Virus record (IMG/VR): IMGVR_UViG_3300042691_004430
Location: 1-58,595 of that record
DNA from: a virus
Strand: one strand, 5' to 3'
Length of the DNA stretch: 58,595 nt
Shown here piece by piece: positions 1-58,595 of the stretch. The position numbers and the translations under genes were made by a program. Within the stretch, counting starts at the first letter, position 1, and each line of letters begins with the position of its first letter. The notes under the pieces are model-generated. The model saw nothing but the letters and a program-made list of their open reading frames with translations, did no database searches and was not told where the DNA came from.

Positions 1-120
1 CAAATACTTTTAGATGCTTATGTCATACGTTGTTCTTTTTCTTTTCTTAGGAAATAGTTGTGCAATGCTTCTTGCGTTTCGTTGTCTATGCTCACAATAT
101 ATAACTACTTTTGTTTGTTG

Positions 121-654
121 TCAACGAATAATTGTATCTTTGGTATATTTTGACCAGTCGGTGAAAGTATCACGATTGGTTAAATCGCTTACAGAATGAA
201 CCCAAACGCCTGGGTTAGTAGAACGAAAATCACGATCGTCCAACTTAATGCAGGCGTTATAACCAAGTTGACGAATGTACGGAAGTTTAACACTGATCAT
301 ACTAATAAAGCGATCGTATTCGCTCCATCCTGCTTCAAGAACACCTTCGTGATATTTTAAGTCATAGTCTAGTGTAACCCAATAATCTTCTTTTAGCATA
401 AATGCAATAGGATCATGCCATGCCATATATTGATCATATTCAGGTTGAGTTTGGTCAATGCTAAAACTCATGTTAGCACCAAAGTAGATATGATCAACTT
501 TGTTTTTCTTGGCTAGTTTTAGAATTTCTTCTGCTGGTTGTAAACCAACAACAAACAGTGTTTTCATTCCGTGAGCCGAAGTATGTTCGACCTCAGTACC
601 AACAAAGAAGTTTGGCTGTTCGCTTTTTACACCAGTGCTATAATTTCGTTTCAT
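121..654 (-). CDS. Conserved hypothetical phage protein
   Basis: A 177-residue protein that I do not recognise. It is soluble, with no signal peptide or membrane segment, and has a mixed alpha/beta composition with a hydrophobic strand near residue 35 (TLFVVGLQPAEEIL) and many aromatic residues (YDQYMAWHD, DYWVTLDYD). The start overlaps the stop of the preceding small gene in an ATGA arrangement, which supports this start and cotranscription with the genes upstream. It is the last gene before the left window edge, and about 100 bases after it hold no gene I can support. No function is proposed. Confidence 0.7.
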   Translation of the reverse strand: MKRNYSTGVKSEQPNFFVGTEVEHTSAHGMKTLFVVGLQPAEEILKLAKKNKVDHIYFGANMSFSIDQTQPEYDQYMAWHDPIAFMLKEDYWVTLDYDLKYHEGVLEAGWSEYDRFISMISVKLPYIRQLGYNACIKLDDRDFRSTNPGVWVHSVSDLTNRDTFTDWSKYTKDTIIR

Positions 655-824
655 GATTTCCTGACCTGATAAATTTCATTCCACACTTGCCAACGTTTTT
701 TGACATAATCGTTGACTTCGTTGTGTGGATAGTTGTTTTGCTTCATACTTGCTATTATACGATCTAAATCGCATAATGCAAGATCTAATGCTTCTAATCT
801 TAACTTTTTTTCAAGCGGATCCAT
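651..824 (-). CDS. Small hypothetical protein, 57 aa
   Basis: A 57-residue reading frame beginning MDPLEKKLRLEALDLAL and ending YQVRKS. It fills the gap between two neighbours: it starts inside the last codons of the DUF465-like gene and its stop overlaps the next start (ATGA). Charged heptad-like spacing suggests one or two helices, possibly a coiled coil. The tight coupling on both sides is the main evidence that it is translated. Function unknown. Confidence 0.6.
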   Translation of the reverse strand: MDPLEKKLRLEALDLALCDLDRIIASMKQNNYPHNEVNDYVKKRWQVWNEIYQVRKS

Positions 825-1026
825 TTAGAGTTGCTTTCGCACTTAGTTTACTTTCGATTCTATGTATTTCGTCTTTGAGCCATAACTTCTGTGTTTTTAA
901 CTTATAAACTTCAGGGCTGACGTTTTGATTATTAAAAGTTTCCGAAATGTAAGTGTCTAGTTCTCTGTGTTTTCTTTTTAGTTCTTCAAGATGTGCATTT
1001 AGTTTTTCGTCATCGTTGTTGCTCAT
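811..1026 (-). CDS. DUF465/YdcH-like small helical protein
   Basis: A 71-residue, highly charged protein whose pattern fits the DUF465 (YdcH) family: a first helix with LEELKRKHRELDTYI, a turn, then a second helix with LKTQKLWLKDEIHRI. The KxKLxLKDEI signature is the diagnostic part. Family members are short two-helix proteins of unclear role found in many proteobacteria and some phages. It directly follows the DpdA-like gene with adjacent stop and start, so it is probably in the same transcript. Confidence 0.6.
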   Translation of the reverse strand: MSNNDDEKLNAHLEELKRKHRELDTYISETFNNQNVSPEVYKLKTQKLWLKDEIHRIESKLSAKATLNGSA

Positions 1027-2484
1027 TTATACTTCCTCAAAAAGATTATTAAACATTGTACTAGCATTTACAGTTTTCTTACCAACATTAAGTCTAGTAC
1101 CAATTACTTGCATCCAATATCTGCTGTACTTTTCGATTGCTTCAAGACTTTTGGTGCGATCTTTTAAACTAAAAATTTCGTCAACCACATCTCTAAAAGT
1201 TATACGATCAAATCTGTCATCTATAAGCATATATGGATATATTCCGCTATCATACATTCTATTTGCTCGTTGTGTACTTTCAATATGCATCCAAACATTG
1301 TGACCCATTTGCAGTGCATACGAAAAACTATCCCAACTAGTTCTACCTTCTTTACCTATTTTATTTAGGTCGCCGGGCTTGTAAATACAAATATCTTTCA
1401 TTTGACAATGCATGGATATTGGTGAATCCTCAAATGCATCCACAATGCCATCCTGCACAATACCTTGACTAAACAGTCTTGTATCAGTGGAATACTTTTT
1501 ATCATCAGCACTAGGACTCATCATGTAACTCCACTTGCCACGGTCTTCAATTCTTATACTATGATAAACCTGTCCATTAGCAGTTGCAAGGAAAGGACTT
1601 GCACAGTCATATGTAATCATAAAGTTTGGATTATGATACTTACGAACAGCACGTTGAATGTCAGTTAACAGCACTGCCCATTCGAGTTTGCTTGTGCCAA
1701 GGAAGTGCATAACATCGTGCATACCTGTTTCTAGCAAGCCATCGTGTATCATTGCAACAATACGACGAAGTATCAAGTGTACATCGCACATGTTCTGTCC
1801 ACCCATAGCCCAACCATTAAAGTGAGTCTCTGGATATTGTTTTGGATCACAGTAGCCTTTGAATTCTTCGTACCACTCATCTGCTTCTTGATGATTGCCA
1901 CCTTGAAGAACGTTTAGTACTTTGAAGTTACCGCGGCGATTTGCCATGTAATATTTTGCATTGATATGAGTTGCATCAACTGCATCTTGATATGTTTTAA
2001 TACCTGATGCAGCACTGGCCTTTGGATCACGGAAAGTCCACGTTGGAATATCCAGCATCATGCCGTAGTCCATGTATTCTTCCATCCAGTTTACAACTAG
2101 TTCACGCTTCTTTTGTGCCTTAGGACAGTTTGGATCTGTCCAGTCACCTTCCCACAATCCTTTTGCAATTTGAAAACCACCCGAGTCGCCCAGCAACCAA
2201 CTGTTGTTCCTATCACGGTTACGTAGCATATCTTCTTTTTCACTGAACTTATTAACGTCAAGTTCGGCATGACCTGCACTATAGAGCGCCCATTTGTAAT
2301 GGAACGCTCCTTTGTTTGAGTTTAAGAAATTTAACGCTTCTACTTCACCAATACCTGCAGGAACACGATTAAGATCTACATATTCGCTGTATCGTTGTTT
2401 ACCTATGAATGTAGCATAAAAGCCACTGATACTAGGCAAAAACACTGCATAATCATTTTGTGCCTCGGTTAAATTGCTATTCAT
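1027..2484 (-). CDS. dpdA: DpdA-like DNA-guanine transglycosylase (TGT fold)
   Basis: A 485-residue protein with the landmarks of the tRNA-guanine transglycosylase barrel in order: GDSGGFQ at about 99-105 (Asp100 matches the TGT general base), LQGG at 193-196, WAMGGQ near 225-230, FLGTS near 261, and YDCASP with Asp293 at the position of the TGT nucleophile. It is longer than bacterial Tgt (about 375 aa), lacks the clear CxCxxC zinc motif, and resembles phage and genomic-island DpdA proteins, which exchange guanine in DNA for a 7-deazaguanine such as preQ0. A QueD-like gene lies about 48 kb away in the same window. Inferred role: modification of phage DNA to resist restriction. QueC and QueE are not seen here. 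Confidence 0.8.
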   Translation of the reverse strand: MNSNLTEAQNDYAVFLPSISGFYATFIGKQRYSEYVDLNRVPAGIGEVEALNFLNSNKGAFHYKWALYSAGHAELDVNKFSEKEDMLRNRDRNNSWLLGDSGGFQIAKGLWEGDWTDPNCPKAQKKRELVVNWMEEYMDYGMMLDIPTWTFRDPKASAASGIKTYQDAVDATHINAKYYMANRRGNFKVLNVLQGGNHQEADEWYEEFKGYCDPKQYPETHFNGWAMGGQNMCDVHLILRRIVAMIHDGLLETGMHDVMHFLGTSKLEWAVLLTDIQRAVRKYHNPNFMITYDCASPFLATANGQVYHSIRIEDRGKWSYMMSPSADDKKYSTDTRLFSQGIVQDGIVDAFEDSPISMHCQMKDICIYKPGDLNKIGKEGRTSWDSFSYALQMGHNVWMHIESTQRANRMYDSGIYPYMLIDDRFDRITFRDVVDEIFSLKDRTKSLEAIEKYSRYWMQVIGTRLNVGKKTVNASTMFNNLFEEV

Positions 2485-2870
2485 TTAAACTTTAAGTCTT
2501 TCAATAAGTCGGTTAGTTCTGTAGTGCTATACGCAGTGTTGGGCCAAGAAGTAGTGCCGCTGGTAGTACTGATGTTAGGCGAATAGACCCGGGTTGAATT
2601 TGTACCAACGTAATCTTTGTAGTGGTCTCTGTAATTGTCTTTATATGCACGATTGTTTTGTAGTTCTCTCATCATACTTTCAAGATTTTGTACTTTTTTA
2701 AGCAATGATTCGAACGGGCCTTCTAGTCTTTCATCTTCGTTGAGTTCTTGTGCGTGAACAATTGCAGCAACCATCATAAAGTTACGCAATGCTTTTTTTA
2801 CACTTGGATTATCTGACGCAAGTGCTGCGTCAAACATTTGTGCAAATTCTTCAATATTAAACTGTTCCAT
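2481..2870 (-). CDS. Hypothetical protein upstream of dpdA
   Basis: A 129-residue protein that I do not recognise. The first 70 residues are helical and acidic (NIEEFAQMFDAALASDN, then a heptad-like segment FESLLKKVQNLESMMREL that could form a coiled coil). The C-terminal third is low-complexity and rich in Ser, Thr and Asn, ending in a hydrophobic helix TELTDLLKDLKF. Its stop overlaps the start of the DpdA-like gene, so the two are translationally coupled. A partner role for DpdA is possible but is only an inference from position. Confidence 0.6.
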   Translation of the reverse strand: MEQFNIEEFAQMFDAALASDNPSVKKALRNFMMVAAIVHAQELNEDERLEGPFESLLKKVQNLESMMRELQNNRAYKDNYRDHYKDYVGTNSTRVYSPNISTTSGTTSWPNTAYSTTELTDLLKDLKFK

Positions 2871-3042
2871 GTTTTATTCCCCATTTAATTTTTAACCAAA
2901 TTCTTTCAAACGCATAATGAACCGAAGTCAAAATAATATGTATTGCAATAGCATCTGCAATACCAGTCCACAATGCAGTAATTAATAACGCAATTAGTCT
3001 GTATAATATTGTTCTAACTAAGGTTCGTGTATGAGTTTCCAT
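2857..3042 (-). CDS. DUF2061-like small membrane protein
   Basis: A 61-residue protein with two hydrophobic segments (about 12-28 and 31-43) separated by a short polar turn and followed by a basic-aromatic tail (HYAFERIWLKIKWGI). The R-T-I-x-Y-R start, the TALWTG turn and the ERIW ending match the DUF2061 family of short inner-membrane proteins seen in bacteria and marine phages. Function is unknown. It shares bases with the genes on both sides, directly after the sliding clamp. Confidence 0.6.
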   Translation of the reverse strand: METHTRTLVRTILYRLIALLITALWTGIADAIAIHIILTSVHYAFERIWLKIKWGIKHGTV

Positions 3043-3782
3043 TATTTTTGTTGTGCTGGAAGAATATACTCGTACTTGGCTAGTCCGCTGTCTACTGTAA
3101 TTTTCATTGCACCTTGATCAGTGATACTTAGTTTTTTGTCGCCGTCGAGATGCAGAATTGCCAGAGTCTTGTCAATTGGCCAAGCCCACGTGTGTTTCAG
3201 TGTTCCTGTTACACTGTGCTGGAAAGTAAAACTACCAGCGTGTGTATTTAGATCACCAAAGTAGAAGTTCAAATTTCCGTTTTCAGTTTTAACTTGGAAT
3301 ACAGTTTCTTCGCTGTGAGCACCAGCCATCAGTTTCATACGGGCAATTGCAGCCATAGATGGTTCAATTTCGATGTCCCAAGATGATCCTTTAAATTTTA
3401 CTGATTTGAGTTTTTCTTCGATAATTGCTCGGTTCATAAAGCGATAATCATTCTGGAAGTCACCGCCAGCATTTTTAAAGTGAATCTGTGTAGGAATAGT
3501 CTCTCCATTGCGCTCTTCTTGTTTAATAACAATTGTAGCCTTTTCTTTGTATTCCGGATTCTTCAAGTGGTAAGCAAGTTTGCCAAGATCTGGCATACCA
3601 AATACGCCAGTAAACTCGGCAACTGGCTTGTGTGTTGTGCCTGTTAAAATAACAGATCTATCTTCTGCCATGGACTCAATTGTAGTAGCAGATTCTGCTG
3701 TCACTTTAAGTGTAGCAATAAAGCCTAGTGAATGTGTATGCGATACGATGTCTTGTAAAATGTCTTTCATATTTTTCTCCAA
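3042..3782 (-). CDS. 45: Sliding clamp, T4 gp45-like
   Basis: A 246-residue protein matching marine T4-like gp45: the N-terminal half runs through GVFGMPDLGKLAYHL and ends near FMNRAIIEEKL, and the second clamp domain begins near WDIEIEPSMAAIARM. The C-terminus (AKYEYILPAQQK) fits a clamp beta strand. In T4, gp45 is a trimeric ring that tethers gp43 to DNA and is also the activator for late transcription. A sigma70-like promoter with a 17-bp spacer precedes it and the RBS GGAG lies just before the ATG, so early expression is likely. Polymerase gp43 follows upstream in the same block and gp44 lies near 28.7 kb. Confidence 0.88.
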   Translation of the reverse strand: MEKNMKDILQDIVSHTHSLGFIATLKVTAESATTIESMAEDRSVILTGTTHKPVAEFTGVFGMPDLGKLAYHLKNPEYKEKATIVIKQEERNGETIPTQIHFKNAGGDFQNDYRFMNRAIIEEKLKSVKFKGSSWDIEIEPSMAAIARMKLMAGAHSEETVFQVKTENGNLNFYFGDLNTHAGSFTFQHSVTGTLKHTWAWPIDKTLAILHLDGDKKLSITDQGAMKITVDSGLAKYEYILPAQQK

Positions 3783-3793
3783 TGATTGTTTTT

Positions 3794-3822
3794 ATTGTAT
3801 AGTATAAGCCTTTGTAAGTCAA
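3794..3822 (-). promoter_or_regulatory. Sigma70-like promoter upstream of gp45
   Basis: On the minus strand TTGACT (3817-3822) and TACAAT (3794-3799) are separated by exactly 17 bases. The -35 box overlaps the end of the UDP-sugar dehydrogenase gene. The start codon of the clamp gene lies about 12 bases beyond the -10 box. It fits an early promoter read by host RNA polymerase. Confidence 0.7.
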
Positions 3823-4577
3823 CTCTTTTTTCTAATAGAATTGTTAGATTCAACTGCTGCTTCTAGTGTATTTAGATTTATGTTTGCATTTGCTGCTGTT
3901 TTTAGAAGTGCTTGAGTGTCTTTAGGTAAACACATTCCGCCCCAACCTCTTGTCTCTTTTTCTATAAATGTATGGCTTTCACCTATACGACTGTCAACAC
4001 CGACTCCCCAACGCACACAGTCATAGTTTAATCCTAGTGTTTCGCAAAAATTGTACATTTCGTTAAAGAAACTACACTTGGTAGCAAGAAATGCATTTCT
4101 AAAATACTTGATTGCAATAGCATCTTGTGGTGTACAAAGAGAAATTTTTATTTCTGGATAGGTATAGGAATAAAAATCTCTCCAATAATCGGTGTTTCCG
4201 CCTGCTAAAAAGATGTGTTTTAGATTTCTCAAATCCTCATCTGCTGCACTAGCCCGTAAAAATTCAGGACTAAATGTAACAGAATGTTCTGGAAAATCTC
4301 TCTCGATGTCTTTCCACCCATCTAAGGATATTGTACTTTTAACTAGTATAGGAATGTGTTTAGGAAGTGTACCGATAACATGATGTACAATACTCATATC
4401 GCAACTTCCGTCATCAGTTGAAGGAGTAGGAACACAAACAATTGCAGCATGTAGATTTTTAATATCTTCGACACGAGTATTGTTAAAATTAGGATCTACT
4501 ATAGTAATTTCGTGATATAAATTAAATGCATTGTAATAGGCTTTACCTACAAAGCCGTAACCAAGTAATGCTATCAT
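3819..4577 (-). CDS. UDP-glucose/GDP-mannose dehydrogenase family protein
   Basis: A 252-residue NAD-dependent nucleotide-sugar dehydrogenase. It has an N-terminal Rossmann motif (ALLGYGFVGKAY, 3-14), the CVPTPS strand near 49, TFSPEFLRASAA near 101-112, and a central helical domain with GWGGMCLPKDT, where the Cys matches the catalytic thiol of UDP-glucose and GDP-mannose 6-dehydrogenases. It is much shorter than the usual 390-450 residues and ends soon after the central domain, so the C-terminal UDP-sugar binding domain is missing or supplied elsewhere. It overlaps the PMM-like phosphatase gene by an ATGA junction, forming a three-gene sugar cluster. Confidence 0.78.
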   Translation of the reverse strand: MIALLGYGFVGKAYYNAFNLYHEITIVDPNFNNTRVEDIKNLHAAIVCVPTPSTDDGSCDMSIVHHVIGTLPKHIPILVKSTISLDGWKDIERDFPEHSVTFSPEFLRASAADEDLRNLKHIFLAGGNTDYWRDFYSYTYPEIKISLCTPQDAIAIKYFRNAFLATKCSFFNEMYNFCETLGLNYDCVRWGVGVDSRIGESHTFIEKETRGWGGMCLPKDTQALLKTAANANINLNTLEAAVESNNSIRKKS

Positions 4578-5296
4578 GCTGCTATCCTTGCTTCTTGATA
4601 AAATTGTAATGTTTCAAAAGTAAATCTCCAGTCAGTTACTTCGATACCAACGCCTCTATTGCGTTTTTTAATCTCTTGTGCTAGTGGATAATCGTTTCCG
4701 TCTTCGGACATCTTATCTCCAAAAAAGTAAAGTCTATCCCCGCTTTTAAAATGTTCTAGTATTTGACTTTTATCTTTGCCTTTTTCGTAAATGTCAATGC
4801 CAGTTTCGCCACCAATACGTGCTTCAAGGTCTTTGAAGGTTGAATTAAATCCATCAACTAGTTTTTTTCTTTCCTGATCTAATTCGTCAAATTCAACATA
4901 TAGACGACGTTCTTTTAACGTAGCATTTCTTCCTACAACACTAAAGTTGACTGCACCACCACGTTCTTCGATATGGTTACCTGTGCGTAAAACAAACTTA
5001 CTTTGTTTTAATTTGCCTTCTAACCAGTGACGTGCGAGATCTGGTAATTGCCAAGTTGATTGTTTTACAACATTGCCTTTGACTCTTACTTCATTGCCAC
5101 TGCAATTAAAAATAATACTAACAGCGTTTACAATACGTTCGTTGAGTTGCTCAACGGTTTTGCTATAATCGCTACCAGTTACTAGATATACAGAATTTTG
5201 TTGACAAAACAACAAAAAGAAATCAGCAAACTCAGGATTTATCTTTCCTCTACTAGGAGTAAGGGTTCCGTCTACATCAAAGATAAATTTATTCAT
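4574..5296 (-). CDS. HAD phosphatase/eukaryotic-type phosphomannomutase-like
   Basis: A 240-residue HAD-superfamily protein with FDVDGTLTPSR at 5-15 (catalytic aspartates in DVDGT), a VTGSDY strand near 40, and the late motif FFGDKMSEDGNDYPLA. GGETGIDIYEKGKDK and AVNFSVVGRNA match the eukaryotic-type phosphomannomutase family more than generic Cof phosphatases. Likely activity: hexose phosphate isomerisation or dephosphorylation. Its stop and start overlap both neighbours in the sugar cluster, so coordinated production of a nucleotide sugar is likely. The actual sugar is unknown. Confidence 0.75.
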   Translation of the reverse strand: MNKFIFDVDGTLTPSRGKINPEFADFFLLFCQQNSVYLVTGSDYSKTVEQLNERIVNAVSIIFNCSGNEVRVKGNVVKQSTWQLPDLARHWLEGKLKQSKFVLRTGNHIEERGGAVNFSVVGRNATLKERRLYVEFDELDQERKKLVDGFNSTFKDLEARIGGETGIDIYEKGKDKSQILEHFKSGDRLYFFGDKMSEDGNDYPLAQEIKKRNRGVGIEVTDWRFTFETLQFYQEARIAA

Positions 5297-5724
5297 ATGC
5301 TTTTAGATTCCTTTTCTGCGTCAACTACTCTTCGACGTAAATCGCTACTGCTAAATCTGTGATCACGTTTGTTAAAATGTAACTCAATGCCACGTTTACG
5401 ACATACGTCTTTGCCAGAAAAATCCTTTTCGCGATATTCTTCACCTAGAAATCGTATGTCAATTTCAAACAGTTCTAGTATATCCACTACATCTTGTTCT
5501 GTTTGATATGGAACAATTTCGTCTATAAACTTAACAGCATTTAGTTGAGCATAGCGTTCTACCAATGTTTGAACTGGTTTGTTTTTTTCTGTAGGGCGGT
5601 CTATTGTGGGATCTGTTTGCAAGCCTACAATTAAATAATCGCAGTTTGCTTTGGCTTCTCGTAACATACCAATGTGTCCGGCATGTAACAGATCAAAGGT
5701 GCTAAAAGTTATTCCTACTTTCAT
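5293..5724 (-). CDS. Cytidylyltransferase-family nucleotidyltransferase (TagD-like)
   Basis: A 143-residue protein with the signatures of the glycerol-3-phosphate cytidylyltransferase superfamily: FSTFDLLHAGHIGML near 8-22 (HxGH nucleotide-binding motif), RPTEKNKPV near 43 and RFSSSDLRRR near 122, which corresponds to the RxSSTxxR motif. The size fits TagD/RfaE-type enzymes that activate a polyol or sugar phosphate with CTP or ATP. It is the first gene of the sugar trio and follows gp43 directly, so it is cotranscribed with replication genes. Confidence 0.8.
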   Translation of the reverse strand: MKVGITFSTFDLLHAGHIGMLREAKANCDYLIVGLQTDPTIDRPTEKNKPVQTLVERYAQLNAVKFIDEIVPYQTEQDVVDILELFEIDIRFLGEEYREKDFSGKDVCRKRGIELHFNKRDHRFSSSDLRRRVVDAEKESKSI

Positions 5725-5727
5725 GTA

Positions 5728-8394
5728 TTAACTCCAATCAAAAAGTGAATTAAACGTAGTATTTTGTTTAGTGCTTTCTAAATCATAATCTAGAACGCCG
5801 ATAAGATTGTCAAGTTTGTTATCAATGATAACTTCTTCCATACTGTTATCATCAAATGGCAATTCTTTAAACCACTGCGGAAGTCTTAATTCGTCTACTG
5901 GATATGCTACACTAGTATACCCAAGTGGATTTTGTCTTACCTTACAAACAATAACTTTCATGCCGTCCACAATCTCTTGACTGTATCTGTCGCCGTTCAT
6001 GCGCTTTAGTGTATTCCAGTTAATGCTTGCACGAACGTGACCTGGCATATTTGCTTTTCCAAGTTTTGCTTCTTCTCGCTGATATGCTTGAATATTATTG
6101 GCACGTTTTGGCGAGCCTTTTTCATATCCAGGACGTTCTTTAAATGCACGTCTAAAGTTTGTAATAGCCTCGAGTATGTCACTTTCCGGTTTCTTTAACA
6201 ACACCATAGTAAGCAATTCGCTGAGAAACTCTTGCATAAACACAGGAGTATCACTGCGCTTTAGATCAAGACCCATTGCTTTAATCTTACCAGGTTTGCC
6301 GTCGACGTCTTTGCGTTTGTTTTCTTCATCATATACAAGAACTGCATAACGTTTCTTGGTAATAAACAATCCAGTTTCGCCTACAATTTCACGTCCTGCT
6401 TTGATTACTTCTGCACGGTTCTTTGGGCAATGAAACGCACTGCCCATAAATTCGCCGAAGGTTTTATTTGCTTCTTCGGAAACTTGATCATACAATGTAA
6501 TAACATTTTCTTTACTCCATGGTATGTGTCCGTCGTTGATGTCTTTTTGCAGTGTAGAGAATGCACTAAAGTATACAGAGTCAGTATCACCGTAAATTAT
6601 TGCCTTACCGACATGATCGTATTCGCCAGTGATAATTTCATTTACTTTACTAGCCATGTGCTTGGCAATCTGTCTACCAGTTAGTGTAGTGCTTTGTCCA
6701 ATGCGTTTGTCGAAAAACCTGCAACCTGGATTAAGAATAGCACCATACAAACTGTTAAGGTTAATCTTCTTAACCAACTGACGCTTGTCCCAGAACGAAA
6801 TTTCAGTTTCGTTTCCTGCATCCTTTGCTTTTTTAAGCATTGCCTGTAGTTCTTTACGTTCTTTGTACCAACGTGCCAGTAGTCCGGGAATAACAGATTC
6901 GAACTCATGTGTAAAGATAGTACCGTTAGCACTGATCATCCAAGGCATGTTGCTGTCAAACATTAGTTTATAAAGTTCAGCACCGCTTAACACGTCAGTA
7001 CGACCATCTTCCCAATCAACTGTGATGGTCTTGTCTCTGCGTTGTTCCATTACCCAAGTGTATTCAAATGTGCCAAACAGGCCTTCCCACGCTGCGGCAA
7101 ATGATTTTTTATGCAGTGTCATCTGCTCGTGGATATATTGATCAGTGTATTCTGGGCGTAACTGTCCAACAATACTTTCTGGAGCCATGTTTAATGCTCT
7201 AATTACTGAAGGATACAGACTGTTCAAGTCCATACTTCCAACCCACTGATGCAATCCTTTTTTGGGATATGCAACATATGCACCTGCTGCTTGTGTGTTG
7301 CCGCCGTGGTCACGTCTATTCGGAACCTGCATACCTCTACGGTGTGCTTCGTTGATAATTGCTTGTTCTGTAACAGCAACCGCACCCATAATAGTTTGCA
7401 ACAGAACAGTGTTGTCGTGAGCAATCTCATTTGCTAGATCAATAAAGCGTAGTTTTTTGTCTAGTTTATCAAGTAGTGCAACGTCCTGTCTGTTATATTC
7501 TATAAAGGTTCTAAAGTCGTTATTGTAAAGTTGATCTAGTGTGCCTTCGTATTGTGTCTTGCGTTCATCTAGTTCGTACTCGCCAATTGCATCAAGTCTA
7601 TAACTATGACGTTCTTCGTAAGTGTACTTACGATACAATTCTAGAGAGTCAATATGTACACGACCTACAAAGTCAAATGTCTCAGAAGTCTTGCCGTACT
7701 TTTCGTATTCGCGCTTCTTGGGATATTGATCCCATAAGCAAAAACGTCTAGTATCGTTTTTACTCAACACTCTAGCAACTCTATTGACAGTGTACGGAAC
7801 GTCATATCCTTCACTGTTCCAACCACTTAGAATATCTGCATCTTGTATCAAGTCAAGAAATGTATCCAACATGTCTGCTTCTTTTTCAAAAAGAATACAG
7901 TTCTCGCCCCACTCTACACAATGTTCACGGGCTTGCTCCATTGTTAGTGTCTTTGGTGGAACTGCTAGTGTTATAAGTGCATCCACCCACTGTAAACAAA
8001 CAGTGATTGCAGTAATTGGCATAAACGGATCGCTAGTAGGAGCAAATCCACGTTCTGGATCAAAGTCGGTCTCGATATCCCAAAATGCTACGTTTAGTTT
8101 AGGAGCATCTTGATTTTCGTAGTTTTCACTTAGACACTGAAAGATAGGATTAATATCGCTTTCAAACAGATTCTTATTTTTATTAATTGCTAATTCTTTT
8201 CTGTAGTCTTTGGTATTTTTACAAACAATGCGACTTAGCGGATCGCCATATACACTTTTATACTTTCCTTTAGGATCTTCGTAATAGAAAGTATACTTTA
8301 CTGGATACTCTTGTTGTATTCGTTTTCCGTCTTTACGTTCAATAACTCTAATAATATCAGAGTCTCTGTCAAACATTGCGTCGACATATGGCAT
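5728..8394 (-). CDS. 43: DNA polymerase, family B, T4 gp43-like
   Basis: An 888-residue family B polymerase close to the size of T4 gp43 (898). The proofreading exonuclease is shown by VAFWDIETD near 102-110 (Exo I), by SGWNSEGYDVPY (Exo II) and by the FIEYNRQDVALL motif (Exo III). The polymerase domain has SMDLNSLYPSVI (Pol A), KKINLNSLYGA (Pol B) and YGDTDSVY (Pol C), so all catalytic aspartates are present. It is uninterrupted, with no intein or intron. It replicates the phage genome together with gp45 and gp44. Confidence 0.95.
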   Translation of the reverse strand: MPYVDAMFDRDSDIIRVIERKDGKRIQQEYPVKYTFYYEDPKGKYKSVYGDPLSRIVCKNTKDYRKELAINKNKNLFESDINPIFQCLSENYENQDAPKLNVAFWDIETDFDPERGFAPTSDPFMPITAITVCLQWVDALITLAVPPKTLTMEQAREHCVEWGENCILFEKEADMLDTFLDLIQDADILSGWNSEGYDVPYTVNRVARVLSKNDTRRFCLWDQYPKKREYEKYGKTSETFDFVGRVHIDSLELYRKYTYEERHSYRLDAIGEYELDERKTQYEGTLDQLYNNDFRTFIEYNRQDVALLDKLDKKLRFIDLANEIAHDNTVLLQTIMGAVAVTEQAIINEAHRRGMQVPNRRDHGGNTQAAGAYVAYPKKGLHQWVGSMDLNSLYPSVIRALNMAPESIVGQLRPEYTDQYIHEQMTLHKKSFAAAWEGLFGTFEYTWVMEQRRDKTITVDWEDGRTDVLSGAELYKLMFDSNMPWMISANGTIFTHEFESVIPGLLARWYKERKELQAMLKKAKDAGNETEISFWDKRQLVKKINLNSLYGAILNPGCRFFDKRIGQSTTLTGRQIAKHMASKVNEIITGEYDHVGKAIIYGDTDSVYFSAFSTLQKDINDGHIPWSKENVITLYDQVSEEANKTFGEFMGSAFHCPKNRAEVIKAGREIVGETGLFITKKRYAVLVYDEENKRKDVDGKPGKIKAMGLDLKRSDTPVFMQEFLSELLTMVLLKKPESDILEAITNFRRAFKERPGYEKGSPKRANNIQAYQREEAKLGKANMPGHVRASINWNTLKRMNGDRYSQEIVDGMKVIVCKVRQNPLGYTSVAYPVDELRLPQWFKELPFDDNSMEEVIIDNKLDNLIGVLDYDLESTKQNTTFNSLFDWS

Positions 8395-8436
8395 TCATTT
8401 CTCCTTGTTGCTTCTTGGCCAACTAACCATCTACTT

Positions 8437-8450
8437 GCTCTTAAGTGAGC
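8437..8450 (-). promoter_or_regulatory. Small hairpin in the gp43 leader
   Basis: GCTC and GAGC pair around a six-base loop about 45 bases upstream of the gp43 start, in a 67-base gene-free gap. T4 gp43 represses its own translation through a leader hairpin, so a comparable role is possible, but this hairpin is short and lies farther from the RBS than in T4. Confidence 0.2.
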
Positions 8451-8461
8451 GACTCTATTCA

Positions 8462-8695
8462 TTACTTATTGTGTTTTAACATGTACAGTGTAATTTTAGG
8501 ATCATCTACTACTAGTAAATCGCTTGGGTATTTCCTATCAGGCCATGATCGTCCTACTGCTACAACATTAATCATTTTAGGATTAACTTTTTTAACTACT
8601 GCTATTTTAAGCCTGCTATGGTCGGGGTACACCACAGTGTCCCCGACATTAATGCTGTTTCCTAAAATATCTTTATGTATTATTTCCTCAGTCAT
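8462..8695 (-). CDS. Small SH3-like/hypothetical protein
   Basis: A 77-residue protein starting MTEEIIHKDILGN; the start overlaps the stop of the DsbA-like gene (ATGACTGA), which I preferred to a Met nine codons upstream. The INVGDTVVYPDHSRLKIAVVKKV segment has the look of a small SH3-like beta barrel of the kind common in T4-like phages (KOW-like spacing of Gly and Val). No specific function can be assigned. Confidence 0.6.
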   Translation of the reverse strand: MTEEIIHKDILGNSINVGDTVVYPDHSRLKIAVVKKVNPKMINVVAVGRSWPDRKYPSDLLVVDDPKITLYMLKHNK

Positions 8696-8954
8696 CTTTA
8701 TCATAACCGAGAGTAGCAACAATAGTTTCGAGATCTTCGAATTCGTCTGTGTGACGTGTCCAATCTCTTTTCATTGCAACTTTGATTGCTTTGTTAATCA
8801 AACTTGGTTTGACATTAAGTTCTTCTGCAACACTTTTAATAGTGTCTTTTAAGCCACCTTGCAAGTCGGCAATTTCTTGTAGGACGCTAACACCTTCCTT
8901 AACAAGACGATCCAATTTTGCTTTTTCTTCAGGCCCGTAGACTCTGTCACTCAT
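8688..8954 (-). CDS. DsbA-like dsDNA-binding protein
   Basis: An 88-residue protein starting MSDRVYGPEEKAKL; AAGGAG lies six bases upstream of this ATG, which decides the start over a Met 16 codons earlier. It has helical segments VKEGVSVLQEIADLQGG and DTIKSVAEELNVKPSLINKAI, the second resembling a helix-turn-helix. Length and pattern resemble T4 DsbA (89 aa), a double-stranded DNA-binding protein linked to late promoter regions, and its marine homologues. A strong sigma70-like promoter precedes it. The name is tentative. Confidence 0.55.
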   Translation of the reverse strand: MSDRVYGPEEKAKLDRLVKEGVSVLQEIADLQGGLKDTIKSVAEELNVKPSLINKAIKVAMKRDWTRHTDEFEDLETIVATLGYDKDD

Positions 8955-8973
8955 GTAATACTCCTTTTTTAAA

Positions 8974-9002
8974 ACTTTAACAATAAATTGCTTGTTTGTC
9001 AA
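8974..9002 (-). promoter_or_regulatory. Sigma70-like promoter upstream of dsbA-like gene
   Basis: Minus-strand TTGACA (8997-9002, a consensus -35) and TAAAGT (8974-8979) are 17 bases apart. The DsbA-like start lies 19 bases past the -10 box, with AAGGAG between them. It sits in the gap after the preceding gene, as expected for an early promoter. Confidence 0.7.
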
Positions 9003-9006
9003 CAGG

Positions 9007-9603
9007 TTATTTTACAAATGCACCTATTCTTCCGTGTACATCTGGATATTCTTTATAGGTATATCCTTCGGGAGGCTCTGTGCTTTCGCCCTCCCACACT
9101 GGTATAAAATGAACAATATTGTTTTCAAAATCTTGATTATGTCTAAAATGAACTTCTATTAGTTTGCCGCCAATGTATTCGCAGTTAATCCATTCATACT
9201 TTTCTACAAACGGTTTTAGTACATTAGGTAATCTTATTCTGTCAGCAACACGAACCCAATGTTCCCAACGTGTAAATGTTGTGTCAGGTTTATGTCCTTC
9301 TACTGCTAAAACTTGTTTTCCTTGATAGTAGTCTATACTTAGATGTCTACCTTCAAACCATTCACACCAAAAATGTCCTACAGGTAAGTGAGTGGTATCA
9401 CGTTCTAGATAAACTTTTTGTGTACCTAGTCCTAACCCTTGCATATTAACACAAGGCCGTACAATATAATGGCCCGGTAAAGTTACATCTAAACCTACCG
9501 GGCCGCAATTATAATCGAGTTTTTTTGAAAGTATAAGTTTATCTAGAACCCACATATCGTCCGGATCAATTGTTTTCCAAACTAGATTTTCTGCGTATTC
9601 CAT
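9007..9603 (-). CDS. Conserved marine phage protein, possibly ATP-grasp-like
   Basis: A 198-residue protein rich in aromatic residues. The order of segments MWVLDKLILSKKL, GHYIVRPCVNMQGLGLG, GHFWCEWFEGRHLSIDYY and YEWINCEYIGGKLIEVHFRHNQDF suggests an ATP-grasp-type nucleotide-binding and metal-binding arrangement, the last segment resembling the acidic/Asn strand of that fold. This is an impression from pattern only. Related proteins occur in cyanophages without known function. It is packed directly after the DUF3008-like gene. Confidence 0.6.
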   Translation of the reverse strand: MEYAENLVWKTIDPDDMWVLDKLILSKKLDYNCGPVGLDVTLPGHYIVRPCVNMQGLGLGTQKVYLERDTTHLPVGHFWCEWFEGRHLSIDYYQGKQVLAVEGHKPDTTFTRWEHWVRVADRIRLPNVLKPFVEKYEWINCEYIGGKLIEVHFRHNQDFENNIVHFIPVWEGESTEPPEGYTYKEYPDVHGRIGAFVK

Positions 9604-9605
9604 TT

Positions 9606-10331
9606 TTACTTTTTAACGTGTTCGGGTTTACCTTTGTGCTTGGTTTTAGCATAGTCTTTTGCGTCTGCTTTGCTCATGCCTTTAGCAGCCTTTGCTACTT
9701 CTTTACTAGCAGGCTTTTCGCCCGATTTTGCAGCGTAAACCATGCCCATAAACTTTTGTTGTGCTTTTGACTTGGCTTTTTCCAGCAACGACTTGTATGC
9801 TGTTGCTTCTGATTCTTTCATTTTTAAAGTTTTTGATTCAGCAGTAATAGGACTCATTACTTTTTCATCATACTCTAGTGCATGATATACACTGCCGATA
9901 TAGTCTGCTGCTTTGGTAATCTTGCTTTGCTGCCAACCTTCGAGGCCTTCTGCTTCACTGATGTTTTTTAGCAATTCGTGTAGTTTAATTGCATACTTTG
10001 CAATTTTATAAAGTTCAGCACGAGCCATTTGTACTTCGTGATCTTGTTCTGCTGCACCAGCAAGTTCAGCAAGACCTTCAATTAGTTTAGATTCTGCCAT
10101 AGCAGGCTGTCCGGCCTTGTTTGCTCTTGCTACAAGACCCTTGATAATTTCTGGAGACATTCCAGTTTTTTGTGAAAGTTCTGCCATGTTCTTAGCACCA
10201 AACGGTGTGCCAAAGTTTTCCAAATGATCTGCTAGTCTTGCCATTGCGTTAGCAATCATATCGTTTGGTTCTTTTACTGCTAGTTGTTGCAGTTTACGGC
10301 CTAGTGCAGCATACTTCATATTTGGTTCCAT
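9606..10331 (-). CDS. Probable virion-associated protein with C-terminal DUF3008-like domain
   Basis: A 241-residue, almost wholly helical protein. Residues 110-160 (LYKIAKYAIKLHELL, GWQQSKITKAADYIGSVYHAL) match a helical motif I recall from proteins of marine T4-likes. The C-terminal 60 residues (KAQQKFMGMVYAAKSGE, then YAKTKHKGKPEHV) match DUF3008, a small basic domain. The start is supported by GGAG six bases upstream, and a late-promoter-like element lies just before it, which suggests late expression with structural genes. Confidence 0.6.
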   Translation of the reverse strand: MEPNMKYAALGRKLQQLAVKEPNDMIANAMARLADHLENFGTPFGAKNMAELSQKTGMSPEIIKGLVARANKAGQPAMAESKLIEGLAELAGAAEQDHEVQMARAELYKIAKYAIKLHELLKNISEAEGLEGWQQSKITKAADYIGSVYHALEYDEKVMSPITAESKTLKMKESEATAYKSLLEKAKSKAQQKFMGMVYAAKSGEKPASKEVAKAAKGMSKADAKDYAKTKHKGKPEHVKK

Positions 10332-10354
10332 TGGTATCTCCGAGATCTTTTATA

Positions 10355-10363
10355 TATTTATCG
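10355..10363 (-). promoter_or_regulatory. T4 late-type promoter element
   Basis: Minus-strand CGATAAATA, close to the T4 late consensus TATAAATA, lies 24 bases upstream of the DUF3008-like gene, over the last codons of the preceding gene. The same CGATAAATA string precedes three fibre-region genes in this window, which makes chance less likely. Confidence 0.55.
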
Positions 10364-11194
10364 TTTAATTGTTTTACCGCCGAACAAACTTACATCTTTC
10401 ATATCCAATGCGTTGTCAGTTGGCTTTTGCATTTTTACTTTTGTTTTACTGTTTGCAACAGTTGCTACACCGCCTGCACTAGTACCGCCTGCTGTAGCAG
10501 TTTCGGCAATTTCTTCAGTAAATTTCTTAGTAATTTTAATATCGTCACGTCCAAAGGCAGTTACAAATGCTTGGAATTCTTTTGGACCCATAACAAATTC
10601 GTTTGCGTTTGGTTTAAAGTATTGCATCACACGATCGTTTCTACGTAGTGTGCTCATTAGTCTCGGACTGGTAACTGTAAAGTGTCTTGTAATCTTCTTT
10701 GCTGCTGGTTCAACTCGTGCGTCGGCACTACCCCATGATCCATCTGATCCTTTTTTCTTACCTTTTACAGTAATCTTATTGTCAACTTTGTCAGACTTTT
10801 CTTTTTCTTTATATTCTACTTTTACTTTACCATTACTGGCTTTTTCAATCTGTCCAAGAAATTCGCCAAAATACGAAAATCTGTTAGCCAGTCCTGGAGC
10901 ATCGATGGATATTGTTACACCACGTGCTGCTGTAAATGTTTTGTCGGCAAGCATTTTTTTAATTGCATTAACCAAATCTTCCTTGCTTTTAAGATTGTAA
11001 AACTTCCATTTAGCATCGGCAAATTTTAAATCTGCTGCACTTGGAACAAAACCTGCATAACCTACCAAGTATGGGTTGTCATCACCACCACCTGCTGCGG
11101 CAATTGGCTTCTTAATGCCAAATCTCATAAAGATATTGCCGGCTGTTTTTTCTTTTTCTACTCTGTCTAGTTCTACAATCTGATTAACTTGCAT
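10358..11194 (-). CDS. Hypothetical protein in the head/cargo block
   Basis: A 278-residue protein that I do not recognise. The N-terminal third is mixed; a lysine-rich central stretch (VEYKEKEKSDKVDNKITVK) is followed by a region ending in a flexible Gly/Thr/Ala segment and a short tail LFGGKTIKR. Its ATG lies two bases past the stop of the 55-residue gene upstream. Its place among genes with capsid-targeting-like N-termini suggests a virion role. Its own N-terminus (MQVNQIVELD) resembles the tag only weakly. Confidence 0.6.
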   Translation of the reverse strand: MQVNQIVELDRVEKEKTAGNIFMRFGIKKPIAAAGGGDDNPYLVGYAGFVPSAADLKFADAKWKFYNLKSKEDLVNAIKKMLADKTFTAARGVTISIDAPGLANRFSYFGEFLGQIEKASNGKVKVEYKEKEKSDKVDNKITVKGKKKGSDGSWGSADARVEPAAKKITRHFTVTSPRLMSTLRRNDRVMQYFKPNANEFVMGPKEFQAFVTAFGRDDIKITKKFTEEIAETATAGGTSAGGVATVANSKTKVKMQKPTDNALDMKDVSLFGGKTIKR

Positions 11195-11196
11195 TG

Positions 11197-11364
11197 TTAT
11201 CCACCTACTAATTTACCGCGCAATGGGTGTTTTTGTGTTGGTCCCATAGTGGGATGTACTTTTTTAGGCATAGGATCGGATCCTTTTGCTTGGTCTGGTT
11301 TTTTCTTTTCGCGACCAACATCTACATTAAGTAAAGCAGTTTCTGTTATTTCAAAAACTTTCAT
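11197..11364 (-). CDS. Small protein with capsid-targeting-like N-terminus, 55 aa
   Basis: A 55-residue frame starting MKVFEITETALLNVDVG. The first eight residues fit the pattern MK(I/V)xx(I/L)xE shared by several neighbours. The rest is basic and proline-rich (KKPDQAKGSDPMPKK, KHPLRGKLVGG), like the small internal head proteins of T4-likes. The start overlaps the previous stop and the stop lies two bases before the next ATG, so it is coupled on both sides. Inferred: an internal head peptide trimmed after ITE. Confidence 0.6.
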   Translation of the reverse strand: MKVFEITETALLNVDVGREKKKPDQAKGSDPMPKKVHPTMGPTQKHPLRGKLVGG

Positions 11365-11552
11365 TTTGCTTTCCTTAGACCTGCAATTTTTGCATTGATA
11401 CCGTACTGTGCTAGTATTTGTTGTTTTGCTTCTTGAACATTACGTGCAGATACTTGAACAGGGATCCATTGACTATAGAACTTCTGTTGCACTTGTACGT
11501 TTGCAACAAAAATGGAAAACACCTGTGTATCTTTTAATTCACGTATTAGCAT
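11361..11552 (-). CDS. Small hypothetical protein, 63 aa
   Basis: A 63-residue protein beginning MLIRELKDTQVFSIFVANV. I chose this ATG, two bases after the upstream stop, rather than an in-frame Met 38 codons earlier that lies well inside the neighbour's coding region. The sequence continues with beta-like segments (KFYSQWIPVQVSARN) and a helix with EAKQQILAQYG. A late-promoter-like AATAAATA sits just before the start. Function unknown. Confidence 0.6.
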   Translation of the reverse strand: MLIRELKDTQVFSIFVANVQVQQKFYSQWIPVQVSARNVQEAKQQILAQYGINAKIAGLRKAK

Positions 11553-11553
11553 A

Positions 11554-13500
11554 TTAATATTTATTCCAATCAAACGGTTTACGTTTTTTAGGAATTTCTT
11601 CAACTGCATGACCGCCCTGCATTGCTGCCCATTCACGTAAACTATATTTAGGCTCAACGGATTCATTTGGGTTACTAGTCCAAAATGCCTTCCCTTGACT
11701 AGTTTGACTGGTACTAGGTTTAATATCGTTGCCCATACTTTTCACAAATTTGTACATTGCAGTAGCTATTCCGTTGCGTTGATATTCATCATTAACACGC
11801 AAATTGCCGGCTACCAAATATGGATCAGCCTTTTTAAATCGTTTAAACAAACCAGAAGGTTCATCGTTTCCTATAACGATAAATCTCACATATCCAATAG
11901 ACTTATTATCTATAAATGCTTCAACTTTTATTTGCGGAATCATATTACTAGGATAATGATTTGCAACTATTTTTACTTTGCCTATCTTAGTATCAACTAC
12001 AGTTTCTTTATGAAAGTCTTTGTTTAATAATTCAGGATTTATGCTTTCAAAAAGTCCTATGTTAAACAAAACATTTGTGTTAGATTCATTTAGTTTAAAG
12101 AACGGACCTTGGATGATACTTTTGCTTTTTTCTTTTACTAATCCTCTATTGAGATTTTTCTTAAATTCATCTGTGATGTGTCTATTTCGCAGTCCTTGAC
12201 TAAAGAACAAGTGCGTTTCTACAGGATTGTTCCCGAACACCTTTGCTATTGCTGCCATGCGATTTCTGCCTTCATGCCCTACTACTCTAGCAGGCATAGA
12301 AAAATCACCATTTTCCCACGATTCTGGTATTTCTATTCTAAGGAAAGGACTGCCGATAGTGCCGCCTTGTTCGAGATGTTGGGCTATTTTTTCAGAAGGT
12401 TCACCGTCTAATGGTGCTGCTAGATCTATAAAATGCTTAGGAGTCATAGTCACACGCAAACCTAAATAATCGACTTCTTGGTTGTTAGGAACAGCACCCC
12501 ATCCATTTTTATTGTCAATTATATCTACATTGGTATTGACACCTTTTACAATACGATCGTCTTCTTTAAAAAACTCATTTTCTCTTATTGTAAGACGACC
12601 TTGCTTTGTTAAAAATTCTTGATATTTTGGATCAGAGTGTTTCATTACAAAATTTATAGAACTATCTTTGTTAAAATCGTTGAACGTATAAAAATTGGTA
12701 CTTGGCCCAATAAACTGATATTCGTCGAAAGTTTTGTGATAAATTACAGAATCAATTCTTCTAAAAAATAATCCTCGGCCGTATCTAGATTGAGAAAATT
12801 TGTCAACTACGTAATATCGTTTTTCTATTTTAACAATATCGTTTATTTCAATATCTTCTCGCCAGTTTTCTGTATTTTCTTTGACTTGTTTCTTACTCTT
12901 GCTGTCTTCATAAACTGGATTGTTATTGTTTAACTTTGATTCTTTATAGTACGGATTTTTTGGATCAGTGTCTCCGGTAACATCTGGCCACCAATCTAAC
13001 TCGAAACGTTTTCCATCAGCAAACATCTTCTTCATTGACTTGATGCGCTTTTCATATTCGGCTTTCGAAGGTTTAACATTGTTTTCAACAACGTCAAGCA
13101 CATATTGTATAGTAACTGCATTGGCACTTAAACTTGCACATCTTGCACCCACTTCACCTTTTAGATGATCTATTAAAATACTTTCGCTGCTTTTTGCCAA
13201 GTCGTCGGAAAGATCATGCGGTACTCTCAAGTCAACATAGGAATAAACATAATCGTAGTGTGGTAGTGGTGACGAGTGTAGAATGTATTCGTCCAACACT
13301 TCGATTCTTTTAAATCCGTCTTTGTTATACCAAATTGCTCGTTTATGTGTTAATTCATCTGGATTTTTAAAAAACTTTACCAGTTGTTTTACATATCCGG
13401 CAGGTTCGTCATTTTTCCATTGAGATAAAACATTTAAAGATTCAGCAACTTTTTTTCCACGCTTATCGTTTACTTCAAACAGATCTTGTATTTTCATCAT
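11554..13500 (-). CDS. Composite cargo-type protein: capsid-targeting-like tag, ParB-like and GNAT-like regions
   Basis: A 648-residue multidomain protein. The N-terminus (MMKIQDLFEVNDKRG) has the (I/L)xE tag. Around residues 385-420, RVVGHEGRNRMAAIAKVFG resembles the substrate motif of ParB/Srx-like nucleases. Residues of about 560-600 (LVAGNLRVNDEYQRNGIATAMYK) form a convincing GNAT acetyl-CoA-binding motif A (R/Q-x-x-G-I/A). The C-terminal 50 residues are linker-like and basic. I infer a protein packaged in the head and perhaps injected, carrying acetyltransferase activity. The region from 20 to 350 is unassigned. M1 and M2 are both possible starts; M1 overlaps the upstream stop. Confidence 0.65.
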   Translation of the reverse strand: MMKIQDLFEVNDKRGKKVAESLNVLSQWKNDEPAGYVKQLVKFFKNPDELTHKRAIWYNKDGFKRIEVLDEYILHSSPLPHYDYVYSYVDLRVPHDLSDDLAKSSESILIDHLKGEVGARCASLSANAVTIQYVLDVVENNVKPSKAEYEKRIKSMKKMFADGKRFELDWWPDVTGDTDPKNPYYKESKLNNNNPVYEDSKSKKQVKENTENWREDIEINDIVKIEKRYYVVDKFSQSRYGRGLFFRRIDSVIYHKTFDEYQFIGPSTNFYTFNDFNKDSSINFVMKHSDPKYQEFLTKQGRLTIRENEFFKEDDRIVKGVNTNVDIIDNKNGWGAVPNNQEVDYLGLRVTMTPKHFIDLAAPLDGEPSEKIAQHLEQGGTIGSPFLRIEIPESWENGDFSMPARVVGHEGRNRMAAIAKVFGNNPVETHLFFSQGLRNRHITDEFKKNLNRGLVKEKSKSIIQGPFFKLNESNTNVLFNIGLFESINPELLNKDFHKETVVDTKIGKVKIVANHYPSNMIPQIKVEAFIDNKSIGYVRFIVIGNDEPSGLFKRFKKADPYLVAGNLRVNDEYQRNGIATAMYKFVKSMGNDIKPSTSQTSQGKAFWTSNPNESVEPKYSLREWAAMQGGHAVEEIPKKRKPFDWNKY

Positions 13501-13883
13501 ACACCATACTTGTTGCGTTTTGGTTTGGCAACTGGACTGTTTTTATTTGTACTGTCCATTTCTTTACTTTTTGTATCGCCGTTGTTTAAATCTTTATAAT
13601 TTAAACCAATTACTTTATAACTTTGTTTAAGCATTTCGGCTTCGACTTCTGTGTACGGGTGTGCAGTTTTTTTCTTGCCTATCCAACTCATTGAATCCAT
13701 ATCTGGCGGAGTTTTTCCATCAGAACTTGCAAGGGCCATCATCAATCTGTACTGTCCGTAGTCACTACCAAATGTTCCTAAATTCGGACCATCATCATAT
13801 GTATGCAAACCTGCGGTTGACTCTTGTTCTCGTTTTGATAGTTTACTTCCGGCGGCTTCACTGATTATATCATGTATTTTCAT
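13497..13883 (-). CDS. Capsid-targeting-tagged small protein, paralog A
   Basis: A 128-residue protein starting MKIHDIISEAAGSKL and ending SPVAKPKRNKYGV. Both ends match the next gene upstream (MKIRDIINE and SPVSKPKRNKYGV), and the middle shares a DYGQYR/YMQYR element and a YTEVEAEML/YTKEEEEIV helix. The first nine residues fit a T4-type capsid-targeting peptide with protease site ISE. Probably an internal head protein. Related proteins with the KPKxNKYGV tail occur in cyanophages; function unknown. Confidence 0.7.
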   Translation of the reverse strand: MKIHDIISEAAGSKLSKREQESTAGLHTYDDGPNLGTFGSDYGQYRLMMALASSDGKTPPDMDSMSWIGKKKTAHPYTEVEAEMLKQSYKVIGLNYKDLNNGDTKSKEMDSTNKNSPVAKPKRNKYGV

Positions 13884-13884
13884 G

Positions 13885-14292
13885 TTAAACTCCGTACTTG
13901 TTGCGTTTTGGTTTTGAAACCGGGCTTGACTTATTTACGTCCGTGGTTTCTGTGCTTTTACTACTGGTGATTTGCACTGGTGTAACACCCATCAATCTTG
14001 AGGCCAAAGTAACAATTTCTTCTTCTTCTTTGGTGTACGCAACCTGTGTTAAATTTTCTGCATATTCAGATTCTTGCTCAAAGTCGTCATTGGTTAAATG
14101 ACCATCTGCCATTGCTTTTGCGGCTGCAACTGCAACACCGTATCTGTACTGCATGTAAGGATCTGTATTTCTAAGTTGCTTTTGTATAAAGGTAGCAGGC
14201 ATAGGATCTGTAATTCTAGCAGGAAGTTTTCTAGACTTGCCAGTAAGTTTTGGTTCGCGCTGTTGTTCGTTAATAATGTCTCTAATTTTCAT
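13885..14292 (-). CDS. Capsid-targeting-tagged small protein, paralog B
   Basis: A 135-residue protein starting MKIRDIINEQQREPK, with a basic N-terminal third, a central helix DPYMQYRYGVAVAAAKAMADG, an acidic segment, and the tail SPVSKPKRNKYGV. It is the tandem paralog of the following gene. The N-terminal (I)NE site fits prohead protease cleavage. Its start overlaps the upstream stop (ATGA). Confidence 0.7.
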   Translation of the reverse strand: MKIRDIINEQQREPKLTGKSRKLPARITDPMPATFIQKQLRNTDPYMQYRYGVAVAAAKAMADGHLTNDDFEQESEYAENLTQVAYTKEEEEIVTLASRLMGVTPVQITSSKSTETTDVNKSSPVSKPKRNKYGV

Positions 14293-14513
14293 TTTTTCTT
14301 ACGCCCTCTAAAACCCGGCTTTGTATTTAGCGCACCTGTCATGTGTGGAAGATTAAACCATAATTCAAACCATTCTTTATCACCAGGCTTGATATTTTTT
14401 TCTCGTTCTATACGACGTTTTTCTGTTCCGGTTACAGAGATGTTTTCGTTGTAAGGAGTATATCCTTTAAACTCATTTATGCCTGCAAGACGTTTTAGAT
14501 CATCGATATTCAT
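14289..14513 (-). CDS. Small tagged head-type protein, 74 aa
   Basis: A 74-residue protein starting MNIDDLKRLAGINEFKGY. The DLKRLAGINE element recurs at the N-termini of marine phage proteins and ends in an INE site like the other tags here. The C-terminus is strongly basic (GFRGRKKK), as in nucleic-acid-binding internal head proteins. It overlaps both neighbours. Confidence 0.6.
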   Translation of the reverse strand: MNIDDLKRLAGINEFKGYTPYNENISVTGTEKRRIEREKNIKPGDKEWFELWFNLPHMTGALNTKPGFRGRKKK

Positions 14514-15315
14514 TTTTACCTTCTTGCTCTTTTTCTTTCCACCAATTTAAAAAATTCATTGTTGGATTGCTTAGATACCAAGCAACATCTTTATATGTTT
14601 TAAATCTTGCTTGTAGCAATTCTTGTTTAATTTTTCCGTATTCTGGGTCACGCATTGCTCTTCTATCAGATGGTAAATTAATAAGTTCTTTTGATTTTTT
14701 ACCGGCATACTTGCTTAAAAATTCTTGTAGGTTCAGCATATAGTAGAATGGTGTATCTACTATTACTTCGCCGTCCCATTCGCTTTGACTAGGAATACCT
14801 TGCTTATAACCTGCTAAGGCACGGTTAACTTCTTCACTAGCATCATAGTCTGTTGGCCGCGATAAAGTCGTTCGCGCACCGCCTCCTAGATCTTTTGGTT
14901 TATATTTGTCATTGTAGCCTTCAAAACTTCCTAAGTCTAGTATCTCTGGGTTCCAATATGCTTTAAATTTACCACCCGGTATCATAATAAAGTTTGTGCC
15001 ATGAAATCCTGATATATTATCGGGTGTAGTAACCAACGCTTGTGTAGGGTGTTGTACACCTAAACCGTTGAAGATTTTTTGTTGAAAGAAGCTACTATTG
15101 CCTTTTACACCTTTGCGTTCTCCGCCTTCGTTATTAACTTTTATCATAAGATTTGTAGCGCCTCTGCTTCGAGATTCACCGCCCTCAAACATTCTATATA
15201 ATATAGGAGTATTGCCTAGTTTATTACACATTTCAGCAGCAACTTTTACACGCTCAATAGCGTGATCTGTATCGTTAATAAATGTAACTTTTTCAGTAAT
15301 CTCATTTACTTTCAT
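14500..15315 (-). CDS. Tagged protein, ADP-ribosyltransferase-like
   Basis: A 271-residue protein starting MKVNEITEKVTFIND. The pattern after the tag, PILYRMFEGGES with an early Arg, a region GVQHPTQALVTTPDN, and FIMIPGGKFKAYWNPEILDL, resembles a family of phage proteins usually described as putative mono-ADP-ribosyltransferases. A GEVIV segment may hold the acidic catalytic position. If right, it would parallel T4 Alt, an ADP-ribosyltransferase packaged through a capsid-targeting peptide and injected to modify host RNA polymerase. Catalytic residues cannot be fixed by eye. Confidence 0.5.
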   Translation of the reverse strand: MKVNEITEKVTFINDTDHAIERVKVAAEMCNKLGNTPILYRMFEGGESRSRGATNLMIKVNNEGGERKGVKGNSSFFQQKIFNGLGVQHPTQALVTTPDNISGFHGTNFIMIPGGKFKAYWNPEILDLGSFEGYNDKYKPKDLGGGARTTLSRPTDYDASEEVNRALAGYKQGIPSQSEWDGEVIVDTPFYYMLNLQEFLSKYAGKKSKELINLPSDRRAMRDPEYGKIKQELLQARFKTYKDVAWYLSNPTMNFLNWWKEKEQEGKNEYR

Positions 15316-16772
15316 TTCTTTTTAGCTCTTCCTGATTTCATATTGGCACACCAGTGGTACATCTTTCCACGTTCGCCGCCAGAATTCTTTGCACGTTTGC
15401 GTAATGCTGTTACACTGCCACTGCAACTAGCACCGGCACGTTTTACTCTACCAGGACGGCTTTTGCCTTTTATTTTACCATCTGCAAAGTTTTCGTTATA
15501 TGCTTTGTCGGCGGCTGCTTTTGCACTTGCACCATCTGGGTGGCGTGGATTAATACTAACAACATCACCATTCATAAGGTCGCTTACACTAGCACTCTTT
15601 CCTACTTTGTCCAACAGTTGATGCAGTTTATCATTTGGGTCGTAGCCATTGGTTTCATATCCCATTTTGCCACGTACTTCTGTTCTTTTGCCTGTGTTTT
15701 TATCTAAAATATGCAATATTAACATATTGGCACGTTTGTCACGTTCCAGTTGTAACAAATAATTTTTGCTATCAGCAACATTTTCGTTTATATCTACGTC
15801 GGCACTTTTAAAAAATTCTGGATATTTTTTGTTGAACATTCGCATAATGATGCCGGCTTTTGTGTGTGCTTGGTTTTCTTCGGAACTACCAGTTTTGCCG
15901 CTGTCTTGATTTAGATCACCATCTAGCGATTGTTTAAAATGTACAAGTTCGTGTGCAAACGTTCTTAGTATGTCAATAGGATGACGATCCTTAATACCTA
16001 GATATATAGCACGGTCATCGTTTACAAAACGTCCAAACGATGGATAGTCTTGATGATCTAGGTACGGTTCTAGTTTAATTTCGGGTAACTTATTGAGATC
16101 CAACACTTTTACAGCAATTGGAAGAAACTTCTCAACAGCCGACATTAAATCATTTTTTTTTAGATCCAATGACTGATTTTCACTAACGGACTGGCTGATC
16201 CCCATTGCACTGCGAACAGCATCATACATCTGTTGAGCAAGTTTAGGATTTGGTACACCTTGTGTAAATGAATCAAAGTCGCCTGTTGCTGCTGCCGCTC
16301 GCATTTTACTAGCACTCATGCCTTCTGCACCATCGGCGTCAGGATCTCTTTCGCCAGCACTTACAACTGTAATGCTATCAAACTGAAATGGTACTTTTCC
16401 GCTCTTGTCTGGTTTTCCATTGTAGGTGTCGAACAGTTTCTGAAAACCATCTACTCTGTCGCTGCCTGCAACAAACACAACATCAGTGTAACCTAAACTT
16501 TGAATATATTCTAGTGCAACAACAGGTGTGTTAATGCCCTCACGACCGATTTCTATACCAGGAAAGAATGCCTTAGCAAACTTTAATTTTGTACCAAAGT
16601 CAAGTGGATCTTTTTTTTTATCTTGACTGTGACTTAAAAAAAGAAAATGATCGCCGGGTATGCTTTTGATTTTATCAACTAATTTAGCATGACCGATAGT
16701 TGGAGGATTCATTCTGCCAAATGCGAGAACTGCAACTTTACTACTTTGTTCAAACAGTTCTCTCAGTAGCAT
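15312..16772 (-). CDS. Three-part fusion: nucleotidyltransferase, HExxH region, basic C-terminal domain
   Basis: A 486-residue protein. The N-terminus MLLRELFEQ carries the LFE tag. Residues of about 12-190 form a cytidylyltransferase-like domain: FGRMNPPTIGHAKLV (HxGH-type motif) and GMSASKMRAAAATGD (SxxKxR). Residues near 265-285 contain ILRTFAHELVHFKQ, an HExxH-type zinc-peptidase motif. The last 50 residues (KSRPGRVKRAGASCSG, MYHWCANMKSGRAKKK) match a small conserved basic domain I recall from marine phage proteins. Nucleotidyltransferases of this NadM/RfaE-like type are frequent in T4-like phages, but joining one to a peptidase motif is unusual. Its ATG overlaps the upstream stop. Confidence 0.7.
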   Translation of the reverse strand: MLLRELFEQSSKVAVLAFGRMNPPTIGHAKLVDKIKSIPGDHFLFLSHSQDKKKDPLDFGTKLKFAKAFFPGIEIGREGINTPVVALEYIQSLGYTDVVFVAGSDRVDGFQKLFDTYNGKPDKSGKVPFQFDSITVVSAGERDPDADGAEGMSASKMRAAAATGDFDSFTQGVPNPKLAQQMYDAVRSAMGISQSVSENQSLDLKKNDLMSAVEKFLPIAVKVLDLNKLPEIKLEPYLDHQDYPSFGRFVNDDRAIYLGIKDRHPIDILRTFAHELVHFKQSLDGDLNQDSGKTGSSEENQAHTKAGIIMRMFNKKYPEFFKSADVDINENVADSKNYLLQLERDKRANMLILHILDKNTGKRTEVRGKMGYETNGYDPNDKLHQLLDKVGKSASVSDLMNGDVVSINPRHPDGASAKAAADKAYNENFADGKIKGKSRPGRVKRAGASCSGSVTALRKRAKNSGGERGKMYHWCANMKSGRAKKK

Positions 16773-17107
16773 TAGTATTCTCCTTTTTTAAAGTTCTCAA
16801 CTTCTGCTTCTAAAATTCTATTGATAATTTCAATTTTATCGTTATCGGCCAACAAGTCTTCCGGACGCTTTTTAATATTAAACTTTTTAACATACTTTTT
16901 AACAGCCGCATCAATAATCGGGATCATTTCTTTCTTAGAAAACTTACCACCGTTCTTAACTGCTTCTTGTACATTTAACATCATAGGATACATATGTCTT
17001 CTATAAAATGCAGGATCGTTACGCATAAAGACCATAAGGTCTTCGACCAAATCCCACGGAAGATTTTCGTTCATATCCATATTTGAAAAATCTGTTACTT
17101 TTACCAT
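16772..17107 (-). CDS. Conserved marine phage hypothetical protein
   Basis: A 111-residue helical protein that starts MVKVTDFSNMDMNENLPWDL. It has a DLVEDLMVFMRNDPAFYRRHMYP segment that recurs in related marine phages as far as I remember, and a C-terminal acidic helix (INRILEAEVENF). It sits between two head/cargo-type genes, overlapping both. Role unknown; possibly structural. Confidence 0.6.
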   Translation of the reverse strand: MVKVTDFSNMDMNENLPWDLVEDLMVFMRNDPAFYRRHMYPMMLNVQEAVKNGGKFSKKEMIPIIDAAVKKYVKKFNIKKRPEDLLADNDKIEIINRILEAEVENFKKGEY

Positions 17108-17664
17108 TTTCTACACGACCAATATCTTGCTTTTGTTCTAGGACCTGGGTTATCACAATTGTGTCTTGCTCTAAAACTACGACGACGAGCAGGATTTGAT
17201 TTTTTAATTTTCATATTCGGATCGCCAAAGTTTACCTTTTTAATATTTCCTGTACCTGGGTTCTTAACATAAACCTTGAACTTTTTAACATCGCCACGCA
17301 TGGGCTTGCCAAGCGGTACTTTACGTCCTTGATATTCTGCTTCATCTAGTACATCATCTTCGTTGAACCACATAACACCGTAGGCTTCGTAAAAGTCGTC
17401 GCCATCGTATGTTTCTTCTTCAACTACGTCACCTTCGGTTGAGATCTCAATATCAAAGTCTTCGAATCCCTGTTCAAACATATAATTTGCTAAACGATTA
17501 GCATATTCGTCTGATTCTTCTTCACTCAATTGTCGAGGCAACGGTATTTCGTAAACAGTAGTATCCTGACTGCTTTCATAAATTTCGTGACTGGGGAAAA
17601 TACTTTCATCTAACTTTTTAGATGTTTGTTGCTTTTCCATAATTATTCTTACAAAATGTTCCAT
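17101..17664 (-). CDS. Protein with C-terminal DUF5872-like Arg/Cys-rich domain
   Basis: A 187-residue protein. The N-terminal two thirds are very acidic (SEEESDEYANRLANYM, EEETYDGDDF). The C-terminal 65 residues are basic and conserved: GDVKKFKVYVKNPGTG, VNFGDPNMKIKKSNPARR, SFRARHNCDNPGPRTKARYW, SCRKW. I recognise this as the DUF5872-type domain found in marine phage proteins, with conserved Cys and His. An LDESIFPSHE segment near residue 18 precedes it. GAGG five bases before the ATG supports the start. Its location suggests a virion component. Confidence 0.65.
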   Translation of the reverse strand: MEHFVRIIMEKQQTSKKLDESIFPSHEIYESSQDTTVYEIPLPRQLSEEESDEYANRLANYMFEQGFEDFDIEISTEGDVVEEETYDGDDFYEAYGVMWFNEDDVLDEAEYQGRKVPLGKPMRGDVKKFKVYVKNPGTGNIKKVNFGDPNMKIKKSNPARRRSFRARHNCDNPGPRTKARYWSCRKW

Positions 17665-17671
17665 GTTTACC

Positions 17672-18019
17672 TCAGTGATTTAGTGTGATGCTGTTTATAC
17701 TACCTTGAGTCCAAGAAGCAGTTGCTCGTACCCAAACATAATTTCCTATAAAATTCTTAATAGTTGTACTGGTTGTTGACCCAACCGCAGTGTATTCTGT
17801 AGTGGGTACTGTAAACCAGTCTGTTTCTACAGGTGATACTGCTAGTGTTGCTTGCATCTTAACAGTACCTATAAACCCTGCTACTGAATATTGAACAGTA
17901 TGGTAACCATCTGTTTTACCGTAATAGCCGTCGGCCTTGTATTGTTCGCCGGTAACAGACTTGGTACCTGTACCGGAATATGCTTGATTTGATAAAATTG
18001 TTTCACTTGTAGACGACAT
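17672..18019 (-). CDS. Beta-rich probable virion structural protein
   Basis: A 115-residue protein starting MSSTSETILSNQAYSG. It is rich in Ser, Thr, Gly and aromatic residues with alternating strands (YHTVQYSVAGFIGTVKMQAT, FIGNYVWVRATASW), typical of small tail or decoration proteins. I took the first ATG rather than an in-frame TTG five codons earlier that lies inside the upstream gene. A late-promoter-like TGATAAATA lies six bases before the start, fitting structural expression. Confidence 0.65.
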   Translation of the reverse strand: MSSTSETILSNQAYSGTGTKSVTGEQYKADGYYGKTDGYHTVQYSVAGFIGTVKMQATLAVSPVETDWFTVPTTEYTAVGSTTSTTIKNFIGNYVWVRATASWTQGSINSITLNH

Positions 18020-18023
18020 ATAA

Positions 18024-18725
18024 CTATTTATCAATGTTTGCTTTATAGATTAACTTATCTATTCTGGTGATATTATCACCAACAATCATTTGCACCAGCA
18101 TTACTACATGTTCATTACGTACATACATGTAAGTTCCTTGAATCCAGCGATATTCGTTTTCGTGATGATCTAATGCAACTTTGCCAATTGAAACATTTTT
18201 AGAATTTTTCTTAATCCAGTCGGCTAATATCTTACTGCCCGGTTTCTTTCCAAATGTCAATTTCCAAGGAAACTTTGGTTCTTGATTTACTAAGATAACA
18301 TTTTGATTGTTGGTTAGAAAGTCAATTGCTGACTCAGAAGGTTCCCATATTTCGACGTTAACAGAAAGTTTTGATGATACTTTTTTTAATAAGTCGTGGT
18401 CGTTTGTGTAAATTATAAGTGTACGACTTTCACAACGAATCATATATTCGCCGGCATTTTTTAAACACTTGTATATGTGATAGGCTTCATCAACTTCGTG
18501 TGAATGTATAACTGTGGCTTTAGAAAATCTATTTCTAAGAGTTAAAATTTCATTGGATTTATTACGCTGAACAAATTCTTTTAAACGTTGTTCAGCGTAA
18601 GACAATTTACCATTACGTTGTAAATCTGTACGGAAAATACTTGTAAGTGTATTTGTAGTTTTTAACTTATACAAATATTTCCCGTAATGCAATCGCTTTG
18701 CTTCATGCAGTTTCAGATTGCTCAT
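18024..18725 (-). CDS. Hypothetical protein downstream of clpA
   Basis: A 233-residue protein starting MSNLKLHEAKRLHYGKYLYK; this ATG lies within the last codons of clpA. It is basic in the first 60 residues, then alternates strands and helices (TLIIYTNDHDLLKKVSSKL, NVILVNQEPKFPWKL). Related frames occur in other marine T4-likes, without a known role. I cannot place it in a family. Confidence 0.6.
   Translation of the reverse strand: MSNLKLHEAKRLHYGKYLYKLKTTNTLTSIFRTDLQRNGKLSYAEQRLKEFVQRNKSNEILTLRNRFSKATVIHSHEVDEAYHIYKCLKNAGEYMIRCESRTLIIYTNDHDLLKKVSSKLSVNVEIWEPSESAIDFLTNNQNVILVNQEPKFPWKLTFGKKPGSKILADWIKKNSKNVSIGKVALDHHENEYRWIQGTYMYVRNEHVVMLVQMIVGDNITRIDKLIYKANIDK
18025..18033 (-). promoter_or_regulatory. 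T4 late-type promoter element
   Basis: Minus-strand TGATAAATA over the last codons of the preceding gene, six bases upstream of the beta-rich structural gene at 18019. It is close to the late consensus TATAAATA and in a position that would give a very short leader. Confidence 0.4.
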
Positions 18726-20952
18726 GTGTTTCAACTACTAATTTAATCTCGTTATCATTGATATCGATATGTACTTCGCCGCCATCTTTTAGGCTTCCAA
18801 ACAACATAAGCCTTGAAAGAGGACGTTTAATATCTTTGTCAATCACACGTTGTAGCGGTCTTGCACCCATTTTAGGATCAAAGCCTTTGTCAACCAAGTA
18901 ATCCAGTGCTTCGTCACTAACCGTAATTTTAACATTCTTGTCTTTGACTTGATCCATGAGTTCTTTCAAGAACTTTCCTACAATTTTCATCATAACAGGC
19001 TTGCTAAGTTTTGAGAATGTAATTACACCATCGAGACGATTTCTAAATTCCGGACTGAAGTACTTCTTTAGTTCGCCGTCTTCGTAATCTCTGTCAAGAC
19101 TTTGACTAAAACCAATAGTATTTTTCTCTGCTTCTTTAGCACCAAGGTTAGTGGTTAGGATAAGAACGCAGTTACGAGCATCTGCTTCTTTGCCGTTGGA
19201 CCCTGTGATTTTACCATTGTCCATCAACTGTAGAAGCACTGCACTAACATCAGGATGTGCTTTTTCAATTTCGTCTAGCAACAGTACACAGTTAGGATTC
19301 TCTTGTAGTTTGATGATGAGTTGTCCTGCATCATCTTCAAATCCAACGTAGCCCGGAGGTGCACCGATAAACTTTGCAATACTGTGCTTTTCTTGGTATT
19401 CACTCATATCAAAACGAATTAGTTTAACACCAAGGTGATGTGCAAGTTGTTTTGCTGTTTCAGTTTTACCAGTACCTGTTGGCCCCATAAACACAAACGA
19501 ACCGATTGGTTTGTTTTCAGGTTTAAGTCCTGCTTGAGCAACAAGAATTTTGTCAACAATACTTTCAATTGCACTGTCTTGACCATAAACACTTGATTTT
19601 AGATTTGTTTCTAGATTGACAAGATTTTCTGTTTCGCGTTCGGCAATTTGATCTTCGGGAATCTTTACAAGTTTAGCAAGTTCGTACTGAATATTTTCAG
19701 CAGTTACAACCTTGTTGTCAACTTGATCCAGCACTTTGAATCTGCTACATGCAACGTCAATGAGATCGATTGCTTTATCAGGAAGTTTTTTATCTGCTTG
19801 ATACTTGACTGAAAGTTTAACAGCGGCTTCGATTGCATCATCAGTGATTACTACACTATGATAATCCTCATAGTACTTGCGAATACCATCAAGAATTTTA
19901 ACAGACATTTCTGGTGTAGGTTCATCAACATTTACACGCTGGAAACGACGCATAAGTGCGCGATCTTTTTCAAAATACTTGCGATACTCTTCCCAAGTAG
20001 TGCTTGCAACAACCTTAACGTTGCCTTTTGATAGGGCAGGTTTGAGCATGTTTGCAAGATCGTTAGCACTGTTTCCACTGCCAGCGCCTGCACCACTGAT
20101 CATGTGTGCTTCATCAATAAACATAATGGTCTTGCCCTTTGTTTGTAGGGCTTGAAGAACAAGTTTAAAGCGTTCTTCAAAGTCGCCGCGGTACTTACTG
20201 CCGGCAAGCATACTACCAATGTCCAGTGCATAAACATTATAGTCTTGTAAAAACTTTGGTACTTGTTTGTTAACAATTTTCCAAGCAAGACCTTCTGCAA
20301 TTGCAGTTTTACCTACACCAGGATCGCCAACCATTAGTACGTTTGACTTGGTTCTACGTCCAAGTGCAAGAGCAACTTGTTCTACTTCTTCTTCACGTCC
20401 AATAACAGGATCAATCTTGTTTTTCTTTACTTCGCTGTTCAAGTCTGTGGTAAAGGAACGAAGTGCCTTGTTAGCAACGCCTTGATTTTCCTGTTGTTCT
20501 TCTTCGTCAACCATGCTATCAAATTCAGTACTCATGTAAGTAACAAATTTGTCTTTTGAGATACCGGCTTGTTGTGTTACAAAGTATGCATACGAACGTT
20601 TTTCGTTTAGAATACTAACAAATACGTCACCAACGTCAATGTTATTACGTCCATTAAACAATACCTGTGTAAATGCTCTATTCAATACACGTTCAACAGT
20701 TTGTGTCTTTTTAGGCTTGTACCTTGTGCCTTCGATCTTAATCTCATCTAGTTTTGTCTTGAGATAGTTTTCAAGATTCTTTTTCATTAGTTCAGGGTCG
20801 GCACCAAACCCAATAATAACTTTTTCAAAGTGTTCTTCACACAGTATTGCATACAAAAGATGCTCAAGTGTAATGTACTCATGCTGTAGTTTTTTAGCAT
20901 CGTTCATTGCTTTGTCAAAAACAACTTGTAGTACTTGGCTAGGTTCAACCAT
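18703..20952 (-). CDS. clpA: Clp protease ATPase subunit (ClpA/ClpC-like)
   Basis: A 749-residue AAA+ unfoldase with the full ClpA layout: an N-terminal repeat domain (LEHLLYAILCEEHFEKVI), a first ATPase domain with GDPGVGKTAIAEGLA and IMFIDEAHMISGAG, and a second with GPTGTGKTETAKQLA and VLLLDEIEKAHPDV. The segment NTIGFSQS contains an IGF tripeptide at the position of the ClpP-binding loop of ClpA. No long middle coiled coil of the ClpB type is present, so this is not a disaggregase. With the phage ClpP at about 52.9 kb it could form a complete protease. Confidence 0.92.
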   Translation of the reverse strand: MVEPSQVLQVVFDKAMNDAKKLQHEYITLEHLLYAILCEEHFEKVIIGFGADPELMKKNLENYLKTKLDEIKIEGTRYKPKKTQTVERVLNRAFTQVLFNGRNNIDVGDVFVSILNEKRSYAYFVTQQAGISKDKFVTYMSTEFDSMVDEEEQQENQGVANKALRSFTTDLNSEVKKNKIDPVIGREEEVEQVALALGRRTKSNVLMVGDPGVGKTAIAEGLAWKIVNKQVPKFLQDYNVYALDIGSMLAGSKYRGDFEERFKLVLQALQTKGKTIMFIDEAHMISGAGAGSGNSANDLANMLKPALSKGNVKVVASTTWEEYRKYFEKDRALMRRFQRVNVDEPTPEMSVKILDGIRKYYEDYHSVVITDDAIEAAVKLSVKYQADKKLPDKAIDLIDVACSRFKVLDQVDNKVVTAENIQYELAKLVKIPEDQIAERETENLVNLETNLKSSVYGQDSAIESIVDKILVAQAGLKPENKPIGSFVFMGPTGTGKTETAKQLAHHLGVKLIRFDMSEYQEKHSIAKFIGAPPGYVGFEDDAGQLIIKLQENPNCVLLLDEIEKAHPDVSAVLLQLMDNGKITGSNGKEADARNCVLILTTNLGAKEAEKNTIGFSQSLDRDYEDGELKKYFSPEFRNRLDGVITFSKLSKPVMMKIVGKFLKELMDQVKDKNVKITVSDEALDYLVDKGFDPKMGARPLQRVIDKDIKRPLSRLMLFGSLKDGGEVHIDINDNEIKLVVETHEQSETA

Positions 20953-21463
20953 TTTTAATCCTTTTGATTCTGCGCTTTTCGGCCATTTTATATTTTAGTT
21001 TACTAACTCTGTCGATGTACTGAATACCATGTAAATGATCGTATTCATGTAAGAATATACGTGCATCTATATCATCAAACTTTGTTTCTACATGTATAAC
21101 ATTTTTAAAGTCACTTGTCAAGGTATCAAATTCAACAATGCAACTAATTGGACGTTTTACTTTTAAAAACAGCCCAGGATGACTTAAACAGCCTTCGGGT
21201 CCTTCTTCAGTTTCTTTGCTTAATCCTTTAATAACAGGATTCATCACAACAGTTATCTCACCGTATTGTCTATTTAACACAGGTTTCATAACAAAAATCT
21301 GATACGGTACTCCTACTTGATTAGCACTTAACCCTAGACCGCCTTCTTTAACCACAAGGTCGATCATATCTAATGCAATCGGTGCAGGATGCAGTTGATT
21401 AAACGGCCAAGTTTGCGTTGGCGTTTCTAGCATAACATTAGGTGCTAGTATTAATTGCATCAT
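20945..21463 (-). CDS. def: Peptide deformylase
   Basis: A 172-residue deformylase with all three motifs: [10 protein letters not shown] (motif I, GxGLxAxQ), EGCLSHPG (motif II, Cys metal ligand) and LHEYDHLHG (motif III, HExxH with Tyr in place of the usual Cys or other central residue). It removes the formyl group from nascent peptides. Marine phages often carry one, and in cyanophages it is thought to help maturation of fast-turnover proteins. It overlaps both dnaJ and clpA, forming a protein-quality operon. Confidence 0.92.
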
Positions 21464-22244
21464 TTATAACTTTTATCCTTTCGATTATGATATCGTCTGA
21501 TATCTTTGGAACAAAACCTTTTACTGTTAGATAAAGATGGCCAGTTATTCCTTTAGCAGGGTCTATTAAACCGTATCCTGCAATAGAAAAAACAGTTCCA
21601 GGTTGAGTTCCTTTAGGTATTTTAACATTTATTTCGTTGCCAGTCAATGACTTAATAACAACGCTTGTTCCTAAAATAAGATCAAAAACACTAACTTCTT
21701 TTGTGCATTTTAGATTCTTACCATCTCTTTCAAACACTGAATGTTTCTTTACTCTAACAAGAACAATTAAATCACCTCTAGGTATTGAAGCGATACTGTT
21801 GTCGCCTAGACCTTTAAAACGTATGGCTTCGCCGTCTTGTATACCAGCATGTATTTTAATTGTAGCAATAGTACTTTGTCCATTAAACAAATTGTAATTT
21901 GCAATTAAATCTTTGCCAGTAACTACTTCTTCTAAGTCTAGCGTAATTGCTATTTTAATATCTCGATTTTTTCTAACATTAGGATATCCACGCATAGTTC
22001 CAAAGAATGCATTTAATATGTCATCCATGTTTGTTGAATTGAAGTTGTATTCCTGTTTAGGTTGATCATACTCTGCACGTTTTGTAGTATCTTTTAACGT
22101 TTCGTATGCTTCGTTTATTTCAGCAAAACGTATGGTATCACCACCCCTGTCAGGATGGTGTTCCATTGCTAATTTTCTATATGCTTTTTTTATTTCATCT
22201 TGTGTAGCAGTTTTTGAAACACCAAGTACTTTATAATAATCCAT
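21438..22244 (-). CDS. DnaJ-like cochaperone without zinc finger
   Basis: A 268-residue protein. The J domain occupies 1-62 with [22 protein letters not shown] and the HPD motif in [10 protein letters not shown]. The Gly/Cys-rich zinc-finger region is absent, so it is a CbpA-type (class II) J protein. The C-terminal substrate-binding domains are present ([31 protein letters not shown]). It is expected to stimulate host DnaK. Overlaps the deformylase gene. Confidence 0.88.
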
Positions 22245-22278
22245 TGCTTATTATATATCGTCTATACGTATAGCGATA

Positions 22279-22749
22279 TTAGTTAAATGGATTTAATCTT
22301 TGCAATGCTGTTTCTTGTTGTTGTGTAGCGTTTGTTGCCTGTTCTGTTGCTGCCGCAATTTCTGCATTTGCAGCCTCTAAAGCACTATTACTATCTTTGT
22401 AATAGCCTTCGTATGCAATTATAATTGCCTGTTGCTGTTGAATAAATGCTCTTAAATCACTAAGGTTAAGGGCAAGTGCTTCATAGCCCTCATCAGTTAG
22501 TGCAAAGAACACAACAGGTTTTCCTTTTGCTTTTAATTTTTCAATTTGTGCTTGAAAGTTTTCTGGTGTTACTACATACCACTCAACATTTCTAGTTTGT
22601 ACTCTATCAACTCCGGGCAAAACCAGTTCTGGTTTTTCAACTGGTTTTGCCGATATTTGTATAGGTTGTGGTTTTGGAGCACCACAGGCACTAACGACGA
22701 ATAAGATCGTCGTAAAGCCAAGGACATTCACTATTGAACGAACGTGCAT
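22279..22749 (-). CDS. Outer-membrane spanin-like lipoprotein
   Basis: A 156-residue protein with a lipoprotein signal: a basic start, hydrophobic stretch LGFTTILFVVSA, then lipobox VSAC followed by GAPKPQPIQ. A C-terminal half rich in Gln and Ala (FIQQQQAIIIAYEGYYKDSN, then AATEQATNATQQQE) looks helical. It starts inside the i-spanin-like gene and follows the endolysin, so it fits the o-spanin of a two-component lysis system. I preferred the second Met because AAAGGA is nine bases upstream. It is larger than most o-spanins, so another lipoprotein role remains possible. Confidence 0.65.
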   Translation of the reverse strand: MHVRSIVNVLGFTTILFVVSACGAPKPQPIQISAKPVEKPELVLPGVDRVQTRNVEWYVVTPENFQAQIEKLKAKGKPVVFFALTDEGYEALALNLSDLRAFIQQQQAIIIAYEGYYKDSNSALEAANAEIAAATEQATNATQQQETALQRLNPFN

Positions 22750-23155
22750 CTTTTGCATTCCTTTCTTCTTCTGTTAATTCTGCCCCACTTAGTAGTTCGA
22801 AACATCTTCCTACTTTATTGCTTGCCCCGTTAATAATGCGTTCGACCAATGCAGGTTTTTCGTTGCCCAATACACCCAAGTCATGTTTAGCCAATCTGTT
22901 TGACAGTTCTCTATTTTGTTCTCGAATGGCTTGAAACTCTCGGTTGATACGAGTTATTTCTGCATTAGCCTTAGCAAAATCTTGTTGTAGTACATTTATA
23001 GTTTCTTCATTGGTTTGTACTGCTATTTCTAACTTAGCATTATTTTCAGTTAACGTAGCAATTCTAGACTGACTGTCTTTGTAATACCAAGCAAAAGCCC
23101 CTGCCATTGCTAGCATCAAGACTCCCATCATTGCCATACCTTTTAATCCTAACAT
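22691..23155 (-). CDS. Inner-membrane spanin-like protein
   Basis: A 154-residue protein starting MLGLKGMAMMGVLMLAMAGA. I chose this ATG because GGAG lies eight bases upstream; a longer frame extends 34 codons back into the endolysin gene. One N-terminal membrane segment (about 5-22) is followed by a periplasmic coiled coil (TLTENNAKLEIAVQTNEETI, INREFQAIREQNRELSNRL) and a Cys-containing tail. This is the layout of Rz-type i-spanins. Its 3' end overlaps the lipoprotein gene by about 60 bases, as in many spanin pairs. Confidence 0.7.
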   Translation of the reverse strand: MLGLKGMAMMGVLMLAMAGAFAWYYKDSQSRIATLTENNAKLEIAVQTNEETINVLQQDFAKANAEITRINREFQAIREQNRELSNRLAKHDLGVLGNEKPALVERIINGASNKVGRCFELLSGAELTEEERNAKDARSFNSECPWLYDDLIRR

Positions 23156-23184
23156 AGACGGTACTCCAATTTTAAAACCACTGG

Positions 23185-24075
23185 TTAGCCTAGTAACTTT
23201 GACAATGTCTTTGGCCCGGCCACTCCATCGGCTGTTAAGCCATTCTTTGTCTGCCATGCTTTTAATGCTGACTCTGTTCCAGGGCCAAATGAGCCGTCTG
23301 CTGTAACTCCAAGTGCTTTTTGCAATTTTGCTACTGAAGGGCCGCTTGATCCTTTTTTCAATGTTTCTGTAACGCTGGCTGATGCACCACCAGTACCACT
23401 TGATACGGAACTGGCTGATGGTGTAAAATTTCCACCAAGTACTTTCAATGCTTCTTCAAAACGTTCTTTACGATCAGCAAGGCCGATGTCACCACCGTTG
23501 ATGATTTTTGTCATCTTAACAATGTCTTTGGTGTCAGCAACTGCATTTAGTTTCTTTGCGTTCCAGAACCAGCAAGCACTCTCGATAGCACCTTTTTCAG
23601 TTGCAACATAATCAGCAGCCTGTTCTGCTGTCATGTTAACACTTTTACCAAAGTTGGTATAGTTCTCACGGCCAGTAAGTTGCTTTAGACCACGACCACG
23701 GAATCTCCATCCGTCGCCTTCTTTTACGTTGCCCATCTTGGAAGTTCTGAACTCGTCCATGTAAACATAGTTAGCAATCATCTCTGGGTTTTTAGCATAC
23801 TCTTTTGCGTTACGCTTGCCTGGACCAAAATAGCGAGGGAATATTTTTAACAGAGTTTCTTCTCTATAATTCAAATTCTCTTCGAGCATCTTGAAGTTAC
23901 CTGACTCGTGAGCACACTGAGCCATAAATCCTGCAACACGCTCGATTGTGTTAATTTCGTACTTAGGAAATATCTCTATCATTGCGGCATGCCACTTTTC
24001 GGCATCCGGATTTCCTTTTAAAATTTGTTTTACTTGTTCAACTGTAAATTTGAACTTTAAGTCTTCTGCGCCCAT
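23185..24075 (-). CDS. Endolysin: GH19-like lysozyme plus peptidoglycan-binding domain
   Basis: A 296-residue protein starting MGAEDLKFKFTVEQ, with AAGGAA upstream of this ATG. The catalytic domain has the GH19 chitinase-like features FMAQCAHESGNF (catalytic Glu) and DGWRFRGRGLKQLTGRENY, then ACWFWNAKKLNAVAD and KIINGGDIGLADR. The C-terminal 60 residues form a PG_binding_1 domain (GPSVAKLQKALGVTADGSFG, GLTADGVAGPKTLSKLLG), separated by a Ser/Gly linker. It degrades the cell wall at lysis. No signal peptide is seen, so a holin (not recognised here) is needed. Confidence 0.9.
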   Translation of the reverse strand: MGAEDLKFKFTVEQVKQILKGNPDAEKWHAAMIEIFPKYEINTIERVAGFMAQCAHESGNFKMLEENLNYREETLLKIFPRYFGPGKRNAKEYAKNPEMIANYVYMDEFRTSKMGNVKEGDGWRFRGRGLKQLTGRENYTNFGKSVNMTAEQAADYVATEKGAIESACWFWNAKKLNAVADTKDIVKMTKIINGGDIGLADRKERFEEALKVLGGNFTPSASSVSSGTGGASASVTETLKKGSSGPSVAKLQKALGVTADGSFGPGTESALKAWQTKNGLTADGVAGPKTLSKLLG

Positions 24076-24236
24076 AGTAAATTCCTTTCTTGACACTCGC
24101 GACATTGGCAGTTGTCGCACACTTTCATTTGACCAAATAGTCTTAGACTATCGCTGTCTCTATAATCTTCCCACAAACTAATGCCACAATGTGCAGATCT
24201 TCCGCAATTATTGCAACGCTTATCGATAGATTCCAT
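24057..24236 (-). CDS. Small Cys-rich putative zinc-binding protein, 59 aa
   Basis: A 59-residue frame with KRCNNCGRSAHCG near the N-terminus and KVCDNCQCRECQE near the C-terminus, giving two CxxC pairs plus extra Cys/His, which suggests zinc binding. Its ATG overlaps the stop of the gene upstream (TAATG) and it runs 19 bases into the endolysin gene. Tight coupling and the spaced cysteines support it as real. Function unknown. Confidence 0.6.
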   Translation of the reverse strand: MESIDKRCNNCGRSAHCGISLWEDYRDSDSLRLFGQMKVCDNCQCRECQERNLLWAQKT

Positions 24237-24955
24237 TAAATTCTTTCTAAAACTAATGTATGTCCAGCATTTTCGAAGGTTAGTATAGTATTACCATATT
24301 TTGTAACATTGTAATCGCCTACGTATTTTGTAAGAAAAAGTATCTCTGCATAATCGTTAATATTTATTTTTTCTTTAATACTTTCGTTAACTTGCACGGT
24401 ATTTCCGAAATCCTTAACTTTAAATCCAATAGGATCTGCAAACACTTTTTTAATAATTAATTCTTCATCTTCGGTTAACTCGATAGAATCCAAGTAACTT
24501 TTGTTAAAGAAATTTTTAAAGTTGTTCATATTAGATTCTGTAACTGTTTGATTGTACGAATCTGTATCCAGTGGTATTTCTGCTGCTAGGTTTTCAACAG
24601 TCAACGGCTGACTGCGAAATCCTCTGTAGTATCTAAATTTCCAATTTTTCTTAGCAGTTAGTTTTGTAATACCATCCATTAGTTCCATGATTTGTTCTGG
24701 AACACTGTTGTCTCTTTCGATTTCAACAAACACACGATACATACCGTCTTCTAGTTCACCTGGCGAAACATCTGCATCCAGTACAAAACTATAACCTTTT
24801 TCGATAAAGTCAGATAAATCTCTAGCAGGTTGTTCTTCGTTTACAGTGAAACTTACAACAACGATATCTTCGTCGCTGCCCATTTTACTTTTATAAGAAT
24901 CGATTTCAATGATTCTGTAGACTAAATCTACCAAATCGCCTTCTTTAAGTCCCAT
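24236..24955 (-). CDS. Conserved hypothetical, possibly virion-associated
   Basis: A 239-residue acidic protein. The first 60 residues look like a small beta barrel (LKEGDLVDLVYRIIEID, EDIVVVSFTVNEEQPARDL); the rest has helices (LTEDEELIIKKVFADPIGF) and a final strand set (NTILTFENAGHTLVLERI). Related proteins occur in marine T4-likes. No catalytic motif is seen. Adjacent genes overlap by single bases on both sides. Confidence 0.6.
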   Translation of the reverse strand: MGLKEGDLVDLVYRIIEIDSYKSKMGSDEDIVVVSFTVNEEQPARDLSDFIEKGYSFVLDADVSPGELEDGMYRVFVEIERDNSVPEQIMELMDGITKLTAKKNWKFRYYRGFRSQPLTVENLAAEIPLDTDSYNQTVTESNMNNFKNFFNKSYLDSIELTEDEELIIKKVFADPIGFKVKDFGNTVQVNESIKEKININDYAEILFLTKYVGDYNVTKYGNTILTFENAGHTLVLERI

Positions 24956-25494
24956 TATATTCCAACCTCTCCTGCTGGTGCGATCTGATCTTGTGCTTCT
25001 GGCGGAGTATCCTGTGCCATTGCAGTTTGCTCAGGATTTTCTTGCGCCATATCCTCAACTTCCGAATCTTCTATCTCTGTATTATACATATCAGACAATA
25101 GTTTTTTTGGCATACGTATTTCTACAATCCATATTGGATGTCTTTCGAGTTTGCCTTTTTTAGTACCAGGACGAAAATCGTCAGGATCCATTACAGTTCT
25201 TGGTTTAATGATGTAAGATTTCTGATAAAATACTTTGCAGTCGTAATCTAGGAGACGCTTGCCACCCATTGGATCTGGCATTTGATCAGCAGACCAAAAG
25301 AATTTTGCACTAACCCAGTGACGATCAATAATAGGACCTTCAGCTAACTCGCCATCTTCCCAATTTTTGTAAACATATAGATCGAGTTCGTCTAATACAC
25401 GCTCAAAGTCTTTTAACACATTGAAGGCAGTATTGCTTTCGTACATGCTTTCGATGTTTTTAATTACATCTATGGAATCAAGAATGTTTGCCAT
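24955..25494 (-). CDS. Conserved hypothetical, possibly virion-associated
   Basis: A 179-residue protein with a helical N-terminus (IKNIESMYESNTAFNVLKDF), a central aromatic-rich part (HWVSAKFFWSADQMPDPMGG, HPIWIVEIRMPKKLL), and a C-terminal 40-residue acidic, Gln/Pro/Ala-rich tail that is probably disordered. It is the first gene of the leftward lysis and chaperone block, divergent from phoH. Function not recognised. Confidence 0.6.
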   Translation of the reverse strand: MANILDSIDVIKNIESMYESNTAFNVLKDFERVLDELDLYVYKNWEDGELAEGPIIDRHWVSAKFFWSADQMPDPMGGKRLLDYDCKVFYQKSYIIKPRTVMDPDDFRPGTKKGKLERHPIWIVEIRMPKKLLSDMYNTEIEDSEVEDMAQENPEQTAMAQDTPPEAQDQIAPAGEVGI

Positions 25495-25646
25495 TGTATT
25501 TCCTATTCTTTTCTATACTTATTTAGTCGTTTTGCTGTTCAATATGCGCGGTTTTCTTTATGCCTCAAAGGTTAAATAAGTGTGCAGGGGAGGAAGTTTC
25601 CTGCAAAGGAAACTAACCCTGTGTTCCAAATCCATAGGAGGACTTA
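25495..25646 (+). promoter_or_regulatory. Divergent intergenic region with phoH leader hairpin
   Basis: This 152-base gap separates the leftward block from phoH. On the plus strand GTTAAATA (25571-25578) resembles the late element. Directly after it comes a stem-loop: CAGGG (25585-25589) pairs with CCCTG (25617-25621) and AGTTTCC (25595-25601) with GGAAACT (25608-25614). The purine-rich GGGGAGGAAG is taken up in this hairpin, while the real RBS AGGAGG sits five bases before the phoH ATG. The hairpin could stabilise or regulate the transcript. Confidence 0.45.
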
Positions 25647-26381
25647 ATGGGTAAAGCTAGAGCCGCTAAGAGGCAAGCAAACTTTTCAACTAACAACACC
25701 AATAATGTTGTTAAATTTAACAATTTCCTTCCAAAAAAGAATCGTACAGTAGATATACTTCCACGAAATAAAAGCCAAGAAAACTACGTGTTAACACTGT
25801 TGGATCCGGGTAAAGACATAGTCTTTGGTATTGGTCCAGCGGGAACCGGTAAGACTATGTTAGCCTGCCAGGTGGCCGTAAAGAAGTTTTTAGAAGGTGA
25901 AGTAGATCGCATTGTTGTAACTCGTCCTGCTGTCAGTGCAGACGAGGATCTAGGATTCTTACCAGGTACGCTAGAAGAAAAAATGGCACCGTGGACTAGA
26001 CCTATCTTCGACGTTTTTAGAGAGTATTTTTATGCTAACGAAATCGAAGGTATGATTCAGGAAGGTGTTATTGAAATATCACCTCTTGCATACATGCGTG
26101 GTAGAACATTTAAAGATGCTTATATCATTGCAGACGAAATGCAAAACGCAACACCAAATCAAATGAAAATGTTACTAACACGAATTGGTAACAATAGTAA
26201 GATGGTTGTTACAGGTGATTTGGCCCAAGCAGACCGACTTAAAGATAATGGACTTATTGACTTTATAGGTCATTTAAAAGACACCGAGACTAGACGTATC
26301 GAAGTATGTGAATTTGCCTACAAAGATATTGAGCGACATCAAGCCGTTAAAGAAGTTCTTAGAGTTTACGGAGACGAATAA
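25647..26381 (+). CDS. phoH: PhoH-like P-loop ATPase
   Basis: A 244-residue PhoH-family protein, one of only two plus-strand genes in the window. Walker A is GIGPAGTGKTMLA (about 61-73), followed by VVTRPAVSADEDLGFLPGTL, ISPLAYMRGRTFKDAYII with the Walker B ADEMQNATPNQM, and VVTGDLAQAD. The N-terminal 45 residues are basic and Asn-rich. PhoH is widespread in marine phages; its biochemical role (RNA-related ATPase, phosphate response in bacteria) is unsettled. It has a consensus AGGAGG and ends in a strong terminator. Confidence 0.93.
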   Translation: MGKARAAKRQANFSTNNTNNVVKFNNFLPKKNRTVDILPRNKSQENYVLTLLDPGKDIVFGIGPAGTGKTMLACQVAVKKFLEGEVDRIVVTRPAVSADEDLGFLPGTLEEKMAPWTRPIFDVFREYFYANEIEGMIQEGVIEISPLAYMRGRTFKDAYIIADEMQNATPNQMKMLLTRIGNNSKMVVTGDLAQADRLKDNGLIDFIGHLKDTETRRIEVCEFAYKDIERHQAVKEVLRVYGDE

Positions 26382-26383
26382 TA

Positions 26384-26409
26384 GTAAAGGGCCTTAACGG
26401 GCCCTTTAC
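26384..26409. terminator. Bidirectional rho-independent terminator between phoH and the thyA block
   Basis: Ten-base perfect arms GTAAAGGGCC and GGCCCTTTAC with a six-base loop, followed by TTTT on the plus strand; the minus strand meets the same stem preceded by T-rich sequence. It lies between convergent genes and can end both transcripts. Confidence 0.85.
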
Positions 26410-26411
26410 TT

Positions 26412-26684
26412 TTAATAAGATATTCTCTTTCCACTCGTCGGTGGAATTGTATTTGGTTTTGGATTTTTTATAAGCCAAATTAAATATTCATTTTTATTTA
26501 ATATAGATTTCCAATAAAGTGTCTTGATTGGAGGTTTTCCGTTTTCGTCATAGTGAGTTTGAATCTCATAAAACTCGTCAAGCCAAACCCATTTTCCTCT
26601 GGTTGTTTTTATCGGAAGATACGCATATTTTTTAACAACTGTTTCTCTAGGACTGGGTTGATAACCCATGTTAACGCCCATCAT
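26412..26684 (-). CDS. Hypothetical protein downstream of thyA
   Basis: A 90-residue protein with YAYLPIKTTRGKWVWLDEFY and KTLYWKSILNKNEYLIWLI, an aromatic-rich small fold common in phage early genes. The stop of thyA overlaps its ATG. It ends three bases before the terminator. Not recognised. Confidence 0.6.
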   Translation of the reverse strand: MMGVNMGYQPSPRETVVKKYAYLPIKTTRGKWVWLDEFYEIQTHYDENGKPPIKTLYWKSILNKNEYLIWLIKNPKPNTIPPTSGKRISY

Positions 26685-27547
26685 ACTGCCATGGGTGCCT
26701 TGATAGTATCATGATAACGATAATCTACAAGAACATAATCACTGGCTTTTGTTTTGACTAACTCATCAAGTGTTGTAAAGTATGGCATCTTTAGTCCTGG
26801 GCCGGAATATATTTGTCGTGACAGTTGTTCTTCTACCGCATCGACGTGATTTTGATAGATGTGACAGTCACCGCCAGTCCAAACAAAGTCACCAACCTTG
26901 AGTTCCAGCAATTGGGCAAACATATGTGTAAGCAAACTGTAACTAGCAATATTAAACGGCACACCTAAGAACATATCAGCACTGCGTTGATAAAGTTGAC
27001 AACTTAGTTCGCCATCTTGTACATGAAATTGAAAAAGTGCATGACAAGGAGGAAGTGCCATAACATCAATCATGTCTGCGTTCCACGCACTTACAATATG
27101 ACGTCTACTATCAGGATCGTTGTGCAGGTTTTCTAAAACATTTGCAATTTGATCTACAAATCCTAGTTTAGCATCCCAACTACGCCATTGGTGGCCGTAT
27201 ACTGGCCCAAGTTCTTTAACAGTATCGTTGTTTTTGTATCCAAGATTTCGACCTTGTTTGTCTGCATTGGCAGTCCAAATAGTTGTTTTATCTACTAGTT
27301 CTTCACGCGGTTTTTCATAGTGAATTTCAGCAAGTCTACGTTCGTCGGTACTGCCTTCTAGGAACCATAGCAGTTCGCTAACTACGCTACGCCAGGCAAG
27401 TTTCTTTGTAGTTACTGCTGGAAAACTATCTCGCAAATCAAAACGCATTTGATAACCAAACACGCCTCGAGTACCTACTCCAGTGCGGTCATCACGATCC
27501 TTGCCGTGGTTCATAATATATTCTAGAGCATCATGATATTGCTTCAT
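26681..27547 (-). CDS. thyA: Thymidylate synthase
   Basis: A 288-residue ThyA enzyme. It has DRTGVGTRGVFGYQMRFDL near the start, VSELLWFLEGSTD, GPVYGHQWRSW, the catalytic Cys in LPPCHALFQFHV, SCQLYQRSADMFLGVPFNIA and GDCHIYQNHVD. It makes dTMP from dUMP with methylene-tetrahydrofolate, and the DHFR gene directly upstream recycles the dihydrofolate. The two genes overlap by 17 bases. Confidence 0.96.
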   Translation of the reverse strand: MKQYHDALEYIMNHGKDRDDRTGVGTRGVFGYQMRFDLRDSFPAVTTKKLAWRSVVSELLWFLEGSTDERRLAEIHYEKPREELVDKTTIWTANADKQGRNLGYKNNDTVKELGPVYGHQWRSWDAKLGFVDQIANVLENLHNDPDSRRHIVSAWNADMIDVMALPPCHALFQFHVQDGELSCQLYQRSADMFLGVPFNIASYSLLTHMFAQLLELKVGDFVWTGGDCHIYQNHVDAVEEQLSRQIYSGPGLKMPYFTTLDELVKTKASDYVLVDYRYHDTIKAPMAV

Positions 27548-28025
27548 CGTTTTTCCTTCTATACTTTTCAGTAGTTAGTTTGCCGTCAAAGTAATGCTCA
27601 TAAAATTCAAATTTTGTCAAGACTAAATCTTTGGATAAAAAGGTATCACAATTATATGTACCTTCAATTCGACTTAGCCAAATTTCGTCAATGATGTCTA
27701 TGCAACTTTCAAATAGTTGAGCACCACCGATGATCCATTTGGACTTGTCTGACATGTGAGGCAATACTTGTGTTATAGCGTTTATGTTCATAACAGCATC
27801 TGCACCTGGAAAATGAGACAAATCATTTGTGGAACATACTATGTTATTTCTTTTTGGCAACGGCTTAACTGGTAAACTTTCCCAAGTTTTTCTACCCATT
27901 ACCACAGTACTTTCACTGGTACAGTTTTTAAACCACTTTAAGTCGTCACTGTTATGCGGCCACGGAAGACTGTTGTTTTTACCAATGCCCCAGTTGTCAT
28001 CACAGGCAAATATTGCGTATATCAT
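27531..28025 (-). CDS. folA: Dihydrofolate reductase
   Basis: A 164-residue DHFR with FACDDNWGIGKNNSLPWPHN near 6-25 (substrate and NADPH loop), VVMGRKTWESLP near 41, and WIIGGAQLFESCI near 98. Size and motifs are normal. It pairs with thyA to feed thymidine synthesis for phage DNA. Confidence 0.94.
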   Translation of the reverse strand: MIYAIFACDDNWGIGKNNSLPWPHNSDDLKWFKNCTSESTVVMGRKTWESLPVKPLPKRNNIVCSTNDLSHFPGADAVMNINAITQVLPHMSDKSKWIIGGAQLFESCIDIIDEIWLSRIEGTYNCDTFLSKDLVLTKFEFYEHYFDGKLTTEKYRRKNDEAIS

Positions 28026-28026
28026 G

Positions 28027-28275
28027 TTATCCTCTAATCCTACGCATCATATCTCGATTTTCTTCTTCGACTTTCTCTTTGGCATCACGCCACATATCTC
28101 TTACTAGCCAACCTACAACAGGAATAATAAAAGTAACACCAAAAAACAAAAGTCCCGCAAAATCACTGTAATTGTGCTTCAAATACTGTGCACCTCCTGT
28201 TACAAAAAGAATATACACTACAAACCCAACGGGCCATGCAATATTTTTTAAAAAGTGTTTCCAAACTCTATTCAT
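28027..28275 (-). CDS. Small membrane protein
   Basis: An 82-residue protein with two membrane segments (about 14-30 and 41-58) and a charged, helical tail (DAKEKVEEENRDMMRRIRG) predicted cytoplasmic. It sits between folA and the clamp-loader gene with two-base gaps. Function unknown; two-segment proteins of this size include holins, but the position beside replication genes does not support that. Confidence 0.6.
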   Translation of the reverse strand: MNRVWKHFLKNIAWPVGFVVYILFVTGGAQYLKHNYSDFAGLLFFGVTFIIPVVGWLVRDMWRDAKEKVEEENRDMMRRIRG

Positions 28276-28276
28276 T

Positions 28277-29191
28277 TCAAAGTCTTCCTAGCCTAATAAG
28301 TGTTGCTGCCAAGTTAATTTCTGGATCCACAACCAGCGTATGATCCACAAGCCCTTGTTTGATAATAAGGATTGCTGACTCTTGCTTTTCGTTGTCTCCA
28401 AACAACGAAATATTGTCATACAACCACCGATAAACATCTTCCATTTCTTCAGCACGAATTGTTCCGCAAAGTAGTTTACGTGCTTCAAAGATCTTACCTT
28501 CTTTGAACAAGTCAACCATTTGTATTTTCCAATCGGCTTGTCCGGAATCGCCCTGACTTGCAGAGATTAACGATCCTGCTGTGCTGTTTTGTTGTACCAT
28601 ATTGATACATTTACGCAAGTCAGGATAAGTTGCTTTTACATAAGTATCAAGTACATCTAAATCAAATGTAATGTCTTCGCTAAGAAGAATTTCTGCAACT
28701 CTAGCAGTAAACTCAACTTGATCGGTTTTTGCAATATGGAAACTCTGACAACGACTGTGGATCGCTGGAATTACTTTGTTAGGATAGTTACAGGTTAGAA
28801 TAAATCTTACTGTATTATGGTATTCTTCCATAATACCACGCAATGCAGCCTGTGCGTTGATTGACAAATAGTCTGCTTCGTCTAGTAGAATTACTTTAAA
28901 ATCACCAAATGGAATCATCTGTGAAAAGCCAGTAATTCTATTACGCATTTCGTCTACGCCAGTTTGACGACTGCCGTTTACTTCTAGAATGTCCAGTGGA
29001 TTAACTTTTAATTCGTTAAGTAATAGTTTTGCGAGTGTAGTTTTACCAATGCCTGCATTACCACTAAACAGCAAATGAGGAATACTTCTTTCATTGATCC
29101 ACTGCAATACTTGCGATCGTTGTGTTTCATCTCGAAACACATAACCATCAACTGTGTTTGGCCTGTATTTTTCTACCCAAAGTTCTTTCAT
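28277..29191 (-). CDS. 44: Clamp loader large subunit, T4 gp44-like
   Basis: A 304-residue AAA+ ATPase: WVEKYRPNTVDGYVF at the start, Walker A GNAGIGKTTLAKLLL near 45-59, Walker B VILLDEADYLS, arginine finger region IHSRCQSFHI (SRC). It loads gp45 onto DNA with the small subunit gp62, which I do not see in this window. Neighbours encode nucleotide metabolism and a DexA-like exonuclease, an early gene setting. Confidence 0.93.
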   Translation of the reverse strand: MKELWVEKYRPNTVDGYVFRDETQRSQVLQWINERSIPHLLFSGNAGIGKTTLAKLLLNELKVNPLDILEVNGSRQTGVDEMRNRITGFSQMIPFGDFKVILLDEADYLSINAQAALRGIMEEYHNTVRFILTCNYPNKVIPAIHSRCQSFHIAKTDQVEFTARVAEILLSEDITFDLDVLDTYVKATYPDLRKCINMVQQNSTAGSLISASQGDSGQADWKIQMVDLFKEGKIFEARKLLCGTIRAEEMEDVYRWLYDNISLFGDNEKQESAILIIKQGLVDHTLVVDPEINLAATLIRLGRL

Positions 29192-29415
29192 TGTTCTAGC
29201 CTTTTTAATTTATTTTCAAGTTCTTCAATATAGTCTGCAATCTTCCAATCAATCGAGTCCATACATTTAAATTTATATTCTTCGCCCGCACGATTACGCA
29301 GAAAACGAACCATCGGACTTGGATCGATCATAGGAGTAAGTTCGGCATACACTTTGTCTACAACATCGTGTTCGTTTTCTTCTTCAAACCCATGTGTATT
29401 ATGCGGTGAACTCAT
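29188..29415 (-). CDS. Hypothetical protein upstream of gp44
   Basis: A 75-residue protein starting MSSPHNTHGFEEENEHDV. I chose this ATG because it overlaps the upstream stop (ATGA) better than a Met six codons earlier. It has an acidic N-terminus and a C-terminal coiled-coil-like helix ADYIEELENKLKRLEQ. It overlaps gp44 by four bases. Not recognised. Confidence 0.6.
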   Translation of the reverse strand: MSSPHNTHGFEEENEHDVVDKVYAELTPMIDPSPMVRFLRNRAGEEYKFKCMDSIDWKIADYIEELENKLKRLEQ

Positions 29416-29708
29416 TTTATTAAATTGCTCCATATAGATAGTTTTTTACGCTTAACAATTACTCTAGCATCCAATTCTTCGTTTGTCAAGAGTCCGTGTT
29501 CTACCATCAGTTCTAACATGCATAGAACATCACCTGCTTCTTCAATCAGTGAGTCTCTATACTTGTCTCCGTATATTTCTTCAATTGTAGTATACTTTCG
29601 CATGATTTTCATGCATACTTGCGTAAGTTCGCTAGATTCCTCTGCGGTGATTGCCATAAGTTGCTGTACAGCATTAAGTGGTGACTCTAGTTCTTCGTTA
29701 CTTACCAT
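29412..29708 (-). CDS. MazG-like nucleotide pyrophosphohydrolase
   Basis: A 98-residue protein starting MVSNEELESPLNAVQQLM; an upstream Met 18 codons earlier lies in the membrane-protein frame and is rejected. The metal-binding pattern of all-alpha NTP pyrophosphatases is present: TAEESSELTQVCMKIMRK (ExxxE) and LIEEAGDVLCMLELM (ExxD). Marine phage MazG proteins hydrolyse dNTPs or alarmone-like nucleotides. A second MazG-like gene lies at 31.3 kb. Confidence 0.72.
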   Translation of the reverse strand: MVSNEELESPLNAVQQLMAITAEESSELTQVCMKIMRKYTTIEEIYGDKYRDSLIEEAGDVLCMLELMVEHGLLTNEELDARVIVKRKKLSIWSNLIK

Positions 29709-29886
29709 GTTTTTGTCTTTTTCTAAAATCGCAATAATCCACAGTCCAGAGAGAGTACACAAATCCTGCTAGTAGACCGTTTAAAATGTTTATCCAAACG
29801 TTATCACCAGTTATGCTGGCTATACTAAAAGCAAGCATCAAATCTGCTGCAAGAATAGCAACTGCCCAATCATACCAACGTATTAT
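29698..29886 (-). CDS. Small membrane protein, start uncertain
   Basis: An open frame encoding ...RWYDWAVAILAADLMLAFSI and GLLAGFVYSLWTVDYCDFRK, two membrane segments and a charged end that overlaps the MazG-like ATG. No ATG, GTG or TTG precedes the first segment: AGGAG is six bases before an ATA codon at 29886, so a rare ATA start is possible. The first ATG in frame is at 29838, inside the first segment. Coding looks real from composition and position; the start is open. Confidence 0.45.
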   Translation of the reverse strand: MIRWYDWAVAILAADLMLAFSIASITGDNVWINILNGLLAGFVYSLWTVDYCDFRKRQKHGK

Positions 29887-29905
29887 TCTTAACTCCTGTG
29901 GTCAT

Positions 29906-30055
29906 TTAATCTTCTACTGCTTTGTATATGTGTTTTGATGAATACAAACGTGCAGGACCAAACATAAGTTCTACCTTTTTAATAGCATCTTCTGGAGAAT
30001 TTGCCCTTACTAAATCTATATGTTTTTGTCCTAAAATCACGTGAAAGTATATCAT
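29906..30055 (-). CDS. Small hypothetical protein, 49 aa
   Basis: A 49-residue frame, MIYFHVILGQKHIDLVRA followed by NSPEDAIKKVELMFGPARLY and a short tail. The alpha/beta pattern strand-strand-helix looks like a mini-domain. Its ATG overlaps the stop of the next upstream gene (ATGA). Function unknown. Confidence 0.6.
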   Translation of the reverse strand: MIYFHVILGQKHIDLVRANSPEDAIKKVELMFGPARLYSSKHIYKAVED

Positions 30056-30207
30056 TTCGACAGTGCTTTACGCAGTTCTGATCCTTCGAAGTTTTTCATA
30101 TCTGTATAGTGTTTAAGAACAGTATTGTCAGGATCAAGGCGTTTGATTTCACGAGCAAAACGTTCAATCATATCATAGTCCAATTGAGTTTTAATGTGTT
30201 TACCCAT
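30052..30207 (-). CDS. Small hypothetical protein, 51 aa
   Basis: A 51-residue basic helical protein beginning MGKHIKTQLDYDMIERFA and ending LRKALSK. Its start overlaps the stop of the DexA-like exonuclease (TAATG). It could be a small DNA-binding or regulatory protein, but nothing identifies it. Confidence 0.6.
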   Translation of the reverse strand: MGKHIKTQLDYDMIERFAREIKRLDPDNTVLKHYTDMKNFEGSELRKALSK

Positions 30208-30743
30208 TATTTTGTCCATCCGTGATGTTTGAAGATAATTTGTACACTCTTGGCTTGGAAGTAAGCGTCAGCAAGAGCGTTGTGTAGATTGGTTTGCATG
30301 TCTTTGCGAGGATCCTTGGGCATACGTTTGGTAATTGTACGAGCGTCTGAAATTTGCCAAAACTGCCACGGAATAGGTTTACCTATGCTGCGATACATGT
30401 CTTCTAGCATTGTAATATCGAAGCCATATCCTTGACCCCAAATTTCGTCAACACCGACTGCCCACTTGTTAAGTTGACGCAGTGCTTCTTCTACTGTAAC
30501 TGCACCAGTCTGATCAAATGCTTCTTCCATAACGGCAGGATCTTGTTGACTCCACCATTCAATGGTTTTATCACTGCTGGTACGACCAAGACGGTCTTGA
30601 TCGTCTACTAGAATCTTAAAGTAAAGTTCGTCGTAGGGTTCGTCGTTGGTAAGTGGATTAAATTTAACTGCACCAAATGAAAGCACTGTTGCAGTTGGAA
30701 TGACATCTAATGTCTCTAGGTCGATCATGCCATGTACGGCCAT
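30207..30743 (-). CDS. DexA-like 3'-5' exonuclease (DEDD family)
   Basis: A 178-residue protein with GMIDLETLDVIPTATVLSFG near 5-24 (DxE of Exo I), IWGQGYGFDITMLEDMY near 100 (Exo II Asp) and LHNALADAYFQAKSV near 152 (Exo III HxAxxD). SDKTIEWWSQQDPAVMEEA is typical of phage DexA relatives. It probably degrades DNA or RNA ends. It has its own sigma70-like promoter, and its RBS is part of an 11-base inverted repeat. Confidence 0.8.
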   Translation of the reverse strand: MAVHGMIDLETLDVIPTATVLSFGAVKFNPLTNDEPYDELYFKILVDDQDRLGRTSSDKTIEWWSQQDPAVMEEAFDQTGAVTVEEALRQLNKWAVGVDEIWGQGYGFDITMLEDMYRSIGKPIPWQFWQISDARTITKRMPKDPRKDMQTNLHNALADAYFQAKSVQIIFKHHGWTK

Positions 30744-30750
30744 AAAAAAA

Positions 30751-30796
30751 ACTCCTTGTTACTCTTATGCATACTAGCACAAAAATAACAAGGAGT
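30751..30796 (-). promoter_or_regulatory. Inverted repeat that can hide the DexA RBS
   Basis: ACTCCTTGTTA at 30751-30761 and TAACAAGGAGT at 30786-30796 are perfectly complementary over 11 bases. On the minus strand the downstream arm carries AAGGAG, the RBS of the exonuclease gene. The upstream arm lies between -35 and -10 of the local promoter, so only transcripts that start farther upstream contain both arms and would hide the RBS. Confidence 0.6.
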
Positions 30797-30799
30797 CAA
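30771..30799 (-). promoter_or_regulatory. Sigma70-like promoter of the DexA-like gene
   Basis: Minus-strand TTGACT (30794-30799) and TAGTAT (30771-30776) with a 17-base spacer, in the only gap between the tail-collar gene and the exonuclease gene. Likely an early promoter. Confidence 0.7.
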
Positions 30800-30805
30800 T
30801 GTTTT

Positions 30806-31042
30806 TTATGGGCGTGATGGCCAAAGACCATTTACACAAATAATGTAGTGTAGTCCTTTAGAAGGACTTTCTAGTTTTGGCAATGCAAAAGTAGTTATTC
30901 CATCGCCGCCAAAAGTACATCCTAGCAATGCAAAGAGGGCTTGATACTGAGAAATATTTAGTATTCTACCGTCACAGGCCATGAAGCCTTCTGGGTCATA
31001 GTTAAATGCAACAAGTTTAATTGCTCCAATAAATTCTTCCAT
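30806..31042 (-). CDS. Minimal phage tail-collar domain protein
   Basis: A 78-residue protein starting MEEFIGAIKLVAFNYDPEGF, with AAAGGA before the ATG. It is a bare tail-collar domain: FNYDPEGFMACDGRILNISQ, ALFALLGCTFGGDGITTFAL with PKLESPSKG, as at fibre and collar proteins of many phages. Standing alone, far from other fibre genes, it could be a small attachment component or a fibre tip. The longer frame 21 codons upstream is rejected for lack of an RBS. Confidence 0.75.
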   Translation of the reverse strand: MEEFIGAIKLVAFNYDPEGFMACDGRILNISQYQALFALLGCTFGGDGITTFALPKLESPSKGLHYIICVNGLWPSRP

Positions 31043-31061
31043 GTTTTTTCCTTTATAAAAT

Positions 31062-31466
31062 TTACAAATCGCCGACTTTGCGATTCTCACTATATTGTAC
31101 ATCAAATTGTCCGCCTGGGTAACGTGCTTCTAGTTTGCGAACGTTTTCAGCAATCACTTCATTTGGATCAATACCAATTGCTCTACAAGCATTAACCCAA
31201 TACCAAGCAATGTCTCCGAGTTCGCGTTTCATATGAAAAACTGTTTCGTCGTTCATTGGCTTGCCTTGAAACACACATTTCTTAACAATTTCGGCAAATT
31301 CGCCACCTTCTGCTGCTATACCAGTACTACCAGTCATTAGCAATGCAATATTAACTACTTCGTTTAGTTCGCGAAGCCTAACAATCATGGCTTCGAGATC
31401 ATTTGAAGGACCGCTTGTGACTTCTGCAACAAAATCACGATATTTATTTAGGTCGACTTGTGTCAA
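31062..31466 (-). CDS. MazG-like nucleotide pyrophosphohydrolase, second copy
   Basis: A 134-residue protein with GIAAEGGEFAEIVKKCVFQG (ExxE) and FHMKRELGDIAWYWVNACRA (ExxD), then NVRKLEARYPGGQFD, the classic phage/bacterial MazG-like ending. It differs from the 98-residue copy at 29.5 kb in having the RYPGGQF tail. Likely hydrolyses non-canonical or excess NTPs. Confidence 0.8.
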   Translation of the reverse strand: MTQVDLNKYRDFVAEVTSGPSNDLEAMIVRLRELNEVVNIALLMTGSTGIAAEGGEFAEIVKKCVFQGKPMNDETVFHMKRELGDIAWYWVNACRAIGIDPNEVIAENVRKLEARYPGGQFDVQYSENRKVGDL

Positions 31467-31475
31467 ATTTTCCTC

Positions 31476-31880
31476 TTATCTGTTAATAAAATTTTCTGGG
31501 CGTATATCCACGCCTGCACCGTTTTCGTACTCTTTACCAAATATTACATCGTTGGGCTTTTCTTTGCTCCAACCAACAATACTAGTAGTTTCGATCATTC
31601 TTAGTTCTTTGCTACCAGTGCCGTCATCTACGTCAAACGCTCTAGTCCAACGTCCGTGTTCAACTAGAACCCAATCTCCAACTTGATAATCTTCGTTGTT
31701 TTCAGGCCCTTTAGCATGAACTCGACCCCAGCGTGGGTAAATTCCACGTGTAGTGCCGTCATCATCTTTGATAATCAATCCGCTCTTGGTTTTTTGTTCT
31801 CCAAAAAACATATCAGTTACAATAACATGATCCTTAATAGGAGTCAATTTACCTTTAATTGTATTGATATTTAAAACCAT
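31476..31880 (-). CDS. GroES-like cochaperonin (T4 gp31-type role)
   Basis: A 134-residue protein. LTPIKDHVIVTDMFFGEQ, TKSGLIIKDDDGT and HAKGPENNEDYQVGDWVLVE follow the GroES barrel order, with the mobile loop in the KTKSGLI region. AAGGAT lies just before the ATG. T4 gp31 replaces GroES so that the large capsid protein can be folded by GroEL; the same is likely here. Together with DnaJ-like and Clp proteins it forms a chaperone set. Confidence 0.75.
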   Translation of the reverse strand: MVLNINTIKGKLTPIKDHVIVTDMFFGEQKTKSGLIIKDDDGTTRGIYPRWGRVHAKGPENNEDYQVGDWVLVEHGRWTRAFDVDDGTGSKELRMIETTSIVGWSKEKPNDVIFGKEYENGAGVDIRPENFINR

Positions 31881-31883
31881 AAG

Positions 31884-32249
31884 TTATCCTTTTCGTGTTG
31901 TGGTTTTATTAGCAGTAGGAAGTTCTTTTTTAACAAAATTGCCATCAGTGTCTTCCTCCCAATCGGCTACTTCCGCCGCAGTTGTACCGGTAATATCTTC
32001 GTTTACTTTTTCATCTTGTCTCTTGACATTTTCTTCTTTGACGCCAGTAGACTTAGCATAATAATCTCGAAGAATATCTTCTTTTTTTCTAATTATTTTA
32101 CCGCCAGGTCCTAACTCGTCTCCGCGAGCATTAACTCTAGCATTTCCTACTGCTGGAGTTAGTTCGTTTCTACTAATCAAGAGATCAAGATCAACGTTTT
32201 TACCGTTGGCCGTTCTATAAATTTTACGACCTTGTTGTTTCATTGTCAT
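31884..32249 (-). CDS. Conserved marine phage protein of unknown role
   Basis: A 121-residue hydrophilic protein with YRTANGKNVDLDLLISRNEL and NARVNARGDELGPGGKIIRK near the middle. I recall this pattern from cyanophage proteins of unknown function. The C-terminal third is acidic and probably disordered (KVNEDITGTTAAEVADWEED). AAGGAG lies before the ATG. It follows the radical SAM gene by 23 bases. Confidence 0.6.
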   Translation of the reverse strand: MTMKQQGRKIYRTANGKNVDLDLLISRNELTPAVGNARVNARGDELGPGGKIIRKKEDILRDYYAKSTGVKEENVKRQDEKVNEDITGTTAAEVADWEEDTDGNFVKKELPTANKTTTRKG

Positions 32250-32272
32250 GATAATCTCCTTACTTTATAACA

Positions 32273-34168
32273 TTACTTATGATCATTGTCAACCGATAGA
32301 TTTCCATCTGATACAGTGCAACGCCAATAACTTGCTTTACGGTTCCAATGATATGCCTTATGATAAAAGGTTCTGTTATCAACAGGTTCTTTGTCCGCAT
32401 GATCAATAACTAAATCATTGGAACGTATTCCTAGCATACTTTCTGTTAAGTCTGCGTCTATATCATTGAGAATTATTGGATACTGCGCTGTATTGTTTTT
32501 GCACATTAGTATGTTTAAGAATACAGATGGAAGTGCTGGTAACGATGGGTAATACTGCCGCATAAAAGCAACAAGATCATCAACTAACTTACGTGTGTTC
32601 TTGTGTAACACAACACTGGAAGCACCTTTGTATTCCCAATAGATATCGTCTTCACCTAAAACCTTGCGACCCCAAAAACCTTGACTTTCGAATGTGTTTT
32701 TTAAATGAGAAAGTGTTTCTTGATATTCACTATGTAAAATAGTATCGGGATTCTGCTTAATAAACTCCAATATATTTTCAAATACATCAGTTTCTTTGCA
32801 GCCAGTTTCTTTACAGATGTATTTTGTTAGATAATGTCCCCAACCATAATAATACATTAGGATAGAGATCCAACTAAACATATGCCCAGCAAGCATGGTT
32901 TCATAATCTACAGTTCTTGTGCTGCAAACAGCGTCAGTGTATTCAACAATATAGTCTTTTAAGTCCTTGGTACTTAGATAATATGTATCAAGAGGAACAG
33001 TTTTAGTTTTTATGCCCCAGCGTTGTTGATATTTAGGATCTCCCATTGTGGCATTATTGGTAATAACCAGTGGATGTATCATTAAGAAACTATCCTGCCC
33101 TAGGTCGATTAACTTTTGTATGCCTGTTTTAAGAGATTCGTAAGTTTCTTCAGGCATTGGCCATATAAGTTCGCTGTACGTTGGAATGTTTTCTTCTTTA
33201 TAACGTTCTAAGTAATGCTTTACTTCGTTTTCTTTTATATTAAAACGTTCACTGGCTTCAAGAGTAGGGTCGTTAAAACTTTGCATAGCAAACGTAACAC
33301 CTTTGAATATGTCAACGCCGTTTGCTTTATTCATCATTGCTATTTCAAAGTTGCGATCGACATTGTTTTTAGCCCAAGTAGCATCCCACCAACGTGGATA
33401 ACCGTACTTCTTTTTAGTGTCAATAACATATTGTGTTATTTCAACGTCTCTTTCTAGTAATCCCCAATTGCTATCGCATACACTGACATATTCTATTCTA
33501 TTGCGACCCATCCAGTCAATTTCTGCTTTGACACGATTTATATCAAACAGTGTTAGTTTATTCCAGTAACCGTCGCCGATATCACAGAACGCACAATGAT
33601 AAGGACAGCCTCTTAGTGTTTCAAATGTGACTTGCCACATAGTATCTTCAGGATAATTGGCCATAATAGGTTCATAAAACCCTTCTAGTATAGGACTTGG
33701 TATGTCTGATATATCTAGAACTCTAGCAGCCATTTTTGGCATGTGAGTGCGAGTTTGCACATGAGGAATGTCGTTGTAGTTGTCCTCTCTTGCTAATATT
33801 TCTTTAAAGGCACGTTCTCCTTCTCCGTGAACTGCTAGATCAAACATAGGATATCGGTCAAAAAACTCAGGATCACGTTTGTGAATTTGTGGTCCGCCTA
33901 CAACAATCTTACAATTGGGCCATAATTTTTTAATTTCACGTGCCAGTGTTTGATTATATTCCCAATTCCATACGTAACTACTCATAGCAACCATCGAAGG
34001 ATTGTCCATAGTTTTTACATAATCAGTAGGAGGTATTTTTTCAATAAGTGTGTCTTTGAGATTCCAGTTTTCATTGCGAGCGTATAGCCATTGATAAGCA
34101 ATTGCCAATGGTAAAAACTTATTAGGTCCGTAAGCATCAACAACTTGTACTAGATAAATGTTTTTCAT
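32273..34168 (-). CDS. B12-binding radical SAM enzyme
   Basis: A 631-residue class B radical SAM methyltransferase-type protein. The N-terminal cobalamin-binding-like domain runs through CKIVVGGPQIHKRDPEFFD and LAVHGEGERAFKEIL. The radical SAM core begins with TLRGCPYHCAFCDIGDGYW, the CxxxCxxC motif for the 4Fe-4S cluster, near 188-200. A large C-terminal region of about 250 residues is unassigned. The family often methylates unactivated carbon or rearranges substrates; the substrate here is unknown. The gene is coupled by a 4-base overlap to a DnaE-like fragment gene. Confidence 0.85.
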   Translation of the reverse strand: MKNIYLVQVVDAYGPNKFLPLAIAYQWLYARNENWNLKDTLIEKIPPTDYVKTMDNPSMVAMSSYVWNWEYNQTLAREIKKLWPNCKIVVGGPQIHKRDPEFFDRYPMFDLAVHGEGERAFKEILAREDNYNDIPHVQTRTHMPKMAARVLDISDIPSPILEGFYEPIMANYPEDTMWQVTFETLRGCPYHCAFCDIGDGYWNKLTLFDINRVKAEIDWMGRNRIEYVSVCDSNWGLLERDVEITQYVIDTKKKYGYPRWWDATWAKNNVDRNFEIAMMNKANGVDIFKGVTFAMQSFNDPTLEASERFNIKENEVKHYLERYKEENIPTYSELIWPMPEETYESLKTGIQKLIDLGQDSFLMIHPLVITNNATMGDPKYQQRWGIKTKTVPLDTYYLSTKDLKDYIVEYTDAVCSTRTVDYETMLAGHMFSWISILMYYYGWGHYLTKYICKETGCKETDVFENILEFIKQNPDTILHSEYQETLSHLKNTFESQGFWGRKVLGEDDIYWEYKGASSVVLHKNTRKLVDDLVAFMRQYYPSLPALPSVFLNILMCKNNTAQYPIILNDIDADLTESMLGIRSNDLVIDHADKEPVDNRTFYHKAYHWNRKASYWRCTVSDGNLSVDNDHK

Positions 34169-34686
34169 CTTAAGAATTCACGCCAATCTAACTCGTACTT
34201 TATCGAATCAATCTTATGTATACCAATAAGATAAAGAACGTAAGAAGCAACACTACTACCACGACCGACTCCCCAAACAATATTGTTTTCTCGCATAAAA
34301 TCCACAAGATAGATCATGTACCTAAGTAGATTTTCTAAATCACGATCTAAGTAGGCAGATAATTCTTCTGCCATACGCTGAACTTGTACGTGATTGTCGC
34401 AGCGTTTATAAAGATATTCTAGTACGTCTATATCTTTATAGTTATCTGGCATATACCAGTCTTTTTGACAAAGATTGTCAAATTCAGATTTATTCACGTC
34501 TAACGGTACATAGGCAGTTAACGTTGGCAACCCTAGTTCTTCCGATGCTTGATTAAATTTTTCTACATCGTCACTGGGATCGCAAAGTACAACATGACAC
34601 ATGTCCTGTCGACCCGAATATATCATATCAATTAAGTCGCGATTACTGAATCGCGGAATACCGAGATTGTCTGTTTTCAAAAGCAT
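34165..34686 (-). CDS. DnaE-like fragment protein (PolIII alpha-derived)
   Basis: A 173-residue protein whose C-terminal half, NIVWGVGRGSSVASYVLYLI then GIHKIDSIKYELDWREFL, matches the GRGSAAGSLVAYLLGIT..DPIKY segment of bacterial DNA polymerase III alpha. The upstream part (YLYKRCDNHVQVQRMAEELS) also resembles DnaE. The PHP domain and the palm aspartates are absent, so it cannot polymerise on its own. Similar short proteins occur in marine T4-likes. It may be a remnant adapted to another role. Coupled to the radical SAM gene. Confidence 0.7.
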   Translation of the reverse strand: MLLKTDNLGIPRFSNRDLIDMIYSGRQDMCHVVLCDPSDDVEKFNQASEELGLPTLTAYVPLDVNKSEFDNLCQKDWYMPDNYKDIDVLEYLYKRCDNHVQVQRMAEELSAYLDRDLENLLRYMIYLVDFMRENNIVWGVGRGSSVASYVLYLIGIHKIDSIKYELDWREFLR

Positions 34687-34694
34687 ACCTTATT

Positions 34695-34925
34695 TTAGTT
34701 GATTTTGATTAAATCGTCAAGATCATCTTTGCCTTGTTCTTGCTGTTTACGTTTTGCAGCAACACGGCGTTCTTCTAAATCTAATTTATATGTATCCATC
34801 AACAAAATCATTTGTTGTCTCACGGCGTCATTGTCAGTCATAAAGTATATAGAATTCAATCTCAACAACTTTTGCTCAATCTGAGACTCAGTTAGTTTCG
34901 ATAAGTCTTCTGACATAGGGTGCAT
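34695..34925 (-). CDS. Small helical conserved phage protein, 76 aa
   Basis: A 76-residue all-helical protein: LTESQIEQKLLRLNSIYFM, then AVRQQMILLMDTYKLDLEER and a basic-acidic tail (AAKRKQQEQGKDDLDDLI). Its ATG overlaps the stop of the structural gene upstream (TAATG). Marine T4-likes carry similar small proteins near tail genes. Function unknown. Confidence 0.65.
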   Translation of the reverse strand: MHPMSEDLSKLTESQIEQKLLRLNSIYFMTDNDAVRQQMILLMDTYKLDLEERRVAAKRKQQEQGKDDLDDLIKIN

Positions 34926-35488
34926 TATGCAAACATTCCAAGATATCTTACAAATGCAGTTACGCCGCCGTCAAATGTACTAACTTCAATTAATTTTGGT
35001 TCAGTTGACGATGTTGCAGTAAGAGGGGATGGATAGCCAGTAGCATACTTAACAGTTCCGCCTTCTGATGTTAGTGTAACATTCCATACATTGTCGTCAC
35101 TGTATAAGAACAGTCTCATAACCGAATAGTTTTCTGCGGCAAAGTCAGTGAATCTTAGTGTAACATCCGATTCTACTTTTATAACATGAACGTGTCCAGT
35201 TCCCCAAGAAATATCTACGTTTGTAGTACTGCTCAATCCAGTAGCATAAGTTTCATTGGTAAGTTGTGTGGTTGCTAATAATGCTGCTTCGATGATTTGA
35301 TTTCCACCAAAGTTATTGTTTTGATCTACTCTTGCAACACCGTCCTGCAGATCACCTATTTCATTTCTTGCTGTATTTAACGCAGTCTTGATAATATTAA
35401 AATTATCACGGAACCCCTGACTATCGTTGTCAACCCCGGCTACTGGGAAGTTTTCATCTATTGTACTTGCTATAATTGTACTTGCCAT
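34925..35488 (-). CDS. Virion structural protein with fibre-type N-terminus
   Basis: A 187-residue protein starting MASTIIASTIDENFPVAG. The segment DNDSQGFRDNFNIIKTALNT is a variant of the DGTGD..R.AF.KIN.NF motif at the start of the fibre proteins next door, so it probably joins the same adapter. The rest is beta-rich (TNVDISWGTGHVHVIKVES). A CGATAAATA late element precedes it. Confidence 0.72.
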   Translation of the reverse strand: MASTIIASTIDENFPVAGVDNDSQGFRDNFNIIKTALNTARNEIGDLQDGVARVDQNNNFGGNQIIEAALLATTQLTNETYATGLSSTTNVDISWGTGHVHVIKVESDVTLRFTDFAAENYSVMRLFLYSDDNVWNVTLTSEGGTVKYATGYPSPLTATSSTEPKLIEVSTFDGGVTAFVRYLGMFA

Positions 35489-35509
35489 TTTAAATTCCTT
35501 AATTTGTAA

Positions 35510-35518
35510 TATTTATCG
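35510..35518 (-). promoter_or_regulatory. T4 late-type promoter element
   Basis: Minus-strand CGATAAATA, 22 bases upstream of the structural gene at 35488, in the gap after the large Ig-like protein. Identical to elements before the genes starting at 39844 and 41170. Confidence 0.6.
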
Positions 35519-35521
35519 TTG

Positions 35522-38500
35522 TTATACGTTAAATTGATAATTTGCGAACAATATATACTGTTCTGTGCTGTTGCTGGTTGTTGCATCTATGATATATCTG
35601 TCAACTTCAAAGTTCAGTAAACTAAAGTCAAACCCAGAATTTGTGATATTATTTTTTATAGTGCTGCTGTAACCAGGCTTTGTATATACCAACGGTAATG
35701 CTAATACATAGTCGATTTCCGATAAACTGCCATTTTGTGCAGTACGCATCCACAGTGGTAAAAAGTCTCTAGAACTTTCTCCAGTTTCTTTTATATTTGC
35801 TCTCATATTATCAATATTTGATATGTATTTTTTAACATCGTTTTGCTGTGATGATTTTATTGCGTTACTGTCTGCTGTAATAGTGTTTGTAGTTGGTTTA
35901 TATCTAAATCTCCACGGAGCACCGGCATCTCCCGAAGGCTGAACAATAGTAGCATTGAACACAATATTTGTACCATCTCTTGTTAGAACTCTCAGTGCGC
36001 CGTTTGCGTTGTAAATAACTTCACTGCCGTCTCTTACAATAATAATCAAGTCCTCAGACACAAGTGGTATTGCAATTCCACCGTCTCTACCGCCAAGGTC
36101 TATAGTAATAGAACCATCACGTCCGCCAAATATGTCGTCTAATGGTTCGTACTTAACACTGTCTACTGTAATTTTTCCAGATCTATTTACAGTTTGGAAG
36201 AATTGTTTTGCTTTTCCAGACCTCGGTTTAGCCGGGTCTATTAGATCAACATATACAACTTCGTAGATTACTTCGTTGCTGCCTGGGTTTTTAGCAACCG
36301 CAGTTTTCAATTCTCCAAACAAGAAACGTTTCTTTTTGTGATTTTTTGCTGTTGCACTAACAAAAGTTGCAATATCGTTTGTTTCAATTCCTGCATATAT
36401 CAACGCACGTAATTTTTTCTGTATACCAAAATTAGAATCGCTGGGTCTGTAAACACTTCTAGGATCGAAAATCCGTGAGTCATTGATAAATTCGTCAAAA
36501 GATTGTTTTTGAGCAGGTATCAAAAATGGCTGAACAAAAATATTACTGTAAGTAAGATTGTCTTTGTCGTTTATTGATAGAGTAAATGTTCTAGAAACAG
36601 CACTAAATCCAAATCGATCTCTTGCCAATACTGTAAATGTATAGTCTCTGTCCAGTGAAGTAGTACTGCCGTCAAAAGTAGTAGTGCCGCCATCAAAGAA
36701 AGTAAGTCCAGGGTTTTCTACTGTGCCCGATATCGGAACTTTACCTACAATTTCTCCATCTAGTTTCAGTGTTAATCCTGGTGGCAATCTGCCTGAAACT
36801 AGATTATATTTCATATTTGCATCAGGGACTGTACTTTCTGCTTGAACAGACAGTGTGCTAATTCTGTTGGCCGGTAAAACACCAAGATTGCTGTCAGTGA
36901 TCCATGTAATTGTACTGTCAATTTCTCCAAGCAGTTTCAGTGTAAATGTTTTGCTTTTTGATGCAGTATCGACTTCTGCACGTGGAAACGATTTACTAAA
37001 TCCAGCACCAACATAGGTAGCCAAACTCAATTGTCTGCCAACGTCAAATGTTCTAGTCAGTGGTTGATCTAATAGTATTCTATCATTTAATCCAATTTGT
37101 GTTAGAACAATGGCAGTGCTATCGGAAGTATGAAATAGGCTATTAATGTAACTGGTATTTCTATTTTGTGCAGTTGCAGGAATAACCAATCTTATTTCAG
37201 TAATATTAGATCCGCCTGTTATAGTAACATAAGCAGGATTACCGTTGGAAGTTAACAGTTCATTTAATTTATTTGCAATTGTAGTAGTAACTGGTCCGGT
37301 TACACCTTCGTTAAGTTCGATATATGATGTAAGACTGTTGGTTGAAATTTTCCATTCAACATAAGGATAGATACTTCCGATTCTATAAACTTCGGAATCA
37401 CTGAACTTTAAATTCTTTCCAGAGTAAAATAATTTATCCGACTCGCTGAGTGTAGTAACAAAGAAATAGTCTGTTCCTGTTGCAGTTTTTGTAACATTTA
37501 GTGGTGTTGCTGCTGGAGTAGGCTGCAATGTTTCAGTAAGAGTAATTGTGTCATACAATACGTTACTACCGTCAACACTTTCTACAGTATACGATCTTTG
37601 TTCTATAGCAATTTCTTTGCCCACCAACGACTGCAAATCGTCTAAGCCATCGACGAGAGTTCTTGGTAGTTTTGCAACTCGGAATGTGCTTGTTCCAGAA
37701 AAGGCATCTTCGTAAAAACTAGCAAATACAGTAACCACACCTTGTTCTGCATTAAATCGTGTAGCAGTAATAGTAAACTTATATTCTTTGGTAATTGCTG
37801 GTTGGTATGGAACAATACCGGCAATTTCTCCAGTTTCGGAATCTAGAGTCATACCTGGCGGCAGTTCGCTCTTAGAATTGTCGTCGTTAATAGTTTCTAA
37901 AAAGTAAAGTATATCGCCTTCGACGTTTGTAGGATCTAATACGTCAAGGTATACTGTTATAAAATTGTTTGCTCTTCTAACACCCAGATCTGCTGGTGTT
38001 AACCATACCGGAGTTCTAAAGTATGTAATGTCGGCTGTAAATACTCCATCGGCAGCCTTCATAATTGTGTTGTCTGCTCTTGTAAAGTCGTCGCCTACAA
38101 CATAAATTTCAAATCGACGTTTTGCAAATGACACATTATCTGCAACTGTTACATAAAACTCGTATACTCTGTTTAATTTTTTAGGTGCTCTTGTAGGTAT
38201 GTTATAGTCATAGCCTTTGGTGTCATAGTAGTATGTGTCTAAACCGTTATCACTTGGAATAGTATAATCAAAAGGATACTTTCCGTATTCTACAACGTCG
38301 TACCCTGCATTTAGTGCATTTACATCTAACGCTAAAAGTGGATCAACTACGCCAACAAGTCTGCCATCTCTTGTTAACTCAATGCCAGGTGGTAATTCAC
38401 CTGCGCCGTCGGCAACAAAAAATTCTAAGTTGTCGCCTGCTGGTAAGTCTGTATCAGTAGCAAGAAGTTGAAAATCAATAAAACTGCTGTCTAAAATAAA

Positions 38501-39100
38501 CAGTACGTTATTTGGACCAACTGGTAGTCTGCCCTCAGGAGTTAACCACTGTGGATTATCCGGACCTTTGGTAACAATAGTAAATGTTCTATCTAATTCG
38601 CTTGATGACGTTTTTGCTCTAATTACAAAAGTACTTTGTGTAGTTCTTGCAACTTCAAATAGAGTACCTACAATTGAGTTATTTTCTAGTCTTAGTCCTG
38701 CAGGCAATTCCCCGCTGATCACTTCAGTTGTTATATCAGAGGTTTCTTCTAGTGGAAGTGCAATATTAACAGTTGTTCTTTCTTCAAAATTACCTAGTTC
38801 TGTATTATTTGGTACTGTCCATCTTGGATAATTTTCAACTATTAATCTAAAAGTTCTATCTAGTACTCCGGCAGGTGTTTGTGCTCTTATTACAAAAGAA
38901 AAGTTTGTGTTGTAAACAACTGTAGGAGCAGTGCCTACTATTGCATTTCTTTCTATTGCTAGACCAGTTGGCAAACTACCACTTAAAAAAAAGGTATTGA
39001 GTTCTGGCATTTGCACTACCGGCAAAGGAATGTAAACTTCAGAATTTTCTGGTAATCTTCCTAGTTCTGTATTATTTGGTACTGTCCATTGTGGTAGCAT
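35522..39100 (-). CDS. Large structural protein with repeated Ig-like (He_PIG) domains
   Basis: A 1192-residue beta-rich protein. WTVPNNTELG occurs at residue 4 and again at residue 93, and strings such as GELPAGLRLENNSIVGT, GELPPGIELTRDGRLVGVV, LPPGMTLDSETGEIAGIVP and RLPPGLTLKLDGEIVGKVP mark at least five putative Ig (He_PIG/cadherin-like) domains in the first two thirds. The last 250 residues are different (DGSEVIYNANGALRVLTRDG). It is likely a tail- or capsid-attached adhesin. The start lies nine bases after the upstream stop. Confidence 0.75.
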   Translation of the reverse strand: MLPQWTVPNNTELGRLPENSEVYIPLPVVQMPELNTFFLSGSLPTGLAIERNAIVGTAPTVVYNTNFSFVIRAQTPAGVLDRTFRLIVENYPRWTVPNNTELGNFEERTTVNIALPLEETSDITTEVISGELPAGLRLENNSIVGTLFEVARTTQSTFVIRAKTSSSELDRTFTIVTKGPDNPQWLTPEGRLPVGPNNVLFILDSSFIDFQLLATDTDLPAGDNLEFFVADGAGELPPGIELTRDGRLVGVVDPLLALDVNALNAGYDVVEYGKYPFDYTIPSDNGLDTYYYDTKGYDYNIPTRAPKKLNRVYEFYVTVADNVSFAKRRFEIYVVGDDFTRADNTIMKAADGVFTADITYFRTPVWLTPADLGVRRANNFITVYLDVLDPTNVEGDILYFLETINDDNSKSELPPGMTLDSETGEIAGIVPYQPAITKEYKFTITATRFNAEQGVVTVFASFYEDAFSGTSTFRVAKLPRTLVDGLDDLQSLVGKEIAIEQRSYTVESVDGSNVLYDTITLTETLQPTPAATPLNVTKTATGTDYFFVTTLSESDKLFYSGKNLKFSDSEVYRIGSIYPYVEWKISTNSLTSYIELNEGVTGPVTTTIANKLNELLTSNGNPAYVTITGGSNITEIRLVIPATAQNRNTSYINSLFHTSDSTAIVLTQIGLNDRILLDQPLTRTFDVGRQLSLATYVGAGFSKSFPRAEVDTASKSKTFTLKLLGEIDSTITWITDSNLGVLPANRISTLSVQAESTVPDANMKYNLVSGRLPPGLTLKLDGEIVGKVPISGTVENPGLTFFDGGTTTFDGSTTSLDRDYTFTVLARDRFGFSAVSRTFTLSINDKDNLTYSNIFVQPFLIPAQKQSFDEFINDSRIFDPRSVYRPSDSNFGIQKKLRALIYAGIETNDIATFVSATAKNHKKKRFLFGELKTAVAKNPGSNEVIYEVVYVDLIDPAKPRSGKAKQFFQTVNRSGKITVDSVKYEPLDDIFGGRDGSITIDLGGRDGGIAIPLVSEDLIIIVRDGSEVIYNANGALRVLTRDGTNIVFNATIVQPSGDAGAPWRFRYKPTTNTITADSNAIKSSQQNDVKKYISNIDNMRANIKETGESSRDFLPLWMRTAQNGSLSEIDYVLALPLVYTKPGYSSTIKNNITNSGFDFSLLNFEVDRYIIDATTSNSTEQYILFANYQFNV

Positions 39101-39109
39101 TTTTAGTCC

Positions 39110-39844
39110 TTATACAACTGTACCTAGATCAACTGTTCCTGCTGTAGGTGAAACAAATGATCCAAAATCTACTCCAACTTGGTTGATTACCCAACTTAAA
39201 ATACTGTTGCTAGTAATACTTGAAAATTCTCCAAAATCAAAACTCTCAATATAACGTCCTATAGAGTCGTAGTAATTTACTGTTTCGCTTCCTGTTTCTG
39301 AACTTTGTATATCAGTCAGTGTCACTTTTGTTGCAACGACACTAGGTGTTACAATACTTTGTGTAGCAATATAATTAACATTTGTAATTTGTTTATTATT
39401 AGCATTAAGGTTTCCACCAAGTACTGGTGTTGTTTCATTAACCAAGGCACCGTTGATTGTAATAGTTTTATTATTTTCGTTAATTCCTACAACAATTCCG
39501 CTGGCACCAAAGATATTGTAGTTTAAGCCAGGACCTGCAATCAAACTTCCAGCATCGCCTGTGATAATAAAGTTACCAGTAGGGGATATGGTATCAATAA
39601 CAATAGTATTGTCAAGTTCTTGTAATGTTACACTGTTTCCAGCAACTAAACGTCTAAAATTTAAAACGTTGTCAACTGTGTTAGCGTACACTCTAGCACC
39701 AGCAGAACCTAAGTTTGCTGCACTTTGAAATGCAATCAGTTCAATCTCTTGAAAGTTTTGATTTATCTTGATAAAGGCTTCTCGAAGATCATCACCTGTT
39801 CCGTCGTTAGCCGAGTTGCCCACATTGATATTTTGAATAGCCAT
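39110..39844 (-). CDS. Tail fibre-like structural protein A
   Basis: A 244-residue protein starting MAIQNINVGNSANDGTGDDL, then REAFIKINQNFQEIEL. The remainder is beta-rich and Asn/Thr-rich, with LGGNLNANNKQITNVNYIAT, a G(G/N)LxxxxxxITNV fibre repeat element. A CGATAAATA element precedes the gene. Inferred: fibre or fibre-adapter protein that shares a common N-terminal mounting motif. Confidence 0.75.
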   Translation of the reverse strand: MAIQNINVGNSANDGTGDDLREAFIKINQNFQEIELIAFQSAANLGSAGARVYANTVDNVLNFRRLVAGNSVTLQELDNTIVIDTISPTGNFIITGDAGSLIAGPGLNYNIFGASGIVVGINENNKTITINGALVNETTPVLGGNLNANNKQITNVNYIATQSIVTPSVVATKVTLTDIQSSETGSETVNYYDSIGRYIESFDFGEFSSITSNSILSWVINQVGVDFGSFVSPTAGTVDLGTVV

Positions 39845-39862
39845 TTTAATCCCCGTTTTAAG

Positions 39863-39871
39863 TATTTATCG
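39863..39871 (-). promoter_or_regulatory. T4 late-type promoter element
   Basis: Minus-strand CGATAAATA, 19 bases upstream of fibre gene A. Confidence 0.6.
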
Positions 39872-39874
39872 ATA

Positions 39875-41170
39875 TTACGGAGCCGCAGGAGGGTTGTACA
39901 AGTTAACCCATCCTGCTGTAGGTACAAAACTAACATAGGACGCTATACCAACGTATACTTGAACTTGACTTGTAGTTTCATTGTAAATTATGTCACCCAA
40001 TTGCGGGGTTAATGCATTTCTTTGTGTAGTAGTTAATACTGGCAACTGAAACACACCTGCAAATATGCTAACTCTACTTGTTGCAGTTCCTGGAGTAATA
40101 TTAATACTACCAGCCGCGCCAATAGTTACATTAGACTTTCCAGGAATACCTTGTAGATCACCGTAGTAAACTGTATTTTGAACATACGAATTACTAAAAT
40201 ATCTCGAGTCTGACCCTAGGTCATAGACATTGGTTGTATCGGGTATGATACTGTTATAAAATGAAATTGCACTTTGACTTTTTATCTGTAGTGTGCTAGT
40301 GCCGCCGATGATCAATATTCCAGCGTTTGAATCAACAGTTATTGTTTCATTGGTGTCAAACAATAGATTTCCTGTACTTCTTAGTGATGTACCGGAAACT
40401 TGCCCATTTGCAGTCAACCCTCCTACTGTAATACTATTTGTAGTTGCGTTACTGCGATCTGTAATAGCATCTAGTGTATCTGCTTCGGCAGTTAGATAAT
40501 TGTTTGGGTTAGTAAGACCGTTATAAGGAGTATACCCTAGAGCATCTATAACATCTCCTGATGTTAAAGTAAAACTTGTTGTTGAAAATTGAATGCCATT
40601 TTCTGATCCATTAATTTGTAAAAACTTACCAGCCTGACCTGAATAGGTGTTGGGTGTATCAGTTAAACCAGTTAATGAAAGTTCACTTATGTATCCTTCG
40701 GGGTTAAAATCATCGTAAGGAGTATATCCTAGAGCATTAATAATATCGCTGCTAGATAGTACGGGCTTATTGTTTAAGTCGTTGTAATTTCCAGTTGTTG
40801 CAACAGTTGCTAGTACGGGCTTATTGTTTAAGTCGTTATAATTTCCAGTTGTTGCAACATTAGCAAATGCAGGAACATTATTTAAATCGTCCCAGTCTAC
40901 TAGTTCTAAGATGTTAGTATCGTTTATTCTAACCACACCTGTGACATTTAAGTTAGCGTTAGTAGAAATACTACCTGTAACAGTAACAGATCCACCTATA
41001 GTTGCGTTGCCCGATGTTTGAACAGTTGCAGAACTTATACTGTTAATCACTGATAAACTAGTAACGCCTACTAATCCGTTGCCAGTTAAATTAAGATTAT
41101 CTCCAGACGGCAATTCTTTAATTTGGTTACCCGAACTAGTGTCAACAATAAGTGGAAATCTATTTGCCAT
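39875..41170 (-). CDS. Tail fibre-like structural protein B
   Basis: A 431-residue beta-rich protein. Internal repeats are clear: ATTGNYNDLNNKPVL occurs twice, and ALGYTPYDDFNPEGY / ALGYTPYNGLTNPNNY are two copies of the GYTP fibre motif. NVYDLGSDSRYFSNSYVQNT near the end is the strand pattern typical of phage fibre tips. It lacks the shared INIG N-terminus and starts MANRFPLIVDTSSGNQIKEL, a different mounting sequence. A CGATAAATA element precedes it. Confidence 0.75.
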   Translation of the reverse strand: MANRFPLIVDTSSGNQIKELPSGDNLNLTGNGLVGVTSLSVINSISSATVQTSGNATIGGSVTVTGSISTNANLNVTGVVRINDTNILELVDWDDLNNVPAFANVATTGNYNDLNNKPVLATVATTGNYNDLNNKPVLSSSDIINALGYTPYDDFNPEGYISELSLTGLTDTPNTYSGQAGKFLQINGSENGIQFSTTSFTLTSGDVIDALGYTPYNGLTNPNNYLTAEADTLDAITDRSNATTNSITVGGLTANGQVSGTSLRSTGNLLFDTNETITVDSNAGILIIGGTSTLQIKSQSAISFYNSIIPDTTNVYDLGSDSRYFSNSYVQNTVYYGDLQGIPGKSNVTIGAAGSINITPGTATSRVSIFAGVFQLPVLTTTQRNALTPQLGDIIYNETTSQVQVYVGIASYVSFVPTAGWVNLYNPPAAP

Positions 41171-41189
41171 TTTTTATTCCTATTTTATG

Positions 41190-41198
41190 TATTTATCG
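41190..41198 (-). promoter_or_regulatory. T4 late-type promoter element
   Basis: Minus-strand CGATAAATA, 20 bases upstream of fibre gene B. Confidence 0.6.
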
Positions 41199-41202
41199 TA
41201 TC

Positions 41203-42066
41203 TTACCAAGTGTCGCCCGACCAAGCAACTCGTTTCCAAATGTTAGTGACACCGTCATGGTTTTGTGTGCAGTAGTACATATATGTACTGTCAAATGCTA
41301 CTGATCCCACGTAATCATCGCTAACACCTATACTTGTAGATGGCACCGCGGAAAGTATTCTTACATATTCCGTAATAAGAACAACGGTTTTACCACCGCT
41401 AGTATTTCCATCTCCGATTTGTACTTGCGATATTCCATCTTGGGAAACTATAAAGTTTGTATAGACGTTGTTATTATCAACTTCCCCGACAATCTTACCT
41501 GCCACACCATCTACCAGTAGTGTGCTGTCGTCAGCGAATACACTACCAGTGACATCACCATCTAGTGAAGTTTGTGGTCCTGTATAGGCAGTAATCTGTA
41601 CCGTGGCATCTGGAAATGTCAACGCTCCTGCACTATCAAATTTCCAGATTCGACTTCCGCCGACATACGTAACTTCGATTCCGGCTCCGTAGCCATCCTC
41701 CACCCAAATGTAAGTACCGTCTGTACTTTGTAACTGAGCGAGCGGTGCTTGGATATCAATAATTTCGCCTGTAGGGTTAGTTATACCATTGGCATCAAAA
41801 ACAATATTACCCAAACTGGGTATAGTCGGTTTATTGGTTAAATCATTGTAACTGCCACTGAATGTGGAATATTGACTAAGACTAACGCTGTTGCCACCAC
41901 TTATAGCTAATGTGTTTCCTACTAAAGTCAATGTTTGAGCATCAGTGTTTACTGCACGATCATACAATTCAGTAAAGTTGCTGTTGATCTTAGTAAAGGC
42001 TGTACGTAGCGGATCGCCATCGCCTTTGTTTGCACTCGACCCTATGTTAATGTTCTGCTTTGCCAT
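41203..42066 (-). CDS. Tail fibre-like structural protein C
   Basis: A 287-residue protein starting MAKQNINIGSSANKGDGDPL, then RTAFTKINSNFTELYDRA, the shared N-terminal fibre motif. The middle contains YNDLTNKPTIPSLGNIVF, also seen in protein B. The end (STYMYYCTQNHDGVTNIWKR) resembles the C-terminal sheet of fibre proteins of marine phages. Its ATG overlaps the stop of the 1862-residue gene. Confidence 0.78.
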   Translation of the reverse strand: MAKQNINIGSSANKGDGDPLRTAFTKINSNFTELYDRAVNTDAQTLTLVGNTLAISGGNSVSLSQYSTFSGSYNDLTNKPTIPSLGNIVFDANGITNPTGEIIDIQAPLAQLQSTDGTYIWVEDGYGAGIEVTYVGGSRIWKFDSAGALTFPDATVQITAYTGPQTSLDGDVTGSVFADDSTLLVDGVAGKIVGEVDNNNVYTNFIVSQDGISQVQIGDGNTSGGKTVVLITEYVRILSAVPSTSIGVSDDYVGSVAFDSTYMYYCTQNHDGVTNIWKRVAWSGDTW

Positions 42067-45000
42067 TATACTCTTCCTACTACTACTTCAACAACGCCTC
42101 TAACATCGTCTAACTTGTTAGAAACTGCTTTACCTATTACAGTACCAACACGAGGATCATTGTCAACTATGCCGTATCCTGGTATTGCACTTGTAACAAT
42201 CAAGTCACCTTTTTGTACCTTGCCAAGAACCTTAACTGGTACACGCCCTTGCAGTGCAACCCCAGTTACAAAATCGCCTTCTAATGCACTGTTCATCAAG
42301 TGCGCTGGATTGGTTGTAACAACACCTGCTACACGTCGATCGCCCTTAACATTGGTTACAGTAACTTCTTGTTCGCCACCAAACACCAGTACAGTACCGG
42401 GTTCGTATGCTACGTCAGAAAGATAGTTTTCTGCCAAGTCAGCATACAATGCTTCTGTAGCAGTACCGTTGAATGTTGTAGCATAAACAGTATTCCAACG
42501 TCTTGTACTTAGACCCAGCATCTGTCCGCTGTCTGTTGGACTGTTTAACCCAGGTATAATATTACCACCCATAGTAAGTATACCAGCAACAGTAACGTTA
42601 TTAGGAAGACCTATAGTAACTGTTCCACCTGCTTGTGCTACTGTGGTTTCGTTTGCAGTTGCAGCAAATGTCAGTGTTCCTCCTAGAGCGATACTACTTG
42701 CTGTAGTGCCATCTGTTACAGAAATGCTGCTGTTTGCAAGTTTGCTATTTGCAATTCCGCTTGTTAGTATTGATATCCATCCACTGCTAGCAGTAAATTC
42801 TGCACTGTTAAAACTAGCAAGACCTCTATCGCCTTGTGTGATTCCAGTTGCGTTTGCTCTAGTTGTGGCAGCGTTCATACTCAATTTACTTTGAGCAATT
42901 GCTGCTGATGCACTTACATCAGCATTAACAATAGATCCTGAGTTGTATTGTGCGCTTAATACACCTGCAGAATAAGTAAATGTAACGTCGCTAACCAACG
43001 GATCTGAAGAAAATGCTTCGTTGGTCCACTTGCTAGTAGATCCGTTATAAACTAAAATCTCAGCATTTGCAGGAGTTACAATTGCAACATCGTCTAGTTC
43101 TGACAATTCATCTTGTGCTGCTAGTAATCCATCAACATAATTTTTATTAACAGCATCTGTTCCAGCAGTCGGGGATCCTAGGTTAGTAATTTGATTACCA
43201 CCCATACTTAGATTGCCAGTCATAGTATCGCCGGCTTTTCTAATAGCGCCGCCGCCGATGATGTCTCCTAATAGTAGTGCATCACCGTCTCTGTCCCATC
43301 CTAAACGTTTGTTAATGTAACCTTCGACTGCGGTTTCAGTAGGTACACTATCGCCAGTTGCGTTAGTAAATGTAGTATCTGGTGAAAACTCGTTAACTCT
43401 AACACCACGTTTGAAACCAATACCGTCGATGTTTGTTAGAACAAGTGCAGCGTTAAATGTAACACGACCGGTGCCTTGGTCAACTGTAAAGAATCTACCT
43501 ACACGGAAGAAACCGTCTTGGTCAGTACTTGCAAAGAACACACGTCCTCTTACACGTTCTTGTACCTGTGCTTTGGTATTGAATCCGTTGCTATCCACTG
43601 CTTGTTCGTCAGTTACTGCGGCTTCAATTGGTGCACCGTAAATTCTATCAGGATAGTTAGAAGTGTTGTATCCACCAGTACCGATATCCAGGAAGTCATG
43701 ACTTGTTGCACGAGTAGTACTGATATTAACAGTGATATTGGCAGTTGCCCCAGTATCTAAACCTGCTTTGAGTGTGATATTGTCACCTATTGAACTGTCT
43801 GCTCTTACAGCAATACCTGTTCCAACATACGTAGGGTGAATACTGTACACATCAGTAAATGTAATAATACCTAGAGTATCACCGTTTAATCCAGATGTTC
43901 CGCTGGTATCAACAATTTCAGAATAACCTGTAATTTCAAACTGTTTGCCGCCCCAAGTAAATACCATTCCTAGTATTCTTGTTTTATCAACAGTATCGAG
44001 TCTTGCAATTACAATATTAAGATCTCCTACTGTTCTTCCAAGTGTAGTTCCACCTGTAGGAGCAGTTCCTATAGTGCTGCTAACTGTGTAGTTTACACCT
44101 AAGTTGTAACTGGCTCTATCATTGTCCACATTCAAGTCAATGTAAGAAAAGTTATCATCAACACCAACAACTGCCTGTGTACCAACAACCGGAATACCAC
44201 TAACAATTGTATTTTCAAATGCAATTGTTCTGTATGTATAAACTGGATACTCGTTAAATATAAAAGCAGTACTAGGTCTTGTTAGAACGTCTGAAGTGAT
44301 TCCGTTTACATAGAAGTTTTGTTTTGCACGATAAACTGCCAACGTGCCAAACCCAGTAAGTTCTTGGATACCAGTGTCTGCGGTTGCAACACCACTGGTT
44401 AGATCAAGTCTCCATATTTTTGCACGAATAGTACTTGTACTGTCGCACAATGAACTTACAAGGTTTGATGGAATTTCTAATCCTGTATCGGTAACGCTTA
44501 CAACTTCGTAAGGTTGATACAATCCAGTGGTATGAAGAATTTCAATTTCGCTGGCATTTAGCGGATAGTCGGTTAAGTCGTAAACATAAACAGCAACATC
44601 GTTTTCATTTGCAGTAAAGTTTCTATTTACAACTGTATATGGTGCAGTTCCTAGAGCAGTGCTGCCGCCTTCAACTATTTGATCACTAGCATTAAAACTA
44701 CCACCGGTTATGTTTTCAATATACAGTATGGTATTGCCGCCCACTACATCAAAAAATGCCAATTGACCTGTAACTGTTCCAGTTACTTGATCTTGCTTGA
44801 TATTTTCGCCAGCAGTGAGCAATGCACTTACATCGCCTGTTACTGTTACTTCTTGTTCAACTACATATATTTTTGCAGGCTGTACAAGAGGCTGTACAAG
44901 ACTTGCTACTCTTGAAACTTCGTCAGGATCGCTGCCTTCTGCAACCATACCAAACGTACCGTAACTGTTGTTACCAGTTAGTGATCGTATCTGCGAACCG

Positions 45001-47654
45001 TTGCGTGAATAATAACCTGTGTGACAATAATAAGTAAACACACTTACAAGTTCTGATAATGCGTTGTTTGTTGCAATTACACCATAACCTAAATCATTGA
45101 TTTGTGTGTAGTCGTTTGCAAGCATACTCTTGTTACCAGAACCCTGGAGAACAGTATCTATTTCCCCAAGAGCACTATCAACCATGTTGTCTAAACCAAT
45201 GCCGTTGTTGCTGGTTTCATCAAGGATAAGTGTCGCTGTAGCAAGACCAGCACCGTCGTTGGGCACATAATTGGCAATTGCATTAACTTGATATCTTGCA
45301 CCATTAATAAAGAACGAACACGGAGTTCTAGGTTTTCTAATACCAAGTCCACTTGTTGCAGGTGCTTCGATTTGTAGTGTAAAGTTGTCGTCTTTGTCTA
45401 CAATAGTAATTGGCATGTTGTAAACATAACCGTCAATAAACATACCACCGCGGAATGCCTTGCGATTCAAACTTCCGCTAAAACTAGTACAAGTTTGTGC
45501 ATATGGTGATCTAGTTAAAATACTACCAGTTGGATCCAACGCCATCATAAATCCACCATGACGTTGACCAGTAATATTACGTAACAGTGTGGCGTCGTTC
45601 ATTAAGAAGACATCCATTTCGTTGTTGTTCTTTGGCGTACTATTTGGGTTACTTGGATCTGTTAGATAGTGATAACCATAATAACCAATTGTTGAACTGT
45701 CACTAGGATCAACATGCATATCGCCGCCTGTTGCAGTAGTTAACCCGTCGATTGTAGCATCTCTATAGAAATAAGTTCTAGCATGTATCGAAGTCGACAC
45801 ACCTGCTGCTGGACGAATAATCACACGACGGAATTCATCACCCTTGATAGATACGTTTTCAGGAACACGTATTGGTAGTTGTTCATCGTAAATTCCAGAT
45901 TCGACTCTGATTGCAATTTGATCTCTTTTTACAAAGTTTGCATATTCAAGTTCTTCATTGGCAACAAATTCTTTGGTGTCAACTAATTGAAGTTGCACAG
46001 TATCATATGTTGGTGCACCAACAGTATCGGCACCTCTTTGATAAGTTACAACCTGTCCAACTGCACCAGATGTTTTACCTCTAATTAACTTTCCTGGAAT
46101 AATGTCGACATTTGGGTTAGCAATACTTGGATTTCCTGACTGTGTGGTGTACTTGTCAGGACCACTGAATACAAAGATAGTATAATAGTTTGATGATTCA
46201 ACTAAACTTGGGTCAGCAACTGCTGGGTTAATCATTGCAAGAACATCATCAAATCTGTTTGATGCTGCTGTATACCAAGGATTTGATATAGTTCCTAGTG
46301 CAGTTGCAATTTCAGCAAGCATTCTTGTTTTCGCTCTTTGTATTGCATATGCAGTTTCAGTATATTGACCTTGACTGCTAATTGCAAATTCAGCACTTGG
46401 ATTCGAAAAGTATCTTAAACCTGCGTAGCGTGATAGATAATTATGTTTTATCAATCCTGTGCTTGCACCAATATCGAGTTTGATAGAATCTAAAATTAAA
46501 CCTAGATCTCTGCGGCAAATAGACTCTGTATAGATAAATGTAGGATATTCATCGGCAATATCAGCAATTACATCATCAATAATACCAGACTTTTCCAGTG
46601 CAATAGTATCGTAAACTGTTTCCTGATCGCCACTGATTGAATATCCAAACGGATTACCAGATGTGTCTGTAGCAACAATATACGAAGTTGGTTCATCTAA
46701 ACCATCTGTGTATGTAATATCCATAACATATGGTCCAAGGTCGACTGGCGATGCTTCTTGAATTCTTTCTGCTTTAGCACAAGCCGCAGCAATACTTGCA
46801 AATGAGTATGCTTCACTTCTGCCTTGTTTTCCGGGCGGGGTAGTTAATTGGTCATCACTGCCATTTTTAGTAACAAACAAATTAACAGTTGACGAATACG
46901 ATGTACTGTCTACATAAAACTTTGTTGCTGCTTGGAGATCTGCGGTACTGTTTGGAGTACCAAAACCCTGGAATGGAAATGGATGGTCCGAAAGTGTTAG
47001 AGCACCGGTCATAGTGTCCCCAGACTTCTTTACCACTTCTTGTACACGAGGTACTTGTGTACCACTTGCGCCTGCAGGAACATTTAATGCTCCGGTCATA
47101 GTATCGCCGGTAACATTTATATATTTGTTATCTGCATATCCTTTGGTTATTACTAGATTTGCGGTAGTAATAGGATCTCCAGGATGTGCAGCGTTCCAGT
47201 CTGTTACAAGAGTGCCAATTGTGGCATCGTTTGTTAACAAGTTTTGTGTTGTATTATTATATGCTGCTACAGAACCTAATTGTAATGGATTGGTAGTTTC
47301 TGGTGACGGATCGTCTGCAAGTTTGGTATTAACTGCACGGACAACAAGTTTATTGTCAACAACGTTAAATGCTATGGTGTTGGCGGTATCCAACGGATTG
47401 TTTGTTCCTGCATCAGAAACTAAATCATAAAAGTCAACTCCTGTGCCATCTTGTTTAACTAAAACAACTTTGCCTTCGTTACCCAAGTAGGTATCTGGTG
47501 TATCGTTTAGTGTTGTAAATCCAATTTGACCACCTAGACCAAAAACTGCATAAAGTTCGCCGAAGTTTTCATTTACTTTGCGAAACGACTCACGAATACT
47601 GTCGCCTGTGCCGTCATTGCCCTCTACGCCGATATTGACTTCTTGTTTTGCCAT
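42066..47654 (-). CDS. Giant tail fibre protein, 1862 aa
   Basis: The largest gene here. The N-terminus MAKQEVNIGVEGNDGTGDSI, then RESFRKVNENFGELYAVFGL, is the shared mounting motif. Two GDTMTGAL(N/T) repeats near 180-220 and another GDTMTGNLSMGG near 1490 are fibre repeat elements. A beta-helix-like middle follows (IRVESGIYDEQLPIRVPENV resembles pectate-lyase-type repeats). The C-terminal 150 residues (RRWNTVYATTFNGTA, ADLAENYLSDVAYEPGTVLV) match an intramolecular-chaperone/peptidase G2-like ending of marine phage fibres. It probably binds the host surface. Confidence 0.85.
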   Translation of the reverse strand: MAKQEVNIGVEGNDGTGDSIRESFRKVNENFGELYAVFGLGGQIGFTTLNDTPDTYLGNEGKVVLVKQDGTGVDFYDLVSDAGTNNPLDTANTIAFNVVDNKLVVRAVNTKLADDPSPETTNPLQLGSVAAYNNTTQNLLTNDATIGTLVTDWNAAHPGDPITTANLVITKGYADNKYINVTGDTMTGALNVPAGASGTQVPRVQEVVKKSGDTMTGALTLSDHPFPFQGFGTPNSTADLQAATKFYVDSTSYSSTVNLFVTKNGSDDQLTTPPGKQGRSEAYSFASIAAACAKAERIQEASPVDLGPYVMDITYTDGLDEPTSYIVATDTSGNPFGYSISGDQETVYDTIALEKSGIIDDVIADIADEYPTFIYTESICRRDLGLILDSIKLDIGASTGLIKHNYLSRYAGLRYFSNPSAEFAISSQGQYTETAYAIQRAKTRMLAEIATALGTISNPWYTAASNRFDDVLAMINPAVADPSLVESSNYYTIFVFSGPDKYTTQSGNPSIANPNVDIIPGKLIRGKTSGAVGQVVTYQRGADTVGAPTYDTVQLQLVDTKEFVANEELEYANFVKRDQIAIRVESGIYDEQLPIRVPENVSIKGDEFRRVIIRPAAGVSTSIHARTYFYRDATIDGLTTATGGDMHVDPSDSSTIGYYGYHYLTDPSNPNSTPKNNNEMDVFLMNDATLLRNITGQRHGGFMMALDPTGSILTRSPYAQTCTSFSGSLNRKAFRGGMFIDGYVYNMPITIVDKDDNFTLQIEAPATSGLGIRKPRTPCSFFINGARYQVNAIANYVPNDGAGLATATLILDETSNNGIGLDNMVDSALGEIDTVLQGSGNKSMLANDYTQINDLGYGVIATNNALSELVSVFTYYCHTGYYSRNGSQIRSLTGNNSYGTFGMVAEGSDPDEVSRVASLVQPLVQPAKIYVVEQEVTVTGDVSALLTAGENIKQDQVTGTVTGQLAFFDVVGGNTILYIENITGGSFNASDQIVEGGSTALGTAPYTVVNRNFTANENDVAVYVYDLTDYPLNASEIEILHTTGLYQPYEVVSVTDTGLEIPSNLVSSLCDSTSTIRAKIWRLDLTSGVATADTGIQELTGFGTLAVYRAKQNFYVNGITSDVLTRPSTAFIFNEYPVYTYRTIAFENTIVSGIPVVGTQAVVGVDDNFSYIDLNVDNDRASYNLGVNYTVSSTIGTAPTGGTTLGRTVGDLNIVIARLDTVDKTRILGMVFTWGGKQFEITGYSEIVDTSGTSGLNGDTLGIITFTDVYSIHPTYVGTGIAVRADSSIGDNITLKAGLDTGATANITVNISTTRATSHDFLDIGTGGYNTSNYPDRIYGAPIEAAVTDEQAVDSNGFNTKAQVQERVRGRVFFASTDQDGFFRVGRFFTVDQGTGRVTFNAALVLTNIDGIGFKRGVRVNEFSPDTTFTNATGDSVPTETAVEGYINKRLGWDRDGDALLLGDIIGGGAIRKAGDTMTGNLSMGGNQITNLGSPTAGTDAVNKNYVDGLLAAQDELSELDDVAIVTPANAEILVYNGSTSKWTNEAFSSDPLVSDVTFTYSAGVLSAQYNSGSIVNADVSASAAIAQSKLSMNAATTRANATGITQGDRGLASFNSAEFTASSGWISILTSGIANSKLANSSISVTDGTTASSIALGGTLTFAATANETTVAQAGGTVTIGLPNNVTVAGILTMGGNIIPGLNSPTDSGQMLGLSTRRWNTVYATTFNGTATEALYADLAENYLSDVAYEPGTVLVFGGEQEVTVTNVKGDRRVAGVVTTNPAHLMNSALEGDFVTGVALQGRVPVKVLGKVQKGDLIVTSAIPGYGIVDNDPRVGTVIGKAVSNKLDDVRGVVEVVVGRV

Positions 47655-47666
47655 ATTTCTACTCCA

Positions 47667-48032
47667 TTAAATAGCAGGTACTGCTAATTTATCCATATCA
47701 AAATTTACACTCACACCACAACCACAACTGCTCTTGGCATTTGGATTGCGAATTTCAAAATTGCTGCCTACTAGACTGCGAATGTAATCTACTTCAGTTC
47801 CTATTAAAAACATAAGGCTGTGTGAGCCTACTACAAATCTACCAGCGTTATCTGTGTGTATAACAACGTCGTTGGGTTCTAGATCTGACGGATGTGCTAC
47901 AGTTCCCCAATCATATTCAAACCCTGCACAGCCACCACCACGTAGATTCAAACTAATTGCATAGCAATTGTTTTCCTTGCATAGCATATCGATTTGTTTT
48001 TTAGCAGATTCTGTAAGAGTGCAAACTTCCAT
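47667..48032 (-). CDS. IscA/ErpA-type Fe-S carrier protein
   Basis: A 121-residue HesB/IscA-family protein with the three conserved cysteines: GGGCAGFEY near 32-40 and SSCGCGVSV near 100-108. AISLNLRGGGCAGFEYDW and VVGSHSLMFLIGTEVDYI are typical strands. Such carriers deliver Fe-S clusters to client enzymes; in this window the radical SAM protein is an obvious client. It has a late-type element (CTATAAATA) upstream. Confidence 0.88.
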   Translation of the reverse strand: MEVCTLTESAKKQIDMLCKENNCYAISLNLRGGGCAGFEYDWGTVAHPSDLEPNDVVIHTDNAGRFVVGSHSLMFLIGTEVDYIRSLVGSNFEIRNPNAKSSCGCGVSVNFDMDKLAVPAI

Positions 48033-48048
48033 AACATTCCCTTTCTAA

Positions 48049-48057
48049 TATTTATAG
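48049..48057 (-). promoter_or_regulatory. T4 late-type promoter element
   Basis: Minus-strand CTATAAATA contains the exact T4 late consensus TATAAATA, 17 bases upstream of the IscA-like gene. Confidence 0.6.
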
Positions 48058-48093
48058 GTATTTTTTATAATCTTAATGTAACTAAATACATAT

Positions 48094-48381
48094 ATGTTTA
48101 TCAAACAAAGCATAGTCGAAACCTCACACGTGAGAAAAAGCAAGTCCGGTGTTGAACATACCTACACACGCAAGAAAACTGTTGTTCACTTTAGATGTGA
48201 TAACTGCGGTGAAGAATTCACACGTGAAAGAGGATCTATGGATCCCAAGCGATTAAGCAATAATTATTTTCACGTATGTTCTGAGTGCGATATAAAAAAA
48301 TTCGCCCAACGCAAGGGCGTTGAGCGTAAACGTGTATGGACATTAAATGCCAGTTCAGATTTGCCTATTAGCAAACTTTAA
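48094..48381 (+). CDS. Zinc-ribbon protein, plus strand
   Basis: A 95-residue basic protein. VVHFRCDNCGEEFTRERGSM and FHVCSECDIKKFAQRKGVER give two CxxC knuckles 24 residues apart, a zinc ribbon. It is one of two plus-strand genes, divergent from the IscA-like gene and convergent with the next one. ACTAAATA (48081-48088) just before the ATG resembles a late element. It could bind nucleic acid. A T4 homologue cannot be named. Confidence 0.72.
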   Translation: MFIKQSIVETSHVRKSKSGVEHTYTRKKTVVHFRCDNCGEEFTRERGSMDPKRLSNNYFHVCSECDIKKFAQRKGVERKRVWTLNASSDLPISKL

Positions 48382-48659
48382 TCAGAACGTCTATTAAATG
48401 CTTGTATTGCTGTTTTGCGTTCGTTGCTTTCAATTCGTAGTTTACGTTCTAATGTGGCTAGTCTAGCATCTTGCTCTCTAACCTTCTGTTCAAGACTTTG
48501 AACATACTTTTGTGTAGGCACACTACGTTCGACACCATCTTCGCCGAGTATAGAATAGTGGTCAGCGCCTTGTCCGCGCAAACCACCTAGTACACGATTG
48601 GTGTTTTTTGTTTCCTGTGACGGTCTGTTGCCGCCATACATGCGATTTAAATAACTCAT
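48378..48659 (-). CDS. Hypothetical phage protein with coiled coil, 93 aa
   Basis: A 93-residue protein starting MSYLNRMYGGNRPSQETKN. I chose this ATG because a late-type element lies just upstream, and the longer frame runs into uvdE. The second half forms a coiled coil (SLEQKVREQDARLATLERKL). It overlaps the plus-strand zinc-ribbon gene by four bases. Function unknown; expression with structural genes is likely. Confidence 0.65.
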   Translation of the reverse strand: MSYLNRMYGGNRPSQETKNTNRVLGGLRGQGADHYSILGEDGVERSVPTQKYVQSLEQKVREQDARLATLERKLRIESNERKTAIQAFNRRSD

Positions 48660-48663
48660 ACAG

Positions 48664-48672
48664 TATTTATTT
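48664..48672 (-). promoter_or_regulatory. Late-type promoter element
   Basis: Minus-strand AAATAAATA, five bases upstream of the ATG at 48659, over the last codons of uvdE. It resembles the late element but is less exact than the CGATAAATA sites. Confidence 0.4.
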
Positions 48673-49683
48673 TTTAGACTGTTCAAACAACTCAATAGAG
48701 GCAAGATTTTTGCACTTTGCCTCTACCATAATGTCTGCCCACGTCCAATGACTCAATGCCCAATCATTACATGCTGTATTCCAACAATAATCACTGTGTG
48801 CTCTTAGTTTGGCTTTTTTGTATCCACTTTCGAGCAGTGTTGCCATGTCTGGTCGTACACTTGTATCAAAATTCTGTAATACATCTTCACGGCTAATGCT
48901 ATAATGCATAGCAGGACGTACACCGCGCCAACTATCAACAATGCGTTCAATACGACTGTCATCGGGCTCGATGTATTCACCTGTCTTGACCCAATGGTGA
49001 TGAATGTCCAGCACCAATGCTACATGATCAGCAAGTTCTAGGCTTGCGTCGAGTCCCCAGGAGTTTTCGTCGTTTTCGATAGTAATACAGTTTCTTGCCT
49101 CTGGAGACAGTCTTGGAAGTACGTCGATGATACCGGCTGGACCTTTTCTACCGGAGATGTGGACGTTACACTTGAAGTCTTGCCAACTCTTACCGTAGCC
49201 CATCCACCTGATGAGATTCGCATGATATTCAAACTCCTCAATACTACGTTCTACAATTTCCGGATTCTCACTGGCCAACACAGTAAACTGACCAGGATGC
49301 ATACTGACTCTTACATCCAATGCTCTAGCAGTTTCGCCAACCATTCCGTAGTGTTTTTCGCAGTATGCAACTACGTCTGGCTTGCCCCAAAAATAACTCC
49401 AACTGGCCTCAGTAGCACAAGGAAGTTGATTACTACCCAGTCGCACCATTCTAAGTTCAGGAGCCAAACTGCCTACATATTCCACTAGCCGTTTTGCTGC
49501 GTCAGCGTTATGTTCCATGATGTCCCAAAGACGTTGTTCAGCAACATCACGAGTTTGTCTGTTGAGCCATGCAACAGTTGTGCATTTTTCTGTTAAAGGA
49601 CGTTGTAATTCTTCAAGCAATTTAGGCTTGAGTGTTTGATCCTCATGAAGATATTTACAAGCAAATCCTATACGTTTGTGCAT
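48667..49683 (-). CDS. uvsE: UV damage endonuclease (UvdE/UvsE family)
   Basis: A 338-residue TIM-barrel endonuclease starting MHKRIGFACKYLHEDQ; the ATG overlaps the previous stop. Metal-binding segments are visible: VSMHPGQFTVLASENPEIVE, CNVHISGRKG, CITIENDENSWGLDASLELA, ALVLDIHHHWVKTGEYIEPD, and AKLRAHSDYCWN. UvdE nicks DNA next to UV photoproducts and abasic sites, starting repair. Useful for a sunlit marine phage. Confidence 0.92.
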   Translation of the reverse strand: MHKRIGFACKYLHEDQTLKPKLLEELQRPLTEKCTTVAWLNRQTRDVAEQRLWDIMEHNADAAKRLVEYVGSLAPELRMVRLGSNQLPCATEASWSYFWGKPDVVAYCEKHYGMVGETARALDVRVSMHPGQFTVLASENPEIVERSIEEFEYHANLIRWMGYGKSWQDFKCNVHISGRKGPAGIIDVLPRLSPEARNCITIENDENSWGLDASLELADHVALVLDIHHHWVKTGEYIEPDDSRIERIVDSWRGVRPAMHYSISREDVLQNFDTSVRPDMATLLESGYKKAKLRAHSDYCWNTACNDWALSHWTWADIMVEAKCKNLASIELFEQSKK

Positions 49684-49850
49684 TCTAGTTCCTCTCGCCA
49701 AACAATAATGTTGGCAGTATACTCTGTTACATTCCAATTGTTAGGATCGCCAAATTTTGAACGAGTTCTAATCAATACTTCATCTTTGGTCTCGCCGTAC
49801 TCGTAGCCGAGGAACGTAAGACCTGCATATATCATGTATGTTCTTATCAT
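49668..49850 (-). CDS. Small hypothetical protein, 60 aa
   Basis: A 60-residue protein starting MIRTYMIYAGLTFLGYEYGE and ending NIIVWREELECTNV. An alternative Met at 49952 would add 34 residues that overlap the glycosyltransferase gene; I chose the shorter form because a sigma70-like promoter lies between the two. That promoter leaves only a few bases of leader, so the start stays uncertain. Function unknown. Confidence 0.5.
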   Translation of the reverse strand: MIRTYMIYAGLTFLGYEYGETKDEVLIRTRSKFGDPNNWNVTEYTANIIVWREELECTNV

Positions 49851-49856
49851 GCTTTC

Positions 49857-49885
49857 ACTATATGCGACTTCTCTAGTTTTGTCAA
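49857..49885 (-). promoter_or_regulatory. Sigma70-like promoter upstream of uvsE
   Basis: Minus-strand TTGACA (49880-49885) and TATAGT (49857-49862) with a 17-base spacer, just after the glycosyltransferase gene. It would drive the 60-residue gene and uvsE early. If it is active, the transcript start falls almost on the chosen ATG. Confidence 0.55.
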
Positions 49886-50706
49886 TACCAATTTGATCTA
49901 GGCCAGTTATCAACGCAATCAGGTATGTTTGGTTCTCCGTGAAATACTGCAATATTTGTATTTTGTGAAATATTAGGAGTTCCGGATTTTGTAAAATTAC
50001 GTTTACCGTTTACAAACCCTAATTCTTTACGACCGCGCATTTCCCATTTATAACTTTGTATCCAATCGTCCGGCCAAAACACATGGTCTGTAATAGATTT
50101 AAACATCCAGTCTTGATCACCTTGATATCTTGCAACATTTCTTTGTGTATTTTGTTTGAATTCTTGATAAGCCGCGTTGTAATGTCCTATTTTAAATCTA
50201 AAAACACTACTGTTCATTCTGTCCCAGTTAGGACGTATTTGTCTATTAAAGTCTCTTATAATTACAAATGACTTTTCTGAACGATAAGCAAACAAATTAT
50301 CAATGTTTCTAAAAACAATCAAGTCTAAATCTAAAAACAATGCTGTACCGTGTATGCCCAATTCATTGCTCAAAAACCAAGGCTTATACCACCAGCCACT
50401 AACTGGCAACACGGGCAACGGCATTGTTTTAATATGACTATCTATACCTTTGGAATTTTCAGTATAACATACAAATTCGTAGTCTATTGTAAGATTACGT
50501 TTAACCATGTTGTAAAGTTTGTTTACGTATTCAGGTCCGTATTTGTTACCCCATTTTAAACAAACCACATAGTTCTTGTTTGTAGATTGTTTGTATGCTT
50601 CGAGATAGCCTCTTACATAATCGGTTCGCTCAACAGTAGAAAGGCCCTGTTTTTCTAGGGCCTTTCTTGCTTTTCTTTCACTTTTGGATTCAGTCCACTG
50701 TTTCAT
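49882..50706 (-). CDS. Glycosyltransferase, GT-A-like with DxD
   Basis: A 274-residue protein starting MKQWTESKSERKARKALEKQ, the ATG lying in the last codons of the queD-like gene. The first strand is NYVVCLKWGNKYGPEYVNKL, then YEFVCYTEN, WWYKPWFLS and GTALFLDLDLIVFRNIDNLF with a DLDLIVF metal/nucleotide-sugar motif near 120-125. This is the pattern of GT-A fold transferases of the fringe/GT8-like kind. Acceptor unknown: DNA, LPS or virion are possible. The first 30 residues contain a strong hairpin at the DNA level, so a later start cannot be excluded. Confidence 0.75.
   Translation of the reverse strand: MKQWTESKSERKARKALEKQGLSTVERTDYVRGYLEAYKQSTNKNYVVCLKWGNKYGPEYVNKLYNMVKRNLTIDYEFVCYTENSKGIDSHIKTMPLPVLPVSGWWYKPWFLSNELGIHGTALFLDLDLIVFRNIDNLFAYRSEKSFVIIRDFNRQIRPNWDRMNSSVFRFKIGHYNAAYQEFKQNTQRNVARYQGDQDWMFKSITDHVFWPDDWIQSYKWEMRGRKELGFVNGKRNFTKSGTPNISQNTNIAVFHGEPNIPDCVDNWPRSNWY
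50638..50667 (-). terminator. Strong hairpin after queD-like gene, possible attenuator
   Basis: Arms AGAAAGGCCCT and AGGGCCTTTCT are perfectly complementary over 11 bases around an eight-base loop. It sits 20 bases past the queD-like stop and inside the first codons of the glycosyltransferase. A clear T-run is missing on the minus strand, so it is not a textbook terminator; it could be a partial terminator or translational block. Confidence 0.4.
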
Positions 50707-51178
50707 CAAACGACATCTTCTGTGTTGTGTAGGGTGTATAGATTGCACTGTTAGCACCGTGCTCTGCACATTCTACACTTTCACACCAGCAGCGTCCGTT
50801 GGTTTTTGCACGAACTAGTTCGTCAGCAAACTTCCACGCATGATATGCAAAACGTTCTGCACCTACACCGTCAAACACACGGATCTCTGCTAGATCCAAT
50901 GCTTCAAGTTCACGGAACTTCTCAATATGAGGATCGTCGACATCCAGTGCTACTTTATGATCAAAGTTGTCTTCAAGCCATGCTTTAAGCGGTTTAAGTC
51001 CACCAAAGTCTACTGCCCAGTTTTTGTTGTCTAGTTCACTGCATCCAAATGTAAATTTAAACTGTAAACTATAACCATGCAGCAAATGGCAATGTGAATG
51101 ATCTGCGTTAGGTTGACGGAACACTGCACTCAAACCAATGTTGTGTCCGTATGTTTTTGTACTATAATATTTTCCCAT
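50690..51178 (-). CDS. queD: QueD-like 6-carboxytetrahydropterin synthase family protein
   Basis: A 162-residue T-fold protein starting MGKYYSTKTYGHNIGLSAVF, with GAGGA upstream; the longer frame lacks an RBS. DHSHCHLLHGYSLQFKFTFG, DFGGLKPLKAWLEDNFDHKV and AEHGANSAIY correspond to the conserved regions of QueD/PTPS. The Cys, the Asp-His of NFDHKV and the Glu are kept, but the usual zinc ligands AAH and HGH read AVF and HGY, a variant I recall from marine phages. QueD makes carboxytetrahydropterin in the preQ0 route used by DpdA. Confidence 0.78.
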   Translation of the reverse strand: MGKYYSTKTYGHNIGLSAVFRQPNADHSHCHLLHGYSLQFKFTFGCSELDNKNWAVDFGGLKPLKAWLEDNFDHKVALDVDDPHIEKFRELEALDLAEIRVFDGVGAERFAYHAWKFADELVRAKTNGRCWCESVECAEHGANSAIYTPYTTQKMSFDETVD

Positions 51179-51245
51179 AATTTTTCCTCGTTGGGTGAGG
51201 GGGCGGAATGTTTTAAGTGGGTCGATCCCTATATAGTCCACTGTA

Positions 51246-51563
51246 TTACTTATCATCGACTGATGTTAGTTGTTGAGAATCTAAAATAGCTCTACGCATG
51301 TCTTTGACTTCTTGAATAACTATTTCGATTTCATTAGTTGACTTGGTTAACACTTTTGCAAGATATATGATGTTTTTCATTGTCCACCACCACCAAGTAA
51401 TTGCAGTTACAATGTATAAACTCAATGCAATATAAAATAGAATCTGAAGTTCAACAACATCTAATCTATAAAATAATAGCAAAATTGCAGTCGAAACTAT
51501 AGGAAGCATTACGGCTGCACGATTCCACCAAATAATTTCTTTTTCAATTTTTTCTAAATCCAT
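51246..51563 (-). CDS. Small membrane protein with coiled-coil tail
   Basis: A 105-residue protein with two membrane segments (about 17-32 and 40-58, LFYIALSLYIVTAITWWWWT) and a C-terminal helix (STNEIEIVIQEVKDMRRAIL). Size and layout permit a holin, but its position among metabolic genes, not next to the endolysin, gives no support. Function unknown. Confidence 0.6.
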   Translation of the reverse strand: MDLEKIEKEIIWWNRAAVMLPIVSTAILLLFYRLDVVELQILFYIALSLYIVTAITWWWWTMKNIIYLAKVLTKSTNEIEIVIQEVKDMRRAILDSQQLTSVDDK

Positions 51564-51570
51564 TGTACAA

Positions 51571-51579
51571 TATTTATTT
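51571..51579 (-). promoter_or_regulatory. Late-type promoter element
   Basis: Minus-strand AAATAAATA, eight bases before the ATG of the membrane protein gene. Similar to the element before 48659 and less exact than the CGATAAATA sites. Confidence 0.35.
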
Positions 51580-51581
51580 TA

Positions 51582-51875
51582 CTACTGTTTCTCTAAATAG
51601 TCTACGTTTATTACACGTTCATATACAAACGATCTCCAGCCGTTGGCATTAACGTCCCACACTGTAATAGTGCCAGGTTTGCCATCTTTTACACCCTTAG
51701 GATGATTTACTTCAGGAATGTGCAATAGATTTTTTGTACAGGTCATTACACGTTCGTCACCATCTAATTTTTTGAAGGTGACTACAACTGTGTTTTCTTG
51801 TAAAACTTCAACCAACTTTTCCTCTGTTGGAATATTTTTAATTTTTGCTATTGTATCTTTTACTATATTCGTCAT
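51582..51875 (-). CDS. DUF2693-like small SH3-type protein
   Basis: A 97-residue protein starting MTNIVKDTIAKIKN. TVVVTFKKLDGDERVMTCTK and TITVWDVNANGWRSFVYERV match the DUF2693/SH3-like family seen in many T4-like phages, in which VxFxKxDGxxRxMxCT and VWDxxxxGWRSF are signature parts. Role unknown; probably nucleic-acid or protein binding. Confidence 0.7.
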   Translation of the reverse strand: MTNIVKDTIAKIKNIPTEEKLVEVLQENTVVVTFKKLDGDERVMTCTKNLLHIPEVNHPKGVKDGKPGTITVWDVNANGWRSFVYERVINVDYLEKQ

Positions 51876-52563
51876 AGAACATTTTTCCAATTAACTTGTG
51901 TGTTTCGATTCCTGGGTGGCTTAGATCTCTAGCACTTTTGCAGTTACAAACTTCATAGTTATCTTCAAAATCAAGGTCAACAATTTCTATATTGTTTTCA
52001 TAACAGATATGTTTTATTGCTAACATATGCACTTGACGAAATTTATCAAGAGATTCATCGTTTAACAGATATTTTTTAATATTGTTAGAGTGGTCTGTCC
52101 ACCATGCTACCGGTGTCCATATAGACTCAACAGTATTGTAAACTTCGTATCTTTCTTTTGAAGGTATAAACATAAAAATTCTTTTTACTTTCATACCTTC
52201 GTTTAAAAGTCCAGTTAAAGATCTATAGCACCCTCCTAAACTGCCACCAGGTATACCTGCATTATAAAATGGTTCAGAGAAGTGCTTTTTTAAATGATTG
52301 TACCAAACATCTTGTTCGTTAACTCCAATTCCAAACGTATTACTACAACCTAACGCCAAATTGTAGTAATCATCGGAGAAGTCTGCGTCATTTCTAAAAC
52401 CATACTTGTCAGTTTTATACATTATATTCTTACCAGTCCATCCCAACTTTTTTAAAAGTTCAGGGTTTAATTTTAAGTTTTTTTTAAAATTTTCTCGTGA
52501 GTCGGACGGCAGCCAATCCGACTCGAAATTTGTAGGTAATTTATTGTTAAAATTTGTATTCAT
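51838..52563 (-). CDS. SGNH/GDSL-hydrolase-like protein
   Basis: A 241-residue protein. After a short N-terminal region, NLALGCSNTFGIGVNEQD carries a GxSxTxG block I like that of SGNH esterases, FYNAGIPGGSLGG is a block II-like Gly, RIFMFIPSKERYE a core strand, and ARDLSHPGIETHKLIG ends in a DxxH catalytic pair. It could deacetylate a sugar or remove an acyl group from host surface polysaccharide. The near glycosyltransferase hints at a surface or virion glycan role. Overlaps clpP by one base. Confidence 0.65.
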   Translation of the reverse strand: MNTNFNNKLPTNFESDWLPSDSRENFKKNLKLNPELLKKLGWTGKNIMYKTDKYGFRNDADFSDDYYNLALGCSNTFGIGVNEQDVWYNHLKKHFSEPFYNAGIPGGSLGGCYRSLTGLLNEGMKVKRIFMFIPSKERYEVYNTVESIWTPVAWWTDHSNNIKKYLLNDESLDKFRQVHMLAIKHICYENNIEIVDLDFEDNYEVCNCKSARDLSHPGIETHKLIGKMFYDEYSKRYNSKN

Positions 52564-53180
52564 TATCTTTTTTCAACAACCTTATCGGCCAACCCATATT
52601 CTACTGCTTCTTCTGCTGATAGGAATGTGTCAAACTTCATGGTGTCGAACATGTCTCCGTAGGTCTTGCCTTTTGCATTGTGTTTTACATACAGTTCTGT
52701 AAGACGCTGGTTAATGCGTTGGCTCTCTTCAAAACTACGACGAGCATCTTCAAACTGTAGTTCTTGCACGTGAACACTACCGCGTGTTCCTGGTGTACCC
52801 GAACTTACACGGTGAATCATTGTACGTGATTGAGGCAATACATAACGCTTGCCTGCTGCACCTGCTTGTGCAAGAAAACTGCCCATGCTAGCGGCTTGAC
52901 CCATAACAATAGTGCTAACGTCTGGTTTGATAAACTGCATGGTATCGTAGATAGCAAGACCAGCAGTAACCAGTCCGCCTGGGCTATTGATGTAAAGATT
53001 GATGTCTTTTTCAGCATCTACACTTTCAAGAAACAGCATTTGTGCTACAACAAGATTGGCCATGTTGTCTTCAACTGGTCCGTTGAGCATGATAATGCGA
53101 TCTTTAAGCAAACGGCTATAGATGTCGTAAGAACGTTCGCCGCGTGATTCTTGTTCGATTACGATAGGTACTAGTGGCAT
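52563..53180 (-). CDS. clpP: ClpP protease subunit
   Basis: A 205-residue ClpP. The catalytic Ser lies in [16 protein letters not shown], the His in [14 protein letters not shown] and the Asp region in [20 protein letters not shown], so the triad is complete. The N-terminus begins [20 protein letters not shown], normal for active ClpP without a long propeptide. With the ClpA-type unfoldase at 18.7-21 kb the phage encodes a full ClpAP-type protease. Confidence 0.95.
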
Positions 53181-53194
53181 TGTATTTCCTTTTA

Positions 53195-54382
53195 TTATAG
53201 TGCTTTTAGTAGAATAGTGTCTTCGTTGATACGTCCGCTGAGTTTAGTGTCAGTGGTTTTAATTTCGTCTAAGAAACGACGCAACTTGATCTTGCCTGCT
53301 GCCTTAAATTCTTTCAGTGTTTCTTCGGGCTTGCGAAGTGTCTTTTGCACACTTTTTTCTTCGTCGTAACCAATAAGAGCACTGCCCTTAACAGTCATTA
53401 CGCTAGCATCTTCAGCAGCAACATACTTGCCAAGTTTGCGTGTCTTGATGTTGAATACCCAGATTTCTGCGGCTCCAATCAAGTCCAGCGGGTTAACACT
53501 TGCAAGTTGATACTTTTCGTCCATTGCTTTGAATTTCAACTTAGCAACGATCTTGTCCTTGCTAGGTGCTTTCTTCACACGCGGCTTACGAGTTGCTTTA
53601 CTGGTGTCAATAACCAGCATACAAGCGCCTACAAGCGTCTCTAGTGCAGTTAGGTATGCTTGTGCATCTTTTTTACTAAGGTGGCTGTAGCCTTCGCGCA
53701 ATTGCTGTGCCATATCCTTTTCACGCTCGTCTTTGATCTTGGCAATGGTTTGCGGAGTAGGCAAGTTCTGAATCAAACGTACTTCTTCAAGTTCGCTTTG
53801 ATAGTTAGACATGATCTTACGTGCATGAGCCTGCGTCACTTTATACTTTGCAAAGTGAGCAGTAAAGTCAAATCCTTTAGGATCAAAGGTTGTCTTATCC
53901 GTAACAAAACCTTCCAGCCACGCTTCGATGTCTTCCATTGCTTCTGCGGCTTGATCAGCAATACGTTCTTGAATTGTAGGCACAGGTGCAGAGGATTTAG
54001 CCGTCTTTTCTGCTGCACGATCCTTTTTAGCAACCTCTTTGCCTTCTTCGATAAGACCGTCAAGATAACGTTTAAAACCGTTAACATAATCTGTAGGAGG
54101 AGCAAGATTATTCAGCAGCCAGTGTGCAGTGATTGCCCAATGACTGTAATTAGCCGTCTTCCATTCTGGCAAACGGTTAATGTGTGCAGCATCAGTCTTA
54201 GGAAGAAATCTCTTCACGTATTCTTTGATCTTATTGCTCCATTCGCGGCTTTCAATTTCGTAATGAACGAAATGCTTTGCCTTCCAGAATGTGTCAGTTG
54301 GAGCAAGTGCAAAGCCACTAAGACGACGAGTTGCACGAACAGTTGCTTTTTTCTTGGGTTTAAGAGCGGTAGTACGAGCCAT
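53195..54382 (-). CDS. Conserved hypothetical phage protein, 395 aa
   Basis: A 395-residue lysine-rich protein. The first 130 residues have a basic start ([16 protein letters not shown]) and aromatic-rich [19 protein letters not shown]; a middle helical segment is charged ([20 protein letters not shown]); the C-terminus ([20 protein letters not shown]) is basic again. I recall homologues in marine T4-likes of unknown function. A near-consensus sigma70 promoter precedes it, so expression is early. Confidence 0.65.
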
Positions 54383-54405
54383 GTAGATCTCCTCTGTGTT
54401 TATAA

Positions 54406-54434
54406 AATATACGACACTATACAGTAAATGTCAA
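54406..54434 (-). promoter_or_regulatory. Sigma70-like promoter upstream of the 395-aa gene
   Basis: Minus-strand TTGACA (54429-54434) and TATATT (54406-54411) with a 17-base spacer, then GAGGAG before the ATG at 54382. The -35 box overlaps the stop of the next gene. A strong early promoter by sequence. Confidence 0.75.
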
Positions 54435-54691
54435 CCGCCGTATTTAATCCTATAGAAGGTTTCATACTTGCCATCAAGTTCAAATCCTACTACATATGTA
54501 GTCATGAATGTTGCAGCATTGGCATAATTTTCTAACACTTTTACTTCCGTTGCGTGATCTGCTAGATACTTGAACCATTCCATGGTTCTGTATGCGTTGT
54601 CTAGTGTTTTGTCAAGTTCGACACTGTTTAATATTTGTCCACGCATACTCGAGCCGTGATAGCCTTCTACATCAAACGGCACTTTAATCAT
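54431..54691 (-). CDS. Small hypothetical protein, 86 aa
   Basis: An 86-residue protein with EGYHGSSMRGQILNSVELD, a helix DNAYRTMEWFKYLADHATEV and strands AATFMTTYVVGFELDGKYET. It overlaps the gene upstream by eight bases. Not recognised. Confidence 0.6.
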   Translation of the reverse strand: MIKVPFDVEGYHGSSMRGQILNSVELDKTLDNAYRTMEWFKYLADHATEVKVLENYANAATFMTTYVVGFELDGKYETFYRIKYGG

Positions 54692-55061
54692 ACTGACTAT
54701 CTACTAATTTTAATAGCATTTGATACCTTTCGTAAGCAATTTTTGCTGCGGGATTGTTGTTACGAATACGTAATTCTTTTTCGTGACCGTCAACAATCGA
54801 TTTAGCATAACCAGAATAATGATGAGTATCTCTCCAGTTTAGTTGTTCCTCCCAGTATTTTTCCATGCCAATCAGTGTTTCGAAGTCACGCTTGGGCATG
54901 TCAATTTGAACACTGGGTTCGTATTCGAAGTCGAGATCAAACGGTTCGTAATTAGGGGTTAGAGAGTCCATGCTCATACGCTTGGGCACAGCATAGCGTC
55001 TATGCCCAGGTTGTACGTGAGCACGGTACTTTTTCTTAAAATGTTCTACTTCATCTGTCAT
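54684..55061 (-). CDS. Hypothetical protein, 125 aa
   Basis: A 125-residue protein with a basic start (HFKKKYRAHVQPGHRRYAVP), an acidic-aromatic middle (PNYEPFDLDFEYEPSVQIDM) and a helical end (PAAKIAYERYQMLLKLVDSQ). It overlaps both neighbours by a few bases. Not recognised. Confidence 0.6.
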   Translation of the reverse strand: MTDEVEHFKKKYRAHVQPGHRRYAVPKRMSMDSLTPNYEPFDLDFEYEPSVQIDMPKRDFETLIGMEKYWEEQLNWRDTHHYSGYAKSIVDGHEKELRIRNNNPAAKIAYERYQMLLKLVDSQYD

Positions 55062-55323
55062 TAACTAATGTTCCGTATTTCATAGCAAATATGCTGCCGT
55101 ATTTGGTGTTGTTAGGCACAAAGAAAACATTGTGGTAAGTTTCGTAAGAATCAACTGCACGGCCAAATTTATCCACTACTGGTACTTCTTCAAAGTAGAG
55201 TTTTTGTACTGCTTTACGAGCAAGTGCAGTGTCAATACCCAATACTGCGACGGCAGCAAATGGACTAGACTCCGGCGGAGGATGCCCAATATGTCCCATA
55301 ATTCTACCAAGTTTGTAGATCAC
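55051..55323 (-). CDS. Hypothetical protein with GTG start, 90 aa
   Basis: A 90-residue protein. The start is GTG at 55323, overlapping the ligase stop (GTGA), with GGAG seven bases upstream, which I prefer to an internal ATG eight codons on. It has an extended, Pro-rich segment HIGHPPPESSPFAAVAVLGI and a C-terminal beta region (YETYHNVFFVPNNTKYGSIF). Not recognised. Confidence 0.65.
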   Translation of the reverse strand: MIYKLGRIMGHIGHPPPESSPFAAVAVLGIDTALARKAVQKLYFEEVPVVDKFGRAVDSYETYHNVFFVPNNTKYGSIFAMKYGTLVNDR

Positions 55324-56645
55324 AGTTTTTCTCCAGGTGCAAATCCACGGAATGTTTTGAAACGTGGAAAACGTAGGCTGTAGGTGCCATCTTGATTCTG
55401 TGTTACTGCATCAGCCCTAACTTCCACAAGAGATCCAGCAAGACTATCACGGTCAGCCCAAAAAGCAATACGCTGCTCGTCTGTGAGACCGCTACCAACA
55501 TTGACCCTAATATCTTTCCCGTCATCCTGCCCAGCGCATACCAAAGCCCCGAGTCTTCCTGTGTTTTTTCCTGTGCCTTCTTCATAGCCAACAATCTCCA
55601 GTGTTACTTCGATAAACGGTTTTGCTTTAAGCCAACTTGCACTGCGCTTGCACTCGTAAGGTGCATCAACGTCTTTGATCATCACACCTTCATACCCACC
55701 GTCTACAGCCGCCTTATTAAGTGCTACAAAGCGTAGGTAGCCTTCTGCGGTATCCAGGTCTACAGTTTCCCAACCCAGTGCTGTAACGTGCTGTAGCGTG
55801 TTTGCGTGGTCTTCAACCCAATGACTGACCATTTCACTGCGAACACTTTGGTTAAAACTATAAACTTTGTTCTTAAAATTACCCAGCGGAATAATGTCAA
55901 ACAAGTTCAACACTGCATCCTTTGCATCGACATCTTTCTTACGCTGCACTTGACGCATAAGATCTTGAAAACTAGCACTCATAATTTCGCCATCAAGTAC
56001 CAACGGATACGGTGCAGGATGATCTTTCAACACAGCACGAATTTCTTCAATGATGTGATCAAAGTTATGAAACTGTTTGCCATTACGACTAAACATTTCA
56101 ATGCTTTTACCGTGTACATCATTGATAACAACGAGCACACGAACGCCGTCTAGTTTAACTTCAATCTGTTTCTTGCCACGCATTTTATCTTCGTGGTTAG
56201 CACTGTCGTGAGCAAGTTGGCATTCAAATACCGGCACTTGATACTCAGGGTGTTTTTTACACACTTTGTTAACAGTTTTTTCGCTCATGCCACAACGCAG
56301 GTCTTTGATAAGAATACGACGATACCAATCATTCCACTGTCGCTGTGTAGCAACGTTCATTGCTAGTTCGATAGCATCACGTGCAGCATGACCTGTTAAG
56401 TTTCGATACTGCAAATCTTGGGCAAGTTTCAGGAAAACAGTCCACGGTAGCCCTTGGCCTGCATCCGCGTTTTTAAATGGCACCTGCTTGACACCGTATG
56501 TGATCAATGGGTCCAGTGCCATTCTAACACCTTCAAAAAACTCGTCAAGACCTTCTGCAACTGCTGCCGCTAGAATTGCTTCTTTGTCCAGTCGGCTGTT
56601 GTGATTTTCAAGGTTGCGAATAATCACGTCTGGTTGTGTACGCAT
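55320..56645 (-). CDS. ATP-dependent DNA ligase (T4 gp30-type role)
   Basis: A 441-residue nucleotidyltransferase-type ligase. Motif I is KKQIEVKLDGVRVLVVI (Lys in EVKLDGVR), motif III-like SIEMFSRNGKQF, motif IV LVLDGEIM, motif IIIa/V region YEGVMIKD and WLKAKPFIEVTLEIVGYEEG starting the OB domain. An N-terminal helical domain of about 150 residues is present (ILAAAVAEGLDEFFEGVRMA), as in DNA ligases of T4-likes. It joins nicks in phage DNA. A sigma70-like promoter precedes it. Confidence 0.9.
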   Translation of the reverse strand: MRTQPDVIIRNLENHNSRLDKEAILAAAVAEGLDEFFEGVRMALDPLITYGVKQVPFKNADAGQGLPWTVFLKLAQDLQYRNLTGHAARDAIELAMNVATQRQWNDWYRRILIKDLRCGMSEKTVNKVCKKHPEYQVPVFECQLAHDSANHEDKMRGKKQIEVKLDGVRVLVVINDVHGKSIEMFSRNGKQFHNFDHIIEEIRAVLKDHPAPYPLVLDGEIMSASFQDLMRQVQRKKDVDAKDAVLNLFDIIPLGNFKNKVYSFNQSVRSEMVSHWVEDHANTLQHVTALGWETVDLDTAEGYLRFVALNKAAVDGGYEGVMIKDVDAPYECKRSASWLKAKPFIEVTLEIVGYEEGTGKNTGRLGALVCAGQDDGKDIRVNVGSGLTDEQRIAFWADRDSLAGSLVEVRADAVTQNQDGTYSLRFPRFKTFRGFAPGEKL

Positions 56646-56667
56646 GGAAACTCCTTTGGTTAGTTTG

Positions 56668-56695
56668 ATTATAACTTAAACGATATTTTAGTCAA
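56668..56695 (-). promoter_or_regulatory. Sigma70-like promoter of the DNA ligase gene
   Basis: Minus-strand TTGACT (56690-56695) and TATAAT (56668-56673, exact consensus) with a 16-base spacer. AAGGAG follows before the ATG. It lies just past the tRNA-side terminator, so the ligase operon starts here. Confidence 0.75.
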
Positions 56696-56700
56696 GAGAA

Positions 56701-56720
56701 AAGGCACCCTAGGGTGCCTT
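56701..56720. terminator. Rho-independent terminator after the tRNA block
   Basis: A perfect 20-base palindrome, AAGGCACCCT followed by AGGGTGCCTT, with T-rich sequence on both sides, so it can work in either direction. On the minus strand it ends transcripts coming from the tRNA and ncRNA region, 16 bases after tRNA-Leu. Confidence 0.85.
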
Positions 56721-56735
56721 TTGTATCTGTTGCGT

Positions 56736-56820
56736 TGGTGCCCACTGCCGGACTCGAACCGGCACTCCAGAGGAAGCAAATTTTAAGTCTGCCGCGGCTA
56801 CCAATTTCACCAAGCGGGCA
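56736..56820 (-). tRNA. tRNA-Leu (anticodon TAA)
   Basis: Minus-strand class II tRNA: acceptor TGCCCGC pairs with GTGGGCA with one G-T, D-arm region GGTGAAATTGGTAGCC, anticodon loop CTTAAAA in the GCAGA/TTTGC stem, variable arm TCC-TCT-GGA, T arm GCCGG-TTCGAGT-CCGGC, and an encoded CCA. All class II Leu features are present. It decodes UUA, a codon common in AT-rich genes. Confidence 0.93.
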
Positions 56821-56822
56821 TT

Positions 56823-57218
56823 TTATTTTTTATACTTATCACCGGTAACTTGACCGGCACTCATTATAATAACTGGAATACGTTTAATATTCATTTCACG
56901 AAATGCAAAGTAACGATGATGTCCATCAATTACTTGATAAGTGTTTTCTCGTGGAATTCTTCTTACTAGTATTGGAGGTATCTTGCTGATATCTCGTTTT
57001 ATCTGTTTTTTAATACTGTTTATATTTGCTCTAGCATCAACATCTTTAGTATCACCTTTACCGTCTCCTTCGAATCTAGATCGGATCTGATTCATAGGCA
57101 TTACAACAACTCGGTTGTATTCGTTTTTAAAATCAGTTACATTGGCACCGACAGTACTGTCACCAGTTTCAGGATCAACGTCTTTGGTTATTTTTGCTAC
57201 TACTTCAAATATTTTCAT
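56823..57218 (-). CDS. ParB-like nuclease domain protein with tag-like N-terminus
   Basis: A 131-residue protein starting MKIFEVVAKITKDVD; a longer frame starts inside the tRNA and is rejected. IPPILVRRIPRENTYQVIDG, followed by HHRYFAFREMNIKRIPVIIM, is the ParB/Srx-like core (DGHHR). The first residues resemble the capsid-targeting peptides at 11-17 kb but lack a clear (I/L)xE site. It lies between two tRNA genes. It may cut or bind DNA, or modify proteins, as some ParB-like phage proteins do. Confidence 0.7.
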   Translation of the reverse strand: MKIFEVVAKITKDVDPETGDSTVGANVTDFKNEYNRVVVMPMNQIRSRFEGDGKGDTKDVDARANINSIKKQIKRDISKIPPILVRRIPRENTYQVIDGHHRYFAFREMNIKRIPVIIMSAGQVTGDKYKK

Positions 57219-57222
57219 ATAG

Positions 57223-57232
57223 TATTTATTAT
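57223..57232 (-). promoter_or_regulatory. Late-type promoter element
   Basis: Minus-strand ATAATAAATA between tRNA-Leu (CAA) and the ParB-like ATG, five bases before the start codon. A weak match to the late element; it could give the gene its own transcript apart from the tRNAs. Confidence 0.35.
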
Positions 57233-57233
57233 T

Positions 57234-57318
57234 TGGTGCCCCAGGAGGGACTTGAACCCCCACGCCTTGCGGCAAAAGATTTTGAATCTTCCGTGGCTAC
57301 CATTACACCACTAGGGCA
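57234..57318 (-). tRNA. tRNA-Leu (anticodon CAA)
   Basis: Minus-strand class II tRNA: acceptor TGCCCTA pairs with TGGGGCA (one T-G), anticodon loop TTCAAAA in the GAAGA/TCTTT stem, variable arm GCC-GCAA-GGC, T arm GGGGG-TTCAAGT-CCCTC with one G-T, encoded CCA. It decodes UUG. Confidence 0.93.
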
Positions 57319-57542
57319 AAGTGTTGTTTAAAGGTGGCATCAGCACTTGTCTAGTACAAATTTATCGGGCCCAGCTGCGTTCAAACAACTATGTGTCTGT
57401 TTTTACACCTACGTAAGGACTAGAATGTTTTTTATCCTTACTCCTTTAAACAATATAGTAATTAGCCTAGCAATAACCTATAGCATATCGCCGGGTCGCG
57501 GTCGACTCACTTCCCTTACACCCCCAAGGTGCAGGCTAAAAT
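57319..57542 (-). ncRNA. Structured non-coding spacer between two tRNA genes
   Basis: A 224-base stretch with no gene. It holds perfect 11-base inverted repeats TTGTTTAAAGG (57324-57334) and CCTTTAAACAA (57443-57453), an inner 7-bp hairpin GTAAGGA/TCCTTAC (57413-57441), and a second stem of ten pairs with one bulge (57462-57472 with 57530-57539). Two closed domains in a row, as in the larger RNA next door, suggest a structured RNA, perhaps the 3' part of the same primary transcript. No known family is recognised. Confidence 0.45.
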
Positions 57543-57618
57543 TGGTTGCGGTGGGCAGGACTCGAACCTGCGATTTACTGGTTATGAGCCAGTCGAGATG
57601 CCGCTTCTCTACCCCGCA
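57543..57618 (-). tRNA. tRNA-Met (anticodon CAT)
   Basis: Minus-strand tRNA with acceptor TGCGGGG, D arm GAGA-AGCGGCA-TCTC, anticodon loop CTCATAA in an ACTGG/CCAGT stem, T arm GCAGG-TTCGAGT-CCTGC and ACCA end. The TGCGGGG start and CCGCAACCA end resemble initiator tRNA, but the three GC pairs of the initiator anticodon stem are not complete and the acceptor stem has an irregular pair. It could serve as elongator or initiator Met, or Ile if the C is lysidinylated. Confidence 0.85.
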
Positions 57619-57623
57619 ATATT

Positions 57624-57709
57624 CTGTTTACACATACACCCCAGCGCATTGCGTGTTTCAGTAAAGTTTGGGTGGCCGACCCTCATCTACGGGATGTATG
57701 TGTAAACAG
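57624..57709 (-). repeat. Long inverted repeat closing an RNA domain (I)
   Basis: CTGTTTACACATACA (57624-57638) and TGTATGTGTAAACAG (57695-57709) are perfectly complementary over 15 bases, and CCCC/GGG extends the stem inward. The loop region holds a GGGT-ACCC hairpin. Forms the last domain before tRNA-Met on the minus strand. Confidence 0.85.
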
Positions 57710-57795
57710 ACTTAACTAGTTGAACAGTCTCGGAAATGGAGTAGTCGCCTACAGCCAAGTGGGTCGGAACTCGAAAACTGTTCAACAAGTTAAGT
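57710..57795 (-). repeat. Long inverted repeat closing an RNA domain (II)
   Basis: Arms 57710-57728 and 57777-57795 are 19 bases each and pair with a single mismatch (U-U). The enclosed segment has a GNRA hairpin GTAG-GCGA-CTAC on the minus strand. It abuts domain I with no spacer. Confidence 0.85.
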
Positions 57796-58206
57796 TAAAA
57801 GATATGCCAATCCTCTTATCACTTTCCACAAACGGTACCGGTTTTTGAACTAACATATCGTCAAACTTAATTTTTGCATAGGCTGAGATTATGCCTTGCT
57901 GTAGGAGCCTTTGACCATTACCGTTAGCCTTGCGAGCCACGTTCTGTCGTTATCCACAAGAGCCTTTTACGGTCATCTTGTATCTCCCAGTGGTGCCTTT
58001 TTTGGAGAGTGGCGTTTCTCTCGTCGCACGTTGCTACTCGTCCTTCTATCTTTCGTCTGCCTTGCGAGCAGTTCACAGTCGCTAAACCGTTACGCTATCT
58101 TTCCGAACAACTACATCAGCCTTGCGAGCATCCGTAGACCACATTCTCTTGCGAGTGTGGCATTAACCACCTTTCACAACGTACCGGGACAGTCTTTCGC
58201 TTTTGT

Positions 58207-58277
58207 TTATCAAAGAAGGGATTGAACCTTCGCCGATTCCGTTCAATGGAATTGCTCTACCGCTGAGCTATTTGCGA
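58207..58277 (-). other. tRNA-like domain inside the large RNA
   Basis: Minus strand: D arm GCTC-AGCGGTA-GAGC, anticodon arm ATTCC-ATTGAAC-GGAAT, four-base variable loop and T arm GAAGG-TTCAATC-CCTTC are all perfect. The acceptor stem is not: TCGCAAA against TTTGATA leaves two mismatches, and no CCA follows, unlike the three other tRNAs here. The anticodon would be TGA (Ser), yet the long variable arm of tRNA-Ser is missing. Flanking CTGGGACAG (58293-58301) and CTGTCCCGG (58184-58192) pair around it. It looks like a structural tRNA mimic. Confidence 0.75.
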
Positions 58278-58595
58278 ACCTACTTCGATGTGCTGTCCCA
58301 GTTGCTTCACGTCTTGTTAGACGCAAAATACAACACACCGACTGTCTTTTGCCTTGCGGGCTACTCAACGTCTTTTTAAGTATCCGGGGCCTAACCCTTC
58401 CACTCTCAAGATGCTAACTTGCCTTTGCTTGCGGGCTCAGACTAGTTAACTACCTGTTAACTTTCAGCATTCGTTAGTTTGGCTGAACAGTGTTTGGGCG
58501 CCAACCCTCTTATCGCTCACCGACCGGCTCTGCGACTATCCTTTCGGACACTATTCCTAACTTACTGCCTACCGCCTTTCTACGGACGGGAGTTG

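Follow-up and report, generated by a model that had tools for sequence, protein, structure and literature searches.

A probable DpdA-kind transglycosylase without a zinc motif in a freshwater phage, and a candidate QueC-less route to a 7-deazaguanine-type DNA base

The stretch of DNA analysed here, called the window, comprises the 58,595 nucleotides of the viral record IMGVR_UViG_3300042691_004430 (positions 1 to 58,595), from a freshwater phage. Near its left end lies the gene of a DpdA-like DNA guanine transglycosylase candidate (1027-2484, minus strand), a 485-aa protein of TGT fold without the zinc motif, referred to below as dpdA. It starts with ATG and its reading frame is intact; chance alone would give only about 2e-9 open runs as long as this in the whole window. 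All of the neighbouring genes described here lie on the minus strand as well. Just upstream stands the gene of a sliding-clamp-like protein (phrog_12062; 3042-3782), which holds this place in 24 of 24 environmental loci. The same clamp-dpdA neighbourhood recurs in phages PA5oct and 2.275.O, and the 2.275.O clamp homologue also matches phrog_223, a DNA polymerase processivity factor. At 3819-5724 there are three genes of sugar-nucleotide type (UDP-sugar dehydrogenase, PMM/HAD and cytidylyltransferase-like), neighbours in 20-21 of the 24 loci, which may feed a glycosyltransferase or serve surface sugars, their role in the pathway being uncertain. On the other side, a small ORF named cl10 (811-1026; conserved in 18 of 24 loci) abuts dpdA. 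It is followed by cl3 (121-654; 177 aa; conserved in all 24), whose homologue adjoins DpdA2 in Acidovorax phage ACP17, and by the truncated 5' end of cl4 (1-95), a QueD-fold paralogue assigned to phrog_17812.

Beyond dpdA, only about 1 kb of sequence is left in the window. Contigs L003 and L004, which come from the same phage, contain the whole of cl4. L003 runs on into genes for a glycosyltransferase, an epimerase and, last of all, a phosphoribosyltransferase (PRTase), breaking off 5.8 kb beyond dpdA; a search with an exact 29-mer to extend L003 found no further contig of this phage. L003 and L004 differ from the window at 11 and 10 positions. Ten of these differences fall within window positions 1-163, among them a stop in the truncated start of cl4, and at most one lies elsewhere; the left-edge differences are either strain variation or an assembly-edge error. 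Two other genes of the window's minus strand deserve mention in their own right. One, at 32273-34168, encodes a B12-binding radical SAM protein similar to C-methyltransferases of the KedN5 type (its NCBIfam match, E 7.7e-63, falls short of the cut-off), an unusual cargo for a phage; the other, at 48667-49737, encodes a UV damage endonuclease resembling UvdE (Pfam E 8.6e-37).

Relatives of the 485-aa protein are encoded in at least 111 IMG/VR stretches, 80 of which were kept (64-100% identity among those 80). Distant relatives occur in isolates, namely PA5oct and its kin, Sinorhizobium phage Phosso and Vibrio phage 2.275.O; a search of 84,980 genomes of bacteria and archaea found no close relative. 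Searches with the single sequence against Pfam, PHROGs, NCBIfam, PADLOC and the PDB sequences gave nothing useful, so the protein is recognised through broader alignments and its fold. The AlphaFold2 model, made with 29 relatives in the alignment, has a mean pLDDT of 81 and a pTM of 0.86. Foldseek ranks TGTs first for it (E 5.6e-8), and VIA-align superposes it on bacterial, archaeal and eukaryotic TGTs with Z of about 19 over about 305 residues, so that all three methods give it the TGT TIM barrel expected of a DpdA. The best match among viral models is A0A2I7SB39 (596 aa, the same size as the 2.275.O homologue); lower down stand the Motura TGT and the nt-1 protein R9TGF0 (E 6.9e-10), which we take to be DpdA2.

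The residues agree with the fold. As the sequence-only reading had stated, the TGT aspartates are kept: Asp100 (GDSGGFQ) and Asp293 (TYDCASPF) are invariant across the 29 relatives, among which mean column identity is 71% and every catalytic and pocket residue is unchanged. The segment Asp100-Ser-Gly-Gly-Phe-Gln, Asp145, Gly195, His260, Leu262, Gly263 and Asp293 are invariant in 16 diverse members, and Asp100, Asp145 and Asp293 align in all 22 sequences, E. coli TGT and DpdA2 included. From what is known of TGTs, these three are the acid/base, the guanine-binding residue and the nucleophile, respectively; the catalytic pair and the base-pocket aspartate of a DpdA are thus all present. The loss of the CxCxxC zinc motif, also noticed earlier, is borne out, the positions reading SPIS in the window clade and the downstream His395 being kept, so that the zinc site of a tRNA TGT is not there as a whole. 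The proteins of GR7B, Peetri, PhiXhv, NCTB and Motura, by contrast, retain CxCPxC. One relative of dpdA, at G020:C1:46675-48124, is split across two reading frames, by a frameshift or a sequencing error.

A profile comparison of hhalign type with the DpdA2 proteins of nt-1, K567, pf16 and Moby gives Prob 98 and E 1.8e-13, and the corresponding value for E. coli TGT is E 6.8e-7; as judged by sequence profile, the closest characterised relative is nt-1 DpdA2. In the tree, the window family joins the jumbo phages PA5oct, Phosso and 2.275.O in one clade (support 100/99) and the DpdA2 rows form their own (100/100), which places the protein outside DpdA2, the root and deeper order being unsure because of long branches. 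The "DpdA size" ascribed to the protein holds in part: its 485 aa come closer to nt-1 DpdA2 (464 aa) than to the DpdA of phage 9g, which has 317 aa.

The second gene on which the sequence-only reading relied, a QueD-like gene at 50.7-51.2 kb, is real. Its 188-aa product (50690-51256, minus strand) matches PF01242 (E 1e-13) and phrog_2389 (E 3.9e-41), and reaches 33.1 bits against the NCBIfam QueD equivalog TIGR03367, whose cut-off is 89.25. It resembles QueD (6-carboxytetrahydropterin synthase) in its PTPS domain and, aligned to the E. coli enzyme, keeps the catalytic Cys, the Asp-His pair and the anchoring Glu. It is unlike QueD in the zinc site, where HGH has become HGY with loss of the first His and only one of three zinc His is aligned; the sole QueD-type gene of Motura carries HGY too. 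By its sequence the protein is a relative of the pathway enzymes. Its family occurs in at least 598 stretches and is very common in aquatic phages, so the gene alone is weak evidence for the pathway. It gains weight from close relatives that carry it adjoining or near QueE in the dpdA cluster, as in contigs G018 and G021. Among 18 contigs chosen for the QueD-like gene, 6 also have dpdA, the rest being mostly short.

QueC, QueE and FolE are indeed lacking from the whole window, and the earlier suggestion that the host or the rest of the genome supplies them stands in part. Relatives place FolE about 7 kb downstream of dpdA, usually followed by QueE, so these two are phage-encoded there rather than left to the host. 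Among the 16 largest related contigs, which overlap in ancestry and are therefore not independent counts, 14 have FolE, 13 a strong QueE match and 5 a QueD-like gene; FolE is missing from two, namely G001, which is from the window's own phage and breaks off 3.2 kb beyond dpdA, and G010, a fragment of 68 kb. FolE is found in nine of nine isolates that have a homologue or DpdA2, and QueE likewise in nine of nine isolates; of 13 genomes, 12 have a gene of QueD type. Related contigs and isolates thus both link dpdA to deazaguanine synthesis, and the order in G018 is clamp, DpdA, cl3, cl4, GT, epimerase, FolE, PRTase, QueD, QueE. As L003 stops before the expected FolE site, FolE and QueE of the window's own phage are predicted from these relatives.

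The same fuller genomes that yielded folE and queE did not yield queC. It was not found in the complete genomes of PA5oct and Phosso, nor in G012, G018 and G021; the contigs searched measure 251, 228 and 343 kb without it, and the 330-kb contig G003 has weak partial matches only. Such matches, in G002, G003, G006, G007, G011, G013 and G014, extend over no more than one quarter to two fifths of the model and score 19-25 bits, short of the equivalog cut-off, and for that reason were not counted as QueC. The phages 2.275.O, GR7B, PhiXhv, Peetri, Motura, NCTB and nt-1 do encode QueC, and in X1 an N-type ATP pyrophosphatase adjoins FolE. The window-clade member 2.275.O encodes QueF and a YhhQ-type transporter in addition to QueC, so substrate use may differ within the clade. 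With QueC missing, the phage-encoded pathway would end at 7-carboxy-7-deazaguanine (CDG), and the preQ0, preQ1 or archaeosine-like base proposed by the sequence-only reading is no longer the best guess.

The gene cl4 is conserved in all 24 loci, encodes 155 aa and is without an assigned function in PHROGs. The structure predicted for it (pLDDT 85) adopts the QueD fold, matching E. coli QueD with Z 11.6 and an rmsd of 2.5 over 110 residues. It shares with QueD the fold and the three zinc His positions, but has lost the catalytic Cys and the Asp-His pair. The gene lies within or beside clusters of FolE, QueD and QueE in ACP17, BUCT-ZZ01, X1, RHph_I1_18 and Cellulophaga phage phiST, beside FolE in Phosso and near FolE in Bakedbeans. 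In this last Vibrio phage (L308:6215-7366), the cl4 domain belongs to a 383-aa fusion protein whose N-terminal region is unrelated. DpdL has reportedly been proposed by Cui and colleagues (2023) as a CDG decarboxylase, with the base dDG described, and the identity of cl4 with DpdL is offered as a lead only.

In PA5oct, Phosso and the four largest environmental relatives, cl4 is usually accompanied by a GT4-type glycosyltransferase and a purine phosphoribosyltransferase. The glycosyltransferase adjoins or is near cl4 in the window clade, PA5oct, Phosso, ACP17, X1 and BUCT-ZZ01; it matches Pfam Glycos_transf_1 and relatives, above cut-off in X1 and BUCT-ZZ01 and weakly elsewhere. By tblastn against 50,697 GenBank phage records, cl4 occurs in 26 and the glycosyltransferase in 13, all 13 with cl4, although the relatedness of these records reduces them to about four independent phage groups. 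Both were sought without success in whole 2.275.O, GR7B and NCTB and in the scanned parts of Motura and nt-1, and cl4 stands without this glycosyltransferase in the stretches read of phiST and RHph_I1_18. Since ACP17, X1 and BUCT-ZZ01 use DpdA2, the pair goes with two DpdA subfamilies. The phosphoribosyltransferase is HGPRT-like and is shared by PA5oct, BUCT-ZZ01 and the window phage; recycling of guanine released in base exchange would explain its presence. We know of no description of cl4 coupled with a GT4-type glycosyltransferase and a PRTase. The Synechococcus phage BUCT-ZZ01 has two glycosyltransferase-like genes near DpdA2 (L306:4385-5728 and 7376-8542), one of them 72% identical to the enzyme of the window phage, which suggests transfer between phage groups.

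Taken together, the 485-aa protein is very probably a phage DNA 7-deazaguanine transglycosylase of the DpdA kind. The modification of DNA by 7-deazaguanine, as the sequence-only reading proposed, is well supported by the predicted fold, the catalytic residues, the profile similarity to DpdA2, the position beside the clamp and the linkage to FolE and QueE. That the enzyme instead modifies tRNA, raising queuosine or a related base to aid translation, would suit its TGT fold and residues and the tRNA genes within the window. This is quite improbable given that the zinc motif common to tRNA TGTs is gone, that the closest characterised profile is that of DpdA2, which acts on phage DNA, that dpdA keeps its place close to a clamp-like gene, as it does in phage 9g, and that QueF appears in none of the 16 related contigs. 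Still more remote is the idea of a degenerate or inactive TGT relic; the lost zinc site and the failure of every family library to recognise the protein would fit it, whereas the intact reading frame, the conserved synteny and the invariant catalytic and pocket residues of 29 relatives at 71% mean column identity speak against it.

The nature of the inserted base is a closer question. Phage FolE, QueD and QueE could be completed by a host QueC, with DpdA inserting preQ0 and with cl4 and the glycosyltransferase serving other functions. Since P. aeruginosa and the majority of hosts encode QueC, preQ0 may yet be the substrate; within the clade, 2.275.O carries QueC and QueF, and nt-1 DpdA2 yields dPreQ0 (PMC6884629). 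We nevertheless consider host completion a possibility of the lesser sort, as FolE and QueE are kept and QueC is missing in six large or complete clade genomes (2.275.O not among them, and G003 with its weak partial matches), and as cl4 tracks the QueC-less set, not being found in 2.275.O, GR7B, NCTB or the scanned Motura and nt-1 parts. A base derived from CDG, either 7-deazaguanine or 7-carboxy-7-deazaguanine, is therefore somewhat favoured over one derived from preQ0.

A DNA guanine transglycosylase of the DpdA kind is the best overall explanation, with a probability of roughly 0.8, and a CDG-based route is proposed for it; from the observed gene content, fold, residues and co-occurrence we infer all of the chemical steps. 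GTP would be converted to CDG by FolE, the QueD-like enzyme and QueE. As QueC is missing, the base would be CDG itself or a cl4 product of it, most simply 7-deazaguanine formed by decarboxylation. DpdA would then exchange guanine in DNA for this CDG-type base, with Asp293 as the nucleophile and Asp100 as the acid/base; the fixed place of the gene next to a clamp-like gene, seen also in 9g, suggests that the enzyme works at the replication fork or behind it, probably the latter. The guanine set free may be salvaged by the purine phosphoribosyltransferase, the GT4-type glycosyltransferase may decorate the base further, and the end effect would be resistance to host restriction enzymes. Glycosylation of the base is a tentative part of this scheme, as a glycosyltransferase in this position may instead act on LPS or on a different base. 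It is likewise doubtful, though conceivable, that these phages make an undescribed hypermodified base, a glycosylated 7-deazaguanine, for which cl4 would process CDG, the zinc-less DpdA or DpdA2 would insert it, the GT4-type enzyme would glycosylate it and the PRTase would recycle guanine.

If this reading holds, a zinc-less transglycosylase subfamily, unseen by Pfam, PHROGs and NCBIfam and common in aquatic phages, would be added to the phage DNA-modification toolbox. It would also mean that QueC-less deazaguanine islands have taken up the same additional enzymes in combination with either of two DpdA subfamilies that are very divergent. The cultivable P. aeruginosa jumbo phages PA5oct, MIJ3 and Paride have the same core set; text searches of papers on these three phages gave no DNA-modification or restriction test of their DNA.

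Among known systems, the DpdA2 enzymes of nt-1, K567, pf16, Moby and ACP17 share with the window family the TGT fold, a similar size, the company of FolE, QueD and QueE, and the motifs Asp-SGG-Q, FDE/LD-IP, H-x-L-G and I-S-x-D. They differ in forming a separate clade, and neither family retrieves the other by tblastn. Comparative genomics together with nucleoside analysis established nt-1 DpdA2 as an enzyme of phage 7-deazaguanine modification, and nt-1 DNA contains dPreQ0 and related bases (PMC6884629); in nt-1, DpdA2 is accompanied by QueC. For the DpdA of phage 9g the same reaction is proposed, and its gene adjoins a sliding clamp and FolE, yet the 485-aa protein has no detectable sequence similarity to it. 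Phage 9g (dG+) has Gat-QueC, whereas the window clade lacks QueC except in 2.275.O. Profiles of the window clade and of DpdA2 find no transglycosylase near the queC of Campylobacter phage CPt10, so a tie to the DpdA3 group is not established. There is also a likeness with the QueC-less 7-deazaguanine phages, which also have FolE, QueD, QueE and DpdA without QueC, and the cl4 homologue of phiST is a further point in common with them.

Follow-up and report, generated by a model that had tools for sequence, protein, structure and literature searches.

A putative prohead cargo cassette with capsid-targeting-like leaders and candidate internal cleavage sites in a marine T4-like phage

The capsid targeting sequence (CTS) of bacteriophage T4 has been studied mainly on that phage's own small internal proteins. 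In IPI-III it reads MKTYQEFI(A/T)E and, as in the locus described here, it heads unrelated proteins as a short leader that ends in [I/L]xE; in IPIII the aromatics at positions 4 and 7 are the targeting residues. The T4 ADP-ribosyltransferase Alt, which is cut at ITE-6 and LTE-619 (PMC5694885), offers another likeness: it is a large enzyme whose very short N-terminal leader is accompanied by a further cut on the C-terminal side. The ejection proteins of SPN3US and phiKZ resemble the cassette in being head-packed cargo cut at multiple sites after xxE by a gp21-related protease, but their motif is A-x-E or S/A-x-E and the reported sites lie in propeptides, not at the boundaries of shuffled modules. 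Finally, cytidylyltransferase/NMNAT homologues (T4-GC190) have been detected by mass spectrometry in the virions of the cyanophages S-CREM2, S-SM1 and S-SCSM1 (PMC10665884, PMC3037559, PMC9602691); these papers do not name a targeting signal for them.

We analysed a 58,595-nucleotide viral sequence (the window) in which the minus-strand block between 9.6 and 17.7 kb is best interpreted, judging from its sequence features, as the cargo cassette of a marine T4-like phage, with about ten mostly unrelated proteins. A previous sequence-only reading had described seven otherwise different proteins in a row with a shared N-terminus. All seven N-termini lie at the given positions on the minus strand and each carries an [I/L]xE, and at least two more tagged proteins lie just beyond the coordinates it gave (10358-11194, MQVNQIVE; 17101-17664, MEHFVRIIME). 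The short (I/L)xE leader is found on the seven and on these two, otherwise unrelated block proteins. The seven do belong to the same block, but a 63-aa gene at 11361-11552 interrupts the row between 11554-13497 and 11197-11364. They are also mostly different, except that 13497-13883 and 13885-14292 are paralogues that fall in one cluster and share the C-terminus PV(A/S)KPKRNKYGV. The block reads as follows (an arrow marks a predicted cut):

9606-10331, minus strand: 241-aa protein without N-terminal tag; internal ESKLIE↓GLAELAG
10358-11194, minus strand: 278-aa protein, tag MQVNQIVE; internal gp23-like site
11197-11364, minus strand: 55-aa protein, tag MKVFEITE↓T
11361-11552, minus strand: 63-aa protein MLIRELKDTQVF; the start resembles a tag but lacks a glutamate to be cut after
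11554-13497, minus strand: 647-aa putative cargo, tag MKIQDLFE; C-terminal LREWAAMQGGH module
13497-13883, minus strand: 128-aa protein, tag MKIHDIISE↓A; C-terminus PVAKPKRNKYGV in common with 13885-14292
13885-14292, minus strand: 135-aa protein, tag MKIRDIINE; paralogue of 13497-13883
14289-14513, minus strand: 74-aa protein, long-form tag MNIDDLKRLAGINE, followed by FKGY
14500-15315, minus strand: 271-aa putative cargo, tag MKVNEITE; fold not assigned
15312-16772, minus strand: 486-aa putative cargo, tag MLLRELFE; cytidylyl/adenylyltransferase and metallopeptidase-like domain
16772-17107, minus strand: 111-aa protein MVKVTDFSNMDMNE without a clean tag (first [ILVM]xE at residue 14); its family is conserved at this place in the block
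17101-17664, minus strand: 187-aa protein, putative tag MEHFVRIIME↓K

For the 63-aa gene we discarded a 101-aa reading frame (11361-11666) in favour of the start at 11552 (MLIRELKD, residue 39), where homologues of 61-63 aa begin.

The leaders are concentrated in the block. The motif [ILV]xE appears by residue 11 in 8 of 11 block proteins of the virus's 111-kb record and in 18 of 158 others there (shuffle expectation 0.135 and 0.086; Fisher p=1.3e-5), and across 31 related loci in 161/454 proteins of the clpA-pol interval against 16/357 outside it (shuffle 0.12 and 0.08); because the loci are related, the p-values overstate independence. Within families the motif is largely kept: LAG[VI]xE is present in 29/38 distinct N-termini of the 14289-14513 family, and [ILVM]xE lies by residue 12 in 30/46 of those of the 17101-17664 family (~50 related proteins). 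Homologues of 14500-15315 that align to the N-terminus keep the tag (IIE/ITE/VTE) with cores down to 32-37% identity. Exceptions occur, since 11361-11552 and 16772-17107 have tag-like starts in which a good site is absent, and the cytidylyltransferase of the nearest relative, G002, starts with MQLRELFN, without the glutamate.

Most window tags follow M[KQL][IVL]x[DEQ][IL]xE. They are mostly 8-9 residues long, two shorter than the 10-residue CTS of T4, and have hydrophobics at positions 3 and 6 instead of the aromatic pair at 4 and 7 that is also seen in S-CREM2 tags. Given this length and these residues, targeting by the tag is drawn by analogy, and we would say that the tag works like a T4 CTS, not that it is one. 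One cassette homologue family in cyanophages has leaders near those of IPI-III (MKNFHQFITE, MKNFSSFLTE), and relative G010 bears both a T4-like MKTFKEYLAE and a short-form tag. Compared with IPI-III, the putative cargo of the window is large and enzymatic, has several candidate internal sites and comes as many tagged genes per block. The cassette is probably a variant of the T4 capsid-targeting system.

The cytidylyltransferase gives an indirect link to virions. The protein at 15312-16772 has a nucleotidyltransferase domain with an HxGH-type motif (FGRMNPPTIGH; PHROG 3041, E=3.9e-54; Pfam PF01467 only below the cut-off) and a metallopeptidase-like domain marked by HELVHF, which in S-SRM01 is a separate adjoining gene; the protein also matches phrog_87 (E=0.0018). 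The virion-detected cyanophage enzymes are tagged members of the same family, although their tag is T4-type and 10 residues long, unlike that of the window (S-CREM2 MKNFSSFLTE, S-SCSM1 MKSFLQFLKE, S-SM1 MKKFSAFLNE). The homologues in S-SRM01 and P-RSM4 likewise carry T4-type tags. While the leaders differ, [ILVM]xE is kept in 27 of the family's 29 distinct leaders. In S-CREM2, of the six non-structural proteins that bear a T4-type tag five were virion-detected, against 12 of the 171 that lack it (p=2.6e-5), in a comparison whose tag pattern and structural list were chosen after the data were seen. PA5oct offers a natural contrast: its untagged homologue is not marked as detected by mass spectrometry.

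The 271-aa protein at 14500-15315 gave no match in Pfam, PHROG and PDB-profile searches or in a search of isolated phages; its AlphaFold models reached pLDDT 39 and 50 and Foldseek returned noise only. An ADP-ribosyltransferase identity, suggested by YR...E-type conserved residues, was not supported for this protein, and no such homology, in contrast to T4 Alt, was detected among the cassette proteins of the window. The protein at 11554-13497 has a weak GNAT match (Acetyltransf_1, E=0.0087, below the cut-off). Cassette proteins also include a Cu/Zn superoxide dismutase (E=3e-46) and an NT5C 5'-nucleotidase, and gene content varies strongly among relatives.

Candidate internal cut sites, apparently shuffled modules and a gp23-arm module go beyond what the earlier reading described. 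The C-terminal SFRARHNC..YWSCRKW module of 17101-17664 is common to other cassette proteins. Shuffled modules in these proteins have an [ILV]xE in front of them, also at internal boundaries: P1 is glutamate in 81/83 cases and P3 is I, L, V or M in 56/83 (67%), compared with 18% at neighbouring positions. The cassette proteins therefore look like protease-segmented polyproteins, although the P1 glutamate could be part of the module itself. The pattern of P1 E, P3 I/L/V and free P2 is retained while flanking residues vary, and one module occurs both behind an N-terminal tag and behind an internal [ILV]xE. Candidate sites in the window are AYNE↓NFADGK in 15312-16772 (P1 residue 427, cut between 15492 and 15491), NEFFKE↓DDRIVKG in 11554-13497 (P1 residue 312, between 12562 and 12561) and the site in 9606-10331 (P1 residue 85, between 10077 and 10076); two internal sites in the window have Y or F at P3. 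The LIE↓GLAELAG of 9606-10331 corresponds to an N-terminal tag in relatives, MREKDLKE↓GLGELAD; this protein also has a C-terminal KAQQKFMGMV (DUF3008-like) module that has a homologue among the virion proteins of S-SCSM1.

A further module copies a segment of the major capsid protein. The segment at which gp23 is cut during maturation (YLSE↓SATAGATSAGNVATL) recurs in ~30 cassette proteins, and both the motif and the flanking sequence of the cassette sites match the gp23 site of relatives. When gp23 was scanned in sliding windows, the cleavage-site window gave 33 matches (best 2.1e-8), while the other 32 windows and the shuffles gave 0. In 10358-11194 a gp23 cleavage-site profile located EEIAE↓TATAGGTSAGGVATV, a copy of the cleavage site together with the N-arm of mature gp23 (P1 residue 231, predicted cut between 10502 and 10501). 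P1 is E in 27/27 arm copies and P3 is I, L, V or M in 25/27; in an 81-aa cassette protein of G010 (MKIREIFE↓TATAGATSSANIAT) the tag glutamate coincides with the gp23 P1. Cyanophages too encode proteins of this layout, with another arm, namely that of their own gp23; two of these proteins are virion-detected. The consensus peptide of the arm module had no match in the search of isolated phages. Primed-side specificity is an unlikely reason for the module, because other modules follow cut sites without an arm. We know of no earlier description, and found none in the papers searched, of cargo that bears a copy of the gp23 cut site and arm.

The search for a gp21 protease that had been proposed alongside the tags gave no S77 match in the window or in the 111-kb record, since the head region is absent from both, but cassette-bearing relatives do have the gene. 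In G002 and G010 the cassette, protease, scaffold (gp22) and gp23 are all on one contig; G002 has an S77 match, and the gp21-like gene of G010, beside gp22 and gp23, is called by place and sequence only. Synteny alone is no evidence for cargo, because in PA5oct (gp23 67% identical) the clpA-pol interval holds tail or structural genes detected by mass spectrometry, without this cassette. Ahead of the cassette the T4 late-promoter motif TATAAATA was not enriched (1 match vs 5.6 expected) and the motif TAAATACTA was at chance level.

The earlier proposal of prohead loading followed by gp21-type cleavage is the best-supported reading, given the tagged virion homologues, the head genes of relatives and the recurrence of the gp23 site and arm. 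A removable leader of 8-14 residues ending in [I/L/V]xE would carry each tagged protein into the prohead core, where an S77 (gp21-type) prohead protease would cut after the glutamate and leave the mature protein free inside the head, probably to be ejected with the DNA. At the additional [ILV]xE sites at module starts the protease would probably yield several mature pieces, as from a polyprotein, and the probable role of the gp23-junction/N-arm module is to dock at the inner face of the shell or to compete with gp23 there. We consider it likely that tag-borne loading, gp21-type cleavage, probable ejection, probable polyprotein cutting and arm docking form one explanation; the tags, module boundaries, gp23 match and co-occurrence with gp21, gp22 and gp23 in relatives, as read from the sequences, point to it, and from them we infer cleavage and tag-driven packaging in this phage. 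More tentatively, the cassette proteins may be modular polyproteins for the prohead protease with an [ILV]xE for each module, so that a cargo domain could be added anywhere and still be released in the head, and the gp23 junction/arm module would follow each lineage's own capsid protein and serve to anchor or time cargo at the shell.

The proteins could instead belong to the prohead core or scaffold, as T4 gp22, gp67 and gp68 do, and be loaded and degraded in maturation and not delivered to the host as effectors. Several are small and basic and combine a gp23-like segment with more than one [ILV]xE site, and the core proteins of T4 are themselves processed at numerous positions (PMC5694885). 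However, enzyme domains such as cytidylyltransferase, Cu/Zn superoxide dismutase and NT5C 5'-nucleotidase make little sense in a scaffold, homologues are still there in mature virions and content varies strongly among relatives, which makes this reading unlikely. Gene duplication or module recombination might also have left the common N-terminus and the gp23-like segment as remnants with no current packaging role, and modules do recombine freely among these proteins, two neighbours being paralogous. That outcome seems highly improbable when P1 E, P3 I/L/V and free P2 are kept as their surroundings change, one enzyme family bears different leaders, the cyanophage arm differs within a shared layout and fits its own gp23, and tagged homologues occur in virions. 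Least probable is a general leader, for translation or for binding a phage or host factor, that resembles a CTS by chance. The tag spacing is unlike that of the T4 CTS, and cleavage at the tags is a prediction; yet proteins outside the cassette show the motif no more often than shuffled sequences do, and a translation leader cannot account for a module that follows an N-terminal tag in some proteins and an internal [ILV]xE in others.

Loading into the prohead by a CTS-like logic would explain a large gene block that changes quickly and occurs in many contigs of uncultured phages. It is a possible mechanism for the presence of cytidylyltransferase/NMNAT, SAM hydrolase, kinase and even a Cas9-like protein in cyanophage virion proteomes, whose authors could not exclude contamination. 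An [ILV]xE leader or boundary may offer a simple rule by which to spot injected proteins in phage genomes.

The sequence-only reading had described seven cassette proteins in a row with similar N-termini; the N-termini were exact, and the observation otherwise needed four corrections. It also proposed a search for other tagged proteins in the rest of the genome. In the 111-kb record of the window's virus (G001), 8 of 11 block proteins have an [ILV]xE whose glutamate falls no later than residue 11, versus 18 of 158 others. Across 31 related loci the motif was present in 161/454 proteins of the clpA-polymerase interval versus 16/357 outside (shuffled controls, 12% and 8%). As the ORFs were called mechanically and the loci are related to one another, the effect size outweighs the p-value. 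A further tagged candidate lies beyond the window in the same virus, a 489-aa protein (G001:C1:99929-101398) starting MRYSDFKLVE↓G (↓, candidate cut point), with related families starting MRYREFKILTE↓A (cluster 24). An adjacent paralogue pair at 13497-14292 shares the C-terminal tail PV(A/S)KPKRNKYGV.

In the cytidylyltransferase family the same enzyme start follows 29 distinct leaders, 27 of them ending in [ILVM]xE (MLLRELFE, MKFKDIKE, MLITEILE, MRAWELLE, MLLRHLTE and MKIRNLFE, among others). Among homologues aligning to the N-terminus of the 14500-15315 protein, core identity drops to 32-37%, yet a tag is kept (MKVNEITE, MKINEIIE, MKIREVTE, MRSQEFVTE, MRAHEIVTE). In relatives, the domains borne by tagged proteins include Cu/Zn superoxide dismutase, NT5C 5'-nucleotidase and a peptidoglycan-binding domain. 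The tag is predicted to be a removable leader. One tagged cassette protein, MKWRDIKE↓DGRIVKG (L019:7702-9618), includes an entire Cu/Zn superoxide dismutase domain (E=3e-46) and is a candidate injected antioxidant enzyme. In G002, the nearest relative, the cytidylyltransferase (L002/L088 5126-6643) starts MQLRELFN, with asparagine in place of the cut-site glutamate.

By function the cassette probably works like the T4 capsid targeting system. By letter its leaders are not the T4 sequence, because they are shorter and lack aromatics at positions 4 and 7, which matter in IPIII targeting (PMC9026906). In the relative G010, which also has short tags, one protein (L204-L213, 135978-136565) starts MKTFKEYLAE↓S, nearly the T4 IPIII leader.

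The window, 58.6 kb long, covers part of a T4-like phage genome; it encodes DNA polymerase (phrog_262), PhoH, endolysin, a ClpA-like ATPase and clamp loader, and carries the following tRNA genes, which flank a ParB-like protein starting MKIFEVVAK:

56736-58278, four tRNA genes: Leu-TAA, Leu-CAA, Met, Ser-TGA

Neither this record nor the 111-kb one contains head genes, so the gp21 protease proposed earlier was not found there, but an S77 match (E=5.5e-27), followed by gp22 and gp23, was present in G002 (138.7 kb), the closest head-gene-bearing relative (cytidylyltransferase 50% identical). Its gp23 is 67-71% identical to those of Vibrio phage 2.275.O, Sinorhizobium phage Phosso and the PA5oct group. 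In G010 (186 kb) the cassette and a gp21-like gene adjoining gp22 and gp23 lie on one contig. The gp23 junction, YL(S/A)E↓(S/T)ATAGATSAGN(V/I)ATLNRVILP, is almost invariant in 75 relatives and aligns by position with the known T4 gp23 cut.

Outside gp23 itself, a profile of this cleavage-site segment matched 33 proteins (E<=0.01, best 2.1e-8), and a slightly shifted one matched 31, including window 10358-11194; in the same test, neither the shuffles nor any of the remaining 32 overlapping windows along gp23 gave a match. Cyanophages offer a parallel, proteins with the arm of their own gp23: P-RSM4 (gp23 TAGTGGFGGGATATGPVAGFDPVL; small protein TAGTGGFSGSAAAKGPVAGFDPVM), S-CREM2 (gp23 GADGFTGAAAPGGPNAGFDPVM; gp160 GATGFTGAAAPEGPVAGYDPLM) and S-SCSM1 (ORF97, GAGGFTGSSAAEGPTAGYDPLM). 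Both gp160 and ORF97 were virion-detected. The arm module would dock to the inner shell or the protease site. We found no description of gp23-arm copying onto cargo in the open-access papers searched.

The cassette proteins share four recurrent modules. A module may follow the leader directly, or may sit far inside unrelated proteins or towards their C-terminus. For three of the modules, 83 distinct internal copies were compared: just upstream, P1 (the residue before the cut) is E in 81 copies and P3 is I/L/V/M in 56, versus a mean of 18% at P2 and P4-P8. The arm module, searched without requiring glutamate, has P1=E in 27/27 copies and hydrophobic P3 in 25/27. A hydrophobic P3 and free P2, with flanks differing among copies, is the trace expected of a putative gp21-type site. 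Candidate internal sites in the window are:

9606-10331, minus strand, LIE↓GLAELAG
10358-11194, minus strand, IAE↓TATAGG
11554-13497, minus strand, FKE↓DDRIVKG, weaker P3
15312-16772, minus strand, YNE↓NFADGK, weaker P3

Cassette proteins may thus be processed into several pieces.

Cyanophage homologues of 15312-16772 carry IPIII-like leaders: S-SRM01 MKNFHQFITE↓A, P-RSM4 MKKFNAFLIE↓A, S-SM1 MKKFSAFLNE↓A, S-CREM2 MKNFSSFLTE↓A and S-SCSM1 MKSFLQFLKE↓A. Cytidylyltransferases of S-SM1 (PMC3037559), S-CREM2 (PMC10665884) and S-SCSM1 (PMC9602691) were detected in purified virions; the S-CREM2 and S-SCSM1 authors left contamination open as the source. In S-CREM2 the T4-type tag pattern matches six proteins, of which five (SAM hydrolase, APH-like kinase, cytidylyltransferase, gp13, gp136) were virion-detected (Fisher p=2.6e-5, non-structural proteins only), an association to be taken as suggestive, not as a blind test, because pattern and structural list were both fixed after the data were seen. 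The virion-detected, Cas9-like S-CREM2 gp12 (L104, OR473000, 7704-10313) carries RFASFMAE↓A at residues 18-25, so that its start may be misplaced or its leader longer. This protein is possibly a CRISPR nuclease that a cyanophage packs into its head. The PA5oct cytidylyltransferase homologue is untagged (MSILTSILNNTLNSVVFVYGRMNPP) and lacks the MS-detected mark, although many of its neighbours are marked. By eye, window 17672-18019 and 8688-9002 resemble PA5oct EST35_0299 and EST35_0310, both marked MS-detected in the PA5oct record.

Any statement on how the cargo acts in the host would be the most tentative, and that the cargo consists of polyproteins with a gp23-arm module that has a function is a reading we hold with slightly more doubt than belief. 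That the cassette proteins are loaded into the prohead and cut is, in our judgment, quite likely.
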